Below are positions 1-49,021 of a stretch of DNA of 49,021 nucleotides, one piece after another. Below the pieces are notes generated by a model. It had not been told where the DNA came from and did no database searches. It worked only from the letters and a program-made list of their open reading frames with translations. Where the stretch lies: positions 1-49,021 of the forward strand of contig JAILRP010000004.1 in assembly GCA_024698075.1 (NCBI GenBank), written 5' to 3'. Source of the stretch: Lachnospiraceae bacterium (GTDB lineage: Bacteria; Bacillota; Clostridia; Lachnospirales; Lachnospiraceae). Position 1 is the stretch's first letter. Each line of letters opens with the position of its first letter. The position numbers and the translations under genes are program-made.

Positions 1-124
1 CTTCTTCCATCCTCCTAAGTACTATATTAACATATTTTTCTGAGCATGTTCTCTTTATTTGGTCGCAAATCGGTCGCAATTTCCCTTATGAACTTCTCCC
101 TGATGCTGTGTTTTCTAACTTCTT
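1..124. other. Intergenic region downstream of lysS
   Basis: No gene is supported in this stretch. It contains a short direct repeat, GGTCGCAA at 61-68 and again at 72-79 (11-base period). At the extreme left, read on the minus strand, there is an AGGAGG followed at once by an ATG, which could be the ribosome-binding region of a leftward gene whose start lies outside the window. No convincing hairpin terminator for lysS is visible here. Confidence 0.4.
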
Positions 125-1735
125 CTAGCTCTGAGACTTCAGCGTCGGGAACAACAGCACATCCCTTATCGCCGGGCTGTTCGTAAGAAGCATCGTCAGC
201 CTGTCGATTCCGTAGCCTATGCCGCCTGTGGGAGGCATACCGATCTCGAGCGCGTTCAGGAAGTCCTCATCGGTGTGGTTGGCCTCCTCGTCGCCTGCTG
301 CCGCGGCCGCATCCTGTGCCGCAAAGCGCTCCCTCTGGTCGATGGGATCGTTGAGCTCGGAATATGCGTTTGCCATCTCCCATGTATTGATGAACAGCTC
401 GAACCTCTCGACAAGGTCAGGCCTGTCGGGTTTCCTCTTCGTGAGCGGTGATATCTCAACCGGATGGTCTATTACGAACGTGGGCTGCTGCAGGTGCTCC
501 TCGACATATTCCTCAAAGAACAGGCTGATTATATCGCCCTTCTGGTGATAAGGCTCGTAATGGATCTCCCTCTCGTCCGCAAGCTTCTTGGCCGCTTCCG
601 TGTCGGGAATCTCATCGAAATCTATCCCTGTATATTTCTTTATCGCATCGATCATCGATATGCGCTCAAAAGGCTTTCCGAAATCGAGTTCGATGTCGCC
701 GTACGTAAACTTCGTTGTCCCGAGCACTTCCTGTGCCACATAGCGGAACATGTTTTCCGTAAGGTCCATCATCCCGTTGTAATCAGTATATGCCTGGTAG
801 AGCTCCATGAGCGTGAACTCGGGGTTATGCCTTGTATCAAGTCCCTCATTCCTGAATACCCTGCCGATCTCGTAAACCCTCTCGAGTCCTCCGACTATAA
901 GCCTCTTCAGGTACAGTTCAAGTGATATGCGAAGGTTTAGGTCCTCATCAAGTGCATTGAAATGCGTCATGAACGGCCTTGCCGCAGCTCCGCCCGCATT
1001 GGCGACGAGCATCGGCGTCTCAACCTCCATGAAACCCTGTCCGTCAAGGTACTTGCGGATCGTGGAGATGATCTTCGACCTCTTGATGAACGTATCCTTG
1101 GAGACATCGTTCATGATAAGATCGACATATCTCTGGCGGTAGCGCATGTCAGTGTTCGTCAGCCCGTGAAACTTCTCGGGAAGCGGCACGAGGTTCTTTG
1201 ACAGAAGGATTACGGACTTTGCGTGGATCGATACCTCACCCATCTGCGTCCTGAACATATATCCCTTGACTCCGACTATGTCGCCGGGCTCAAACTTCTT
1301 AAAGTCGGCATACGCCTCCTCACCGAGCGCATCCCTTGAAACATAGGCCTGCGAATCGCCCGTAAGGTCCTTGACGTTTATAAAGGAAGCCTTGCCCATG
1401 ACCCTCTTCAGCATGATCCTTCCGGCAATGCTGACGTTTATCGGAGAAGCATCCATTACCGCGCGGCGTGCCTCATAATCTGCCTTTGCAAGTGCCTTCT
1501 TCTCTTCCTCGGGAAGGCTATCGTCAATTTCCGCCGGCTTATGGTCTGCAAGAAGCTTCGCCTCAAGCTCCTCATAGGCAGCCTTAGCGTCTGCGGTGTG
1601 GTCCGTCTGGTCGTACTTGGTGATCACGAACGGATCTTTTCCCGCCGCCTGCAGGTTCGCAAGTTTTTCCCTCTTATTTTTTAATATCTGGTTAAGGTCG
1701 GGCTCCTGCCCGCCGTTATTACCGTCTTTTCCCAT
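125..1735 (-). CDS. lysS: Lysyl-tRNA synthetase, class II
   Basis: Charges tRNA-Lys with lysine using ATP in the cytoplasm. The protein has 536 residues, close to the usual bacterial class II LysS with a slightly long N-terminus of acidic and lysine-rich helices. An OB-fold anticodon-binding domain comes first (around residues 100-210, including VSIAGRIMLKR). The class II catalytic core follows, with motif 2 seen as FRNEGLDTRHNPEFT and motif 3 as GIGYGIDRLTMLL near the C-terminus. Its ATG overlaps the TAA of greA by one base (TAATG), so the two are translationally coupled and share the greA promoter. A greA-lysS pairing and nearby dusB are known from other Firmicutes. Identification is essentially certain. 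Confidence 0.97.
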   Translation of the reverse strand: MGKDGNNGGQEPDLNQILKNKREKLANLQAAGKDPFVITKYDQTDHTADAKAAYEELEAKLLADHKPAEIDDSLPEEEKKALAKADYEARRAVMDASPINVSIAGRIMLKRVMGKASFINVKDLTGDSQAYVSRDALGEEAYADFKKFEPGDIVGVKGYMFRTQMGEVSIHAKSVILLSKNLVPLPEKFHGLTNTDMRYRQRYVDLIMNDVSKDTFIKRSKIISTIRKYLDGQGFMEVETPMLVANAGGAAARPFMTHFNALDEDLNLRISLELYLKRLIVGGLERVYEIGRVFRNEGLDTRHNPEFTLMELYQAYTDYNGMMDLTENMFRYVAQEVLGTTKFTYGDIELDFGKPFERISMIDAIKKYTGIDFDEIPDTEAAKKLADEREIHYEPYHQKGDIISLFFEEYVEEHLQQPTFVIDHPVEISPLTKRKPDRPDLVERFELFINTWEMANAYSELNDPIDQRERFAAQDAAAAAGDEEANHTDEDFLNALEIGMPPTGGIGYGIDRLTMLLTNSPAIRDVLLFPTLKSQS

Positions 1736-2325
1736 TATTTCGCGTCTTTCTTCTTAGTGGTCTTCTTAGCACTCTTTTCCGCAGCCGCAGGCTTTTCCGC
1801 CGGCTTCTCCGCAGCCTTCTTGGTGCTCTTTGAGCTCTTTGCTGCGTTGGTCTTCTCAACCTTGACGATCTTATACTTGATGACGCCGGCAGGTGTCTCG
1901 ACTTCTATGACCGCACCCTTCTTTGCACCGACGATGGCCTTTCCGACAGGTGACTCGTTGGATATCTTGCCGTTCAGGCTGTCGACCTCGGTAGAACCGA
2001 CGATCTTGTACTCAATCTCCTCATTTTCCTCCATGTCAAGGAGCGTGACCTTGCTTCCGAGGCCTACCGCATCCTTTGCCACGTCCTCCTCAAGGTACAC
2101 TTCCGCGTTCTTGAGTATGGCTTCTATCTCTTCAATACGGAGCTCGTTCTCCCTCTGCTCCTCCTTTGCCGCATCATACTCTGCGTTCTCAGACAGGTCA
2201 CCCTGCTCACGGGCTTCCTTGATCTTCTGCGCGATCTCTGCCCTGATGACTTCCTTCCTCTCATCACGTTCCGCCTCAAGTTCGCGGAGCTTTTCATAAG
2301 ACATCAGATTCTTTTTTTCTTCCAT
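1735..2325 (-). CDS. greA: Transcription elongation factor GreA with a basic C-terminal tail
   Basis: GreA rescues backtracked RNA polymerase by stimulating transcript cleavage. The N-terminal coiled coil is evident (MSYEKLRELEAERDERKEV and onward, with the acidic tip region EQGDLSENAEYDAAKEEQ), followed by the FKBP-like domain (VTLLDMEENEEIEYKIVG, then NESPVGKAIVGAKKGAVIEV). The usual length is about 158 residues. This protein is about 196, because of a tail of some 40 residues made almost only of Lys, Ala, Pro, Glu, Ser and Thr after VEKTNAAK. I chose the ATG at 2325. The open frame extends to a TTG at 2346 and an ATG at 2337, but AAAGGGATGGG sits correctly only for the downstream ATG. Its TAA overlaps the lysS start. 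Confidence 0.93.
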   Translation of the reverse strand: MEEKKNLMSYEKLRELEAERDERKEVIRAEIAQKIKEAREQGDLSENAEYDAAKEEQRENELRIEEIEAILKNAEVYLEEDVAKDAVGLGSKVTLLDMEENEEIEYKIVGSTEVDSLNGKISNESPVGKAIVGAKKGAVIEVETPAGVIKYKIVKVEKTNAAKSSKSTKKAAEKPAEKPAAAEKSAKKTTKKKDAK

Positions 2326-2394
2326 GGTAAAACCCATCCCTTTCAATCATTAGTAATAGGTAATGTCACATCCCCTGTCGCGGGCATTAAACGA

Positions 2395-2423
2395 ATTATA
2401 GCGCATGGACTATGTATCGTCAA
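2395..2423 (-). promoter_or_regulatory. Sigma-A type promoter for greA-lysS
   Basis: On the minus strand a TTGACG -35 box (2418-2423) and a perfect TATAAT -10 box (2395-2400) are separated by 17 bases. The predicted start is about 65 bases before the greA ATG. It lies just inside the gap after dusB, so greA-lysS can be expressed independently of the upstream genes. Confidence 0.8.
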
Positions 2424-2429
2424 CAAACT

Positions 2430-3389
2430 TTATGAACGCAGAAAATCATCCATCAGCCGCCTGATGTCATCGAGTGTTTCCGCATCGTTGAGCCTTCCGC
2501 GAAACTGCGACGATCCCGGAAAGCCTTTTGTGTACCAGGCCGCATGCCTTCGCATTTCCCGGGTCCCGATGTACTCGCCCTTGCATTCGATGAGCATCCG
2601 CGCATGGCGCATTATCATTTCTGCGACTTCTTCCTTAGTGGGGCCAGTCCACTTTCTGCCTTCGCTTTTTGCCGCAAGCTCCGCGAAGATCCACGGATTT
2701 CCCTGGGCAGCCCTTCCTATCATGACGCCGTCGCATCCTGTCTCTTCGATCATCGCGCAGGCGCTCTCATACGAATCTACGTCGCCGTTGCCGATGACGG
2801 GTATCGATACTGCCTCCCTGACTTTCCTTATGATGTCCCAGTCGGCAGATCCCGAATAGAACTGCTGCCTGGTCCTCGCATGCACCGTTATGGCGGCGGC
2901 ACCGTTTTCCTCCGCGATCTTCGCCATCTCGGGCGCATTGACGTGCTCATCGTCAAAGCCCTTGCGGATCTTGACCGTGACCGGCTTGGACACGGAAGAT
3001 GATACGGCCTTTATTATCTTTCCGGCAAGGTGCGGATCCTTCATGAGCGCGGATCCCTCGCCGTTGTTTACCACCTTCGGCACGGGGCAGCCCATGTTGA
3101 TGTCAATAACCGCAAAAGGCCGGTCCTCTATCTTTGCCGCCATCTCACCCATAAGCTCCGGCTCCGAGCCGAACAGCTGGAGGGATACGTATCCTTCGGA
3201 CGGATCGATCGCCATCATCTCTTCCGTTGCCTTATTCCTGTAGTAAATGGCCTTTGCGCTTATCATCTCCATGCAGGTCATCCCTGCCCCTGCCTCGTGG
3301 CAGAGAACGCGAAATGGCAGGTCTGTTACCCCTGCCATCGGTGCAAGTATCCATCTGTTCGGAAGGCTTACGTTACCTATTTTTAGCAT
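2430..3389 (-). CDS. dusB: tRNA-dihydrouridine synthase, DusB type
   Basis: FMN-dependent reduction of uridines in the D-loop of tRNA. The 319-residue length is normal for the family. Landmarks in order are [13 protein letters not shown] near the N-terminus, the catalytic-cysteine motif MGCPVPKVV with its Cys around residue 100, [11 protein letters not shown], the TVHARTR phosphate-binding strand, IGNGDVDS, and GRAAQGNPW typical of DusB. Its first 17 bases overlap the 3' end of coaX, and a GAGG lies a few bases before the ATG. A close link of dusB to greA/lysS is also seen in other Firmicutes. Confidence 0.95.
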
Positions 3390-4140
3390 ATATGAGCCTC
3401 AGCCCTTCAAGCGTCAGGTCACTGTTGTACTCGTCGATCATGTCGGTCTCGTTGCTGATGAGCCGCCCGAGGCCTCCCGTGGCAACGACTTTCAGGTCCT
3501 CATAACCCGTTTCCTTCTTCACCTGCCTGATGATGTACTCGGTCTGTCCTATCTGACCGTACATAAGTCCCGCCTGCATCGACCATATCGTGTCCGTTGC
3601 AAGTATCGACTTGGGCATTACTATTTCAATCTCCGGAAGCTTTGCGGTTCCGGTCCAAAGGGCCTGCGCGCTTATCCTCACTCCCGGTGCGGTGATCCCC
3701 GCCGCGAACCGTCCGTCGGCGGTAACAAGGTCATAGGTCGTAGCCGTTCCGAAATCGAGCACCAGGATGGGGCCGCCGTAGAGCTCATATGCCGCCACCG
3801 CATCAACTATCCTGTCCGGGCCTATCTCCTTCGGGTTCGGAGTATCGATGTTGATCCCCGTCTTCACTCCGGGAACAACCACGAGCGGGTTGATCCCAAG
3901 GTATTTCTTCACGCTTCCGACAAGCGAATGCATGACATCGGGAACGACCGACGCGATGCTGACGCCGTCTATGTCCTTAATGTCGACCCCCTGCCTTCCC
4001 GCAAGGTCGCATATGGTGCAGCCGAACTCATCGGAAGTCCTCGGCACCTTGCTCATTATCCTGAAAGTGTGCGTGAGTTTGTCCTTATCGTAAAGACCGC
4101 AAGTTATGTTGGTGTTTCCCACATCAAGTACCAGAAGCAT
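3373..4140 (-). CDS. coaX: Type III pantothenate kinase
   Basis: Catalyses the ATP-dependent phosphorylation of pantothenate, first step of coenzyme A synthesis, as the non-feedback-inhibited type III enzyme. The ASKHA-fold signature [17 protein letters not shown] opens the protein. [16 protein letters not shown] and [14 protein letters not shown] follow, then [10 protein letters not shown] near the end. The length of 255 residues is typical. AGGAGGGAAAA stands directly before the ATG. The gene overlaps dusB downstream by 17 bases and the upstream small gene by 17 bases, giving a tightly packed operon. Confidence 0.96.
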
Positions 4141-4465
4141 TTTTCCCTCCTATGATAAAAACACTGTAGAATTTCTCCAGGCTCTCAAACAGTTCTTCCC
4201 TGCGTTTCCTGACTTCCTTGACCAGAAGCCCTGCCCCTATCTCATCATACAGTATGTCCTCTTCGTCCGCATCGGTTATCAGCATGAGAGTTCCATCGCC
4301 GTCAAATCCGATCATGAACACCCCGCCGACCTCTTCGGTAAAGAGAACGCACATAATATGAAGCTCCTCTTTTATTGAATCGGGCAGTTTGCTGAATTTC
4401 TCGTTAAAATAATATTTCTGTTCGTATGCGTTCGCACCGCACAGTATCTCGGCAGCATTTTCCAT
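4124..4465 (-). CDS. Conserved hypothetical protein, probably the DUF6145 family
   Basis: A 113-residue soluble protein with a mixed alpha/beta pattern. Visible stretches are [20 protein letters not shown], then [20 protein letters not shown], then a charged helix ([18 protein letters not shown]). I recall this arrangement from Lachnospiraceae proteins labelled DUF6145, but I cannot confirm the family and no function is known to me. The open frame extends further upstream to 4570. The ATG at 4465 is preferred because it follows GGAGGGTACTG and overlaps the stop of the upstream gene by one base (TGATG). It overlaps coaX by 17 bases, so it is probably co-translated with it. Confidence 0.7.
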
Positions 4466-4764
4466 CAGTACCCTCCGACAACCGCATATATCCCGAACGC
4501 AGCCAGCGCGGCAAATGCGGCGGCAAGGACGGCAAATACCCATCCGTTCTTCGATCTTCTCCTGAAGCATTTATAGCTGTTCATTCCCAGCAAGGCGGCC
4601 GCGCACGCGAACATGATAGTATAGAGCACCATGGTGGCACCGGTCCGAAGCGATATGATCCCGCATATGATGATCACCGCCGAAAATAACATGTCCGCAA
4701 GGTTTACGAAAAAGAATTCCTTTTTTGCAAGTGTTTTCAGATAGTCTATTATCTCAGTGTTCAT
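4465..4764 (-). CDS. Small three-helix membrane protein, unknown function
   Basis: A 99-residue protein with three likely membrane spans: about residues 19-41 (NLADMLFSAVIIICGII), 44-63 (TMVLYTIMFACAAALLG) and 77-97 (VFAVLAAAFAALAAFGIYAV). A basic loop, KCFRRRSKNG, lies between spans two and three. No motif suggests a function. It sits four bases after argF and its stop overlaps the next start, so it belongs to the same transcript. I cannot assign a family with confidence. Confidence 0.65.
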   Translation of the reverse strand: MNTEIIDYLKTLAKKEFFFVNLADMLFSAVIIICGIISLRTGATMVLYTIMFACAAALLGMNSYKCFRRRSKNGWVFAVLAAAFAALAAFGIYAVVGGY

Positions 4765-4768
4765 GTTC

Positions 4769-5755
4769 CTATCCCAGCGTGGCTGCCATGACAGCCTTTA
4801 TCGTGTGCATCCTGTTCTCTGCCTCGTCAAAAACGACGTCTGCATATTTCTGGAATACCTCGTCGGTAACTTCCATGTCCGCGATCCCGAACCTCTCGCC
4901 CATCTCGCGTCCGATCGCGGTGTTGCGGTCATGGAACGCCGGCAGGCAGTGAAGGAATATCGCACCGGGCTTTGCATGGTTCATAAGGTCCATGGTGACC
5001 TTGTAGGGGCTGAGCTCCCTTATGCGCTCCTCCCAAACTTCATCGGGCTCTCCCATTGAAACCCATACGTCCGTGTAGACGATGTCGGCACCCTCGACGG
5101 CCTTGTAAGGGTCTTCCTCGAATGAGAGCGTTGCGCCCGAGATCTTTGCAAACTCCTCGCATTCCTTTATGAGCTTTGAGTTAGGGAAGTATTTCCTCGT
5201 CGTTCCGGCAACGAAATGCATCCCCATCTTGGCGCATGTGATCATGAGGGAATTGCCCATGTTGTAGCGAGCATCGCCCATGTACACGAGCTTCCTGCCC
5301 TCTATAGTTCCGAGGTGCTCCCTTATCGTCAGAAGGTCCGCGAGCATCTGCGTGGGATGGTATTCGTTCGTCAGGCCGTTCCATACCGGAACATCCGCAT
5401 ACTTTGCTATCTCCTCGACGATCGACTGGTCAAATCCGCGGTACTCGATGCCGTCATACATCCGTCCGAGAACGCATGCCGTGTCGGCAATGCTCTCCTT
5501 CTTTCCTATCTGTGACGCCCTCGGGTCAAGGAACGTTGTGCCTATCCCCATGTCGTGGGCCGCAACCTCGAATGAGCACCTGGTCCTCGTGCTTGTCTTC
5601 TCAAATATCAGGGCCACGTTCCTGCCCGGATACTGCCGGTCGAATATGCCCTTCTTCTTTTTTTCCTTAAGCTCCGCCGCAAGGTCGAGGAACTCCTCGA
5701 TCTCTTCCTTCGTAAAATCCTTAAGCGTTAAAAAATCACGTCCCTTTAAGCTCAT
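4769..5755 (-). CDS. argF: Ornithine carbamoyltransferase
   Basis: Transfers the carbamoyl group from carbamoyl phosphate to ornithine to give citrulline. The carbamoyl-phosphate site STRTRCSFE is present around residue 55, the ornithine-site loop appears as DVWVSMGE, and the catalytic-cysteine signature FLHCLPAFHD lies around residue 269. The length of 328 fits the family. AAGGAAACTGAAG precedes the ATG. There are no other arginine genes nearby, so whether it acts anabolically or in arginine breakdown (as arcB) cannot be told from context. Confidence 0.95.
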   Translation of the reverse strand: MSLKGRDFLTLKDFTKEEIEEFLDLAAELKEKKKKGIFDRQYPGRNVALIFEKTSTRTRCSFEVAAHDMGIGTTFLDPRASQIGKKESIADTACVLGRMYDGIEYRGFDQSIVEEIAKYADVPVWNGLTNEYHPTQMLADLLTIREHLGTIEGRKLVYMGDARYNMGNSLMITCAKMGMHFVAGTTRKYFPNSKLIKECEEFAKISGATLSFEEDPYKAVEGADIVYTDVWVSMGEPDEVWEERIRELSPYKVTMDLMNHAKPGAIFLHCLPAFHDRNTAIGREMGERFGIADMEVTDEVFQKYADVVFDEAENRMHTIKAVMAATLG

Positions 5756-5757
5756 CT

Positions 5758-6201
5758 TCAGTTTCCTTTCGTTCTCTTATAATCAACGTATGCGGTATTC
5801 CCGCGCATCATGACAACCGTCACGACCTCTCCCTCGTCTATCACGGCATTGGGCCTGTTGCTCCTTGCCTTCCAGTTCCTGCCGCCTATCCTTACAACCC
5901 CGAGCCCCTCTGAATTGTCTATCCTGCATGTTACCACGGCGTCGCATCCCTCAAGCTCCATAAGCTCTTTTTCGCGCCTGGCCATCATGACATATTTCAT
6001 GCCGACCGGCCTTACCACGACGAGCAGGAACGCCACAACAGCGGCCGCAGCGAATATCTGTATCGGTGCAGCAAGGCCCGCAGCGCAGCATATAAGGCCG
6101 GTGAGCGCCCCCACGGCACCGCAGGCACCGATGAGTTCGATCCTAATAAATTCCGCCACCAGGCATACGATCAGTATGATCAGCCATATCTTAACAGTCA
6201 T
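5758..6201 (-). CDS. NfeD-family membrane protein
   Basis: A short NfeD/YqiJ-like protein of 147 residues. The N-terminal half is membrane-embedded, with about three hydrophobic spans (IWLIILIVCLVAEFIRIEL, a Gly/Ala-rich second span, and IFAAAAVVAFLLVVVRPVG). The C-terminal part is a small OB-like beta-barrel domain (AVVTCRIDNSEGLGVVRIGG, then GEVVTVVMMRGNTAYVD). NfeD proteins usually work with SPFH/stomatin-type membrane proteins. No such partner is encoded in this window. GAGGAGCGCAC precedes the ATG. It lies two bases before argF and nine bases after the fucosyltransferase. Confidence 0.85.
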   Translation of the reverse strand: MTVKIWLIILIVCLVAEFIRIELIGACGAVGALTGLICCAAGLAAPIQIFAAAAVVAFLLVVVRPVGMKYVMMARREKELMELEGCDAVVTCRIDNSEGLGVVRIGGRNWKARSNRPNAVIDEGEVVTVVMMRGNTAYVDYKRTKGN

Positions 6202-6210
6202 GTGCGCTCC

Positions 6211-7149
6211 TCATACCCTTATCCAGCCGGGCATGGTCCTTACCTCGGCATCTTCGTCTTTCATGTATCTCGCCGGATATACCGTGATATGTCCGGGATT
6301 TTCGTTAAGGACGGAACCGAGCTGGCTGAAGGTCGAATTGGCGGTGATGACCGCCCTGCACTTCGTCATCAGCTGCATGTCCCTGTAGCTTTCATTTCCT
6401 GTGTTGTGTGTGATGACCGTCTTTTCCGGAAGCCACGAAAAAGCCTCCCGGACATAATCGGGATCCTCCGAGAAAATGTAGAATACCGGATCGTCAAACT
6501 TTTCCTTTATGATGCCGACGGCCTTCTCATAATAATCCATTCCGAGGCAGAGGAACTTGTCCGAATACTTTGCGGACAGATAGTCGCCCCGCCGGACATG
6601 CACCGCGACCGATTCCTCGCCTGCCATCTTTGCGGCAAGTTCAGCATTTTGCCCGGCAAACGGCGGGAACTTAAGCTCAGAGCGGAGTTTTTCCGTCCTG
6701 TCCCGGTAATATGCCTCCTCTATGAAAAATCCGAATATGTAGCAGTTCCTTGTAACATCAAGGTTTAAGATGCTCTCACGGCTTATCGGCGCGGCCAGCT
6801 GGTCGAGCGTGATGCCGCACTTCTCCGGCTTCCCGGCTTCACGGAGCTTCCTGTTTACCGGGCCTAAAAGGTATTTTACCGCCGGAGCCAGCGGGCCCCT
6901 TACCAGTGCCGGGATCTGCCCGGATGCCATGTATATTTCCGCGGCCGTTGCCTCATCAAGCGAAAACCGCGATCCTTCCACGTTTGCGAATATCCTCTCA
7001 AGCTCAAAGCCGTGGTGTTCATCCTCGGTATAGAACCACCGGACATCGGCTCTGACCTGGGTATCCGGATATCTTTCCCTAAGGAAGCTGTACAGGTTGT
7101 ACTGGAACATCTGGTTTCCGAGTCCCGATGTGAACCTTACGATGATCAA
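6211..7149 (-). CDS. Alpha-1,2-fucosyltransferase, GT11 family
   Basis: Predicted to transfer fucose from GDP-fucose to a galactose-type acceptor during cell-surface glycan assembly. The GT11 hallmarks are the N-terminal FTSGLGNQMFQY and the donor-binding HVRRGDY at residues 184-190. The third family motif is altered: NSTFSQLGSVL where most members have NSTFSWWGAWL. The open frame runs back to an ATG at 7188, which would lie deep inside the upstream gene. I prefer the TTG at 7149, giving 312 residues, because GGGAGG sits ten bases before it, the homologous region starts there, and the TTGA overlaps the upstream TGA. No GDP-fucose synthesis genes are in the window. Confidence 0.88.
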   Translation of the reverse strand: MIIVRFTSGLGNQMFQYNLYSFLRERYPDTQVRADVRWFYTEDEHHGFELERIFANVEGSRFSLDEATAAEIYMASGQIPALVRGPLAPAVKYLLGPVNRKLREAGKPEKCGITLDQLAAPISRESILNLDVTRNCYIFGFFIEEAYYRDRTEKLRSELKFPPFAGQNAELAAKMAGEESVAVHVRRGDYLSAKYSDKFLCLGMDYYEKAVGIIKEKFDDPVFYIFSEDPDYVREAFSWLPEKTVITHNTGNESYRDMQLMTKCRAVITANSTFSQLGSVLNENPGHITVYPARYMKDEDAEVRTMPGWIRV

Positions 7150-8261
7150 TCTGCCCGGCCCTCCCTCAGCGAGAGGATCATGCCGCATATCCTGTCAACG
7201 TCATCCGTTGTAAGAGATGCACTCATAGGAAGCGTCAACACCCTCTCGGATACATAGTCAGCGACCGGGGTATGCCATGCCGCGAACCTGTCGCCGTAGC
7301 ACTGCATGCGGCTTGTAAGCGGATAAAAATACTTTCTCACATAAATGTCGTTTTCCTTGAGCTTATCCGCGACGTCCTGCCGGGATGATCCGAATTCCTT
7401 CTCATCGATGACCACCGGGAAATATGCGTAGTTCTCCCTGACACCGTCCTGCTTCGGAAGTATCTGAAGCCCTCTGATGCTACCAAGGTGCTGCCTGTAG
7501 CGTTCAGAAACAAGGCGCCTCTTCCCTATCTCCTCATCCACATGGCGGAGATTGCACAGGCCCATTGCCGCGCAGAATTCGTTCATCTTCGCGTTGGCGC
7601 CGATTCCGTCAACCGTCTCTTCGTCCTTTATCCCGAAGTCCTTGAGCTTCCGGAGGCTGTCGATAAGCCCCGCGTCGTCCGTCGTCACGGCACCGCCTTC
7701 TATGGTGTTATATACTTTCGTAGCATGGAAGCTGAACATCGACGCGTCGCCGAAAGTCCCGATCCCCCTGCCTTTATATTCCACGCCGAAAGCATGGGCG
7801 CTGTCGTATATGACTTTCAGGCCGTGCCTTTTTGCAATGCGCTCTATCTCCTCGACGTCGCAGACGCAGCCATACACATGGACAGGCACTATCGCGCATG
7901 TCCTGTCCGTGATAAGTTCTTCTATCTTTGAAGCGTCCATCGTGAACTTTTCCCTGTCTATGTCGCAGAAGACTGGCTCGAGCCCGTTCCTGACTATGGC
8001 ATGGGTCGTCGACGCGAAGGTGAACGGAGTCGTTATGACCTCGCCCGAAAGCTCCATTGCCTGGAGCGTCATCTCAAGCGCCATGTGCCCGTTCACGAAG
8101 AGCGATACGTTCGGCACCTTCAGATACTCTCCAAGGCGCTTTGCCAGCTCCTCATGATACGGTCCCATGTTCGTAAGCCATGCGCTTTCCCACAGCGGCC
8201 TTATCGCCTCGGCATATTCCTCAAAAGAGGGCATTGATGATCTTGTTACGTTTATCCTCAT
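7146..8261 (-). CDS. DegT/DnrJ/EryC1/StrS-family sugar aminotransferase
   Basis: A PLP-dependent aminotransferase expected to aminate a keto-sugar nucleotide. The PLP lysine is K182 in SFHATKVYNTIEGGAV. The upstream IYDSAHAFGVEY and the early VSLFVNGHMALEMTL are typical of the family, and the length of 371 is normal. Which amino sugar it makes cannot be read from the sequence; similar enzymes make 3- or 4-amino-dideoxy sugars. It is translationally coupled to the fucosyltransferase by a four-base overlap, and its place in a glycan cluster supports a role in making an unusual amino sugar for that glycan. Confidence 0.92.
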   Translation of the reverse strand: MRINVTRSSMPSFEEYAEAIRPLWESAWLTNMGPYHEELAKRLGEYLKVPNVSLFVNGHMALEMTLQAMELSGEVITTPFTFASTTHAIVRNGLEPVFCDIDREKFTMDASKIEELITDRTCAIVPVHVYGCVCDVEEIERIAKRHGLKVIYDSAHAFGVEYKGRGIGTFGDASMFSFHATKVYNTIEGGAVTTDDAGLIDSLRKLKDFGIKDEETVDGIGANAKMNEFCAAMGLCNLRHVDEEIGKRRLVSERYRQHLGSIRGLQILPKQDGVRENYAYFPVVIDEKEFGSSRQDVADKLKENDIYVRKYFYPLTSRMQCYGDRFAAWHTPVADYVSERVLTLPMSASLTTDDVDRICGMILSLREGRAD

Positions 8262-8274
8262 ATGTCTTACCGTT

Positions 8275-9294
8275 TCAAAGCTTTACAAGGCCGAGCCTTG
8301 CAAGTATATATCTTATGCTGAATCCCATAAGCGATGTCTTTTGGTCCTTCATAACCACATGCTCTATGCCGTACCCGTACATGTCGGCCAAGAACTTCCG
8401 CCCCTGCCTGTCAGGCTTTTTCAGGAAGCCCTTGAGGGCGAGTCCGAAATCATCGAGGCAGCGCTTCCTTGAATAGGCACCGAGCGGCCTGTACTGCTCC
8501 ACCCATTTCATGAGCGTTCTCGACAGATAGCAGTCCTCCATGGCAATATTGCGGCTCATCGCTATGGAGTTCCAGTTGGATCCGTCCTTTTTCCTAATAT
8601 ATCTCCAGGCGCTCATGCACTCATCCATCCTGTATATGTCGCCCCGCATCAGCAGGAACAGGAGGATCACCGCATCATCCGTAAAATCGCTTGCCCTATA
8701 CAGTATCGTATAGTCGAATCCGGCGCTGTCCTTATATATGTTGCGGCTCATGACGGTCGCATAGTGTCCCGGCCACTTTCCGCTCCAGCAGAAATCCTCG
8801 TAGGTAAACTTCCCGGACCATGCGTAGAGCTCCCCGATCTTCTTTACATCCTCATCTTCGATCGGTTGATCATCCGCGCCGACGATGGCGCATGAATGCG
8901 TGACGGCGATATATTCCGGGCTTCCATCGAGTATATCCGCCTGCTTCTGGAGCTTGTGCCTATCCGTCCAGAAGTCGTCCCCCTCGAGGTATGCAAGATA
9001 CTCACCTGTGCACCTTTGAGTGGTTTCATATACGTTGACAGTCGGCCTTCCGCCCGTGTTCTCTTCGCGAAGGTAAAGCCTCACCTGCCTGTCGGAAGGG
9101 CCCGTTGGCTCATGCACCGGATACTCTGCCGCGATCTTCTTTAAGATCTCCTGCGTCCCGTCGGTCGAGCAGTCCTCACCGACAACCACCTCGAACGGAA
9201 AATCGGTCTCCTGCTCAAGAACGCTCCGAAGTGCCTTTTCCACATAGTCCCTGTGGTTGTATGTTATGAAAATGACGCTGACCTTGTAATCCAT
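8275..9294 (-). CDS. Glycosyltransferase, GT2 family
   Basis: An inverting GT-A glycosyltransferase. VSVIFITYNHRDYVEKALRS opens the nucleotide-sugar domain, GEDCSTDGTQ is the first acidic motif, and YLEGDDFWTD supplies the metal-binding aspartates. The C-terminal 120 residues are helical and Arg/Lys-rich without clear membrane spans. The frame can begin with GTG at 9297, but the ATG at 9294 overlaps the stop of the ABC gene by one base (TGATG) and is the natural coupled start, giving about 339 residues. The donor and acceptor sugars are unknown. Confidence 0.9.
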   Translation of the reverse strand: MDYKVSVIFITYNHRDYVEKALRSVLEQETDFPFEVVVGEDCSTDGTQEILKKIAAEYPVHEPTGPSDRQVRLYLREENTGGRPTVNVYETTQRCTGEYLAYLEGDDFWTDRHKLQKQADILDGSPEYIAVTHSCAIVGADDQPIEDEDVKKIGELYAWSGKFTYEDFCWSGKWPGHYATVMSRNIYKDSAGFDYTILYRASDFTDDAVILLFLLMRGDIYRMDECMSAWRYIRKKDGSNWNSIAMSRNIAMEDCYLSRTLMKWVEQYRPLGAYSRKRCLDDFGLALKGFLKKPDRQGRKFLADMYGYGIEHVVMKDQKTSLMGFSIRYILARLGLVKL

Positions 9295-11054
9295 CACGCG
9301 TTCTCTTTCCTGAACTGTTCGGTATAGTCGGTGACCGTCCCGTCCGCCACCTTAAAGACGGGCGCGCAGTTGCTGATCGTCGTGAGCCTGTGTGCGATTA
9401 TGATGAGCGTCTTCCTGCCGGAAAGCCTGTCGATCGCGTCCATGACGGCTGATTCGGTCTCCGAGTCGAGTGCCGAGGTCGCCTCGTCGAGAACGAGTAT
9501 CTCGGGATCACCGTAGAGCGCCCTGGCTATGCCTATCCTCTGCCTCTGTCCGCCCGACAGCCTTACGCCGCGCTCACCCACCATGGTGTCAAGCCCCTCG
9601 GGAAGCGACCTTACATATTCATCGAGCTGGGCCTCTGCAAGTGCCTGCCATACCTTGTCATCCGCTATCTCGGACTCTTCTATCCCGAATGCCACATTGC
9701 TCCTTATCGTCTCATCCGCGAGGAAGATCGCCTGCGGTATGTATGCGAGCCGCTTCGACCACTTTATCGGATGTTCATGCACGTTCATGCTGCCGTACAT
9801 GACTTTTCCCTCCGTGGGCGTCAGGATGCCGAGTATGACGTCGGCGATGGTCGATTTTCCGGATCCCGAGGGTCCTATGAGGCCTACCGACGTGCCCGCG
9901 GGCACCGTGAAGCTGACATTCGTTAGAACGTCCCTGTCCATGTTCGGATATCTGTAGGATACCCCGTCAACAACTATGTCCTTCTCGCCGGGCGCATAGT
10001 CATGCGCTCCTTCGGCGTCGGCATACGTATATCCGTGCATGTCCTCCGTATCCTTTATATCCCTGTATATTAGGTCAACCGACGGACGGAGGAATATGAT
10101 GAGGTTTAAGTAGTTGTCTATCTTTCCGGCGGACGGCAGGAGCTTGAACGCTGCCATTGCAAATGCCGCGAGCTGCGGGATCATGCCGGCAAGGTCCTGT
10201 CCCATGTAAAGCTTGGCGCACAGAACCGCCAGTATCGCGCCGATGCACACGGTCTCGATCAGGTACTTCGGGGCCTGCCCGAGTATCTCGTTGTTCCTGA
10301 CCGCGTGGTATTTTGCCGCACCGCGGCGCCGGAACGCATCAACGAAGTATTTTTCCCTGTGCAGTATCTTGATGTCCTTGACCGCGCCGAGCGCCTGGTT
10401 GATGGCCTGGTGCATCTTACCGTCGTTATACTGGGATATCTCGCCGTTCTTCCTTGACCTGCCGTGGAATATTAGCAGGTAGAGCGCGGACACGATCCCG
10501 AGTATCACAACGACCGATACGGTTATCATCCAGTCCACAACGAGCAGGTACACACACATGAGAACCGACACGAGTATCTCCGCGAACACCGAAAATGCCG
10601 TCAGCAGCAGCTGGAAGAACCGCTCGGAATCGAGCATTATGGAACGGATCATCTCCGCCGAGTTCTTGTCGAGGTGGTATGTGTACGGTTTCTTTAAGTA
10701 GCAGTCGATGAGCCTTGCGGACAGTTTCAGCTGGTTATTGTATATGAACGTGTACTGAATGTAGCTGATGAGCATCAAATATGCATTCTTGAGAAGATAA
10801 ACGATGATCAGAGCTATGACCGCATACAGGAAGAACTGCCTGTCCGACTGCGCGCCCGTAAGCGCATAGAGCCTGCCGAGAACGGCATTTTCATGTATCT
10901 GCTGCGGGTCGCTTATCATAGATACGAGCTCGGCGATGAGCGATACACCGACAAGCTCAAGGAGTGCACCGATGAACAGACCGATGCAAAGGAGCACCGA
11001 CCGGAACTTCTGCTTTCTGTCAAATATGTAGCTTATCTTTCTTAATACCGACAT
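9294..11054 (-). CDS. ABC transporter, fused permease and ATPase (glycan/lipid flippase type)
   Basis: A half-transporter of 586 residues that should work as a homodimer. The membrane domain (residues 1-330) has about six spans. The ATPase domain carries Walker A GPSGSGKST at 394-402, signature LSGGQ at 498-502 and Walker B ILVLDEA near 520, followed by the switch IIAHRL. Overall layout and N-terminal sequence resemble PglK/MsbA-like exporters that flip lipid-linked oligosaccharides. Its position between glycosyltransferases supports that substrate class. It starts one base after the asnB stop and has only a weak ribosome-binding site, as expected for coupled translation. Confidence 0.92.
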   Translation of the reverse strand: MSVLRKISYIFDRKQKFRSVLLCIGLFIGALLELVGVSLIAELVSMISDPQQIHENAVLGRLYALTGAQSDRQFFLYAVIALIIVYLLKNAYLMLISYIQYTFIYNNQLKLSARLIDCYLKKPYTYHLDKNSAEMIRSIMLDSERFFQLLLTAFSVFAEILVSVLMCVYLLVVDWMITVSVVVILGIVSALYLLIFHGRSRKNGEISQYNDGKMHQAINQALGAVKDIKILHREKYFVDAFRRRGAAKYHAVRNNEILGQAPKYLIETVCIGAILAVLCAKLYMGQDLAGMIPQLAAFAMAAFKLLPSAGKIDNYLNLIIFLRPSVDLIYRDIKDTEDMHGYTYADAEGAHDYAPGEKDIVVDGVSYRYPNMDRDVLTNVSFTVPAGTSVGLIGPSGSGKSTIADVILGILTPTEGKVMYGSMNVHEHPIKWSKRLAYIPQAIFLADETIRSNVAFGIEESEIADDKVWQALAEAQLDEYVRSLPEGLDTMVGERGVRLSGGQRQRIGIARALYGDPEILVLDEATSALDSETESAVMDAIDRLSGRKTLIIIAHRLTTISNCAPVFKVADGTVTDYTEQFRKENA

Positions 11055-11055
11055 A

Positions 11056-12918
11056 TCATGCCCGCTTCAGGAAATACTGTTCCCAGAGGAACGGATACAG
11101 GTTCATGAACGCCTTCTCGCCCATGGCGAAAGTCGCCCTTGGATTGTCTATCACTTCATATATCTGCGCCTTCACGGACGGGGGGTCTATGAGGCTGCAG
11201 TTAAGGAACGCCGATGATCCCGTCATGTCCATGAAGTAATCCTTAAGGGGGCCCTGCATCCATTCTACGATCGGCGTGTTGAATCCGATCTTGGTCCTCC
11301 TGTAGGCGATCTCCTTTGGCATGTACGGTGCCATCGCATCCCTTATAATCGATTTTGAAAATCCGCCGTGAAGCCTTGAGGTCCACGGAAGGCTCATTCC
11401 GAGAGACACCATGCGGTGGTCCATGAAAGGCATCCTGATCTCAACGGAATTGGCCATCGAATACCTGTCATAATTGCGAAGGAGCGTCGGAAGGATGGTC
11501 TCGTGGCTCGATGCATACAGTATCTTCCCGAGCCTGTCCATCTTCCTGTAGCGCGCATCCGATGCGGCCCGGACCTTCTTGTAGGGCTGCCTGTGCGCAT
11601 TCTTTATGTCCGCGAGCCGCTTTTTGGCCTCATCCATGCGGATGCCCCAAACGGTCGGGTTCTTCATGGCCATGTTTGACCCGTCCTTCGGAAAGCTTTC
11701 GATATAAGCCGTCGTGACAAGCTCCCTCTCTTCGTGGGTCTTGGCATCGGCAAGTGCCTTCACGAAGTCAAACGTGTAGCCGCCGAACAGCTCGTCCGCG
11801 CCATGCCCGTCTATCGTAACGACAGTCCCGTCATCCCGCAGCGCCTTGTAAAGCAGCATCATCGGAATGGGGCTCGTCAGGTATACATCTTCCTGAAGGT
11901 AAACATAGTCCCCGAGCGAGTCTATCGCAGACAGCGGATCTATCTTTACGAACGTGGAGCCTATCCCGAGAAAATCAGTGACTTTCCTGGCATATTCGGT
12001 CTCATCCACGGTCGTTCCCGGAAATGATGCGACATATGCATGCTGCCAGTCGCGGTTCATCCTGTCATCCCCGCCAAGGCCCGCCAGATGCGACATTGCG
12101 CATATGGTGGCTGATGAATCGAGACCTCCGCTGAGCGCCGTTCCTATGTTAACATCTGCACGCATGCGAAGTTTGCATGCATCCAGGAAAATGTCCCGGC
12201 ATATCTCCACCTGCTCCTCATAGGAATCCGGAAGCTCCATCAGGTGGTCGAGCGTGTTCCAGAATCTCGTGATCTTAAGTCCTTTGTCAAACACCGCACA
12301 ACATCCTGCCGGAAACCTGTATATTCCCTCGATCACGCATTCATCGGTGCTCTCGTAATACACTATCCTGTCAGGATCGGTGACGATCTCCCTGTTCGGG
12401 CGCACCTCATCCATAAGAGGCGTAAGCGCCTTCATCTCGGAAGCGAAGGCCATGCTCGTCCTGTCCGCATCAAGGAATGTATAGTAAAGCGGCTTGACCC
12501 CGAAGCGGTCCCTTGACATGAAGAGCTTCCCCTCGGTGCGGTCATATATGGCAAACGCCCACATGCCGTTCAGCCTGTCAAGGCACGCAGGCCCCCACTC
12601 CATGTAGGCCGCGATTATGACCTCGGAATCGCAGTCGCTTGCAAATGTATAGCCTTTTGCGGAAAGCTCGCTCCTAAGCTCGGGGAAATTATAGACTTCC
12701 CCGTTATAGACTATCATGTACCTTCCGTCCGCATAGGAAAGGGGCTGGACTCCCTTCTCCGAAAGGTCAAATATGGCCAGCCTCCTGTGCCCGAGCGTTA
12801 CGGCGCCTTCCTGCCATATCTTTCCGGCATCGGGACCCCTGTGTTGCAGCCTGTCGGTACATTTTCTGGCGAGGCTTTCCTCCACCGGCCTGTTTATCAC
12901 TCCGAATATTCCGCACAT
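11056..12918 (-). CDS. asnB: Asparagine synthetase B-like glutamine amidotransferase
   Basis: Class II glutamine amidotransferase fused to an ATP-pyrophosphatase domain. Cys2 is the glutaminase nucleophile (MCGIFGVINRP), YNGEVYNF binds glutamine, and the PP-loop SGGLDSS is at 263-269. All catalytic elements appear intact in the 620-residue protein. Because it is embedded among glycosyltransferases, it may amidate a sugar acid in the glycan rather than make free asparagine; WbpS-type enzymes of O-antigen loci are known precedents. That specialisation is an inference from context. AGGAACTGAT precedes the ATG, and only one base separates it from the upstream glycosyltransferase. Confidence 0.9.
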   Translation of the reverse strand: MCGIFGVINRPVEESLARKCTDRLQHRGPDAGKIWQEGAVTLGHRRLAIFDLSEKGVQPLSYADGRYMIVYNGEVYNFPELRSELSAKGYTFASDCDSEVIIAAYMEWGPACLDRLNGMWAFAIYDRTEGKLFMSRDRFGVKPLYYTFLDADRTSMAFASEMKALTPLMDEVRPNREIVTDPDRIVYYESTDECVIEGIYRFPAGCCAVFDKGLKITRFWNTLDHLMELPDSYEEQVEICRDIFLDACKLRMRADVNIGTALSGGLDSSATICAMSHLAGLGGDDRMNRDWQHAYVASFPGTTVDETEYARKVTDFLGIGSTFVKIDPLSAIDSLGDYVYLQEDVYLTSPIPMMLLYKALRDDGTVVTIDGHGADELFGGYTFDFVKALADAKTHEERELVTTAYIESFPKDGSNMAMKNPTVWGIRMDEAKKRLADIKNAHRQPYKKVRAASDARYRKMDRLGKILYASSHETILPTLLRNYDRYSMANSVEIRMPFMDHRMVSLGMSLPWTSRLHGGFSKSIIRDAMAPYMPKEIAYRRTKIGFNTPIVEWMQGPLKDYFMDMTGSSAFLNCSLIDPPSVKAQIYEVIDNPRATFAMGEKAFMNLYPFLWEQYFLKRA

Positions 12919-12919
12919 A

Positions 12920-14173
12920 TCAGTTCCTGCCCAGTTTTTCCATGATACGGTACTTTATTATCTTAAGCATGCGTTTTGCCGAGATGCCCCTGTACTCATA
13001 CAGGTACCTGAGAGCCTCGGGTACTTCTGCCGGGGGCTCCGCAGGCTTTGCGGCATCATAAAGGTACAGCTCATTGCCCTCAACATTATGAATGATATTG
13101 GCAGGAAGCGGCCTCATCTGCCTTCCGTAGCTTCTTATAAGGCTATAAGGAAGCCACGCCGATGTAAGGACGGGGATCCTATCGGCTCCCGCCTTTTCCT
13201 TTATCAGAGCATCAAGCGGCTTGTAGCCGTAAAGGTCTACTATGAGCCCGGAACCGCTGTCCGTCCCATGTCCGCCGGCACTTTCTGCTCTCTCCGAAGT
13301 TCCCTCTGAAGCCCCCTCGGAAGTTCCCTCCGGAAGCCTTCCGAGCACAGGCTGATCTCCCGACATATACCCGAGAGGCTCGAAGAACGCGTCATATACC
13401 GCCTCCGACTCGTCAAGAGCAGAAAATCCGCATCTTGCCCTGCCCTGCAGGGGGACCTGCAGATCCGAGTCGCTTGTGCACGCATGTGTTCCGACATCGC
13501 CGAAGTTCGTCGTTAGGCTGACCCTCGGATACAGGAAGAACCTGCCCGTTTCTATGAGGTAGGTTATGTAGTATTTAAGCCATGATTTTTCGCTCCATCC
13601 CGACACATTTGCGGGTACCTGTAAGGATGCAAGGTCCCTGTCCCGGTTAAGCTCATACCAGGCCATGAAGCTTTTCCACTGGGCAGCCGTATAGGCCTGT
13701 CCCCATGATGATGCGATCTGGAAATACCAGTTGTCATACCCGTCATCAATAGCGCAGAAGGATTCACGTGTGTGCACATTGAACAGGTGATTGTAGAGTG
13801 AGACCCCACCGATCCGGTCATCATTTTCAACTTGTTCAAGCGCCCTGCAGGCATATTCGTAAAAGCACGGAGCCACGAACAGGTCATCCTCGAGCACTAT
13901 GATGCTGCCGTATTTTTCCGAAAGGGAACTGCAGGCAAGCACATGGTTTCTGAGTCCCATCCTCTGCTCCCTCTTTATGATGACTTTCTCGCCGTGCGTA
14001 TATTTAAACTCTTCGGCCGCCTCTGCGGTCTCATCCGAGCCGCTGTTGTCGATGCTGATGATGAGCGTCGGCTCTGCCCCATCGGGGTATGAAGCGGCCT
14101 CTATGGAAGCCAGGAGCCTTTTTAAGGGCCCGGTGCGGTTGTATGCGATTGTGACTATTGCAGGTCGTTGCAT
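12920..14173 (-). CDS. Glycosyltransferase (GT-A fold) with a low-complexity insert
   Basis: First gene of the glycan train, about 417 residues. PAIVTIAYNRTGPLKRLL starts the nucleotide-binding fold, IISIDNSGSDET follows, and IIVLEDDLFVAPCFYEY carries the acidic metal-binding motif. The downstream DNWYFQIASSWGQAYTAAQW also fits GT2/GT13-like enzymes. Around residues 280-309 a Gly/Ser/Glu/Thr stretch built from repeats of EGTS and EGAS interrupts the C-terminal region. The start at 14173 is chosen because CCGGAG sits nine bases ahead of it; the frame is open to 14224. It is transcribed from the promoter at 14216-14244. Confidence 0.85.
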   Translation of the reverse strand: MQRPAIVTIAYNRTGPLKRLLASIEAASYPDGAEPTLIISIDNSGSDETAEAAEEFKYTHGEKVIIKREQRMGLRNHVLACSSLSEKYGSIIVLEDDLFVAPCFYEYACRALEQVENDDRIGGVSLYNHLFNVHTRESFCAIDDGYDNWYFQIASSWGQAYTAAQWKSFMAWYELNRDRDLASLQVPANVSGWSEKSWLKYYITYLIETGRFFLYPRVSLTTNFGDVGTHACTSDSDLQVPLQGRARCGFSALDESEAVYDAFFEPLGYMSGDQPVLGRLPEGTSEGASEGTSERAESAGGHGTDSGSGLIVDLYGYKPLDALIKEKAGADRIPVLTSAWLPYSLIRSYGRQMRPLPANIIHNVEGNELYLYDAAKPAEPPAEVPEALRYLYEYRGISAKRMLKIIKYRIMEKLGRN

Positions 14174-14215
14174 GACAATTTCTCCGGCATCCGCCAAAAA
14201 ACCTTTAACTAACAC

Positions 14216-14244
14216 ATAATACAATAAAAGTGCTCCAAATACAA
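14216..14244 (-). promoter_or_regulatory. Promoter of the glycan operon
   Basis: Minus-strand TTGTAT (14239-14244) and TATTAT (14216-14221) with exactly 17 bases between them. The region lies directly after the fba terminator and about 40 bases before the first glycosyltransferase start. With no later gap of note it may drive the whole train down to dusB. Confidence 0.7.
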
Positions 14245-14277
14245 GAAAATGCCCTTCCCCGCCATATGGGGAAGGGC
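14237..14277 (-). terminator. Intrinsic terminator of fba
   Basis: A perfect ten-base-pair hairpin, GCCCTTCCCC at 14251-14260 against GGGGAAGGGC at 14268-14277 with a seven-base loop. On the minus strand it is followed by the T-rich run ATTTTCTTGTATTT. It lies about 30 bases after the fba stop and insulates the next promoter. Confidence 0.88.
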
Positions 14278-14306
14278 ACGTCCTGCTTATGTTTTTATTC
14301 TCTTTC

Positions 14307-15275
14307 TCAGGCCTTTCCGTCCGATCCGAGAACGTTGATGATCTTGTGTGCGACCATATCCTTGACGGCCTGACGTGCGGGCTTTAAGTACTGGCGGGGA
14401 TCAAAGTGATCCGGATGCTCTGCGAAGTACTGCCTGATGGTACCTGTCATAGCCAGACGGATATCGGAGTCGATGTTGATCTTACATACGGCAAGCTTGG
14501 CTGCCTTGCGGAGCTGCTCCTCGGGGATACCTACCGCATCGGGCATGTTTCCGCCGTACTGGTTGACCATCTTGACGAATTCCTGGGGAACCGATGATGA
14601 TCCGTGAAGAACGATCGGGAAGCCGGGAAGCCTCTTGATGCACTCTTCGAGAACGTCGAAGCGCAGCGGGGGCGGAACAAGGATGCCGTCGGCATTCCTG
14701 GTGCACTGGTCAGCCGTGAACTTGTATGCGCCGTGTGATGTTCCGATAGCGATCGCAAGTGAATCGCATCCTGTCTTGTCTACGAATTCCTCAACCTCTT
14801 CGGGGCGTGTATAGCTTTCCTTGCCGGCCTCAACGACTACTTCGTCCTCGATGCCTGCGAGCGTTCCGAGCTCAGCCTCTACAACAACGCCGTTTGCGTG
14901 TGCATATTCAACAACCTGCTTTGTGAGTGCGATGTTGTCCTCGAATGACTTTGACGAAGCATCGATCATGACAGATGTGAATCCGCCGTCTATGCAGGAC
15001 TTGCACAGTTCGAACGTATCGCCGTGGTCGAGATGGAGAGCTATGGGAATCTCGGGATTCTCCGCAACTGCTGCTTCAACCAGCTTTACAAGATAGGTGT
15101 GGTTTGCGTAAGCACGCGCACCTTTTGATACCTGGAGGATAACGGGGCTCTTGAGCTCGCCTGCTGCCTCGGTGATACCCTGTACGATCTCCATGTTGTT
15201 AACGTTGAAAGCACCTACTGCGTAACCGCCGTCATATGCCTTCTTGAACATTTCGGTTGTGGTAACTAATGACAT
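14307..15275 (-). CDS. fba: Class II fructose-1,6-bisphosphate aldolase
   Basis: Zinc-dependent cleavage of fructose-1,6-bisphosphate to the triose phosphates in glycolysis, and the reverse reaction. YAVGAFNVNNMEIVQGI is the N-terminal family motif. LHLDHGDTFELC carries the catalytic Asp and a zinc His, and later GTSHGAYKF and VLHGSSSVP supply the remaining zinc and phosphate ligands. The length of 322 residues fits the class IIA/B group. AGAAAGGATGAATCATT precedes the ATG. It forms a single-gene unit with its own promoter and terminator, as expected for a highly expressed glycolytic gene. Confidence 0.96.
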   Translation of the reverse strand: MSLVTTTEMFKKAYDGGYAVGAFNVNNMEIVQGITEAAGELKSPVILQVSKGARAYANHTYLVKLVEAAVAENPEIPIALHLDHGDTFELCKSCIDGGFTSVMIDASSKSFEDNIALTKQVVEYAHANGVVVEAELGTLAGIEDEVVVEAGKESYTRPEEVEEFVDKTGCDSLAIAIGTSHGAYKFTADQCTRNADGILVPPPLRFDVLEECIKRLPGFPIVLHGSSSVPQEFVKMVNQYGGNMPDAVGIPEEQLRKAAKLAVCKINIDSDIRLAMTGTIRQYFAEHPDHFDPRQYLKPARQAVKDMVAHKIINVLGSDGKA

Positions 15276-15357
15276 AATGATTCATCCTTTCTCTGTAATG
15301 TATTATATGATCCGGCTGCGCCACATGGCATGGCACGGACGGAGAATAACCTCAAAA

Positions 15358-15386
15358 ATTATAGCATCAACCGGGCGAGTCTACAA
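15358..15386 (-). promoter_or_regulatory. Promoter of fba, overlapping the mfd stop codon
   Basis: Minus-strand TTGTAG (15381-15386) and a perfect TATAAT (15358-15363), spacer 17 bases. The -35 box includes the TAG stop codon of mfd. The predicted leader is about 75 bases. Confidence 0.78.
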
Positions 15387-18300
15387 TAGTTCTTTCATAC
15401 GTTCGCATATTTCAAGGCTTATATCGAGCGGTTTTGTGCCCGACGTGATCCCGGTGTCGGATTTGGAATATCTGTAGAAAAAGCATGGCTTTGAGCCGGC
15501 GATAAGCTTTATCTTTCCCTTGAATCCGGCGACAAAAGGCGCTATGGCCGAAGGCTCAAATGCCGCATCGGGTTTTACGGAGAACTCTATTCCCTGCGGT
15601 TTCTGGGTTATATCCGTGACATATACGCCCTTTGCGGCAGTGCGCAGATATGCGACCTTAAGAAGGTTCTCGACGGACCTCGGGATCGCCCCGAACCGGT
15701 CGGTAAGCTCGTCCCTCATGTCATCGGACTCCTCCTTTGAGGCGATACATGAGATCCTCCGATATACGTCTATCTTCTGATTTTCGTTTGCTATGTATGT
15801 ATCGGGGATAAAGGCATCTATATCGAGATCGACGTTCACGGGAATATCCTCTTCTACCTCTTCACCCTTCTTTCGCTTTACGGCCTCGTTCAGAAGCTTG
15901 CAGTACAAGTCATACCCGACCGCGTTCATGTGCCCCGACTGGCGCTCTCCGAGAAGGTTTCCGGCACCCCTTATCTCGAGGTCCTGCATCGCGATCTTGA
16001 ACCCGCTCCCGAGCTCCGTAAAATCCCTTATCGCCTGAAGCCTCTTTTCGGCAGTCTCCTTCAGGACCTTGTTCCTTCTGTACATGAGAAATGCATAAGC
16101 CGTCCTGTTCGACCGGCCTACACGCCCGCGGAGCTGGTACAGCTGGGCAAGCCCCATCCTGTCAGCGTCATGTATTATCATCGTGTTGACGTTCGGTATG
16201 TCGAGCCCGGTCTCGATTATCGTGGTCGCAACCAGGACATCTATGTCTCCCGACACAAAATCATACATTATACGCTCGAGCTCAGCCTCCTTCATCTGCC
16301 CGTGCGCAAATGCTATCCGGGCCTCGGGCAGGAGCCTTCCAAGGAACGCCGCCATGTCAGGTATCGACTGCACCCTGTTGTACACATAAAATACCTGTCC
16401 GCCCCTTGCGAGCTCGCGGCTTATTGCCTCCCTCACAAGCTCCTCGTTGTACTCCATGACAAAAGTCTGTATGGGCAGGCGGTCCTGCGGTGCCTCCTCG
16501 AGCACGCTCATGTCCCTTATGCCGATAAGGCTCATGTGCAGTGTCCTCGGTATGGGTGTGGCGGTAAGCGTAAGAACGTCCACGGTTTCCTTGAGCTTTT
16601 TGATCTTTTCCTTGTGTGATACGCCGAAGCGCTGTTCCTCATCGATGATGAGAAGCCCGAGATCCTTGAAGGAAACATCCTTTGAAAGCACCCTGTGTGT
16701 CCCGATCACGATGTCCACGGACCCGTTCGCAAGGTCCCTGACCGTCTTTCTGATCTCGGCCGCGCTCCTAAACCTGCACATCATGTCTATGCGGACCGGA
16801 TAATCCTTCATGCGCTGCATAAAAGTCGTGTAATGCTGCTGGGCGAGCACCGTTGTGGGAACGAGGTATACGACCTGCTTTCCTTCCTGAACCGCCTTGA
16901 ACGCGGCACGTATAGCTATCTCTGTCTTTCCGTAGCCGACATCGCCGCAGATGAGCCTGTCCATGATCTTGGAGGATTCCATGTCATGCTTCGTATCTTC
17001 TATAGCCTTATCCTGGTCCTCCGTCTCCTCGAACGGGAACAGTTCCTCAAATTCCCTCTGCCAGACGGTATCGGGACCGTATTCGTACCCCTTCCTTGAC
17101 TGCCGGACGGCATACAGGTCAACAAGGTCCTGGGCGATGACATCCACCGCCTCCTTTACCTTTGTCTTGGTCCTGTTCCATTCCTGGCCGCCGAGTTTGT
17201 TGAGCTTCGGCGCATGGGCATCCTTAGATGCATATTTCTGTATCGTATCGAGTGCCGTTGCGGGTATGTAGAGGTTGCCGCCGTCACGGTACGATATCTT
17301 CATGTAGTCCTTAGTGACACCTTCGACGCTGACCTGCTCTATGCCTTGGTATATGCCGAGTCCATGGCTTACGTGCACGACATAGTCGCCCACGGAAAGC
17401 TCCGTAAAGCTTGCGATATGGCTTCCCTCGAACTTGGTCCTGCGGCGCCGCCTGCGGTGTCTTTCGGTGAATATGTCGGCTTCGGATATGACGGCAAACT
17501 TGATGAGAGGATATTCGAATCCCTGCCTGAGCCTCCCGTACGTGACCATGATCTCCTTAGGGCGCACTTCCCTGTCCGCATTCTCCGTGAAGAATGCCGC
17601 AAGCCCGTTTTCCGCAAGGTCCTCCGCAAGCCTTGCCGCCCTTGTCCTTGATGCGGACAGCAGCATGACCCGGTATGAATTTTTGGAAAGCCGCTTAAGA
17701 TCCGATACGAGCCCGGAGAAGCTGTTGTTGTAGCTGTTCACCGCCCTTGCGGTCACGCCGACTCCTCCCACGGTCTTAAATATGCCTGCGGGAAGAGACA
17801 GTGTCGACATCGCGATGCCGTGCTCCCTCTCAAACCTTGCGAGCACCTCTGTTGCGGTATATATGAGGTCCGCCTGTGCTGGCAGGACATAGCCTTTCTC
17901 AAGCCTCATCCTCATGCTCTCCGAAAACTCGGCCTCAACCGCCAAAAGCGTCTCCTTAAGCCTTCCCGGCTCATCGAAAAAGTAAAGGGCACGCCTTCTT
18001 GTAAAATAATCCGCAAGGCTTGCCGTCTCCTCATAGAAATACCGAAGGAAGCTGTCGAGGTTTACGAGCGCGGGGCCCGATATCTCAAGCTCTTCCTTCA
18101 GGTTCTCCGCTATCTTGTATGCATTTGCACCTTCTTCGGTCCGAAACTTAGCTCGGAACGCCTCCCTCACATCCGCGGCTTCGGACATGACTTTTTCCAT
18201 GCCCCGCCTCATCCGTTCCTCATCAAGGACCATCTCCGTGGCAGGATATACAGATACGGTCGGAAGTTTTTCTATCGAACGCTGGCTTAAGATATCAAAC

Positions 18301-18908
18301 GTCCTGATCGAATCTACCGTATCTCCCCACAGTTCTATCCTGACGGGGTTATCATCGGTGAGCGGGAATATGTCCACGATACCGCCGCGGACCGAGAACT
18401 GGCCCTTCCCTTCTATCTGATATGACCTTACATAGCCGGCATTGACAAGCTCTGCCGCAAGGCCGCTCTCCGTGACCGTGCTTCCCTCGTCGATATAAAT
18501 GACGCTGTCTTCTATCGCACTGACCGGGACCATATGCGCCATGAACGCATCCACCGTCGTGACGACCGTACAGCTGTCCTTTTCGGCAAGTGCCCTTATG
18601 CAGCGCATCCTCTGTTCCGTTATTACGTTGCCGGAAAGGTCGGCCTGGTAGAATATAAGGTCCTTGGCAGGAAAATACTGTACGTCCGGGTCGTAGAACC
18701 TGTAGTCCTCATATATCTCACGGGCTTTTGTCTCACTAAAAGTAACGATGATTTTGAAATCAAAATCATCGCTCATTCCGTATACCATATGGAGTTTCTG
18801 CGGATCTACGCACCCGTCCGCCGCGGCAATGCCTGCAGAGCGCGACAGAAGTTTCTTCAGGGTCTCATATTCCGCAAGGGATGTAAAAGGGGCTTTAATC
18901 GCTTTCAT
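15381..18908 (-). CDS. mfd: Transcription-repair coupling factor
   Basis: A DNA translocase that removes RNA polymerase stalled at lesions and recruits UvrABC. At 1175 residues it has the full Mfd layout: UvrB-like N-terminal modules, the polymerase-interaction domain (LSVGDYVVHVSHGLGIYQGI around residue 510), and the superfamily 2 motor with GDVGYGKTEIAIRAA as Walker A, IIDEEQRFGV as the DEEQ-type Walker B and TATPIPRTL as motif III. QLRGRVGRS is motif VI. The TRCF C-terminal domain follows. The start overlaps the end of pth by 14 bases; the pth-mfd order is shared with other Firmicutes. Confidence 0.97.
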   Translation of the reverse strand: MKAIKAPFTSLAEYETLKKLLSRSAGIAAADGCVDPQKLHMVYGMSDDFDFKIIVTFSETKAREIYEDYRFYDPDVQYFPAKDLIFYQADLSGNVITEQRMRCIRALAEKDSCTVVTTVDAFMAHMVPVSAIEDSVIYIDEGSTVTESGLAAELVNAGYVRSYQIEGKGQFSVRGGIVDIFPLTDDNPVRIELWGDTVDSIRTFDILSQRSIEKLPTVSVYPATEMVLDEERMRRGMEKVMSEAADVREAFRAKFRTEEGANAYKIAENLKEELEISGPALVNLDSFLRYFYEETASLADYFTRRRALYFFDEPGRLKETLLAVEAEFSESMRMRLEKGYVLPAQADLIYTATEVLARFEREHGIAMSTLSLPAGIFKTVGGVGVTARAVNSYNNSFSGLVSDLKRLSKNSYRVMLLSASRTRAARLAEDLAENGLAAFFTENADREVRPKEIMVTYGRLRQGFEYPLIKFAVISEADIFTERHRRRRRRTKFEGSHIASFTELSVGDYVVHVSHGLGIYQGIEQVSVEGVTKDYMKISYRDGGNLYIPATALDTIQKYASKDAHAPKLNKLGGQEWNRTKTKVKEAVDVIAQDLVDLYAVRQSRKGYEYGPDTVWQREFEELFPFEETEDQDKAIEDTKHDMESSKIMDRLICGDVGYGKTEIAIRAAFKAVQEGKQVVYLVPTTVLAQQHYTTFMQRMKDYPVRIDMMCRFRSAAEIRKTVRDLANGSVDIVIGTHRVLSKDVSFKDLGLLIIDEEQRFGVSHKEKIKKLKETVDVLTLTATPIPRTLHMSLIGIRDMSVLEEAPQDRLPIQTFVMEYNEELVREAISRELARGGQVFYVYNRVQSIPDMAAFLGRLLPEARIAFAHGQMKEAELERIMYDFVSGDIDVLVATTIIETGLDIPNVNTMIIHDADRMGLAQLYQLRGRVGRSNRTAYAFLMYRRNKVLKETAEKRLQAIRDFTELGSGFKIAMQDLEIRGAGNLLGERQSGHMNAVGYDLYCKLLNEAVKRKKGEEVEEDIPVNVDLDIDAFIPDTYIANENQKIDVYRRISCIASKEESDDMRDELTDRFGAIPRSVENLLKVAYLRTAAKGVYVTDITQKPQGIEFSVKPDAAFEPSAIAPFVAGFKGKIKLIAGSKPCFFYRYSKSDTGITSGTKPLDISLEICERMKELL

Positions 18909-19485
18909 CGGCTTCCTTTTTGGCCATGTTGAACCTGTTCATGGCCGCATCCGCTCCGTCTTTCATTATCGTGACCGCGGCATCGGCGGCACCCCGGAAT
19001 GCCACGTCCATTATCTGCTGTTCGCTGTCGGAAAAATGCCCGAGAACGTGGTCAGCAAGGTCACGTCCTCCCTGTTTGTCTCCGACCCCGACACGTATAC
19101 GCATGAACTCATCCGTTCCGAGGCAGGAGATTATGCTCTTTAAGCCGTTATGGCCTCCGGCGCTGCCGCTCTTTCGGATCCGGAGCCTTCCGGGAGGAAG
19201 GTTTACATCATCGCATATGATGATAAGTTCAGACGGTATGTCTATCTTATAAAATGATGCAAGCTGCCTTACGCTCTCACCGCTTAAGTTCATGTATGTC
19301 TGCGGCATCGCGAGCATCACCTGTTCTCTGTCGATAACGCCCTTTCCGCATACGGCCTTGTGCCTTATGTAGTCCGTGGCTATGCCGTATCTGTCCGCAA
19401 GTATGCCGACAGTCTCGAATCCGACATTATGTCTTGTCCCGGCATATTCCGGGCCGGGATTTCCCAAACCGACTATGATGTACAT
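18895..19485 (-). CDS. pth: Peptidyl-tRNA hydrolase
   Basis: Releases peptides from peptidyl-tRNAs that drop off the ribosome. IIVGLGNPGPEYAGTRHNVGF contains the catalytic His (H20), and PQTYMNLSGESV, CDDVNLPPGRLRIR and SAGGHNGLKSII are the other family signatures. Its 196 residues are the usual size. It lies two bases after ahcY and overlaps the mfd start. Confidence 0.96.
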   Translation of the reverse strand: MYIIVGLGNPGPEYAGTRHNVGFETVGILADRYGIATDYIRHKAVCGKGVIDREQVMLAMPQTYMNLSGESVRQLASFYKIDIPSELIIICDDVNLPPGRLRIRKSGSAGGHNGLKSIISCLGTDEFMRIRVGVGDKQGGRDLADHVLGHFSDSEQQIMDVAFRGAADAAVTIMKDGADAAMNRFNMAKKEADESD

Positions 19486-19487
19486 GT

Positions 19488-20738
19488 TCAGCCTGCCGAG
19501 GAACTGTTAAGATATGCTTCCTGTTCGGGGGTCAGCACATCGATCTTCTTGCCGAGGAACGCGAGCTTTCTGACCGCAACGTCCCTGTCGACTTCCTCGG
19601 GAACGTCTATTATCATCCTGTCGAGGCTTCCCTCATGTTCAACGAGATACTTGGCCGAAAGCGCCTGTATCGCGAAGGACATGTCCATGATCTCAGCGGG
19701 ATGCCCGTCCGCACACGCAAGGTTTACGAGTCTTCCTTCGCCGAGCACGTTGATGAGCTGGCCCGTGGGGAGCTTATAGCCCATGATGTTGTTCCGCATC
19801 TCAACGGCTTCAACGGCGATCTCGCGGAGCCTTGCCATATCTATCTCGCAGTCGAAGTGTCCGGCATTGCACAGGATCGCTCCGTCCTTCATGACCGCAA
19901 AATCCTCTTCGTCTATGACTTTGTCGCAGCCCGTAACCGTTACGAAGAAGTCACCGACCTTTGCGGCATCGTTCATAGGCATTACGTCAAATCCGTCCAT
20001 CACGGCTTCTATTGCCTTTACGGGATCGATCTCCGTCACGATGACTCTCGCGCCGAGTCCCTTTGCCCTCATGGCAACACCTTTGCCGCACCATCCGTAT
20101 CCGGCAACGACTACTATCTTGCCGGCAACTATCAGGTTGGTCGTGCGGTTGATGCCGTCCCATACCGACTGTCCGGTGCCGTATCTGTTATCGAAAAAGT
20201 GCTTGCACTGTGCGTTATTGACGAGCACCATGGGGAATTTCAACTCGCCGTCCCTGTCCATTGCAAGGAGCCTGAGTATTCCGGTGGTCGTCTCTTCGCA
20301 TCCGCCTATGACACCGGGTATCAGCTCCGGCATCTCATTGTGGATCATGTGGACCAGGTCTCCGCCGTCATCGATGATGATGTTCGGTCCGGGGGACAGT
20401 ACCGCACGGATATGACTTTCGTATTCGGCTTCCGTCGTGCCGTGCCATGCATGGACCTCGAGTCCTGCCGCTACAAGGGCCGCTGCAACGTCATCCTGCG
20501 TTGATAAGGGATTGGAGCCCGTTATGTACATTTCGGCTCCGCCCGCTGCGAGCACCTTGCACAGATATGCCGTCTTTGCCTCAAGATGGACCGAAAGGGC
20601 TATCTTCTTGCCCGTGAACGGTTTCGTCTTTGTAAATTCCTCTTCAAGGGTGCGCAGAAGGTCACAGTTCCTTCTGACCCACTCGATCTTCTTTTCGCCT
20701 GAAGGCGCTAAGCTTATGTCTTTGATCTCACTTGCCAT
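19488..20738 (-). CDS. ahcY: Adenosylhomocysteinase
   Basis: Hydrolyses S-adenosylhomocysteine to adenosine and homocysteine, the NAD-dependent recycling step of the methyl cycle. LSVHLEAKTAYL lies near the N-terminus, GGCEETTTGILRL in the substrate domain, and GYGWCGKGVAMRAKGLGA is the Rossmann NAD-binding motif. NAGHFDCEID is also conserved. The 416-residue length is the shorter form, lacking the insertion typical of eukaryotic and proteobacterial enzymes. AAGGAATACGCAAA precedes the ATG. Its co-transcription with prs and pth puts nucleotide metabolism and translation quality control in one unit. Confidence 0.95.
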   Translation of the reverse strand: MASEIKDISLAPSGEKKIEWVRRNCDLLRTLEEEFTKTKPFTGKKIALSVHLEAKTAYLCKVLAAGGAEMYITGSNPLSTQDDVAAALVAAGLEVHAWHGTTEAEYESHIRAVLSPGPNIIIDDGGDLVHMIHNEMPELIPGVIGGCEETTTGILRLLAMDRDGELKFPMVLVNNAQCKHFFDNRYGTGQSVWDGINRTTNLIVAGKIVVVAGYGWCGKGVAMRAKGLGARVIVTEIDPVKAIEAVMDGFDVMPMNDAAKVGDFFVTVTGCDKVIDEEDFAVMKDGAILCNAGHFDCEIDMARLREIAVEAVEMRNNIMGYKLPTGQLINVLGEGRLVNLACADGHPAEIMDMSFAIQALSAKYLVEHEGSLDRMIIDVPEEVDRDVAVRKLAFLGKKIDVLTPEQEAYLNSSSAG

Positions 20739-20765
20739 TTTGCGTATTCCTTTCTTTTATTTCTG

Positions 20766-21962
20766 TCAGGCATTTGCCCCGTGTCTTTCCCTGTATTCGG
20801 TAAGTGCTGCCTGGATCCTCTCGTTCGGATCGAGCAGGTCGCTTATCGATATGTCATGGTTCAGCGTATCGATTATGTATGCGATGTACTTGCTCATGTC
20901 GCAGTTGATATAGTAAGGACGCTCTAACAGTTCGGGCGTCTGATATATAAGGTTCGTTGTCAGTATCTTGTCGAACAGGCCCTGCTCATATGCCTCATCC
21001 ATACAGGCAAGTCCGTTCGTGAACAGTCCGAAAGTCGCCGCTATGTATATCCTTCCGGCATTTCTCTTCTTCAGCTGCTTGGACACCTCTATGACGCTCT
21101 CTCCTGAAGAGATCATGTCATCAACGACTATGACGTCCTTGCCTTCTACGGAAGAGCCGAGGAATTCATGGCTTACTATGGGGTTTCGTCCCTCAACTAC
21201 CCTTGTGTAGTCGCGTCTCTTATAGAACATTCCCATGTCGAGCCCGAGCACGTTAGCCATATAGATCGCACGGCTCATGCCGCCTTCGTCGGGACTTACG
21301 ACCATCATGTGCTCCGAATCGATCTGCAGGTCGTCAACATTCTTGAGAAGCCCTTTGAGAAACTGGTATGTGGGCTGGATCGTTTCGAATCCGTTGAGCG
21401 GTATAGCGTTCTGTACCCTCGAATCGTGCGCATCGAATGTGATGATGTTGTCTACGCCCATCCTCACGAGCTCCTGAAGTGCAAGCGCGCAGTCAAGTGA
21501 TTCCCTCGTGTTTCTCTTATGCTGCCTGCTCTCATACAGGAAAGGCATTATTACCGTTATCCTTCTTGCCTTGCCGCCGACGGCCGCGATTATTCTTTTG
21601 AGATCCTGGTAATGGTCATCCGGGGACATGTGGTTCTGTATGCCGCAGAGTGAATAAGTAAGACTGTAGTTGTTGACGTCAACTATCAGATATAGATCCG
21701 AACCCCTGACGGATTCGTTGATGATTCCTTTTGCCTCGCCGGAGCCGAACCTCGCGATCTTGGCGTCGAGTATATATGAGTCCCTCTGGTATCCCGCAAA
21801 TGCAAGCGAGTCCTTGTGCTCATTTTCCCTCTCGGTCCTCCACCTGACCAGATAGGAATCGACTTTCTTGCCAAGGTTTCTGCAGCCTTCAAGGGGTATC
21901 ATGCGAAGTGCCCCTACAGGTATGGTCTCCAGATTACGTTTTTCTTCACGCTGACTGTTCAT
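20766..21962 (-). CDS. prs: Ribose-phosphate pyrophosphokinase, long divergent form
   Basis: Predicted to make PRPP from ribose-5-phosphate and ATP for nucleotide and amino acid synthesis. The PRPP-binding loop VIVVDDMISSGES is clear. The catalytic-loop region reads PFLYESRQHKRNTRES, where typical class I enzymes have an ARQDRK-type sequence, and ITFDAHDSRVQNAIP replaces the usual DLHA segment. At 398 residues it is about 80 longer than classical class I enzymes, mostly from an N-terminal extension and C-terminal helices (DPNERIQAALTEYRERHG). I consider it the PRPP synthetase of this lineage; activity is inferred. AAGGAG precedes the start by about ten bases. Confidence 0.85.
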   Translation of the reverse strand: MNSQREEKRNLETIPVGALRMIPLEGCRNLGKKVDSYLVRWRTERENEHKDSLAFAGYQRDSYILDAKIARFGSGEAKGIINESVRGSDLYLIVDVNNYSLTYSLCGIQNHMSPDDHYQDLKRIIAAVGGKARRITVIMPFLYESRQHKRNTRESLDCALALQELVRMGVDNIITFDAHDSRVQNAIPLNGFETIQPTYQFLKGLLKNVDDLQIDSEHMMVVSPDEGGMSRAIYMANVLGLDMGMFYKRRDYTRVVEGRNPIVSHEFLGSSVEGKDVIVVDDMISSGESVIEVSKQLKKRNAGRIYIAATFGLFTNGLACMDEAYEQGLFDKILTTNLIYQTPELLERPYYINCDMSKYIAYIIDTLNHDISISDLLDPNERIQAALTEYRERHGANA

Positions 21963-21979
21963 GAAGTGATCGCTCCTTC

Positions 21980-22945
21980 CTAAAATGCAGACCTTTTCTT
22001 TCTGATCCGGATGTCTTCGGCGTCCGGATGAAGTATCGTATAGTTACCGAATATCCTGGAAAAATTCCTCTCGCTGTATCTTTTTCCGAGCTCTTCAAAT
22101 GAAAGGTTTGTCGAGATGATCGTGGACCTCCTTCTAAGATCCCGCTCATTGAGTATGTCAAAAAGTCTTCCCGCAACAAAAGAACTGACGGTCTCTGTTC
22201 CCAGATCGTCAATTATCAAAAGGTCACATGTGAAAATATCCTTCTGACACTCCCATGAACGTTCCTCGTCATGCCCGAACAGTTCCCGGGAAAGTGTATC
22301 AAACAAACGGATGGATGTAAAGTAAATGACGGAATATCCGCTGTCGAGAACGGCCTTTGCCATGCAGTTCGTGAGGAATGTCTTCCCTACCCCGACATTT
22401 CCGTAAAGAAGTATGTTTTCGTAAGAGCTTCCGAAGGAATCCGCAAAGCTTCTGCACTTTCTGATGATGGGCTCCATCTTCTCGCGCTCGCTGTCGGTAT
22501 ATATGTCAAGCCGGAGCGTAGAGAAGTTCTCCCGGTCGAGTATCTCTTCTATATTGGACTGATGGTAAAGGAGCGAGAGTATCTGCCTCTTAAGGCAGCT
22601 GCACTTTTTTCCGTCCGGTGTATACCCGGTGTCACGGCACAGAGAGCATTCATATTTCTCTTCGAGACAGTCCTCGGCAAACCCGTTGTCGGTAAGAAGC
22701 TTTTTCTGCTTCCTGACCATCTCCTCCATCCTGCTCCGGATATCCTTCAGGGCACCTGCATCTCCGTCAAGCACCTTTTCGGCACATTCCATCGCAAGTG
22801 CCGTTACGGCATCTTCCGTATCTTTATATTCGGGAATGGCCTCCCTAACTTTCCGTCTGGCTTCAAGAGCATTCCGATGGGAGATGTCACGCTTCCTTTC
22901 ATATCCGCGCATTATCTCATCATACTGCATCTGCGTCAGCGCCAT
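21980..22945 (-). CDS. DnaC/DnaI-like helicase-loader ATPase
   Basis: AAA+ ATPase of the DnaC/IstB group with 321 residues. A charged helical N-terminus (residues 1-100) ends in a zinc-finger-like cysteine cluster, CSLCRDTGYTPDGKKCSC. The ATPase domain follows, with Walker A YGNVGVGKTFL and Walker B LLIIDDLGTE and an arginine finger candidate in SERNFSRIFG. DnaI-type loaders place the replicative helicase at origins and restarted forks. The gene directly follows the DnaD-like gene, its expected primosome partner, which argues against a transposon IstB. AGGAAATGAC precedes the ATG. Confidence 0.9.
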   Translation of the reverse strand: MALTQMQYDEIMRGYERKRDISHRNALEARRKVREAIPEYKDTEDAVTALAMECAEKVLDGDAGALKDIRSRMEEMVRKQKKLLTDNGFAEDCLEEKYECSLCRDTGYTPDGKKCSCLKRQILSLLYHQSNIEEILDRENFSTLRLDIYTDSEREKMEPIIRKCRSFADSFGSSYENILLYGNVGVGKTFLTNCMAKAVLDSGYSVIYFTSIRLFDTLSRELFGHDEERSWECQKDIFTCDLLIIDDLGTETVSSFVAGRLFDILNERDLRRRSTIISTNLSFEELGKRYSERNFSRIFGNYTILHPDAEDIRIRKKRSAF

Positions 22946-22960
22946 GTCATTTCCTGCCTT

Positions 22961-23917
22961 CTATTTAACTGCGTCCTTAAGGAGCGCCTCGTAATCGTAT
23001 TCTCTCTCGCTGAAATTATGGAACTTGTCCGCCGCCGGCCGTTTCGCAGGCTTCTTGGACGCATCCGTGCCGTTTGCACGCTTTGCATGAAATTCCTCAT
23101 CGACAGCGATGATGTCTTCTTTCTTGGTGACACCTGCCTCATGCCACTTCTTCAAGATGGAATTTGCATATCTGATGCTGGGCTTGCCCGCGGACATGAC
23201 GGTCCTCGCGCACGCTTCCCTTATAACGTCCATTCCGTAGCCGTATATCTTCGTCCATCTTCTGACGTAAGCCATCTCCGTCTCAACAGGCTGGCGGTCC
23301 TTGGGAAATCCGAGCGCCTGCATCACGGCCTTCATTTCCTTCGGAACGTTCATCGTGAGCCTCTTGGCTTCTTCAAGAGTGTCAACGCCTGACGCTTTCC
23401 ATTCGGATGCTACAGAGTCTATGCTCCGAAATGACTTTTTGTTGTTGGTAATGCAGTACTCGAGAAGATACTCGACGAGATCCGCGGAAAATCCGAGCTC
23501 GCCGTATATGCGCAGTATCACTGATGCCTCATCGGGGCTGATGGGACGTCCCATGTACTGCTGGGCGATGAACATGAGCTGGCCCACTTCGGGGTCCTTC
23601 ATGAGCTGTGCCTTCTTCTCCTTTGAAAAGTCCACGACATTTCCTCCGGCGGAGTTTTTCTCCGGATTCTTCTCCGGGTTTTTATCCGGCTGGCTCTTGC
23701 AGTTCCAGAATCTCAGGGCGCGCTTCACGTCCTGTTCGGAATAGTTGAAGAAGTCCGCGATCGAGCTGACCGTGGGATTCTGCCTGCCGTTCTTTAAGAG
23801 ATAAAGATATATCTTGAGCTGGGATTCATTCGCCTCCCTGAGGCATCTTTCCAATGCATGCCCCGGGATCACGAGCGCATCACAACTTAAATCACTGTCG
23901 AGCGTGATCTGATCCAT
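22961..23917 (-). CDS. DnaD-domain primosomal protein
   Basis: About 318 residues with two-part architecture. The N-terminus is a winged-helix-like region (ESQLKIYLYLLKNGRQNPTVSS, then DFFNYSEQDVKRALRFW). The DnaD/DnaB2-type C-terminal domains contain ISPDEASVILRIYGELGFS and YIRRW-like YVRRWTKIYGYGMDVI, with the YANSILKKWHEAGV signature. DnaD family proteins help DnaA or PriA recruit helicase. Between the domains is a short repeat, three copies of a KNPE-like unit. The frame is open to 24031, but AGGTGACAGCTTA sits ideally before the ATG at 23917. DnaA-box-like sites lie just upstream. Confidence 0.88.
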   Translation of the reverse strand: MDQITLDSDLSCDALVIPGHALERCLREANESQLKIYLYLLKNGRQNPTVSSIADFFNYSEQDVKRALRFWNCKSQPDKNPEKNPEKNSAGGNVVDFSKEKKAQLMKDPEVGQLMFIAQQYMGRPISPDEASVILRIYGELGFSADLVEYLLEYCITNNKKSFRSIDSVASEWKASGVDTLEEAKRLTMNVPKEMKAVMQALGFPKDRQPVETEMAYVRRWTKIYGYGMDVIREACARTVMSAGKPSIRYANSILKKWHEAGVTKKEDIIAVDEEFHAKRANGTDASKKPAKRPAADKFHNFSEREYDYEALLKDAVK

Positions 23918-23969
23918 TAAGCTGTCACCTGTTTCATAATGTATTTTTGCTGCCAAGCATGTGTGATGG

Positions 23970-23975
23970 ATTATA
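23970..23975 (-). promoter_or_regulatory. Candidate -10 box for the dnaD-dnaI operon
   Basis: A perfect TATAAT on the minus strand, about 53 bases before the dnaD start. No good -35 hexamer stands at 16-18 bases upstream, so it would need an activator or be weak. Confidence 0.45.
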
Positions 23976-24044
23976 ACACCCAATCCCCAAAAATGAAACA
24001 GCCGATTTCGCCCCAAACCCTGTGTTTTCAAGGCTTCGCGAAAT

Positions 24045-24219
24045 TGTGGACAGTGTGGATAACTGACCCTCTGCCTAATTATGGTAACTCCCGTTTCCGA
24101 TCAGGGCATCCCGATTTTCGGACTTAGTGGGAAGCTTGCCATTCAGTCATTATGTTAATCAAAAATCCACACTCCCTGCCGGCCGGTCATGCCGCTTAGA
24201 GTGTGGATAATGTGAATAA
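24045..24219 (-). promoter_or_regulatory. Cluster of DnaA-box-like 9-mers upstream of dnaD
   Basis: This is the main content of the 303-base gap between dnaD and murC. Two 9-mers match TTATCCACA exactly on the minus strand (24054-24062 and 24202-24210). A third, at 24211-24219, is TTATTCACA and also fits TTATNCACA. A fourth at 24045-24053 matches seven of nine. They form two pairs in which the 9-mers directly abut, all in the same orientation. A seven-of-nine match in the opposite orientation lies at 24163-24171 inside an AT-rich stretch. The cluster could place the primosome operon under DnaA control or mark a DnaA-binding locus. Confidence 0.65.
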
Positions 24220-24220
24220 G

Positions 24221-25609
24221 TCACAGCCCCAGGAGGCTGTCCGCAACTTTTACTATGTCTCCCGCCCCCATAGTTATCAACAGATCCCCGGGGGAACAAT
24301 TCTCCAAAAGGAAATTCTCAATTTCGTCAAATGAACCAAAATAATGAGCCAAAGTTCCGTTACTTTTTATAGCCTCACACAGCCCTTCGGATGACACTCC
24401 CAGGTCATCCTTTTCCCTGGCCGCGTAAATGTCCGCGAGCACCACTTCATCTGCGGCGCTTAGCGCCTTCGCAAAATCATCGAACAATGCCTTGGTCCTT
24501 GAATATGTGTGCGGCTGGAATACGACCCAGAGCTTTTTATGCGGGAAGTTTGCTGCTGCCGAAAGCGTCGCCGCGATCTCGGTCGGATGATGGGCATAGT
24601 CATCAACTATCGTGACATCCCCTATCTTTCCCTTAAGCTGGAATCTCCTGTCTACCCCGCCATAACCGCCGAGTCCCTTTCCGATAACATCTGCGGGGAC
24701 AGCGAGCCTGTCGCAGACAGCCGCCGCCGCAAGGGCATTTGATATGTTGTGGGCTCCCGGGACCGAAAGGGCGGCATGCGCAAATATCTCTCCACCCTTT
24801 ATGATGTCAAATGACGCGCATCCTCTCTCATCATATGTTACTTCTGCCGCGGTATAGTCCGCTTCCCTCTCTGCCGAGAACGTCAGCACCTCACAGCCTG
24901 CAGCCGAGGTGATCTCGGAAAGCCTTTCTATATCCGCGCTGATCACCAGGAGTCCGTCCGCAGGCAGAAGGCTCGCAAATTTCTTAAATGAATTTCTTAT
25001 ATCATCTATGTCCTTGAAAAAATCAAGATGGTCGGCATCTATATTAAGGATGACTTCCGTCGTCGGGAAGAAGCTTAAGAAGCTGTTCGTATACTCGCAG
25101 GCTTCCGTCAGGAATACATCCGACTTTCCTATCCTTATGTTCCCTCCGATAGCCGGAAGCATTCCGCCAACCGAGACCGTCGGATCGGCAGAAGCCGCAA
25201 GGAGCACCGATGTGATCATTGATGTGGTCGTCGTTTTGCCGTGTGTTCCGGATACCGCGATGCTCGTTCGGTAGTTCCTCATGATCTGTCCGAGAAGCTC
25301 CGCCCTTGTCAGGAGCGGTATTCCGAGTTCTCCGGCCCTTATAAGTTCAGGGTTGTCCTTTCTTATAGCGGCGGTATAGACGGCAAAGTCTATGTCCCCC
25401 GTTATGTTTTCCGCGCGCTGTCCATAGTGTATCACGGCGCCCATCTTCTCAAGCTTATCGGTAAGCTCAGATGCTGCCCTGTCCGAACCCGATACCGAAA
25501 ATCCCGCGCCCAGCAGTATTTCGGCCAGCCCGCTCATGCTTATCCCGCCAATGCCTATGAAATGGACCCTGACCGGTTTTGAAAAATCTATTTCATACAT
25601 ACGAAACAT
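24221..25609 (-). CDS. murC: UDP-N-acetylmuramate--L-alanine ligase
   Basis: Adds L-alanine to UDP-MurNAc in cytoplasmic peptidoglycan precursor synthesis. VHFIGIGGISMSGLAEIL is the N-terminal MurC Rossmann motif, VSGTHGKTTTTSM is the ATP-binding loop, and IVDDYAHHPTEI is the conserved C-terminal motif. About 462 residues from the ATG at 25609. An alternative ATG lies nine bases downstream at 25600, and neither has a strong Shine-Dalgarno. The open frame runs to 25669. The stop is two bases from a DnaA-box-like site. It is divergent from glgC across a 155-base gap. Confidence 0.95.
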   Translation of the reverse strand: MFRMYEIDFSKPVRVHFIGIGGISMSGLAEILLGAGFSVSGSDRAASELTDKLEKMGAVIHYGQRAENITGDIDFAVYTAAIRKDNPELIRAGELGIPLLTRAELLGQIMRNYRTSIAVSGTHGKTTTTSMITSVLLAASADPTVSVGGMLPAIGGNIRIGKSDVFLTEACEYTNSFLSFFPTTEVILNIDADHLDFFKDIDDIRNSFKKFASLLPADGLLVISADIERLSEITSAAGCEVLTFSAEREADYTAAEVTYDERGCASFDIIKGGEIFAHAALSVPGAHNISNALAAAAVCDRLAVPADVIGKGLGGYGGVDRRFQLKGKIGDVTIVDDYAHHPTEIAATLSAAANFPHKKLWVVFQPHTYSRTKALFDDFAKALSAADEVVLADIYAAREKDDLGVSSEGLCEAIKSNGTLAHYFGSFDEIENFLLENCSPGDLLITMGAGDIVKVADSLLGL

Positions 25610-25683
25610 AATAGTCCATCGACACAAAAAACTCAATATGTGTAAAATTTCACAAAACAAGGCGGCCATTCTGCGATTATTTG

Positions 25684-25712
25684 TTTATTTTTTCCGAAAA
25701 TCGTGATAAAAT
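25684..25712 (+). promoter_or_regulatory. Candidate promoter of glgC-glgD-spoVG
   Basis: TAAAAT at 25707-25712 is preceded by TG one base upstream, giving an extended -10 (TGATAAAAT). The -35 region at 25684-25689 (TTTATT) is weak. It lies about 50 bases before the glgC GTG start in the divergent gap with murC. Confidence 0.45.
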
Positions 25713-25764
25713 ACATCTGACGTGATTTTTCGTTACTACTACTTGGAAAGGCAGAGGTGTTAAC

Positions 25765-27039
25765 GTGATTAAGAAAGAAATGATTGCGATGTTGCTTGCC
25801 GGCGGCCAGGGAAGCCGTTTAGGCATACTGACATCAAAGGTTGCAAAACCTGCCGTATCTTTTGGCGGTAAATACCGCATCATCGATTTTCCCTTAAGTA
25901 ACTGCATCAATTCAGGTGTTGACACGGTCGGAGTGCTCACGCAGTACCGCCCGCTCCGTCTTAATACCCACATCGGCATAGGCATCCCCTGGGACCTTGA
26001 CCGTAACATGGGCGGAGTGACGGTCCTGCCCCCGTACGAAAAGAGCAATAACAGCGAGTGGTATACGGGCACAGCCAACGCCATATATCAGAACATAGAA
26101 TATATGGAGACGTTCAATCCCGATTACGTCCTCATCCTGTCGGGAGACCATATATATAAGATGGACTACGAGGTGATGCTCGATTACCACAAGAGCAACC
26201 AGGCGGAGATCACCATAGCCGCAATGCCCGTTCCCATAGAGGAAGCCCGGCGTTTCGGTATACTCATAACTGATGAGAACAGGCAGATCACCGAATTCGA
26301 AGAAAAGCCCGAGAAGCCCAGGAGCAACCTTGCTTCGATGGGAATATACATATTCAACTGGAAGTCCCTCAAGGAATCCCTTATGGCAATGGCCGACCAG
26401 CCCAACCTCGACTTCGGAAAGCACATCATCCCCTACCTTTTCAATAAAGGCGGCAGATGCTTTGCATATGAGTTCAACAGCTACTGGAAGGATGTCGGAA
26501 CGCTTCATTCATACTGGGAGGCGAACATGGAGCTCATCGACATCGTTCCCGACTTCAACCTTTATGAGGAATACTGGAAGATATACACCCGTTCGGAAAC
26601 GCTGCCTCCGCAGTACATTTCCGGGGACAGCATCGTTGAGCGCTCGATAATAGGCGAGGGGACCTATGTATACGGAAAAGTGTACAATTCGGTCATCGGC
26701 TGCAACATCACGATAGGAAAGGATACCGTCGTAAGGGATTCGATCATCATGAACAACACCCAGATCGGCGAAGGCTGTGACATTACAAAAGCGATAATCG
26801 CCGAGGATGTTGTCATCGGAAACAATGTCACGCTCGGTACAGGTGATGAGGTTCCCAATGAAACGGATCCTTCCATATACACGAACGGCATAGTGACGGT
26901 CGGCGAACATTCGAACGTTCCCGACAGGGTAAGCATCGGCAAGAACAGCGTCGTTTCCGGTAAGCTTACTGAAAAGGACTTTGAGAACAACGCTTTGGGA
27001 AGCGGCAAAACTTTGATAAAGGCAGGTGACGAACTGTGA
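25765..27039 (+). CDS. glgC: Glucose-1-phosphate adenylyltransferase, catalytic subunit
   Basis: Makes ADP-glucose from glucose-1-phosphate and ATP, the committed step of glycogen synthesis. [14 protein letters not shown] is the nucleotide-binding signature with its conserved Arg. [23 protein letters not shown] and [10 protein letters not shown], then FEEKPEKP, line the active site. The C-terminal third is a left-handed beta-helix with hexapeptide repeats ([17 protein letters not shown]). The start is a GTG with GAGG seven bases upstream. It overlaps glgD by four bases (GTGA), in keeping with equal production of the two subunits. Confidence 0.96.
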
Positions 27040-28154
27040 GAGCGATCGGACTTATTTTAGCAGGCGGCAACACATACAGGATGAAAGACCTTTCACAAAA
27101 ACGTGCCATTGCCGCAATGCCTGTTGCAGGCAACTACAGGGCGATCGATTTTGCCCTCAGCAACATGACCAACTCCCGCATAACCAAGGTCGGGGTCATT
27201 ACCCAGTACAACGCGGGAAGCCTTCATGAACACTTGAGCTCATCAAAGTGGTGGGATTTCGGACGTAAGCAGGGCGGACTCCATATCTTCACCCCCACCG
27301 TTACGAGCGACAACAATTTCTGGTACAGGGGCACTGCAGATTCGATATACCAGAATCTCGCATTCTTAAAAGAAAGCCATGAGCCCTACGTTGTCATCGC
27401 ATCCGGTGACGGCATCTACAAAATGGATTACAACGAGCTTCTTGAGTTCCATATCGAAAAGGGCGCAGACATCTCCCTCGTATGCTCCGAGATCCATGAC
27501 CCCAAGGACTGTGAGCGTTTCGGAATGGTAAGGCTCAATGATGAGATGCAGGTCATCGACTTCGAGGAAAAGCCGATTTCCGCCAAGACGACCCTCGTCT
27601 CCTGCGGCATATATGTCATCCGCAGAAGGCTTCTCATCGAGCTCATAGAAAAGTGTGCCGAGGAAGAGCGCTTCGATTTTGTCAGGGACATCCTCATACG
27701 CTACATGAACATCAAGAAGATATGCGGCTACAAGATCAAGACCTACTGGAGCAACATAGCTTCCGTTGACGACTACTACCGCACGAACATGGATTTTCTC
27801 AAACAGGATGTGCGTGATTTCTTCTTCCGTGAATATCCGGATGTTTATACGAAGGTTGACGACCTTCCTCCGGCAAAATACAATGTCGGATCGAACGTGC
27901 ACAATTCACTTGTCGCGTCCGGTGCCATTATAAACGGAACGGTCGAAGGCTCGCTCCTGTTCAAGAAAGTATTCGTCGGCAGCAACTGCACCATCAAGAA
28001 CTCGATAATACTCAACGACGTCTACATCGGCGACAACACGTATATCGAGAACTGCATCATAGAAAGCGGCGGCACCATACTCGCCAACTCATATTACAAA
28101 GGCGAGGAAGGTCCGAAGGTCGTGATAGAAAAGAGCGACAGATACGTGTTCTGA
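27036..28154 (+). CDS. glgD: Glucose-1-phosphate adenylyltransferase subunit GlgD
   Basis: Paralogue of GlgC that in Firmicutes forms a mixed tetramer with it and mainly modulates activity. The fold is kept ([29 protein letters not shown], and a C-terminal beta-helix with [17 protein letters not shown]). The nucleotide-binding loop has become [12 protein letters not shown], lacking the GxGxRL of catalytic subunits. It has 372 residues against 424 for GlgC. The GTG start is embedded in the glgC stop. The degenerate loop supports a regulatory role. Confidence 0.93.
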
Positions 28155-28179
28155 TGATGCGAAGGAAAGGATTGGCAAT

Positions 28180-28467
28180 ATGAACATTACAGATGTCAGG
28201 ATCCGCAAGATGACAAAAGAGGGCAACATGAAGGCGATAGCCTCTGTTACCCTCGATAATGAATTCGCGATACATGACATAAAGATAATTGAAGGCGAAA
28301 ACGGACTGTTCATCGCAATGCCGAGCCGCAAGACTCCCGAAGGACAGTACCGTGACATCGCCCATCCGATCTCACAGGGAGCCCGGGATATGCTTCAGAC
28401 CGCAATTCTCGATGAATACGAGAAGGTGCTTTCTTCTAGTATCCCAGATCCTCTCCAACCAGAATGA
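28180..28467 (+). CDS. spoVG: SpoVG family RNA/DNA-binding regulator
   Basis: Small site-specific nucleic-acid-binding regulator involved in sporulation, cell division and stress in Firmicutes. [11 protein letters not shown] opens the protein, [19 protein letters not shown] follows, and [21 protein letters not shown] is the diagnostic motif. It has 95 residues, the family size. AAAGGATTGGCAAT precedes the ATG. It follows glgD by 25 bases and so is likely co-transcribed with glycogen genes. Its last 32 bases overlap the 3' end of the opposite-strand LUD gene. Confidence 0.95.
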
Positions 28468-29077
28468 CTTTTATCCTGCCGGGTACCATTGAGCACCTGG
28501 TGATGACTATCTCGCAGCATATCGTGTGCTCGAGACAGTTTCCGCATCTGCCGGCAGATGCGCAGGGAGTATCACATCCAAGCCTTACGGTATTCGCGGG
28601 GGACGCAACGTTTCTTGTACGTGCGATCCCCGCGTCTGTATCTGTGACCACTTTGTTCATCCCGGCTATCACGATGACCTGTTCGGGACCGTATATGAGA
28701 AACGAAACCCTGTTTCCCCTTCCGTCGATGTTTATAAGCTCTCCGTCAAGCGTTATCGCGTTCGTGCTCATCAGGAACGTGTCGGCGTTTACCATCTTTG
28801 ACTTAAGTTCGCGCATCTCATCATCTGTCTTATAGTTTTCCCTGATGATAAGATCGTGTCCCCTGTCCTTTATCATCTTCTTAAGTTCGGAATTATCGAT
28901 CGTCATAGATCCGCCGTAGGCAACGCTTTTGGAGCCGTCTCCGATAAGCTCGAGCACCTTGCCGCACGCCTCCTCCATGGTATCGGCGTAGTAGCCTTCC
29001 ATCTTGCGCAGCTTAAGCTTTGCTATGATCGATTCCGCCTGGTTTTTGTAAAACTTCTTTTTGTTTGCGTCTGTCAT
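28436..29077 (-). CDS. LUD-domain protein (lactate utilisation family)
   Basis: About 213 residues of the LUD/LutC-YkgG fold. [20 protein letters not shown] holds the glycine-rich segment of the domain, [20 protein letters not shown] is its central signature, and [19 protein letters not shown] follows. At the end a cysteine cluster ([14 protein letters not shown], then HTICC) suggests a metal site. Stand-alone LUD proteins of this kind are common in Clostridia but their reaction is unknown to me. AAGGAGGAGAGCA marks the ATG at 29077; the open frame continues to 29140 without support. It may share a transcript with the thioesterase gene upstream. Confidence 0.85.
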
Positions 29078-29155
29078 TGCTCTCCTCCTTTTGCTGTCTT
29101 GTTCCGGCCGTGATCCGGCATTACATTTTGTTAAGGACACCTAATATTTCCGCAG

Positions 29156-29866
29156 TTATGATATGACGAAGCTTGATACGGAAAAGGGACTGTTATCTTC
29201 ATCATAAAGGGCCACTACCCTTTCATTCCCTTTTGAGTATACTACAGGCATTATCACGTCCCCGAGCCTTGCCTGACGTCTGTAGTCTATACGCAACGAT
29301 GCTATGGAACACTCGCCGAGTTCCGACATGGCAAGCTTCACATATTGTCCGTTGTTCATATGGTTGTTGCTGTCCAGATGGTGCTTTAGTATCCGTATGG
29401 GATCCTTTTCCTCGGACGATGCGCCATCGGGTACCAGCACTTTTCTCGGACTGTAGGCCATATCAAGCTTTTCCTCGATCTTGTACGCCTCGTGTATGAA
29501 GTCCGGCGCCTTTGTGGGCTTTAAGGAAGTCCTGTCGATAAGGGTCCACATGGAATTGGCCTTTACTATATAGCTTCCGGCTTCATCCTTAAGGTAGAAA
29601 TTACGGAACCCGAAGCAGCCCTTAAAGCTATACGGAAAAGTCCCGACCGTTACATAGTCGCACAGTCCCGGCAGGGTCCCTATCTCCACTTCCCAGTAAT
29701 TTATGACCCACACAATGTTTCTCTTTGTCAGTACATCAAAGCCGACCCCAAGATCCTCCGACTGGAATGTCGAGCAGTCCTGGAATGCATCGATAAGGGC
29801 CGTCACCGTAAATCTTCTGCCGGTGTCGCACTCACTGAATCCAATCCTCTTTCTGTATTCGTACAT
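29156..29866 (-). CDS. Acyl-ACP thioesterase
   Basis: Predicted to hydrolyse acyl-ACP to free fatty acid. It has the double hot-dog layout of bacterial relatives of plant Fat enzymes: the first half contains IGFSECDTGRRFTVTALIDAFQD and VWVINYWEVEIG, and the second half has HHLDSNNHMNNGQYVKLA, which carries the catalytic His/Asn motif. It has 236 residues from the ATG at 29866, which follows GGAAGG by nine bases. It is divergent from the symporter gene and has its own promoter. Confidence 0.9.
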   Translation of the reverse strand: MYEYRKRIGFSECDTGRRFTVTALIDAFQDCSTFQSEDLGVGFDVLTKRNIVWVINYWEVEIGTLPGLCDYVTVGTFPYSFKGCFGFRNFYLKDEAGSYIVKANSMWTLIDRTSLKPTKAPDFIHEAYKIEEKLDMAYSPRKVLVPDGASSEEKDPIRILKHHLDSNNHMNNGQYVKLAMSELGECSIASLRIDYRRQARLGDVIMPVVYSKGNERVVALYDEDNSPFSVSSFVIS

Positions 29867-29899
29867 TTTTATATGCCTTCCGTTGATTCTTGGTATAAT

Positions 29900-29928
29900 T
29901 ATATACATCTTAATCGTTTCACGGTCAA
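29900..29928 (-). promoter_or_regulatory. Promoter of the thioesterase gene
   Basis: Minus-strand TTGACC at 29923-29928 and TATATA at 29900-29905, spacer 17 bases; a TATAAT overlaps the -10 two bases further on. The predicted leader is about 27 bases. Confidence 0.6.
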
Positions 29929-30011
29929 CGGTGTTTTATGTTACAATATAAGGCAAATGTTCAGGACTGCATCCTTTTATCCGCGAGGTGCGGAAGAAAC
30001 GGAGGACCATT

Positions 30012-31658
30012 GTGAGAAGATCGGAATCATTTGATTTATGCGAACAGTCTGTTGGCGCAGCTGCCGGATTTGTTGAGACCTGCCTTAAAGAGTTCGGGAT
30101 AAACTCTTCTGACAGCATGAAGAGCACGCTCATTGCCGAGGAAGCCTTGGGAAGCCTTGTCGCACATGCATCATCCTCCGGACAGCTGCGTGTCAGCGTC
30201 TACAGGTTTTTCGGAAACATCACGGTCGAGATGTCTGCACCCGGAAGCGAATACCCGCTCCTCGACAACATGCAGTCCGCTGCGATCCCCGATGATGACG
30301 AGATGGGGCGGGACGCTCTTGACGTTATAAGGAACATAATGCTGCGTTCCTTTGCCGATGACCTGAAATACAGGCATAAAGACGGGTACAACAGCATCCG
30401 GATGACTCTCTTAAAGTCAAAACGCTCCTTCCTCTATGCGACTCTTGCAGCCCTTGCAGCTGCCATCGTCATTGGCCTTATCATGTCCGCAGCAGCACCT
30501 GAGGCGGTCAACAAAGGCATCGACTACTACTTCCTGTCTCCTGTAAAGACGATATACATAAACCTTCTGAAAGTCATTGTCGCCCCGGTCGTTTTCTTTT
30601 CCATTGTTTCATGCATAGGCGGATTTTCAAACCTGCGTGAACTCGGAAAAGTCGGAGCGAAGACGATCCTTCTGTATACACTGACCACGCTCATCGCCGT
30701 GTCGGTCGGCATCGGCGTATTTTACCTGTTCCAGCCCGGGAAGGCGGGACTTGCTGCGGGGACGGTGGAAGGAGCTGCAGGAAACGCGGCGGCCAGCCTG
30801 TCCCTCAGGGATCTTTTAGTCGGGCTCGCACCCTCCAATTTTGTGAGTCCCTTCCTTAACGACAACATGCCGCAGCTCATAATACTTGCCGTCCTTTGCG
30901 GTATCGCCGCAGGTCTCATCGGGCAGTATTCCGTTGTGCTCCGTTCACTGTTTGATGCGTGCAATGAGCTTTTCATGAAGATTGCTTCAATGATCATTAA
31001 GTTCATGCCTCTTGCCATATTCTGCTCCGCAGCCTCGATGATAATCTCGACCGGAGCCGAAACACTCCTGTCCATCGCGGGAATGTTCGGATCGTTCATT
31101 TTCGGCCTGATGTGCATGATGATCATTTACATCATTCTCGTGGCCGTGCTCGGAAGGCTTGACCCGCGCCCCCTCATCCGCAAATACGCACCTACTATGC
31201 TTCAGGTGTTTTCTATGGCATCAAGCAATGCCGCCATCCCCATCAACATGTCCGCATGCAATAAGAAGCTCGGAATAAGCAACAAGATATGCGGCCTGTC
31301 GATCCCTCTCGGATCCACGCTCAACATGGACGGTACGTGCGTTCAGCTCGCGGTCTTCGCGCTCGCATTGGCAAAAGTATACGGCACGCCCGTTTACAGC
31401 AGCGGCCTTATCACCATGGCAGTAACCATAGTCATCCTGTCTATGGGTGCACCCGGAATGCCGGGAGGAACCGTCATATGCCTGTCCGTTCTTTTGGAGC
31501 AGCTCGGCGTTCCCACGGAAGCGGTCGGCCTTGTAATGGGAATAGGGCCTCTTCTCGGAATGTTCCTGTGCATGAGCAACTGTGTCGGCGATGTAGTTGT
31601 CACCTCGATCGTTGCCCGCTCCGCAGGCGAGATCGACATGGATGTCTACAGGAAGTGA
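30012..31658 (+). CDS. DAACS-type (dicarboxylate/amino acid:cation) symporter with N-terminal RsbW-like ATPase-fold domain
   Basis: A two-part protein of about 548 residues. Residues 1-135 resemble the GHKL ATPase of anti-sigma factors such as RsbW/SpoIIAB: ESFDLCEQSVGAAAGFVETC, then the N-box region AEEALGSLVAHA (E44 kept, the Mg-binding Asn replaced by S48). The DxG box region reads SAPGSEYPL, so nucleotide binding is doubtful. Residues 138-548 are a sodium/dicarboxylate or glutamate symporter with SSNAAIP, PLGSTLNMDGT and NCVGDVVVTSIVA, so the cation- and substrate-site motifs look intact. The GTG at 30012 is chosen because GGAGG stands six bases before it; the open frame begins at 29988. 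It is followed after seven bases by the MATE fusion gene. Confidence 0.87.
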   Translation: MRRSESFDLCEQSVGAAAGFVETCLKEFGINSSDSMKSTLIAEEALGSLVAHASSSGQLRVSVYRFFGNITVEMSAPGSEYPLLDNMQSAAIPDDDEMGRDALDVIRNIMLRSFADDLKYRHKDGYNSIRMTLLKSKRSFLYATLAALAAAIVIGLIMSAAAPEAVNKGIDYYFLSPVKTIYINLLKVIVAPVVFFSIVSCIGGFSNLRELGKVGAKTILLYTLTTLIAVSVGIGVFYLFQPGKAGLAAGTVEGAAGNAAASLSLRDLLVGLAPSNFVSPFLNDNMPQLIILAVLCGIAAGLIGQYSVVLRSLFDACNELFMKIASMIIKFMPLAIFCSAASMIISTGAETLLSIAGMFGSFIFGLMCMMIIYIILVAVLGRLDPRPLIRKYAPTMLQVFSMASSNAAIPINMSACNKKLGISNKICGLSIPLGSTLNMDGTCVQLAVFALALAKVYGTPVYSSGLITMAVTIVILSMGAPGMPGGTVICLSVLLEQLGVPTEAVGLVMGIGPLLGMFLCMSNCVGDVVVTSIVARSAGEIDMDVYRK

Positions 31659-31665
31659 GGCCGGC

Positions 31666-33441
31666 TTGAAAGATTCAAAAAACGACGCGTTAGTCGGATC
31701 GCTGATCTGGAAGACCCTAATCCCTCAGTTTACGACTGAACTGAGTCTTTCCATGACAACAATCATAGACGGCATCATCGTAGGGTTCTTCTACGGTTCG
31801 AAGGGCCTCGCCGCGGTCGGGCTCGGAATGCCCATACTGTCGGTTTTCTCGATAGTCGCAGGCGTACTCGGCACCGGTAATTCAGTTATCTGTTCGTCCT
31901 TTATCGGAAAAGCGTCAAGGGATAAAACTAACCGTGTCTTTACGCTCGCACTCATCTGGTCCCTGTCGCTTGCCGTCATTCTGACTGTTTCATGCATAGG
32001 CTGTTCGGAACAGATAGCCGTGCTCTTCTGCGGAAAAAAAGATGTAAGCCTCATTCCCGATGTCACGCAGTATGTTCGGGGATTTTCGCTCGGAGCGGGA
32101 TTCATAATACTGCGCCAGCTGCTCGCCCCTCTTGTATGCATGGAAGGCGGCAACCGCTATGTCCATGTGTCATCTGCTGCGATACTCATATCCGATCTTG
32201 CGGCGGACTACATTTCATCGGCATACTTAAACGGCGGGATGTTCGGGATCGGTGCCGCGAGCGCGCTGTCCTACGTGTTCGGATGCATGACTCTCGTGGT
32301 CTACTGCCTCACAAAGAACTGTACTTTAAGGCTGGAGATGGCGCACTGCCTGAGCCTTAAGACAAGCCTTGCGATACTGCGCGAAGGGATACCGACGGCT
32401 CTGAAGCGTTTCTGCGATCTTGTCACCCCTGTCCTCACTAACAGGTTCATCCTCTCCATTGCTTCGGTAAGCGCAATGGCTGCGATGTCCGTGCAGAATT
32501 CCTCGACCAGGTTCCTGCTGTGCCTTGTGCTGTCCCTTTCAACGATGGTGCTCCTCCTTACCGGCATGTTCTACAGCGAATCTGACCGCAATGAGATGGA
32601 AGATGCGTTCCGTAAGATGCTGATGCATACACTGGTCTGGAGCATCGGCGTATCGGCTGTTTTCTTTATATTCGCAAAGCCCATCGCGGGCTATTATATA
32701 CATGATGACCCTGTTTCGGCCGCTATGTCGGCAACCGCGATCAGATGGTTCGTGGTAGGGATTCCGGGCCTTGCGCTCAACCAGTGCGCTGCATTCTATC
32801 TTCAGGCCATAGGAAAGCTCAGGATCTCAAATGCGATAATGATCGCCGACAGGCTCGTAACTACCGTAAGCCTCGTTTATCTTCTCGGATGGCTGTACGG
32901 CGAGACCGGTATATTTGCGGCATACGGACTCAGCGAGATACTTCTCGCCGTCATACTTTACATACTTCTGTGCATCAAAAACCGCGGCCTTGTGACCTCA
33001 GTGCGGCAGATGCTCATGCTGCCCGATGACTACGGCATCCCCGAAGAAGACCGCTTCAGCTGTACCATAACAACAAAAGAAGATGCCATGGGCATCTCCG
33101 AAGCGGTCCATTCATTCTGCATCGAAAAGGGGATTGACAAAAGACGCGCATTTTTTGCGGCTCTTTGTACCGAGGAGCTGGCAGTGAACGTCGTGTCCTA
33201 CGGTTTTAAGAAAAAGAGGAGAAGGCTCAGCATACGAGTGTTCATCGGGCCTTCCGGCGGCATCACCATACGCCTCCGCGACAACGGAAAGCCGTTTGAC
33301 CTCATCACGCGCCAGCAGATGGCAGAAAAAAATGATGCCGATCCTTCAAAGAACATCGGCATCCGTACTGTATTCGGTATTGCTGAAAATGTCAGCTACA
33401 ACGCAGGTTACGGCATGAACAACACCGTCATAACCATCTGA
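31666..33441 (+). CDS. MATE-family exporter with C-terminal RsbW-like ATPase domain
   Basis: About 591 residues. Residues 1-445 form a MATE transporter of about twelve spans (FTTELSLSMTTIIDGIIVG at the start). The C-terminal 145 residues are an anti-sigma-factor-type GHKL ATPase with N-box TEELAVNVVSYGF (E504, N508), DxG box LRDNGKPFDL (D539-F544) and a final NIGIRTVFGIAENVSY segment, all looking functional. The start is taken as TTG at 31666, five bases after GAGG, just past the symporter stop; an ATG at 31642 inside the symporter gene is less likely. The fusion suggests a transporter that binds or phosphorylates a regulator, possibly a STAS-domain protein. That role is inference. Confidence 0.87.
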   Translation: MKDSKNDALVGSLIWKTLIPQFTTELSLSMTTIIDGIIVGFFYGSKGLAAVGLGMPILSVFSIVAGVLGTGNSVICSSFIGKASRDKTNRVFTLALIWSLSLAVILTVSCIGCSEQIAVLFCGKKDVSLIPDVTQYVRGFSLGAGFIILRQLLAPLVCMEGGNRYVHVSSAAILISDLAADYISSAYLNGGMFGIGAASALSYVFGCMTLVVYCLTKNCTLRLEMAHCLSLKTSLAILREGIPTALKRFCDLVTPVLTNRFILSIASVSAMAAMSVQNSSTRFLLCLVLSLSTMVLLLTGMFYSESDRNEMEDAFRKMLMHTLVWSIGVSAVFFIFAKPIAGYYIHDDPVSAAMSATAIRWFVVGIPGLALNQCAAFYLQAIGKLRISNAIMIADRLVTTVSLVYLLGWLYGETGIFAAYGLSEILLAVILYILLCIKNRGLVTSVRQMLMLPDDYGIPEEDRFSCTITTKEDAMGISEAVHSFCIEKGIDKRRAFFAALCTEELAVNVVSYGFKKKRRRLSIRVFIGPSGGITIRLRDNGKPFDLITRQQMAEKNDADPSKNIGIRTVFGIAENVSYNAGYGMNNTVITI

Positions 33442-33500
33442 CGGCACAGAATCCGTCCGGACATCTTTCCGGCGTAATCTCTCTCCGACGGTATTTCCGG

Positions 33501-34070
33501 TCAGGTCACGTTCTTCATGGCAGATATCAGGAGCGCACCCTCTTCCCTGAGCCACTTCCGGCACAGCCTGTGATCCGGGATCACCCGCGAAACATTTTCC
33601 CAGAATGCCGCCGAATGGTTCATTTCCATGCGGTGGCACAGTTCGTGGACGATCACATAATCCCTGACATGTTCGGGAGCTTTCATGAGCAGGCAGTTGA
33701 AGCTTAGGTTTCCCTTGGCGCTGCAGCTCCCCCACAGGGTCTTCTGGCTCCTGATAGTGATCCTGTTATATGTCACCCCAAGCACGGCGGCATAATATCT
33801 GACCCTGTCCGGGATCACAGACAGGGCCTCGTCACCTAAGCGTCTCAGTTCTTCTTCACTTATGTATATTCGTCTTGCTTCGGCTTCGCTCTTTTTCTTC
33901 CTGACCTTCTCGATATGCTTTTCGATCCAGTCACTGTTGCGGCCAACGAAAGCTTCTATCTCGTATTTCGGAACCCATTTGGGCGCCCTTACCAGAACGG
34001 ACTCATCTTCGGTTATCTCAACCGAAATGGTCCGCCGTCTGCTCCGTACCAGTCTGTATTCTCGGATCAT
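33501..34070 (-). CDS. YgjP-like (M48-type) zinc metallopeptidase
   Basis: A 189-residue soluble protein. The zinc motif HELCHRMEMNHSAAFW (HExxH with a downstream His) marks the DUF45/YgjP group. WGSCSAKGNLSFNCLLMKAP just upstream is the family's second signature, and the N-terminal strand region contains VRAPKWVPKYEIEAFV. The function of the family is poorly known. The gene converges with the MATE fusion gene over a 59-base gap with no clear terminator and follows the H1-like gene by three bases, so the two minus-strand genes are probably co-transcribed. Confidence 0.88.
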   Translation of the reverse strand: MIREYRLVRSRRRTISVEITEDESVLVRAPKWVPKYEIEAFVGRNSDWIEKHIEKVRKKKSEAEARRIYISEEELRRLGDEALSVIPDRVRYYAAVLGVTYNRITIRSQKTLWGSCSAKGNLSFNCLLMKAPEHVRDYVIVHELCHRMEMNHSAAFWENVSRVIPDHRLCRKWLREEGALLISAMKNVT

Positions 34071-34073
34071 GTC

Positions 34074-34436
34074 TTATTTCTTGAAGAATTCGGTCAGCGT
34101 CTTGCGAAGATCCTTGTTCTGAAGCACAGCCTCGATAAGGCTGTCATTCGGTTTCTTGTCGCTCTTTAAAACTTCGAGCGCCTCTTTTCTCGTGGTGGCG
34201 TTCGCTTCCCTGTAAAGCTCTACAAGGGTCTTCTCGGAAGCGGTAAGCTTCATCGATGTTCCGGTCGTCTTCTTTGCGGCCGTTGCAGTCTTTTTTGCGG
34301 CTGTTGTCTTCTTGGCGGCTGTTGCCTTCTTTGCGGCCGTCGTCTTCTTGGCTGCCGTCGTCTTCTTCGCAGGTGCTGCCTTCTTTGCTGCTGTCGTCTT
34401 CTTTGCTGTGGTTGTCTTCTTAGCTGCTGCTGCCAT
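34074..34436 (-). CDS. Histone H1-like Lys/Ala-rich protein
   Basis: About 120 residues in two parts. The first half is built from repeated AKKTT/AAKK units, as in the tails of eukaryotic H1 and bacterial Hc1-like proteins, and is expected to be disordered and to bind DNA or RNA non-specifically. The second half is a folded helical segment (LTASEKTLVELYREANATTR, then EALEVLKSDKKPNDSLIEAV) without a motif I can name. The repeat also shows at DNA level between about 34265 and 34430. GGGAGGTGAACTC precedes the ATG at 34436; the frame is open to 34505. It may compact the nucleoid or stabilise RNA. Confidence 0.8.
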   Translation of the reverse strand: MAAAAKKTTTAKKTTAAKKAAPAKKTTAAKKTTAAKKATAAKKTTAAKKTATAAKKTTGTSMKLTASEKTLVELYREANATTRKEALEVLKSDKKPNDSLIEAVLQNKDLRKTLTEFFKK

Positions 34437-34476
34437 GAGTTCACCTCCCAAAAATATAAGAAAAAAATACACTGAT

Positions 34477-34505
34477 ATTTTATCATCACGTGAAGATACC
34501 CGCAA
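34477..34505 (-). promoter_or_regulatory. Promoter of the H1-like gene
   Basis: Minus-strand TTGCGG (34500-34505) and TAAAAT (34477-34482), 17 bases apart. It lies about 40 bases before the start codon, with a U-rich leader. Confidence 0.6.
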
Positions 34506-34555
34506 GCACCGGGGGCAGGCGCGTAAATGCTCAAAAATGCAAAAAAACCTTCATT

Positions 34556-34565
34556 ATGGTATAAT
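34556..34565 (+). promoter_or_regulatory. Extended -10 promoter of the araC-type regulator
   Basis: A perfect TATAAT at 34560-34565 lies in the context ATGGTATAAT, with a TG two bases upstream rather than the classical one. There is no recognisable -35. It would start transcription about 35 bases before the regulator's ATG. Confidence 0.45.
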
Positions 34566-34605
34566 CTTTCCGTAAAAAGTGCTGTATGGCATGACAGGAG
34601 ATGCG

Positions 34606-35538
34606 ATGCCCAAAGAAAAACCGCGGATGGAATTCCGCTTCTATGACATACCGAAAGGCGACTATGTCCTTCCGAAGCTCGGAAAGGGATGGGAGCAGGA
34701 ATACGGCATAGGATACGGCCGTATGCTGCACTTCCATAACTACCTCGAGATTGGATACTGCTACCGCGGGAGGGGCGAGCTTCTTATCGAGGACAGGACA
34801 TACGTTTACGGCAACAACATGTTCACCGTCATACCCGAGAACATCCCCCACACAACTATCTCTGCGCCCGGAAACATATGCAAATGGGAATTCCTGTTCA
34901 TCAATATCAGGGACTTTATCCGGACCGAGATGGATTCCGAAGAAATGTCGGCGGATGAGATAATCAGGATCATCAATAAGCGCGGAACACTAAAGACCGC
35001 GGTAAACCACCCTGCGCTCAACTCGCTTATCTTGAGCATCATCGATGAATGCAGGCGTGAGCAGATGTTCTACAGGGAATCGATAAAAGGATATCTGCGC
35101 TCATTTGTGATAGAGGTCCTACGCCTTGATGAGGAACGTGAAAAGGCCGGCGGCAACAGGATCAGTGATTTTATAAGAGGCGCGATAGAATATGTTGGCA
35201 CACACTATGCGGAGGATCTGAAGGTCGGCGACATCGCCGGTAAATGCGGCATGTCCGAGAGCCATTTCCGGCGCATGTTCGAAAGCAGCATGCATATGAA
35301 GCCCATGGACTACATCAACATGGTTAGGGTCGATGAAGCATGCCGCCTGATACGCCGCGGTGAAACATCTCTTGAACATATCGGCATAAAAGTCGGATAT
35401 GACACTCCGTCCACTTTCATAAGGAATTTCAGAAAGCTTACCGGAATGACGCCCCAGCAGTGGCGAAAAGTCCAGGCTTCCGGCGTCGTCCGCAGCTCAT
35501 ATCATATTTCCGCCCAGAAGGGATGGGAAGTCGATTAA
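34606..35538 (+). CDS. AraC-family transcriptional regulator
   Basis: About 310 residues. The N-terminal cupin-type sensor contains LHFHNYLEIGYCYRGRGELL and VIPENIPHTT, as in sugar-sensing AraC proteins. The C-terminal pair of helix-turn-helix motifs is clear: VGDIAGKCGMSESHFRRMF and IGIKVGYDTPSTFIRNFRK, then TGMTPQQWR. The ATG at 34606 is chosen because AGGAG is five bases ahead; the frame opens at 34579. Placed just before the sugar ABC and beta-galactosidase genes in the same direction, it most likely activates them in response to the transported sugar. Confidence 0.93.
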   Translation: MPKEKPRMEFRFYDIPKGDYVLPKLGKGWEQEYGIGYGRMLHFHNYLEIGYCYRGRGELLIEDRTYVYGNNMFTVIPENIPHTTISAPGNICKWEFLFINIRDFIRTEMDSEEMSADEIIRIINKRGTLKTAVNHPALNSLILSIIDECRREQMFYRESIKGYLRSFVIEVLRLDEEREKAGGNRISDFIRGAIEYVGTHYAEDLKVGDIAGKCGMSESHFRRMFESSMHMKPMDYINMVRVDEACRLIRRGETSLEHIGIKVGYDTPSTFIRNFRKLTGMTPQQWRKVQASGVVRSSYHISAQKGWEVD

Positions 35539-35607
35539 AAAGTCGAATTTGCAAAAATCATAATCTTTTATGACAACATTCACAAATATTTCCGTGTTAT
35601 CCTATCT

Positions 35608-35641
35608 TTGTTCATACAAAATGACAGTGGTATTATCACTG
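35608..35641 (+). promoter_or_regulatory. Promoter and overlapping inverted repeat before the sugar-binding protein gene
   Basis: TTGTTC (35608-35613) and TATTAT (35631-35636) are separated by 17 bases. The -10 box lies inside the inverted repeat CAGTG-seven bases-CACTG (35625-35641), a good place for a repressor or for RNA folding. AraC half-sites may lie further upstream, near 35570-35600, but I cannot define them. Confidence 0.65.
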
Positions 35642-35663
35642 TATCTGCACAAAGGAGGTATTT

Positions 35664-37055
35664 ATGAAAAAGAAGGTATTAGCGACGATATTGGTTCTCG
35701 CAATGACAGCCGGAGTTCTTTCGGCTTGTGGCGGAGCAACAGCACCGGCAGCGGATGCACCTGCAGCCGAAGAGACAGCAGAAGCTCCTGCAGAAGAGGC
35801 TCCCGCTGAAGAAGAGAGCACCGACCTGGGTGGTACATCAGAAGATCCCAACACACTTACTGTTGCTGCATGGGATGCAAACTTCAATATTCCGGCCCTT
35901 CAGGCAGCCGAAGCTGCATATCAGGCAAAGAATCCTGACTTTAAGCTTGAGATCAACACGGTTTCCGGATCATCGGACGTTGAGAATGCCGTAACAAATG
36001 CCGCATCGGCAGGCGATTACAGCACACTTCCCGATATCGTCCTTTTCCAGGATCACTACATTCAGCAGTATGTCACGAACTATCCCGATGCATGGCAGGA
36101 TCTTTCCGGTGCAACGATCGACTGGAACGATTTCGGTGCGGAAAAGCTTTCATACAGCACTATAGAAGGCAAGCACTACGGTGTACCCGTTGATAACGGA
36201 ACCGCTATATTTGCTTACCGTACAGACATACTTGAGCAGTGCGGATACACGATCGATGACGTAACGGGCATCACATGGGACCGCTGGCTTGAGATCGGAC
36301 GTGAAGTAAAGGAAAAGACAGGCAAGTACCTGCTTTCAATGGACCATTCGGGTGATGACCTTCCTTACATGTTCATGCAGGCAGAGGGACTTTCACAGTG
36401 GAAGAACGGTGATCCCGATCTTGTCGGAAACGAGACATATCAGAAGATCCTCCAGGTTATCGTTGACGGAGCAGATGACGGTGTCATCCTTCTGTGCAAC
36501 AGCTGGTCAGAGTATACTGACGAATCTATCGTCGGCGACCAGGTTGCAGGTGTCATGAACGGAAACTGGATCATCCCTACGATCAAGCAGGTTGCAGAGA
36601 ACAGCGGAAAGTGGGCTCTCACGACCATCCCTACCCTTTCAGGCAAGGAAGGCTATGCAGCCAACGGCGGTTCCTCACTTTATGTAACATCTAACTGCAG
36701 CAAGCTCGACCTTGCTCAGGAATTCCTCGCTTACACATTCGGCGGCGGCGAAGGTTCAATGGATACATATGACAACGCCCTCAAGAACGGCGGCGTCATC
36801 ACATGCTGCATCTCCGCAGGCAAGTCAAGCGTATATCAGGAGCCCGATGCATACTTCAACGGCCAGGCCATATATGCTGACATCGTTGCAATGGGTGCAA
36901 ACGTTCCCGTTGTTGAGCAGAATGACTTCCATTACAATCTCCGTACGGCAGTCGGCACAGCCATCACGAATGCCACAAAGGCAGGCGGCGGTGCGGACCT
37001 TGCAGCTGAGATCCAGGCAGCTCAGGACGACATAGTCCGTCAGATGAATCTCTGA
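35664..37055 (+). CDS. Sugar ABC transporter substrate-binding lipoprotein
   Basis: Extracellular solute-binding protein of the oligosaccharide (family 1) type with 463 residues. A signal peptide with lipobox VLSAC places the lipid anchor at Cys22. A disordered Ala/Glu/Pro linker (residues 25-55) follows, then the binding fold with LTVAAWDANFNIPALQAAE, LPDIVLFQDHYIQQYV, and VAGVMNGNWIIPTIKQVA late. AAAGGAGGTATTT gives a very strong ribosome-binding site. A terminator-like hairpin separates it from the permease genes, so it is probably made in excess. The substrate is likely a galactoside, judged from the downstream GH2 enzyme. Confidence 0.94.
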   Translation: MKKKVLATILVLAMTAGVLSACGGATAPAADAPAAEETAEAPAEEAPAEEESTDLGGTSEDPNTLTVAAWDANFNIPALQAAEAAYQAKNPDFKLEINTVSGSSDVENAVTNAASAGDYSTLPDIVLFQDHYIQQYVTNYPDAWQDLSGATIDWNDFGAEKLSYSTIEGKHYGVPVDNGTAIFAYRTDILEQCGYTIDDVTGITWDRWLEIGREVKEKTGKYLLSMDHSGDDLPYMFMQAEGLSQWKNGDPDLVGNETYQKILQVIVDGADDGVILLCNSWSEYTDESIVGDQVAGVMNGNWIIPTIKQVAENSGKWALTTIPTLSGKEGYAANGGSSLYVTSNCSKLDLAQEFLAYTFGGGEGSMDTYDNALKNGGVITCCISAGKSSVYQEPDAYFNGQAIYADIVAMGANVPVVEQNDFHYNLRTAVGTAITNATKAGGGADLAAEIQAAQDDIVRQMNL

Positions 37056-37089
37056 TAAACGTACAATGCCGGTTTAGGCTATGATTTTC

Positions 37090-37120
37090 ACAGGGGATCG
37101 GGTATCCGGTCCCCTGTTTT
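37090..37120 (+). terminator. Intercistronic hairpin between binding protein and permease genes
   Basis: ACAGGGGA pairs with TCCCCTGT, extended by an inner CGG/CCG pairing, and is followed by TTTT. In this position it probably acts as a partial terminator or mRNA stabiliser that raises the level of the binding protein over the permeases. Confidence 0.7.
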
Positions 37121-37143
37121 AAAAAAAGCGGAGGACATCCCCT

Positions 37144-38043
37144 ATGAAGAAAAAGGGACTGACAGTCACGAAAAAACAGCAGGCGGCCGGTTGGATCTTT
37201 CTGGCTCCTGCATCACTGCTGATCTTTATCATGAGCTTCTATCCCATGATACAGGCCTTCATCACCTCACTGAAGACAGGATCGGGAGTCAAGCTGAAGT
37301 GGGGCAATCCCCTGTTCGTCAACTATCTGAAGAACATTCCGGCCGACAAGACTTTCCTGCGTTCGATGGGAAATACTTTCCTGTATCTGATAATCGAAGT
37401 TCCGATAATGCTGATACTTGCGATCCTGCTCGCGCAGATACTCAACAACCGCGACCTCAAGTTCAGGGGCCTGTTCCGTACAATGGTGTTCATGCCCTGC
37501 GCGGTTTCACTTGTATCATACGCACTCATATTCAGGGCGCTCTTTGCAAGGGAAGGGCTCATAAACAGCATCCTTTCGGGACTCGGGCTGATATCGGAGA
37601 ACATCAACTGGCTCGGGAGTACGGGCACCGCGAGGGCAGTGATAATAATCGGCCTGATCTGGAGGTGGACGGGCTACAACATGGTCTTCTATCTTGCAGG
37701 CCTTCAGAACATAGAATACTCGGTATATGAAGCCGCCAAGATCGACGGGGCGAACGGATGGAAGACGTTCTGGGATATCACGGTCCCCCTTCTGAAGCCT
37801 ACCATCGTCATGACCGCGATCATGTCGATAAACGGAACGCTCCAGCTCTTCGACGAATCGGTCAACCTGACAAACGGAGGACCCGCAAACACCTCGATAA
37901 CGATGTCGCATTATATCTGGAACGAAGCGTTCGGACAGGGCGTCGGGCACTTCGGATACGCTTCCGCGATGTCGTTTGTGATCTTCATAATGGTCGCAGT
38001 GCTCGCTGCGATCAACCTGAAAGTAGGTGATACACGTGACTGA
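37144..38043 (+). CDS. Sugar ABC transporter permease, MalF/UgpA type
   Basis: Membrane subunit of 299 residues with about six spans. The EAA loop that contacts the ATPase is visible as YEAAKIDGANGWKTFWDITVP. The N-terminus (KQQAAGWIFLAPASLLIFIM) is typical of the first permease of such systems. AGCGGAGGACATCCCCT precedes the ATG. No ATPase gene is in the cluster, so a shared MsmX-type ATPase encoded elsewhere must energise it, as is common for Firmicute sugar transporters. Confidence 0.93.
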   Translation: MKKKGLTVTKKQQAAGWIFLAPASLLIFIMSFYPMIQAFITSLKTGSGVKLKWGNPLFVNYLKNIPADKTFLRSMGNTFLYLIIEVPIMLILAILLAQILNNRDLKFRGLFRTMVFMPCAVSLVSYALIFRALFAREGLINSILSGLGLISENINWLGSTGTARAVIIIGLIWRWTGYNMVFYLAGLQNIEYSVYEAAKIDGANGWKTFWDITVPLLKPTIVMTAIMSINGTLQLFDESVNLTNGGPANTSITMSHYIWNEAFGQGVGHFGYASAMSFVIFIMVAVLAAINLKVGDTRD

Positions 38044-38887
38044 GAGAAGAAAATCATCCGCCATACAGCGCAGGCTCATACCAAGCTATATATTCCTTAT
38101 CATCGTATGCTTTTTCTCGGTATTTCCGATAGCATGGATGATAATATCCGCAACAAACAATACCGTGGATATCGCCAGGGGACGCCTGTGGTTCGGCGAT
38201 CAGGCGATCGTCAATTTCAAGGCGCTGCTTGAGGCTGCATCTTCACAGGGCGCAGGAACATCCCTCGGACGGTTCCTTCAGAATTCATTCGTCTATTCCG
38301 CCGCGCAGACCATCATATGTATCTTCCTGTGTTCACTTGCGGGATACGGATTTGAGCTTTACCACGACAAGGCGAAGGACAAGCTTTTCGGGATACTCCT
38401 GATGGCAATGATGGTGCCGGGCGTTGCAACACTCATCCCGCTGTTCACCATGATGTCAAAGCTCGGATTCTTAAATACAGTTGCGGGCTTCATGCTTCCT
38501 GCCATATCAACGCCTTTTATGATCATGATGTTCCGCCAGAATTCGCGTAACTTTCCCATAGACATCATGGAAGCCGCAAGGATCGACGGCCTCTCCGAAT
38601 GGGCAATCTTCTTCCGCATGTATATGCCGATCATGAAGTCAACATATGCGGCAGCCGCAGTCATCACTTTCATGAACGCATGGAACGCCTATATGTGGCC
38701 GCGTGCCGTCATGACCAAGAACAGCGCACAGACGATGCAGATACTGCTTACGAACCTTTCGAACGGATACGTTATCGATTACGGCCTTCTGATGATGGCA
38801 GTCCTTTTCTGCTCCGCACCCACGATGGTCATCTTCTTCGTGATGCAGAAGCAGTTTGCGGAAGGTATCACGGGCGCCGTCAAGTAG
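38036..38887 (+). CDS. Sugar ABC transporter permease, MalG/UgpE type
   Basis: Second membrane subunit, about 283 residues with six spans. The EAA loop reads MEAARIDGLSEWAIFFRMYMP, and the C-terminus QKQFAEGITGAVK is typical of MalG-like subunits. The start is taken as GTG at 38036, six bases after AGGTG and overlapping the end of the first permease gene; the open frame begins nine bases earlier with another GTG. Confidence 0.93.
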   Translation: MTERRKSSAIQRRLIPSYIFLIIVCFFSVFPIAWMIISATNNTVDIARGRLWFGDQAIVNFKALLEAASSQGAGTSLGRFLQNSFVYSAAQTIICIFLCSLAGYGFELYHDKAKDKLFGILLMAMMVPGVATLIPLFTMMSKLGFLNTVAGFMLPAISTPFMIMMFRQNSRNFPIDIMEAARIDGLSEWAIFFRMYMPIMKSTYAAAAVITFMNAWNAYMWPRAVMTKNSAQTMQILLTNLSNGYVIDYGLLMMAVLFCSAPTMVIFFVMQKQFAEGITGAVK

Positions 38888-38918
38888 CAGCATCTGTCGC
38901 ATATCCATGGGGGATACT

Positions 38919-41900
38919 ATGAGCAATTTTGATTATTCAATCGTACAGGATCCGACTGTATTTGAGCAGAACAGGCTTGCAGCCAGGTCAGACCATGAAT
39001 GGTATAGGAGCCTTAAGTCTGCCGTATCAGGAGGGATCTCCGACTTCAAATACTCCCTTAACGGGGTATGGTGGTTTTCCTATGCCCGGAATTATGAATC
39101 CAGCATCAAGGATTTTTACAGGACGGACAGGGACTGCCGCAGATGGGACCGCATAAGGGTTCCGGCACACATCCAGACAGAAGGGTATGGCTGCCCCCAG
39201 TACGTCAATACGCAGTATCCGTGGGACGGGCTTGAAGACGTTGAACCCGGTCAGATACCCGGATATTTCAACCCGGTCGCAAGCTATGTTAAGTATTTCA
39301 CTCTGCCGGACTGGCCGGAACACAGGATATGCATATCGTTTCAGGGCGCGGAAAGCGGTCTGGCAGTTTGGCTTAACGGCAGTTACGTCGGCTATTCCGA
39401 GGACAGCTTCACACCCTCCGAGTTCGATCTGACACCCTATATAGACAGAAAGGGCGAAAATAAGCTTGCGGTCATGGTATTTCGGTTTACCTCCGGAAGC
39501 TGGTGCGAGGACCAGGATTTCTTCAGGTTCTCAGGACTCTTTAGGGATGTATATCTCTATGCCTGTCCCAAAGTACATATAAGGGATATGTGCATCCGGA
39601 CATCACTCTCGGATGACTATTCATCCGCCGAGCTTTCCGTCGCACTCTCATCCACCGGATGCGGGAGCGTTCACGTTACTTTAAGCGACGGCATCAGAAG
39701 ATCGGCCGACGTAAAGCAGGCTCTTGATATGGGTACGGTGCTTTCCGTCCCGGTTTTGGCTCCCGATCTTTGGAGCGCCGAAAAGCCCAACCTCTATGAC
39801 CTTATGATAGAGGTATATGATGAGGCCGGAAAGATTTCCGAAGTCGTCAGGGAACGTGTGGGATTCCGTGAGATCAAGATCGGGGATGACAATGTCATGC
39901 GGCTTAACGGCAGGCGCATCATCTTCCGCGGTGTCAACCGCCACGAGTTTTCATCGCTCAGCGGCCGCGCGATCACCCCACAGATCATAAAGACCGACCT
40001 TGAGAACATGAAGCGCAACAACATCAACGCCATAAGGACCAGCCATTATCCGAACATGACCGATTTCTACAGGCTGTGCGATGAATACGGCATTTACGTG
40101 TTGGATGAGGCCAATCTTGAAACGCACGGGACATGGGATACGATAAGGAACGGCCTTAATGGGGAAGATTATGCCGTGCCCGGTGACCGGCCGGAGTATC
40201 AGGCCATGGTCCTCGACAGGGCAAAGAGCATGTACCACCGGGATAAAAATCATCCATGCGTGCTCATATGGTCGCTGGGAAATGAATCGTACGGAGGAAA
40301 AGACCTGTTTGAGATGCATGAGCTTTTAAAACAGCTCGATCCGACAAGGCCCGTGCATTATGAAGGGATATTCTGGGATAAACGCTATCCCAAAACGTCC
40401 GATATAGCAAGTTCAATGTACCTTACGGTCGACGACGTCAGGGATTATCTTAAAACACACCGCGACAAGCCGTATATCAGCTGCGAATACGCCCATGCGA
40501 TGGGCAATTCCAACGGAGCCATACACAAATATACGGATTATGTCGAAGAGGAAGTGCTCTACCAGGGAGGGTTCATATGGGACTATATAGACCAGTCCAT
40601 GACGCTCCGGGACCGTTACGGCAGGACTTTTGAAGGCTACGGCGGCGATTTCGGCGACATTCCGAACGACGGGAGCTTCAGCGGAAACGGGATCGCTTAC
40701 GGGGGCATAATGCGTGCGCCTTCACCGAAGATGCAGGAAGTAAAGTCCGTATATCAGTTTTTCAGGATAACCGTTGAAAAGAAGAGCATCCGCGTCAGGA
40801 ATCTGAACCTTTTCACCGACGCGAACGAATATGACAGCTTCATAACCATCGAAAAGGAAGGAAAAGTCATTGAAGAGACGGCAGGTAGGCTTGAAGTCCC
40901 TCCTCTTTCGGAGGCTACGCTTCCCATGCCCCTCTCGGTGCCTGAAGGTCCCGGGGAATATACGGTAACTGTATCGGTCCGGACCAGGTCGGACTGCATA
41001 TGGGCACCGGCCGGACACGAAGTTGCGTGGGGACAGGCTATTTTCGGAAAGCGTGAAGCTTCGGAGCATCCCTTAAGGCCATACAGGCCTGTTATCGGGT
41101 ATTGGAATGCCGGAGTATTCGGAGAGGACTTTTCGGTACTCTTCTCAAAGCTCAGGAACGGCCTGACTGAATTCTCATATGCGGATTCCAATCTTATCGC
41201 GATGATACCGAGGCCGAACTTCTGGCGTGCCATCACGGAGAACGACAGGGCCAACCTGCTTCCTTTCCGCGCGGGACAGTGGAAGCTCGCAAGCATGTAT
41301 GCAACAAACATGACAGATGACGGGACTGATTTTACCCCATGGGAAGTTGAAAAGACCGGCGATGGCCTTAAGGCAGTGTTCACATACCATCTTCCCACAT
41401 ATCCCGCGTCCGACTGCCTCATGTCCTACACAGTCCACTCGGACGGGGTTATGGATGTTGAGCTGTCCATGGAACCTTCGGCTGACGTCGGTGAGCTTCC
41501 GGAGTTTTCCGTTATCTTCGCGTTAGATGCCGATTACGATACGCTGACGTGGTACGGCAGAGGCCCTGAAGAGACATATGCCGACAGGAATCATGCAAAG
41601 ATAGGGCTGTTTACGCGAAAGGTGTCCGAACTGACCGCAGCATATCTCGTTCCGCAGGAAAGCGGCATGAGGACAGGCGTCCGTTTTGCAAAGATCACCG
41701 ACGGCAGGGGACGCGGCCTTATGATCGAAGGCGAAGACCTGTATCTGTCTGTCAGCAGCCATTCGCCTCACGAGCTTGAGTGTGCTGACCATCCCAATGA
41801 GCTTGGCCCCGTGTTCAGGACATACATAAGGGTCGGCCTCGCTCAGATGGGCGTGGCAGGCGATGATACATGGGGGGCTAAACCTCACCCCGAGTATCTG

Positions 41901-41951
41901 ATCGATAACAGCGCACCGCTTAAACTTAAGTTTTCGATGCAGGGGATTTAA
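38919..41951 (+). CDS. Beta-galactosidase, GH2 family (LacZ-like)
   Basis: About 1010 residues with the five-domain LacZ layout: a jelly-roll sugar-binding domain (VNTQYPWDG, VWLNGSYVGYSEDSFTPSEF), an immunoglobulin-like domain, the TIM barrel, another immunoglobulin-like domain and the large C-terminal beta-sandwich. The acid/base is E456 in WSLGNESYGG and the nucleophile is E523 in SCEYAHAMGNSNG. There is no signal peptide, so it acts inside the cell on the sugar brought in by the preceding transporter. GGGGGATACT precedes the ATG at 38919; the open frame begins at 38856 within the permease gene. Exact glycosidic specificity is inferred. Confidence 0.94.
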   Translation: MSNFDYSIVQDPTVFEQNRLAARSDHEWYRSLKSAVSGGISDFKYSLNGVWWFSYARNYESSIKDFYRTDRDCRRWDRIRVPAHIQTEGYGCPQYVNTQYPWDGLEDVEPGQIPGYFNPVASYVKYFTLPDWPEHRICISFQGAESGLAVWLNGSYVGYSEDSFTPSEFDLTPYIDRKGENKLAVMVFRFTSGSWCEDQDFFRFSGLFRDVYLYACPKVHIRDMCIRTSLSDDYSSAELSVALSSTGCGSVHVTLSDGIRRSADVKQALDMGTVLSVPVLAPDLWSAEKPNLYDLMIEVYDEAGKISEVVRERVGFREIKIGDDNVMRLNGRRIIFRGVNRHEFSSLSGRAITPQIIKTDLENMKRNNINAIRTSHYPNMTDFYRLCDEYGIYVLDEANLETHGTWDTIRNGLNGEDYAVPGDRPEYQAMVLDRAKSMYHRDKNHPCVLIWSLGNESYGGKDLFEMHELLKQLDPTRPVHYEGIFWDKRYPKTSDIASSMYLTVDDVRDYLKTHRDKPYISCEYAHAMGNSNGAIHKYTDYVEEEVLYQGGFIWDYIDQSMTLRDRYGRTFEGYGGDFGDIPNDGSFSGNGIAYGGIMRAPSPKMQEVKSVYQFFRITVEKKSIRVRNLNLFTDANEYDSFITIEKEGKVIEETAGRLEVPPLSEATLPMPLSVPEGPGEYTVTVSVRTRSDCIWAPAGHEVAWGQAIFGKREASEHPLRPYRPVIGYWNAGVFGEDFSVLFSKLRNGLTEFSYADSNLIAMIPRPNFWRAITENDRANLLPFRAGQWKLASMYATNMTDDGTDFTPWEVEKTGDGLKAVFTYHLPTYPASDCLMSYTVHSDGVMDVELSMEPSADVGELPEFSVIFALDADYDTLTWYGRGPEETYADRNHAKIGLFTRKVSELTAAYLVPQESGMRTGVRFAKITDGRGRGLMIEGEDLYLSVSSHSPHELECADHPNELGPVFRTYIRVGLAQMGVAGDDTWGAKPHPEYLIDNSAPLKLKFSMQGI

Positions 41952-41953
41952 GG

Positions 41954-41991
41954 AAAAAGGCCGTTGTACCGAAAGGTACGGCGGCTTTTTT
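41954..41991 (+). terminator. Intrinsic terminator of the beta-galactosidase operon
   Basis: Three bases after the stop codon, AAAAAGGCCGTTGTACC pairs with GGTACGGCGGCTTTTT around a GAAA tetraloop, and the run of six T completes it. Some G-T pairs are in the stem. Confidence 0.85.
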
Positions 41992-42048
41992 CATGTGTGG
42001 CACATTTTACGGGTTTTTTTCGGATTATGTTATTTTTTTCGTACAATA

Positions 42049-42064
42049 GCGGTTTTTTGACCGC
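42049..42064. repeat. Small inverted repeat in the sigI upstream region
   Basis: GCGGT-six bases-ACCGC within the AT-rich 226-base gap (41992-42217) before sigI. Several TATAAT-like hexamers lie in this gap, but none has a convincing -35, and the CCCCC-type element known from SigI promoters is not seen on the plus strand. The repeat could be an operator or a weak hairpin. Confidence 0.4.
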
Positions 42065-42217
42065 GGTTTTCGTAGTATATAGTGAAGGGGTATATACAAT
42101 TTATAATATTGCAAAAAAACCTACTCTATGTTTAAATTTTTCCGATATATATTATAGCACCGGCTGACAGCCTTCATATAATTTATGGTCAGGGCGTGCG
42201 GAGGAAACGTTTAGACT

Positions 42218-42928
42218 ATGGAGAAAAACATGAACGATCAGGCGACCGCTGCAAAGAACAGCGAGGTCCAGCGCGGAATATTCATCAGGGATATGGAAAG
42301 AACCATTCTTAAGCTCGCCTCCCGTATCACAGGAAGGTTCATCACCAAGAGCGATGATGAATGGTCCATTGCTTTGTTTGCATTTAATAAGGCCATTGAC
42401 AGCTATTCCGAGGATAAAGGGGACTATATGGCATATTCCAGGGTCCTCATCAGCAATGCACTTATCGATTACCACCGCGCCGAGAGCAGGCACAGCGCTG
42501 AGATCCTATATGATCCCGATGTCCTTGAAGGAGAAGAGGCCGGTCCCATATATGATATCCTGACGCGTGAGAGTGCCGCCGAGGGCGAAAGACAACTCGT
42601 TAACACGGACCTCCGTGAAGAGATCGAGGATATCAACAACCGTCTTAAAACTTACGGTTTCTCGTTCTTTGATGTGGCAGATTCATCACCCAGATCATAC
42701 AAGACGAGGGACTGTTGCGGAAAAGCGATCATCCACATAGCTGATAACAAGGAACTCCTTGATTCGGTCATCAAGACGGGCCGCCTCCCCGTCAGACAGA
42801 TAAGTGACGCGCTCAAGATGTCACGTTTTATCGTCAGCAGGCACAGGAAATACATATTCACCGGAGTCATAATCCTGAGCGGTGATTACCCTCTGATTTC
42901 GGATTATCTTAAATATGTCAGAAAATAG
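42218..42928 (+). CDS. sigI: RNA polymerase sigma factor SigI
   Basis: Alternative sigma factor of the SigI branch, 236 residues. Region 2-like sequences are DDEWSIALFAFNKAIDSY and KGDYMAYSRVLISNALIDYHR. The C-terminal region with LPVRQISDALKMSRFIVSRHRKY is the SigI-specific DNA-binding helix-turn-helix. The ATG at 42218 lies 13 bases after GGAGG; a second ATG at 42230 has GGAG six bases ahead and could be the real start. The anti-sigma gene follows after 21 bases, the standard sigI-rsgI arrangement. SigI systems answer heat or cell-surface and polysaccharide signals. Confidence 0.93.
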   Translation: MEKNMNDQATAAKNSEVQRGIFIRDMERTILKLASRITGRFITKSDDEWSIALFAFNKAIDSYSEDKGDYMAYSRVLISNALIDYHRAESRHSAEILYDPDVLEGEEAGPIYDILTRESAAEGERQLVNTDLREEIEDINNRLKTYGFSFFDVADSSPRSYKTRDCCGKAIIHIADNKELLDSVIKTGRLPVRQISDALKMSRFIVSRHRKYIFTGVIILSGDYPLISDYLKYVRK

Positions 42929-42949
42929 CATCTGAAAGGAATCATTCTG

Positions 42950-44293
42950 ATGAAAGCAGTAGTACTTGAAATACGAGATAAAAAGGCTGCCATTCTGACA
43001 CACGGCGGTCAGATCATCAAGGTAAGCAACAAGGATTACCTTGTCGGTCAGGAGATCAGCATAATGGAATCTTCCGAAAGGATCGTTGACATGGCAAGGT
43101 CCGCAGCCAGATGGATGCCCGCAGCCGTTGCTGCCGCATTCCTGTTCGTGATCGGCAGATTTGCGGTACTGTCCCTCGAACCGTATGGTGTTGTCAGCCT
43201 TGACGTCAATCCCTCCATTGAGTTTACGATCAACAACATGGACCGGGTGCTGTATGTCAATGGAGTGAATGACGACGGCAAGGATATCATAGATGACCTT
43301 AACAACAAGGAACTGGTCAATCAGAACATCGAAAAAGCCGTAAACGTTACAATAGATAAGATCAAAGAGAAAGGGTATATGTCGGATGACAGGAATTACG
43401 TTGTCGTTGCGGCAAATACCGCCAAAGAGAGCCATACGGACAAGCTCGTTGCCAAGATAGACATAGCTATAACCGAGAACAACGAAGATGTTCAGCCTAT
43501 CACGATCAAGGCTTCCGATGAGGAGATAACTGCCGCCAGGGAAATGGGCACATCTGCCGGCAAGATGATCATAGTAAACAAGCTCGACAGCGTTACCGAA
43601 GAAGCTATAGACAAGGGTGAATGGCTCAACAGAAGCGTTGCGGATATCGTAAGCGAATATGACAAAGCCGCTGTTTCTTCAATAACCGATGAGGAGGTAA
43701 AACCTGCTCATAAGAACGGAAGCACTAATCCCGCTTCAAACGGTAAGAATCAAGGGGCTTCGCGCTCTTCGGCTCCTTCCGATACAAAGCTTCAGAAGGG
43801 TGATGACAGCAGCAGGGAAGGGAGTACGGCAAAGCTGAAGACTACATCTGTACCGACTCCCACTCCCACTCCGACAACGACTCCTGTTCCGACTGCTGTT
43901 CCTACATCAGTACCTGCACAGGGGACCGCTTCGGATCCTTCGCTCAAAACGTCTTCAGATCCATCAGATGATCCTTCCGCTTCACCTGCCGCAGGACCGG
44001 CACCGGCACCAAACCCGACTCCGGCACCTGAACCGACACCGGAGATCATAATCGATGTCCCGGATCCCGATCCGGAGCCGCCGATACCGGTAGAGGAGCC
44101 TGTGATCGAACCTGATAATCCAGTTGAGCCGGCGCCTGTTCCGGATCCTGAGCCGGCACCGTCTGAAGGTCCTTCGAACGGATCATCGCTTGAAGATAGT
44201 GCTCAGGAAGACGATCCCGGAAGCGGATCGGGGTCGGAAGGCGATAAACCGCTGAACAATACCGAAAGTGATTCCGAAAGCTTACCGGAATAA
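42950..44293 (+). CDS. rsgI: RsgI-like membrane anti-sigma-I factor with Pro/Thr/Glu-rich exterior
   Basis: Holds SigI inactive until an outside signal arrives. Residues 1-50 form the small cytoplasmic sigma-binding domain (VVLEIRDKKAAILTHGGQII). A single membrane span lies at about 56-76. The conserved exterior domain begins SLDVNPSIEF with N87-P88, the place where RsgI proteins are known to cut themselves. It runs to about residue 250. The last 200 residues are disordered: repeated PT dipeptides (301-320), Ala/Pro/Ser stretches and a Pro/Glu/Asp-rich end. No carbohydrate-binding or catalytic module is attached, unlike in cellulolytic clostridia. GAAAGGAATCATTCTG precedes the ATG. Confidence 0.92.
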   Translation: MKAVVLEIRDKKAAILTHGGQIIKVSNKDYLVGQEISIMESSERIVDMARSAARWMPAAVAAAFLFVIGRFAVLSLEPYGVVSLDVNPSIEFTINNMDRVLYVNGVNDDGKDIIDDLNNKELVNQNIEKAVNVTIDKIKEKGYMSDDRNYVVVAANTAKESHTDKLVAKIDIAITENNEDVQPITIKASDEEITAAREMGTSAGKMIIVNKLDSVTEEAIDKGEWLNRSVADIVSEYDKAAVSSITDEEVKPAHKNGSTNPASNGKNQGASRSSAPSDTKLQKGDDSSREGSTAKLKTTSVPTPTPTPTTTPVPTAVPTSVPAQGTASDPSLKTSSDPSDDPSASPAAGPAPAPNPTPAPEPTPEIIIDVPDPDPEPPIPVEEPVIEPDNPVEPAPVPDPEPAPSEGPSNGSSLEDSAQEDDPGSGSGSEGDKPLNNTESDSESLPE

Positions 44294-44294
44294 T

Positions 44295-44321
44295 AAAAAA
44301 GGAGCCATGGCTCCTTTTTTT
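44295..44321. terminator. Bidirectional terminator between rsgI and the dehydrogenase gene
   Basis: A perfect 26-base palindrome with A-tract, GGAGCCATGGCTCC core and T-tract. It can end transcripts from both converging genes. Confidence 0.9.
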
Positions 44322-44340
44322 ATTCTCATCCGGCTTTATA

Positions 44341-45327
44341 TTATACGGAAACTTCAAACGGATTGTCATCTCCTCTTTCAAAATTCAGCAGACCCTCGCA
44401 GGCATTGTTTATCATGTCAGATACCGTACGGGCGGTATAAAACGCCATATGCGGCGTCAGATATACGTTCGGGAACGACATGAGCACCGCCCTTTCCCTG
44501 TTGCTAAGCCTATCTCCGGACCTGTCAAGATAATATAGCCCCGCCTCGTTCTCAATCGTATCAAGCGCCGCAAATCCGATCTTTCCTGACTCTATTGCCG
44601 CTATCATCGCCTCCGAATCTATTAGAGATCCCCTTGCACAGTTGACTATTATCACGCCGTCCTTCATCCGGCCGATGGTTTCCTCACCGATCATGTGGTA
44701 GTTCTCCTTAAGTGCCGGAACATGAAGAGTTATGATATCCGACTCACGGTATATCGTATCCTTGTCAGTGTACTCTCCATAGGCTTTCAGTTCTTCCTTC
44801 TCATAAACGTCATTCATGAGGATGCGGCATCCGAACCCGGAAAGGTGCCTGACAACGGTAGCTCCGATGTTTCCGGTCCCAAGCACACCTATCGTTGAAG
44901 CCGATATCTCTTTTCCGATCTTGCCTTTGAGCGAAAAGTCCTGCACGTCTGACTTTTTCATTATATACGGCATATTGCGGCATGCAATCAGCATCATCAT
45001 TATCGTATAGTCGGCGACCGATTCGGGCGCATATGTCACATGGGCCACTTTGATCCCTATCTTATATGCATACGCAACATCAATATGCTCATAGCCTATG
45101 CTTCTGGTCGTAAGATATCTGTTTCCGTTTTCCTTCATCTTATCGAGCATTTCCGGGCCGATAGGGTTGGTGATTATCGATATGCCGTCAAAGCCTTTTG
45201 CAAGGTCAAGATTGTCCATGTTCGGATACTGAGATGTATAGTCGTATTCAAACCCGTACTTTTGGGCACACTCCTCCAAAAATCCCTTTTCGTCATATTC
45301 CCTGAGCGCATAGAAAAATATCTTCAT
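44341..45327 (-). CDS. D-lactate dehydrogenase-like D-2-hydroxyacid dehydrogenase
   Basis: NADH-dependent reduction of a 2-keto acid, most likely pyruvate to D-lactate. GVLGTGNIGATVVRHL is the NAD-binding loop. The catalytic triad appears as the Arg in VNCARGSLID, the Glu in LDTIENEAGLYY and the His in YLTPHMAFYT, and TTRSIGYEHID supports the D-LDH/VanH branch. It has 328 residues, the normal size. AATAGGAGAGGGAACG precedes the ATG. It is eleven bases from the upstream aminotransferase gene, so reduction of the keto acid formed by that enzyme is also possible. Confidence 0.92.
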   Translation of the reverse strand: MKIFFYALREYDEKGFLEECAQKYGFEYDYTSQYPNMDNLDLAKGFDGISIITNPIGPEMLDKMKENGNRYLTTRSIGYEHIDVAYAYKIGIKVAHVTYAPESVADYTIMMMLIACRNMPYIMKKSDVQDFSLKGKIGKEISASTIGVLGTGNIGATVVRHLSGFGCRILMNDVYEKEELKAYGEYTDKDTIYRESDIITLHVPALKENYHMIGEETIGRMKDGVIIVNCARGSLIDSEAMIAAIESGKIGFAALDTIENEAGLYYLDRSGDRLSNRERAVLMSFPNVYLTPHMAFYTARTVSDMINNACEGLLNFERGDDNPFEVSV

Positions 45328-45338
45328 CGTTCCCTCTC

Positions 45339-46502
45339 CTATTTTTTCATTTTGGTCTTGATATCCGCAAGCCTGTCGAGTGCGGCGGCAAGCGTCTCAT
45401 CCTTCTTGGCAAAATGCAGTCTTATCAGATGGTTCACGTCTTCCCTGAAAAAGCTCGATCCGGGCACCGCACCTACTCCGACGTACTCGGCAAGCTTAGT
45501 GCAGAAATCCAGGTCGTTCTCATATCCGTACTCGGATATATCAAGCATCACATAGTAGGCGCCCTGCGGGTCCGTATGCCTGATACCGATGTCATCAAGC
45601 CCTTTTACGAACAGATCCTTTTTCCGGGTATATGTGGCCGTAAGGCCGTCATAATAATCCTGTCCGAACTTAAGTCCCGGAACGACCGCCTCCTGGAGCG
45701 GAGCCGCCGCACCTACGGTCAGAAAATCATGCACCTTCTTGATCCGATCCGTTATATCCGGCGGAGCGATGGTATATCCAAGCCTCCATCCGGTAATGGA
45801 ATATGTCTTGGAAAGCGACGAGCAGCATATCGTCCTCTCCCTCATTCCCGGAAGAGTTGATATATAAACATGCTCATGCGGTGCATACACGATATGCTCG
45901 TAAACCTCATCCGTTATCACGTATGCATCATATTTTATCGAAAGATCCGCTATCGTCCGAAGCTCATCCTTTGTGAACACTTTTCCTGACGGGTTCGACG
46001 GATTGCAGAGGATCAGGGCCTTGACGCCCTGCCTGAATGCTTCCTCAAGCACATTCTCATCAAACGTAAAATCAGGCGGTGTAAGCGGGACGTATATCGG
46101 CTCCGCACCTGATAAGATCGTGTCCGCACCGTAATTTTCGTAAAAAGGCGAGAACACGATGACTTTATCCCCGGGATCGGCGACCGTCATCATTGCGGCC
46201 ATCATGGCCTCCGTGCTTCCGCATGTAACGACTATCTCCTTATCCGGGTCGATATCGATCCCCATGAAATGCTTCTGCTTTGCAGCGAGAGCCTCCCGGA
46301 AATTCTGTGCTCCCCAGGTTATCGAATACTGATGAAAATCCTCCCCAGAGACCTCTGAGAGCCTTTTCAGTATCTCTTTGGGCGGCTCAAAATCCGGAAA
46401 TCCCTGGGACAGGTTGATGGCACCATACCTGTTTGATATCCTTGTCATCCTGCGGATCACCGAGTCCGTGAATCCGGCAGTTCTGCCTGAAAGCTTTTTC
46501 AT
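45339..46502 (-). CDS. Class I PLP-dependent aminotransferase
   Basis: Fold type I aminotransferase with 387 residues. Motifs are AINLSQGFPDFEPP, CNPSNPSGKVFT, ITDEVYEHIVY and the PLP lysine in SLSKTYSITGWRLGY, with the C-terminal Arg in LIRLHFAKKD. The LSQGFPDFEPP start is typical of the methionine/aromatic (KAT/YbdL-like) group, but the exact substrate cannot be told. The ATG overlaps the stop of the DUF3737 gene by four bases. Confidence 0.92.
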   Translation of the reverse strand: MKKLSGRTAGFTDSVIRRMTRISNRYGAINLSQGFPDFEPPKEILKRLSEVSGEDFHQYSITWGAQNFREALAAKQKHFMGIDIDPDKEIVVTCGSTEAMMAAMMTVADPGDKVIVFSPFYENYGADTILSGAEPIYVPLTPPDFTFDENVLEEAFRQGVKALILCNPSNPSGKVFTKDELRTIADLSIKYDAYVITDEVYEHIVYAPHEHVYISTLPGMRERTICCSSLSKTYSITGWRLGYTIAPPDITDRIKKVHDFLTVGAAAPLQEAVVPGLKFGQDYYDGLTATYTRKKDLFVKGLDDIGIRHTDPQGAYYVMLDISEYGYENDLDFCTKLAEYVGVGAVPGSSFFREDVNHLIRLHFAKKDETLAAALDRLADIKTKMKK

Positions 46503-47341
46503 GACCGTTCTCCTTCTATGATCCTGCCTTTTGCATTCGGATCATCCCTGATGATCTCACCGACTGACAAAACCCTGATCGTTCCGCTGTAGGGATTTTT
46601 GATGCTTACGACATCCGAGAGGATATCCGCCTCAGCATCCGATCTTTCAAATGCCAGATCGCAGCCTTCCATCCGGCAGCCGATGAGTCTTAACCCTTTG
46701 CAGTAGCAGAATGGCTGGGTGCCGGTTATGATGCAGTTTTCAAATACAACATTCTCACAATACCATGCCAGATACTCACCGTTCACGACACTGTCCTTTA
46801 CAACGACATTCTTTGCATGCCAGAAGGCATCTTTTGTGTCAAACTCACAGTCCGTAAAAACAGAATCCGAAATATACTGGAAAGAGTATTTTCCCTGAAG
46901 CTTCACCCTGTCAAATTTCAGGTGGTCCGAACGCATCATGAAATACTCGCTCTCAACGCTTGTATCCCTCATGTCAGCGCCGCGCACCGACCATCCGAAC
47001 TCCGGAGATATGATGTCACAGTTCCTGATCCTTACATCCGCACACTCCCTGAGCGCTTTGATCCCATGCATCTTCGTATCCGATATCTCTATATCCTCCG
47101 AATACCATAAGGCCGCCCGGCAGAGTTTCGTCATCTCACATCCTTCAATCTTCACACTCATGTCATGCCAGAATGGGTATCTTAAGTTAAAATAGCACTC
47201 CTCTGCGGTAATGCAGCTGCTTTCCTTAAATGCACTCTCACCGTCTGCCGGTCCGTCGAAGCGGCATCTTTTAACCTCAACATTTCTGCTTCCGTATAAA
47301 GCCCTTTCCTCATCAAATGACTCATCTGTTATGGTCTTCAT
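46499..47341 (-). CDS. DUF3737-family right-handed beta-helix protein
   Basis: About 280 residues with repeating short strands such as NVEVKRCRFDG, DMSVKIEGCEM and DIEISDTKMHG, and many Cys, Trp and aromatic positions in register, as in a pentapeptide- or pectate-lyase-like beta-helix. I recognise the pattern as DUF3737; no catalytic residues or signal peptide are evident and the function is unknown. The ATG at 47341 has GGAG nine bases ahead; the open frame begins with a TTG at 47356. It is translationally coupled to the aminotransferase gene. Confidence 0.85.
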   Translation of the reverse strand: MKTITDESFDEERALYGSRNVEVKRCRFDGPADGESAFKESSCITAEECYFNLRYPFWHDMSVKIEGCEMTKLCRAALWYSEDIEISDTKMHGIKALRECADVRIRNCDIISPEFGWSVRGADMRDTSVESEYFMMRSDHLKFDRVKLQGKYSFQYISDSVFTDCEFDTKDAFWHAKNVVVKDSVVNGEYLAWYCENVVFENCIITGTQPFCYCKGLRLIGCRMEGCDLAFERSDAEADILSDVVSIKNPYSGTIRVLSVGEIIRDDPNAKGRIIEGERS

Positions 47342-47433
47342 CTGTCTTTGCTCCAAAATATAGTGATCATATCGTGCTCAATCCGCACCATAATACTTTA
47401 CCTTTTTTTGCGGTTTTCTACAATAGAGCAGAG

Positions 47434-47470
47434 GATGTTTTCTCCAACTGAGCGTACGATGTTTTCTCCA
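47434..47470. repeat. Thirteen-base direct repeat in an intergenic region
   Basis: GATGTTTTCTCCA occurs at 47434-47446 and 47458-47470, 24 bases apart start to start (just over two helical turns). It lies upstream of the DUF3737 gene and directly beside the SCP2-gene terminator, so it may bind a regulator of the DUF3737-aminotransferase-dehydrogenase unit. Confidence 0.6.
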
Positions 47471-47473
47471 CGA

Positions 47474-47502
47474 AAAAAGGTGTAGAGAATCCACACCTTT
47501 TT
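47474..47502 (-). terminator. Intrinsic terminator of the SCP2-domain gene
   Basis: AAAAAGGTGT at 47474-47483 pairs perfectly with ACACCTTTTT at 47493-47502 around a nine-base loop. It lies about 40 bases after the SCP2 gene stop and has T-tracts in both directions. Confidence 0.85.
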
Positions 47503-47543
47503 CCGTGCACGCGTCTTCAAAGCGGTCAGTCCGCCGTTATCTG

Positions 47544-47990
47544 TTATTTCTTTGCTGCTTTTCCTGCGGCTGATTTTGCCGGAGATTTCTTTGCTGTTTT
47601 CCCTGCAGCTGATTTTGCCGGAGATTTCTTTGCTGCAGCCTTCTTTTGAGGAGCCTTGGGAGCAACAACATTTTTTACGGCCTTTGCAAAGGCTATGGCC
47701 TTATCAAAATCTCCCTCAACGCGGAACTTCCCCTGAAGGTAGGCTACCGTTGCATCAAGCTTTCCGGCGATCAGATCCATTATGACATCTGCGCCTCCGC
47801 GGATACTGCAGTCGCAGTCATAATACTCATAAGGCTGGACATCTGCCTTGCCCTTATCAAGCTCAACATAGAAAGCGCCCTCGCCTTCTCCTTCAATGTC
47901 AAATTCAACTGCAAGGTGCTCTTCTATCGCGTTTTTATTGATCTTCTTAGCTGCCTGCGCTGCTTTTTTTACAATATCCTCATAGATCAT
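47544..47990 (-). CDS. SCP2 sterol-binding-domain protein with a repeated basic tail
   Basis: About 148 residues. Residues 1-108 form an SCP2-like lipid-binding domain, with EFDIEGEGEGAFYVEL, DCSIRGGADVIMDLIAGKLD and YLQGKFRVEGDFDKAIAFA. The last 40 residues are a Lys/Ala/Pro/Ser tail made of a 13-residue unit (AKKSPAKSAAGKT) present twice in tandem and again in part. Such tails resemble histone H1 and could bind nucleic acid or acidic lipid. The ATG at 47990 is supported by GGGAGG seven bases ahead; the open frame begins at 48017. Function is unknown. Confidence 0.85.
   Translation of the reverse strand: MIYEDIVKKAAQAAKKINKNAIEEHLAVEFDIEGEGEGAFYVELDKGKADVQPYEYYDCDCSIRGGADVIMDLIAGKLDATVAYLQGKFRVEGDFDKAIAFAKAVKNVVAPKAPQKKAAAKKSPAKSAAGKTAKKSPAKSAAGKAAKK
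47547..47640 (-). repeat. Tandem 39-base repeat encoding the basic tail
   Basis: Two near-identical 39-base copies (47547-47585 and 47586-47624), followed by a partial third copy. They keep the reading frame and add 13 residues each. The few differences are mostly silent, so the duplication is either recent or selected for the peptide. Confidence 0.85.
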
Positions 47991-48036
47991 AACATGCCCT
48001 CCCTTACCGTTAGACATCTACACCCTAACGTTAGCA

Positions 48037-48046
48037 TAACTGCTAT
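48037..48046. repeat. Palindrome upstream of the SCP2-domain gene
   Basis: CTAACGTTAG is a perfect ten-base palindrome about 50 bases before the start codon, in the region where a promoter is expected. A related CTAACGGTAAG lies about 20 bases closer to the gene. Together they could be an operator. No confident -35/-10 pair was found here. Confidence 0.4.
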
Positions 48047-48073
48047 ACAGATACAACCATAAAAATCGGCATC

Positions 48074-48104
48074 AGAAAACCCCGGCAGATCATACCGGGG
48101 TTTC
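48074..48104 (-). terminator. Intrinsic terminator following the tRNA-Gln fragment
   Basis: On the minus strand AAACCCCGG pairs with CCGGGGTTT around a nine-base loop, followed by TTCTGAT. It sits four bases after the tRNA 3' end, as a normal tRNA terminator would. Confidence 0.8.
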
Positions 48105-48107
48105 TCG

Positions 48108-48154
48108 CAGGGCTAGAAGGATTCGAACCTTCAGATGACGGAGTCAGAATCCTT
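48108..48154 (-). other. 3' portion of a tRNA-Gln(CTG), putative integration (att) site
   Basis: Read on the minus strand, the sequence gives an anticodon loop TTCTGAC (anticodon CTG at 48145-48147), a 3' anticodon stem TCCGT, a five-base variable loop, a perfect T-arm (GAAGG-TTCGAAT-CCTTC), the 3' acceptor strand TAGCCCT and a G discriminator; CCA is not encoded. The 5' anticodon stem is AAGGA where ACGGA is expected, and neither a D-arm nor the matching AGGGCTA acceptor strand lies upstream. Only the 3' half is therefore present. Tyrosine recombinases of phages and integrative elements use this segment as attachment core, and AT-rich DNA begins directly beyond it. Confidence 0.72.
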
Positions 48155-48184
48155 TTCCTAAGCGCCTGCTAGTCATTGATTTTA

Positions 48185-48838
48185 CTAAGTTCGAGAATTC
48201 AAATCCATTTGGTAGTTACCCGAAAAGTTACCTAACAAAATACATATCTCTTTAAATTGTTGCAAAAACAAAACTCGAATATCTATATCCTCAACTTTAC
48301 CAGAACGGCTAAACAATTCCTTCTTACTTTCCATAAGTAACCTTGTATCTACCAAAACATCCTGTATGGTCAATAATGATTCATTTGAGGAGAGTTTTGA
48401 AATTATCTAATGAATGATACCATCGCAATATATGTGTAAATGCTCGCCTAAAGTTTTAATATATTTATCGTGCTTTCCAGCATGAACAATTCCGTTGCGA
48501 ACTCTGTATAATCTATATATGTGCCACTGTACACGTTGAGCATAGTTCTCTGATAACTTATATAACTCGTTTTTATTCTTTCTCAAACAGTATACTTTAT
48601 AAATCCTTTGTCGTATAACAGGGTAATTCTCTAGCATAGCAAACAACTCTTCCCTATCCCTTTCATACTTGTCCAAAAGAGAAAGGCACGCTATCTTATA
48701 TTCCATAGGTCCTTCTTCTGTTATCCTTCCAAAGAAAAGCTTGTAATCTTCTCTAGATAATGACTGTCTCAAATCAGTATTGACTGATTGAAAATACTTT
48801 TGAAAATAATCTTTTTGTATTTTGTAGTTGTGCTTCAA
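48185..48838 (-). pseudogene. Broken HEPN-domain gene (Apea-like C-terminal part) with in-frame TAG
   Basis: One continuous reading frame of about 218 codons, interrupted only by a TAG at 48407-48409. The first part ends in a helix with YRLYRVRNGIVHAGKHDKY, whose RNGIVH (48482-48499) is the Rx4H ribonuclease motif of HEPN domains, in a context like Apea-type proteins. After the TAG the frame continues with a helical sequence (IQDVLVDTRLLMESKKELF) that fits the rest of such a domain. The frame has only a TTG start with no ribosome-binding site and begins where AT-rich DNA begins, so it also looks truncated at its 5' end. Alternatives are a genuine stop or a sequencing error. Confidence 0.6.
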
Positions 48839-48844
48839 TAATGA

Positions 48845-49021
48845 TTACAACTCATCGTCAGGATTGTCATTTATCTCTTCATTATTTTCGCTATCCGGCC
48901 AGTCGGAATAATACTCGTCAAGCAGTCCCTCCCTGTCGGCAACCGTTCTTTTTTCCGGATGATTTTTCCTGTCAGTAAAAGCATCATCCGAATACCTTCT
49001 CACATTCAGGCTGACGTTTTT
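48845..49021 (-). CDS. C-terminal end of an unidentified gene, cut by the window edge
   Basis: Reading from the window edge, 58 codons are open and end in TAA at 48845-48847. The peptide is hydrophilic, with VRRYSDDAFTDRKNHPEKR and GLLDEYYSDWPDSENNE, ending in an acidic tail. Base composition is closer to the main chromosome than the AT-rich DNA beside it. It lies in the same frame as the HEPN remnant, separated only by the stop and two codons. No family is recognised. Confidence 0.5.
   Translation of the reverse strand, partial: KNVSLNVRRYSDDAFTDRKNHPEKRTVADREGLLDEYYSDWPDSENNEEINDNPDDEL

Follow-up and report, generated by a model that had tools for sequence, protein, structure and literature searches.

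Partner switching comprises anti-sigma serine kinases of the RsbW/SpoIIAB type, STAS proteins of the RsbV/SpoIIAA type and SpoIIE/RsbU phosphatases, and is known mainly for freeing sigma factors. SulP/SLC26 transporters bear a C-terminal STAS domain, and the SypE/SypA pair acts in biofilm control. SypE/SypA is composed of a serine kinase and a STAS protein (PMC10120452), and CapK/CapS, a GHKL kinase with a STAS protein, controls the transcription of immune operons (PMC13373217). The SLC5/STAC histidine kinases (CbrA, CrbS and RpuS) are described as transporter–kinase transceptors (PMC7096432, PMC13022988).

Here we describe a pair of adjacent genes from a gut bacterium of the Lachnospiraceae (GCA_024698075.1, contig JAILRP010000004.1, positions 1 to 49,021; this whole 49,021-nucleotide stretch is referred to here as the window), which encode a DAACS-family symporter and a MATE-family exporter, each fused to an RsbW/SpoIIAB-type domain. 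The pair is similar to RsbW/SpoIIAB systems in domain family and fold, and in that relatives have STAS, SpoIIE or RsbW genes next to some of their fusions, but it is distinct in that a membrane transporter and the kinase-type domain form one protein, the DAACS copy is without catalytic residues and no sigma factor is found among 30 selected neighbour proteins. As in SulP/SLC26, a transporter is fused to one half of an RsbW–STAS pair, the fused half here being the RsbW-type domain rather than STAS. With the SLC5/STAC kinases, the pair shares the joining of a secondary transporter to a kinase-type ATPase domain within a single polypeptide, albeit with an RsbW-type domain on DAACS and MATE carriers in place of a two-component kinase on an SLC5 carrier (PMC7096432, PMC13022988); neither window protein has a Pfam match to an SLC5 carrier, a histidine kinase core or another kinase part. 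CapK/CapS and SypE/SypA are comparable in that a kinase and its STAS substrate are rewired to a new output, and the parts of those reports available mention no transporter fusion, unlike here (PMC13373217, PMC10120452). Among the matches listed in targeted literature searches, no published description of DAACS-GHKL or MATE-GHKL fusions was found. The features of the pair are as follows.

30012–31658, forward strand: symporter of the DAACS family, 548 aa, bearing a pseudo-GHKL domain at its N-terminus (open reading frame, ribosome-binding site, SDF match)
30012–30425, forward strand: RsbW/SpoIIAB-fold domain of the symporter, residues 1–138, without the N-box Asn and G1 Asp (sub-cut-off Pfam match, AF2, Foldseek, residue counts)
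30138–30155, forward strand: remnant N-box EEALGS, residues 43–48 (Glu-Glu kept, Asn replaced by Ser48)
30237–30245, forward strand: remnant G1 box A-P-G, residues 76–78, replacing D-x-G (Ala76 in the Asp position)
30426–31655, forward strand: DAACS transport domain, residues 139–548 (Pfam SDF; alignment to 9bgz)
31666–33441, forward strand: exporter of the MATE family, 591 aa, bearing a GHKL domain at its C-terminus (open reading frame, Pfam, AF2 model)
31666–33000, forward strand: MATE transport domain, about residues 1–445 (Pfam, PDB sequence matches, AF2 model)
33028–33438, forward strand: RsbW/SpoIIAB-type ATPase domain of the exporter, about residues 455–591 (HATPase_c_2 match above cut-off)
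33172–33189, forward strand: intact N-box EELAVN, residues 503–508 (E504 and N508 unchanged throughout an alignment of 23 MATE-GHKL proteins)
33280–33288, forward strand: intact G1 box D-N-G, residues 539–541 (D539 invariant in 23 aligned rows)
33358–33360, forward strand: Gly565 of the G2 box, within NIGIRTV (invariant in 23 aligned rows)

Both open reading frames were confirmed as the tandem symporter and exporter genes proposed by the initial annotation of this DNA: the DAACS gene starts with GTG at 30012, immediately preceded by GGAGG, and seven bases separate its stop codon from the TTG start of the MATE gene at 31666. A promoter and terminator scan returned roughly as many sites as shuffled sequences did. 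The Pfam scan was run on longer frames (from 29988 for DAACS and 31597 for MATE), on which its match residues are numbered. The MATE frame matches MatE (E 3.2e-28) and, at residues 499–608, HATPase_c_2 (PF13581; E 3.5e-8, 33.9 bits, above the 27.4-bit cut-off). MATE/MOP structures were matched in a sequence search of the PDB, and the full-length AF2 model (pLDDT 84.0) shows the helices of the carrier together with an alpha/beta domain at the C-terminus. The N-box Asn is present in 31 of the 41 unique MATE fusions, and the G1 Asp in 35 of the 41.

The DAACS domain has an HATPase_c_2 match (residues 21–140, E 1.2e-4) of 22.5 bits, below the 27.4-bit cut-off; in the search of its own genome the score was 25.9 bits, or 27.4 bits with its neighbours in the frame. 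In a Foldseek comparison with the PDB, the best match to the AF2 model of the domain (pLDDT 79.4) was UsfX (8ih8, E 8.2e-8), followed by SpoIIAB and RsbW, and by this structure comparison the modelled N-terminus is of the SpoIIAB/RsbW fold. Pfam and Foldseek thus bear out the GHKL-type domains that the initial annotation had placed at the N-terminus of the DAACS protein and the C-terminus of the MATE protein, rather than domains of unrelated kind, and all of the motifs that it had named (N508, D539-N-G, NMDGT and NCVGD) are present. Missed by it was a difference between the two copies: as read from the residues, the nucleotide site is lost from the DAACS domain. None of the 43 unique DAACS fusions has the N-box Asn and the G1 Asp together, each Glu of the Glu-Glu pair is kept in 39/43, and the Asn of the C-terminal GxN is kept in 40/43. 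As a measure of selection on this domain, pN between the window and three relatives is 0.19–0.26 and pS 0.71–0.78, with synonymous sites near saturation. The predicted kinase sites differ, that of the MATE domain being apparently a working one and that of the DAACS domain worn out.

The DAACS transport domain is well matched by SDF (PF00375; residues 152–544, E 1.1e-89) and keeps the carrier motifs NMDGT and N-x-x-G-D (N523/D527). In the alignment to a solved aspartate transporter (9bgz), G512, G516 and L519 occupy the positions of D, D and R in the last transmembrane helix, which we take to be substrate-coordinating in that protein; the window protein lacks the three residues by which an acidic amino acid or C4-dicarboxylate carrier would be recognized.

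DAACS-GHKL and MATE-GHKL are real fusion families, found mainly in Lachnospiraceae in the searches made (the genome profile search for DAACS-GHKL covered Lachnospiraceae only). In the tree of DAACS proteins, 24 of the 25 'plain' rows fall in one clade, and the exception, L190, in which GHKL is weakly matched, probably represents a diverged fusion; the tree is consistent with a single origin of the fusion, of which we are unsure, since several branches are long. The pairing recurs, though patchily. An orthologous operon in the same order, with a MATE protein 64% identical to that of the window, is present at L157, where the DAACS gene is overlapped by a longer reverse-strand frame and was recovered by a six-frame scan. 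At L040 the DAACS gene is paired on its opposite side with a 25%-identical MATE-GHKL paralog, at L236 a decayed remnant of a window-type MATE-GHKL lies near the DAACS-GHKL gene, and at L241 genes for STAS-APH, STAS, DAACS-GHKL, SpoIIE (other strand) and MATE-GHKL lie within about 7 kb. Rows L238 and L235 duplicate L157 and L040 and were dropped. In total, 5 of the 43 unique DAACS-GHKL proteins have a MATE-GHKL gene or remnant close by, including four of the ten rows of the clade around the window (the window, L157, L040 and L236). None was found near the other six (L232, L233, L234, L237, L239 and L240), which are 6 of the 9 nearest DAACS relatives, the available sequence stopping 540 bases (L232) and about 700 bases (L240) downstream of DAACS in two of them. 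The families also co-occur across genomes, as the survey suggested by the initial annotation revealed: at least 13 of 17 genomes with a strong DAACS-GHKL match (E below 1e-15) hold a MATE-GHKL, versus at least 38 of 380 others, although these genomes are related and significance is therefore overstated. MATE-GHKL genomes number at least 51/397, counting matches that extend to model position 533 or beyond, with scoring limited to three candidates per genome, and nine genomes with weaker DAACS-GHKL matches were added in a second co-occurrence count. In G193, of the same genus, a MATE-GHKL is present and the genome search gave no DAACS-GHKL match.

The initial annotation had seen no STAS or PP2C gene next door, and the 5 kb around the window pair contain no gene for STAS, SpoIIE or RsbW. 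A survey of relatives, which it had also proposed, found such genes beside a minority of fusions: 13/41 MATE-GHKL versus 0/24 plain MATE (Fisher p 0.0012), and 4/43 DAACS-GHKL versus 0/21 plain DAACS (p 0.29, not significant), leaving 28/41 and 39/43 fusions with no partner gene in that range. The MATE linkage persists when doubtful L106 is omitted (12/41 versus 0/24, p 0.0024), also if L093, which has two fusions, then enters the count a single time (p 0.0046). At L168, SpoIIE-RsbW, DAACS-GHKL and STAS-APH genes follow one another, separated by 3 and 27 bases (the N-terminal domain of this DAACS protein, residues 7–91, was matched by our own profile only, Pfam giving SDF alone); at L163 a STAS gene is upstream of DAACS-GHKL, and at L234, another of the four linked DAACS fusions, the partner gene lies roughly 1 kb off on the opposite strand. 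Among MATE fusions, the Asn or the Asp is lost in 7/13 of those beside partner-switch genes, versus 3/28 of those elsewhere (p 0.0055; without L106, 7/12 versus 3/29, p 0.0028).

These counts use the SpoIIE phosphatase domain only, with duplicates removed, a recount that lowered MATE from 14 to 13/41 and DAACS from 5 to 4/43. Rejected by it were an HD-domain protein at L237, matched through the sensor part of the full-length SpoIIE query, and a SpoIIE-like neighbour at L184 that is cut by the contig end. The STAS neighbour at L106 is probably a chance match, as it spans only 24 residues of a 64-residue frame. Fusion loci were gathered by several routes, so that fusions and controls form no matched random sample; the controls are the plain proteins of 40 control loci (24 of 35 plain MATE and 21 of 26 plain DAACS). 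Partner-switch genes do occur near 2/35 plain MATE genes (L171 and L183, excluded from the test because both loci were chosen through RsbW matches), and near one at L122, in the window's own genome. A Sulfate_transp-STAS gene is located two genes upstream of the MATE-GHKL gene at L098.

The STAS and SpoIIE neighbours in relatives suggest a direct connection of transport to a signalling switch. In the mechanism that we propose, and hold to be about evenly balanced between right and wrong, the RsbW-like domains of both transporters would be docking sites for STAS proteins of the RsbV/SpoIIAA type, placing the two carriers in one partner-switching cycle. The MATE domain, with its ATP site kept, would bind a STAS protein and phosphorylate its serine, and the DAACS domain, with its ATP site lost, would bind STAS and be unable to phosphorylate it. 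SpoIIE-type phosphatases from elsewhere in the genome would reset the STAS protein, and its binding and release would shift the activity of importer and exporter together by gating transport. The transport-coupled partner switching of the initial annotation is retained here in part: it gains genomic linkage, significant for MATE fusions only, and has to be amended in that the two domains are not equivalent. More tentatively, these proteins may be 'partner-switched transporters', in which two unrelated carrier folds each gained RsbW-type domains, a competent kinase and a pseudokinase receive STAS as a pair, and importer and exporter are gated reciprocally by serine phosphorylation, bypassing transcription.

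The direction of control was the reverse in the initial annotation, where substrate flux or membrane state might control a regulator. The proteins would then be transceptors in which flux or membrane state acts through the GHKL domain on STAS phosphorylation and thereby on the output of the switch, as in CbrA, a transporter–kinase fusion known to signal (PMC7096432, PMC13022988). The same partner-gene linkage applies to this reading, the MATE domain keeps its predicted kinase site, and G, G and L in place of D, D and R in the DAACS protein fit a carrier that has become a sensor or has altered its specificity. Set against these points are the Asn/Asp pair missing from 43/43 DAACS domains and the kinase-degenerate state of the MATE fusions enriched beside partner-switch genes; a degenerate kinase is an awkward emitter of a signal, which indirectly makes a receiving role the better fit. 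We consider transceptors somewhat unlikely, and favour a switch that would control the transporter over flux that would control the switch.

That the two genes form an accidental pair, two independently useful transporter families bearing a generic regulatory or oligomerization domain with no shared function, fits the scarcity of MATE-GHKL genes or remnants near DAACS-GHKL and their absence from most of the nearest tree relatives. We nevertheless judge it improbable, given that the same gene order recurs, that pairing recurs with a different MATE paralog and that the families co-occur in (related) genomes with the overstated significance noted above; the pair's presence in some relatives also answers the concern of the initial annotation that it might be conserved in none. 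A classical anti-sigma role, in which the MATE-tethered domain would hold a sigma factor at the membrane until a STAS partner releases it, accords with the structure comparison, in which the solved folds nearest to the DAACS domain are anti-sigma factors, and with the above-cut-off HATPase_c_2 score of the MATE domain. Against it, a scan of 30 selected neighbour proteins matched no sigma-factor family, and we regard it as very unlikely.

Transporters with an intact or kinase-dead RsbW half, some of which have STAS and SpoIIE genes as neighbours, would broaden partner switching to direct control of transport in rumen and gut Lachnospiraceae, and would suggest targets for some SpoIIE/STAS cassettes of this family. 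The idea that the partner is encoded elsewhere holds for the window's genome insofar as STAS (contigs 15, 98 (two) and 101), SpoIIE (contigs 15, 98 and 101, with a weak match on contig 13) and RsbW (contigs 15 and 98) genes lie on other contigs, as candidate partners only. No kinase turned up near the cassette on contig 101 when this genome was searched with HATPase_c_2. This cassette, composed of SpoIIE (544 aa) and STAS-APH (388 aa), is a candidate partner of the transporters in this genome.

The source genome is 2.49 Mb in 105 contigs, of which the window is contig 82. It carries two adjacent transporter genes whose products are fused to RsbW/SpoIIAB-type (GHKL) domains, N-terminal in the DAACS carrier and C-terminal in the MATE carrier:

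30012-31658, forward strand: DAACS carrier gene (DAACS-GHKL), GTG start with GGAGG upstream, 548 residues
31666-33441, forward strand: MATE carrier gene (MATE-GHKL), TTG start seven bases after the DAACS gene, 591 residues

The neighbours of the pair, upstream a gene for an acyl-ACP thioesterase and downstream one for a YgjP-type metallopeptidase, both lie on the opposite strand, so the pair looks like a separate unit; in a site scan, promoter- and terminator-like sites were about as frequent as in shuffled sequence.

The initial annotation had assigned both extra domains to the RsbW/SpoIIAB type, and Pfam scores together with predicted structures bear this out. The MATE C terminus scores 33.9 bits against HATPase_c_2, above the cut-off of 27.4, and the DAACS N terminus 22.5 bits, below it. 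Best solved matches of the predicted DAACS domain (built on an 11-row alignment, pLDDT 79.4) are the anti-sigma factors UsfX (8ih8, E 8.2e-8), SpoIIAB and RsbW, and in the full-length MATE model (pLDDT 84.0) an alpha/beta domain comes after the helical carrier part.

Residues E504, N508, D539, G565 and N585 are invariant across 23 aligned MATE fusions, a set that omits most degenerate members; in a wider set, the N-box Asn is present in 31/41 and the G1 Asp in 35/41. None of the 43 unique DAACS fusions has both residues, and three have the Asn alone. Each Glu of a Glu-Glu pair is kept in 39/43 and the terminal GxN Asn in 40/43, and on its sequence we refer to this domain here as a pseudo-GHKL domain. 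Comparison with three relatives (pN 0.19-0.26; pS 0.71-0.78, with synonymous sites near saturation) indicates that it is under purifying selection. The carrier part retains NMDGT and the last-helix N/D pair. Aligned with the D, D and R of the solved aspartate transporter, which coordinate acidic substrates, are G, G and L, and this makes aspartate, glutamate and dicarboxylates improbable substrates.

A partner-switch gene (STAS, SpoIIE phosphatase or RsbW) lies within 5 kb of 13/41 MATE fusions versus 0/24 plain MATE carriers from control loci (p 0.0012), or of 12/41 with L106 left out (p 0.0024). The corresponding counts are 4/43 for DAACS fusions and 0/21 for plain DAACS carriers (p 0.29). 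The clearest arrangements among the loci (L) fetched from genomes are:

L168: SpoIIE-RsbW, DAACS-GHKL and STAS-APH, consecutive, with gaps of 3 and 27 bases; the DAACS N-terminal domain is recognised only by a profile built in this analysis
L163: STAS ahead of DAACS-GHKL
L093, L111 and L112: each with STAS, MATE-GHKL, SpoIIE and RsbW
L114: MATE-GHKL, SpoIIE and RsbW
L110: MATE-GHKL, then two STAS proteins, of which the one scanned is STAS-APH

The N-box Asn or G1 Asp is lost in 7/13 MATE fusions beside partner-switch genes versus 3/28 elsewhere (p 0.0055). With such genes at hand, the transporter's domain tends to lose its kinase residues yet persists, as expected of a docking site. We favour, with about even confidence, a reading in which putative STAS docking on the GHKL domains controls transport. 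Counting against docking, the linkage is not exclusive to fusions, as plain MATE genes lie near such cassettes in L171, L183 and, in the window's own genome, L122.

Ranked below docking is a role of the GHKL-fused carriers as a flux sensor, a serious if unlikely alternative. That the pairing is an accident of neighbourhood is rather improbable. A MATE-GHKL gene or remnant lies near 5 of the 43 unique DAACS-GHKL proteins, the window's included; within the 10-row clade around the window none was found near L232, L233, L234, L237, L239 or L240, the L232 and L240 stretches ending soon after the gene. L157/L238, a duplicate record, has the DAACS-MATE order of the window, with MATE 64% identical. 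At L040/L235, likewise one locus, MATE-GHKL is upstream of DAACS and only 25% identical to the window's MATE, so that pairing was made with a different MATE paralog. At L236:7625-8200 the MATE-GHKL gene after DAACS-GHKL has decayed by internal deletions, its two pieces being 50 and 48% identical to the window's MATE and 27-29% to that of L040; the DAACS gene is still open. L241 holds STAS-APH, STAS, DAACS-GHKL, SpoIIE (opposite strand) and MATE-GHKL within ~7 kb. A putative membrane-held sigma factor, also placed below STAS docking, is very improbable. Full-text literature searches aimed at such transporter-GHKL fusions returned no report of them among the best matches; nearest among the matches listed are the CbrA transceptor (PMC7096432, PMC13022988) and the kinase-STAS pairs CapK/CapS (PMC13373217) and SypE/SypA (PMC10120452).

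Candidate partners in the own genome are SpoIIE genes on contigs 15, 98 and 101 (plus a fourth, weak match on contig 13), STAS genes on contigs 15, 98 (two) and 101, and RsbW genes on contigs 15 and 98.

L123:4768-7596, contig 101: SpoIIE and STAS-APH fusion cassette, no RsbW nearby

None of the genome's nine HATPase_c_2 matches is a kinase at this cassette. STAS-APH, a STAS domain joined to a small-molecule phosphotransferase fold, is found repeatedly in several genomes; since it recurs near transporter fusions (L103, L110, L168 and L241), the contig-101 cassette is the first candidate partner in the own genome.

With the DAACS protein as query, 150 family genomes yielded 11 full-length fusions in 8 genomes; its N-terminal domain, in an alignment search of 397, matched in 45, free RsbW-sized proteins and MATE fusions included. 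Of these 397 genomes, at least 51 have MATE fusions, and outside the family full-length matches to them occur in at least 5 of 398 phylum-draw genomes (families f26, f38 and f39). MATE-GHKL is present in 13/17 genomes with strong DAACS-GHKL matches versus 38/380 others, or 19/26 versus 32/371 with nine genomes of more divergent DAACS fusions added, p values for this co-occurrence being too small because the genomes are related. The same-genus genome G193 has no DAACS-GHKL match, though MATE fusions are present. Besides the window's pair, the own genome encodes another DAACS-GHKL, two further MATE-GHKL proteins and a fragment resembling the last part of MATE-GHKL:

L120:7374-7997, contig 8: 207-residue protein, MATE scrap and full GHKL domain

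Relatives of the DAACS fusion were found at 11 loci in named records. Seven of these are from Lachnospiraceae MAGs, of which one matches part of the query only, three from Spirochaetes MAGs (61% identity) and one from a Eubacterium MAG (40%); several record titles name rumen or abomasum. The Spirochaetes proteins (L237, L239 and L240; two near-identical) nest among Lachnospiraceae sequences in the tree, where either lateral transfer or MAG mis-binning may have placed them. The plain DAACS gene at L046:6403-7653 is separated by six bases from the DAACS-GHKL gene before it.

Directly adjoining MATE-GHKL are HD-CE proteins at L051:4687-5565, L090:7096-7962 and L101:6728-7651 (one of these loci being in the own genome), and at L103:4512-7166 (reverse strand) the HD-CE part is fused (MATE-GHKL-HDCE, residues 601-884, E 1e-107), suggesting that the two act together. 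GH3-type enzymes (auxin-amidosynthetase family) lie near MATE-GHKL at L093:4124-5866, L101:2920-4680, L111:3612-5213, L113:3264-4970 and L188:120-1913, a hint that the cargo of these exporters is a small molecule with an amide linkage; STAS and SpoIIE accompany the enzyme in L093, L101 and L111. NRPS-like, reductase-terminated or LuxC-type enzymes directly adjoin MATE-GHKL at L091:3353-11811, L108:3132-5084 and L109:59-5179, and one of this group sits beside a long MATE gene at L115:6866-9460. The last four bases of a MATE-GHKL paralog in the own genome are shared with a CHASE2-adenylate/guanylate cyclase gene (L050:3410-5215).
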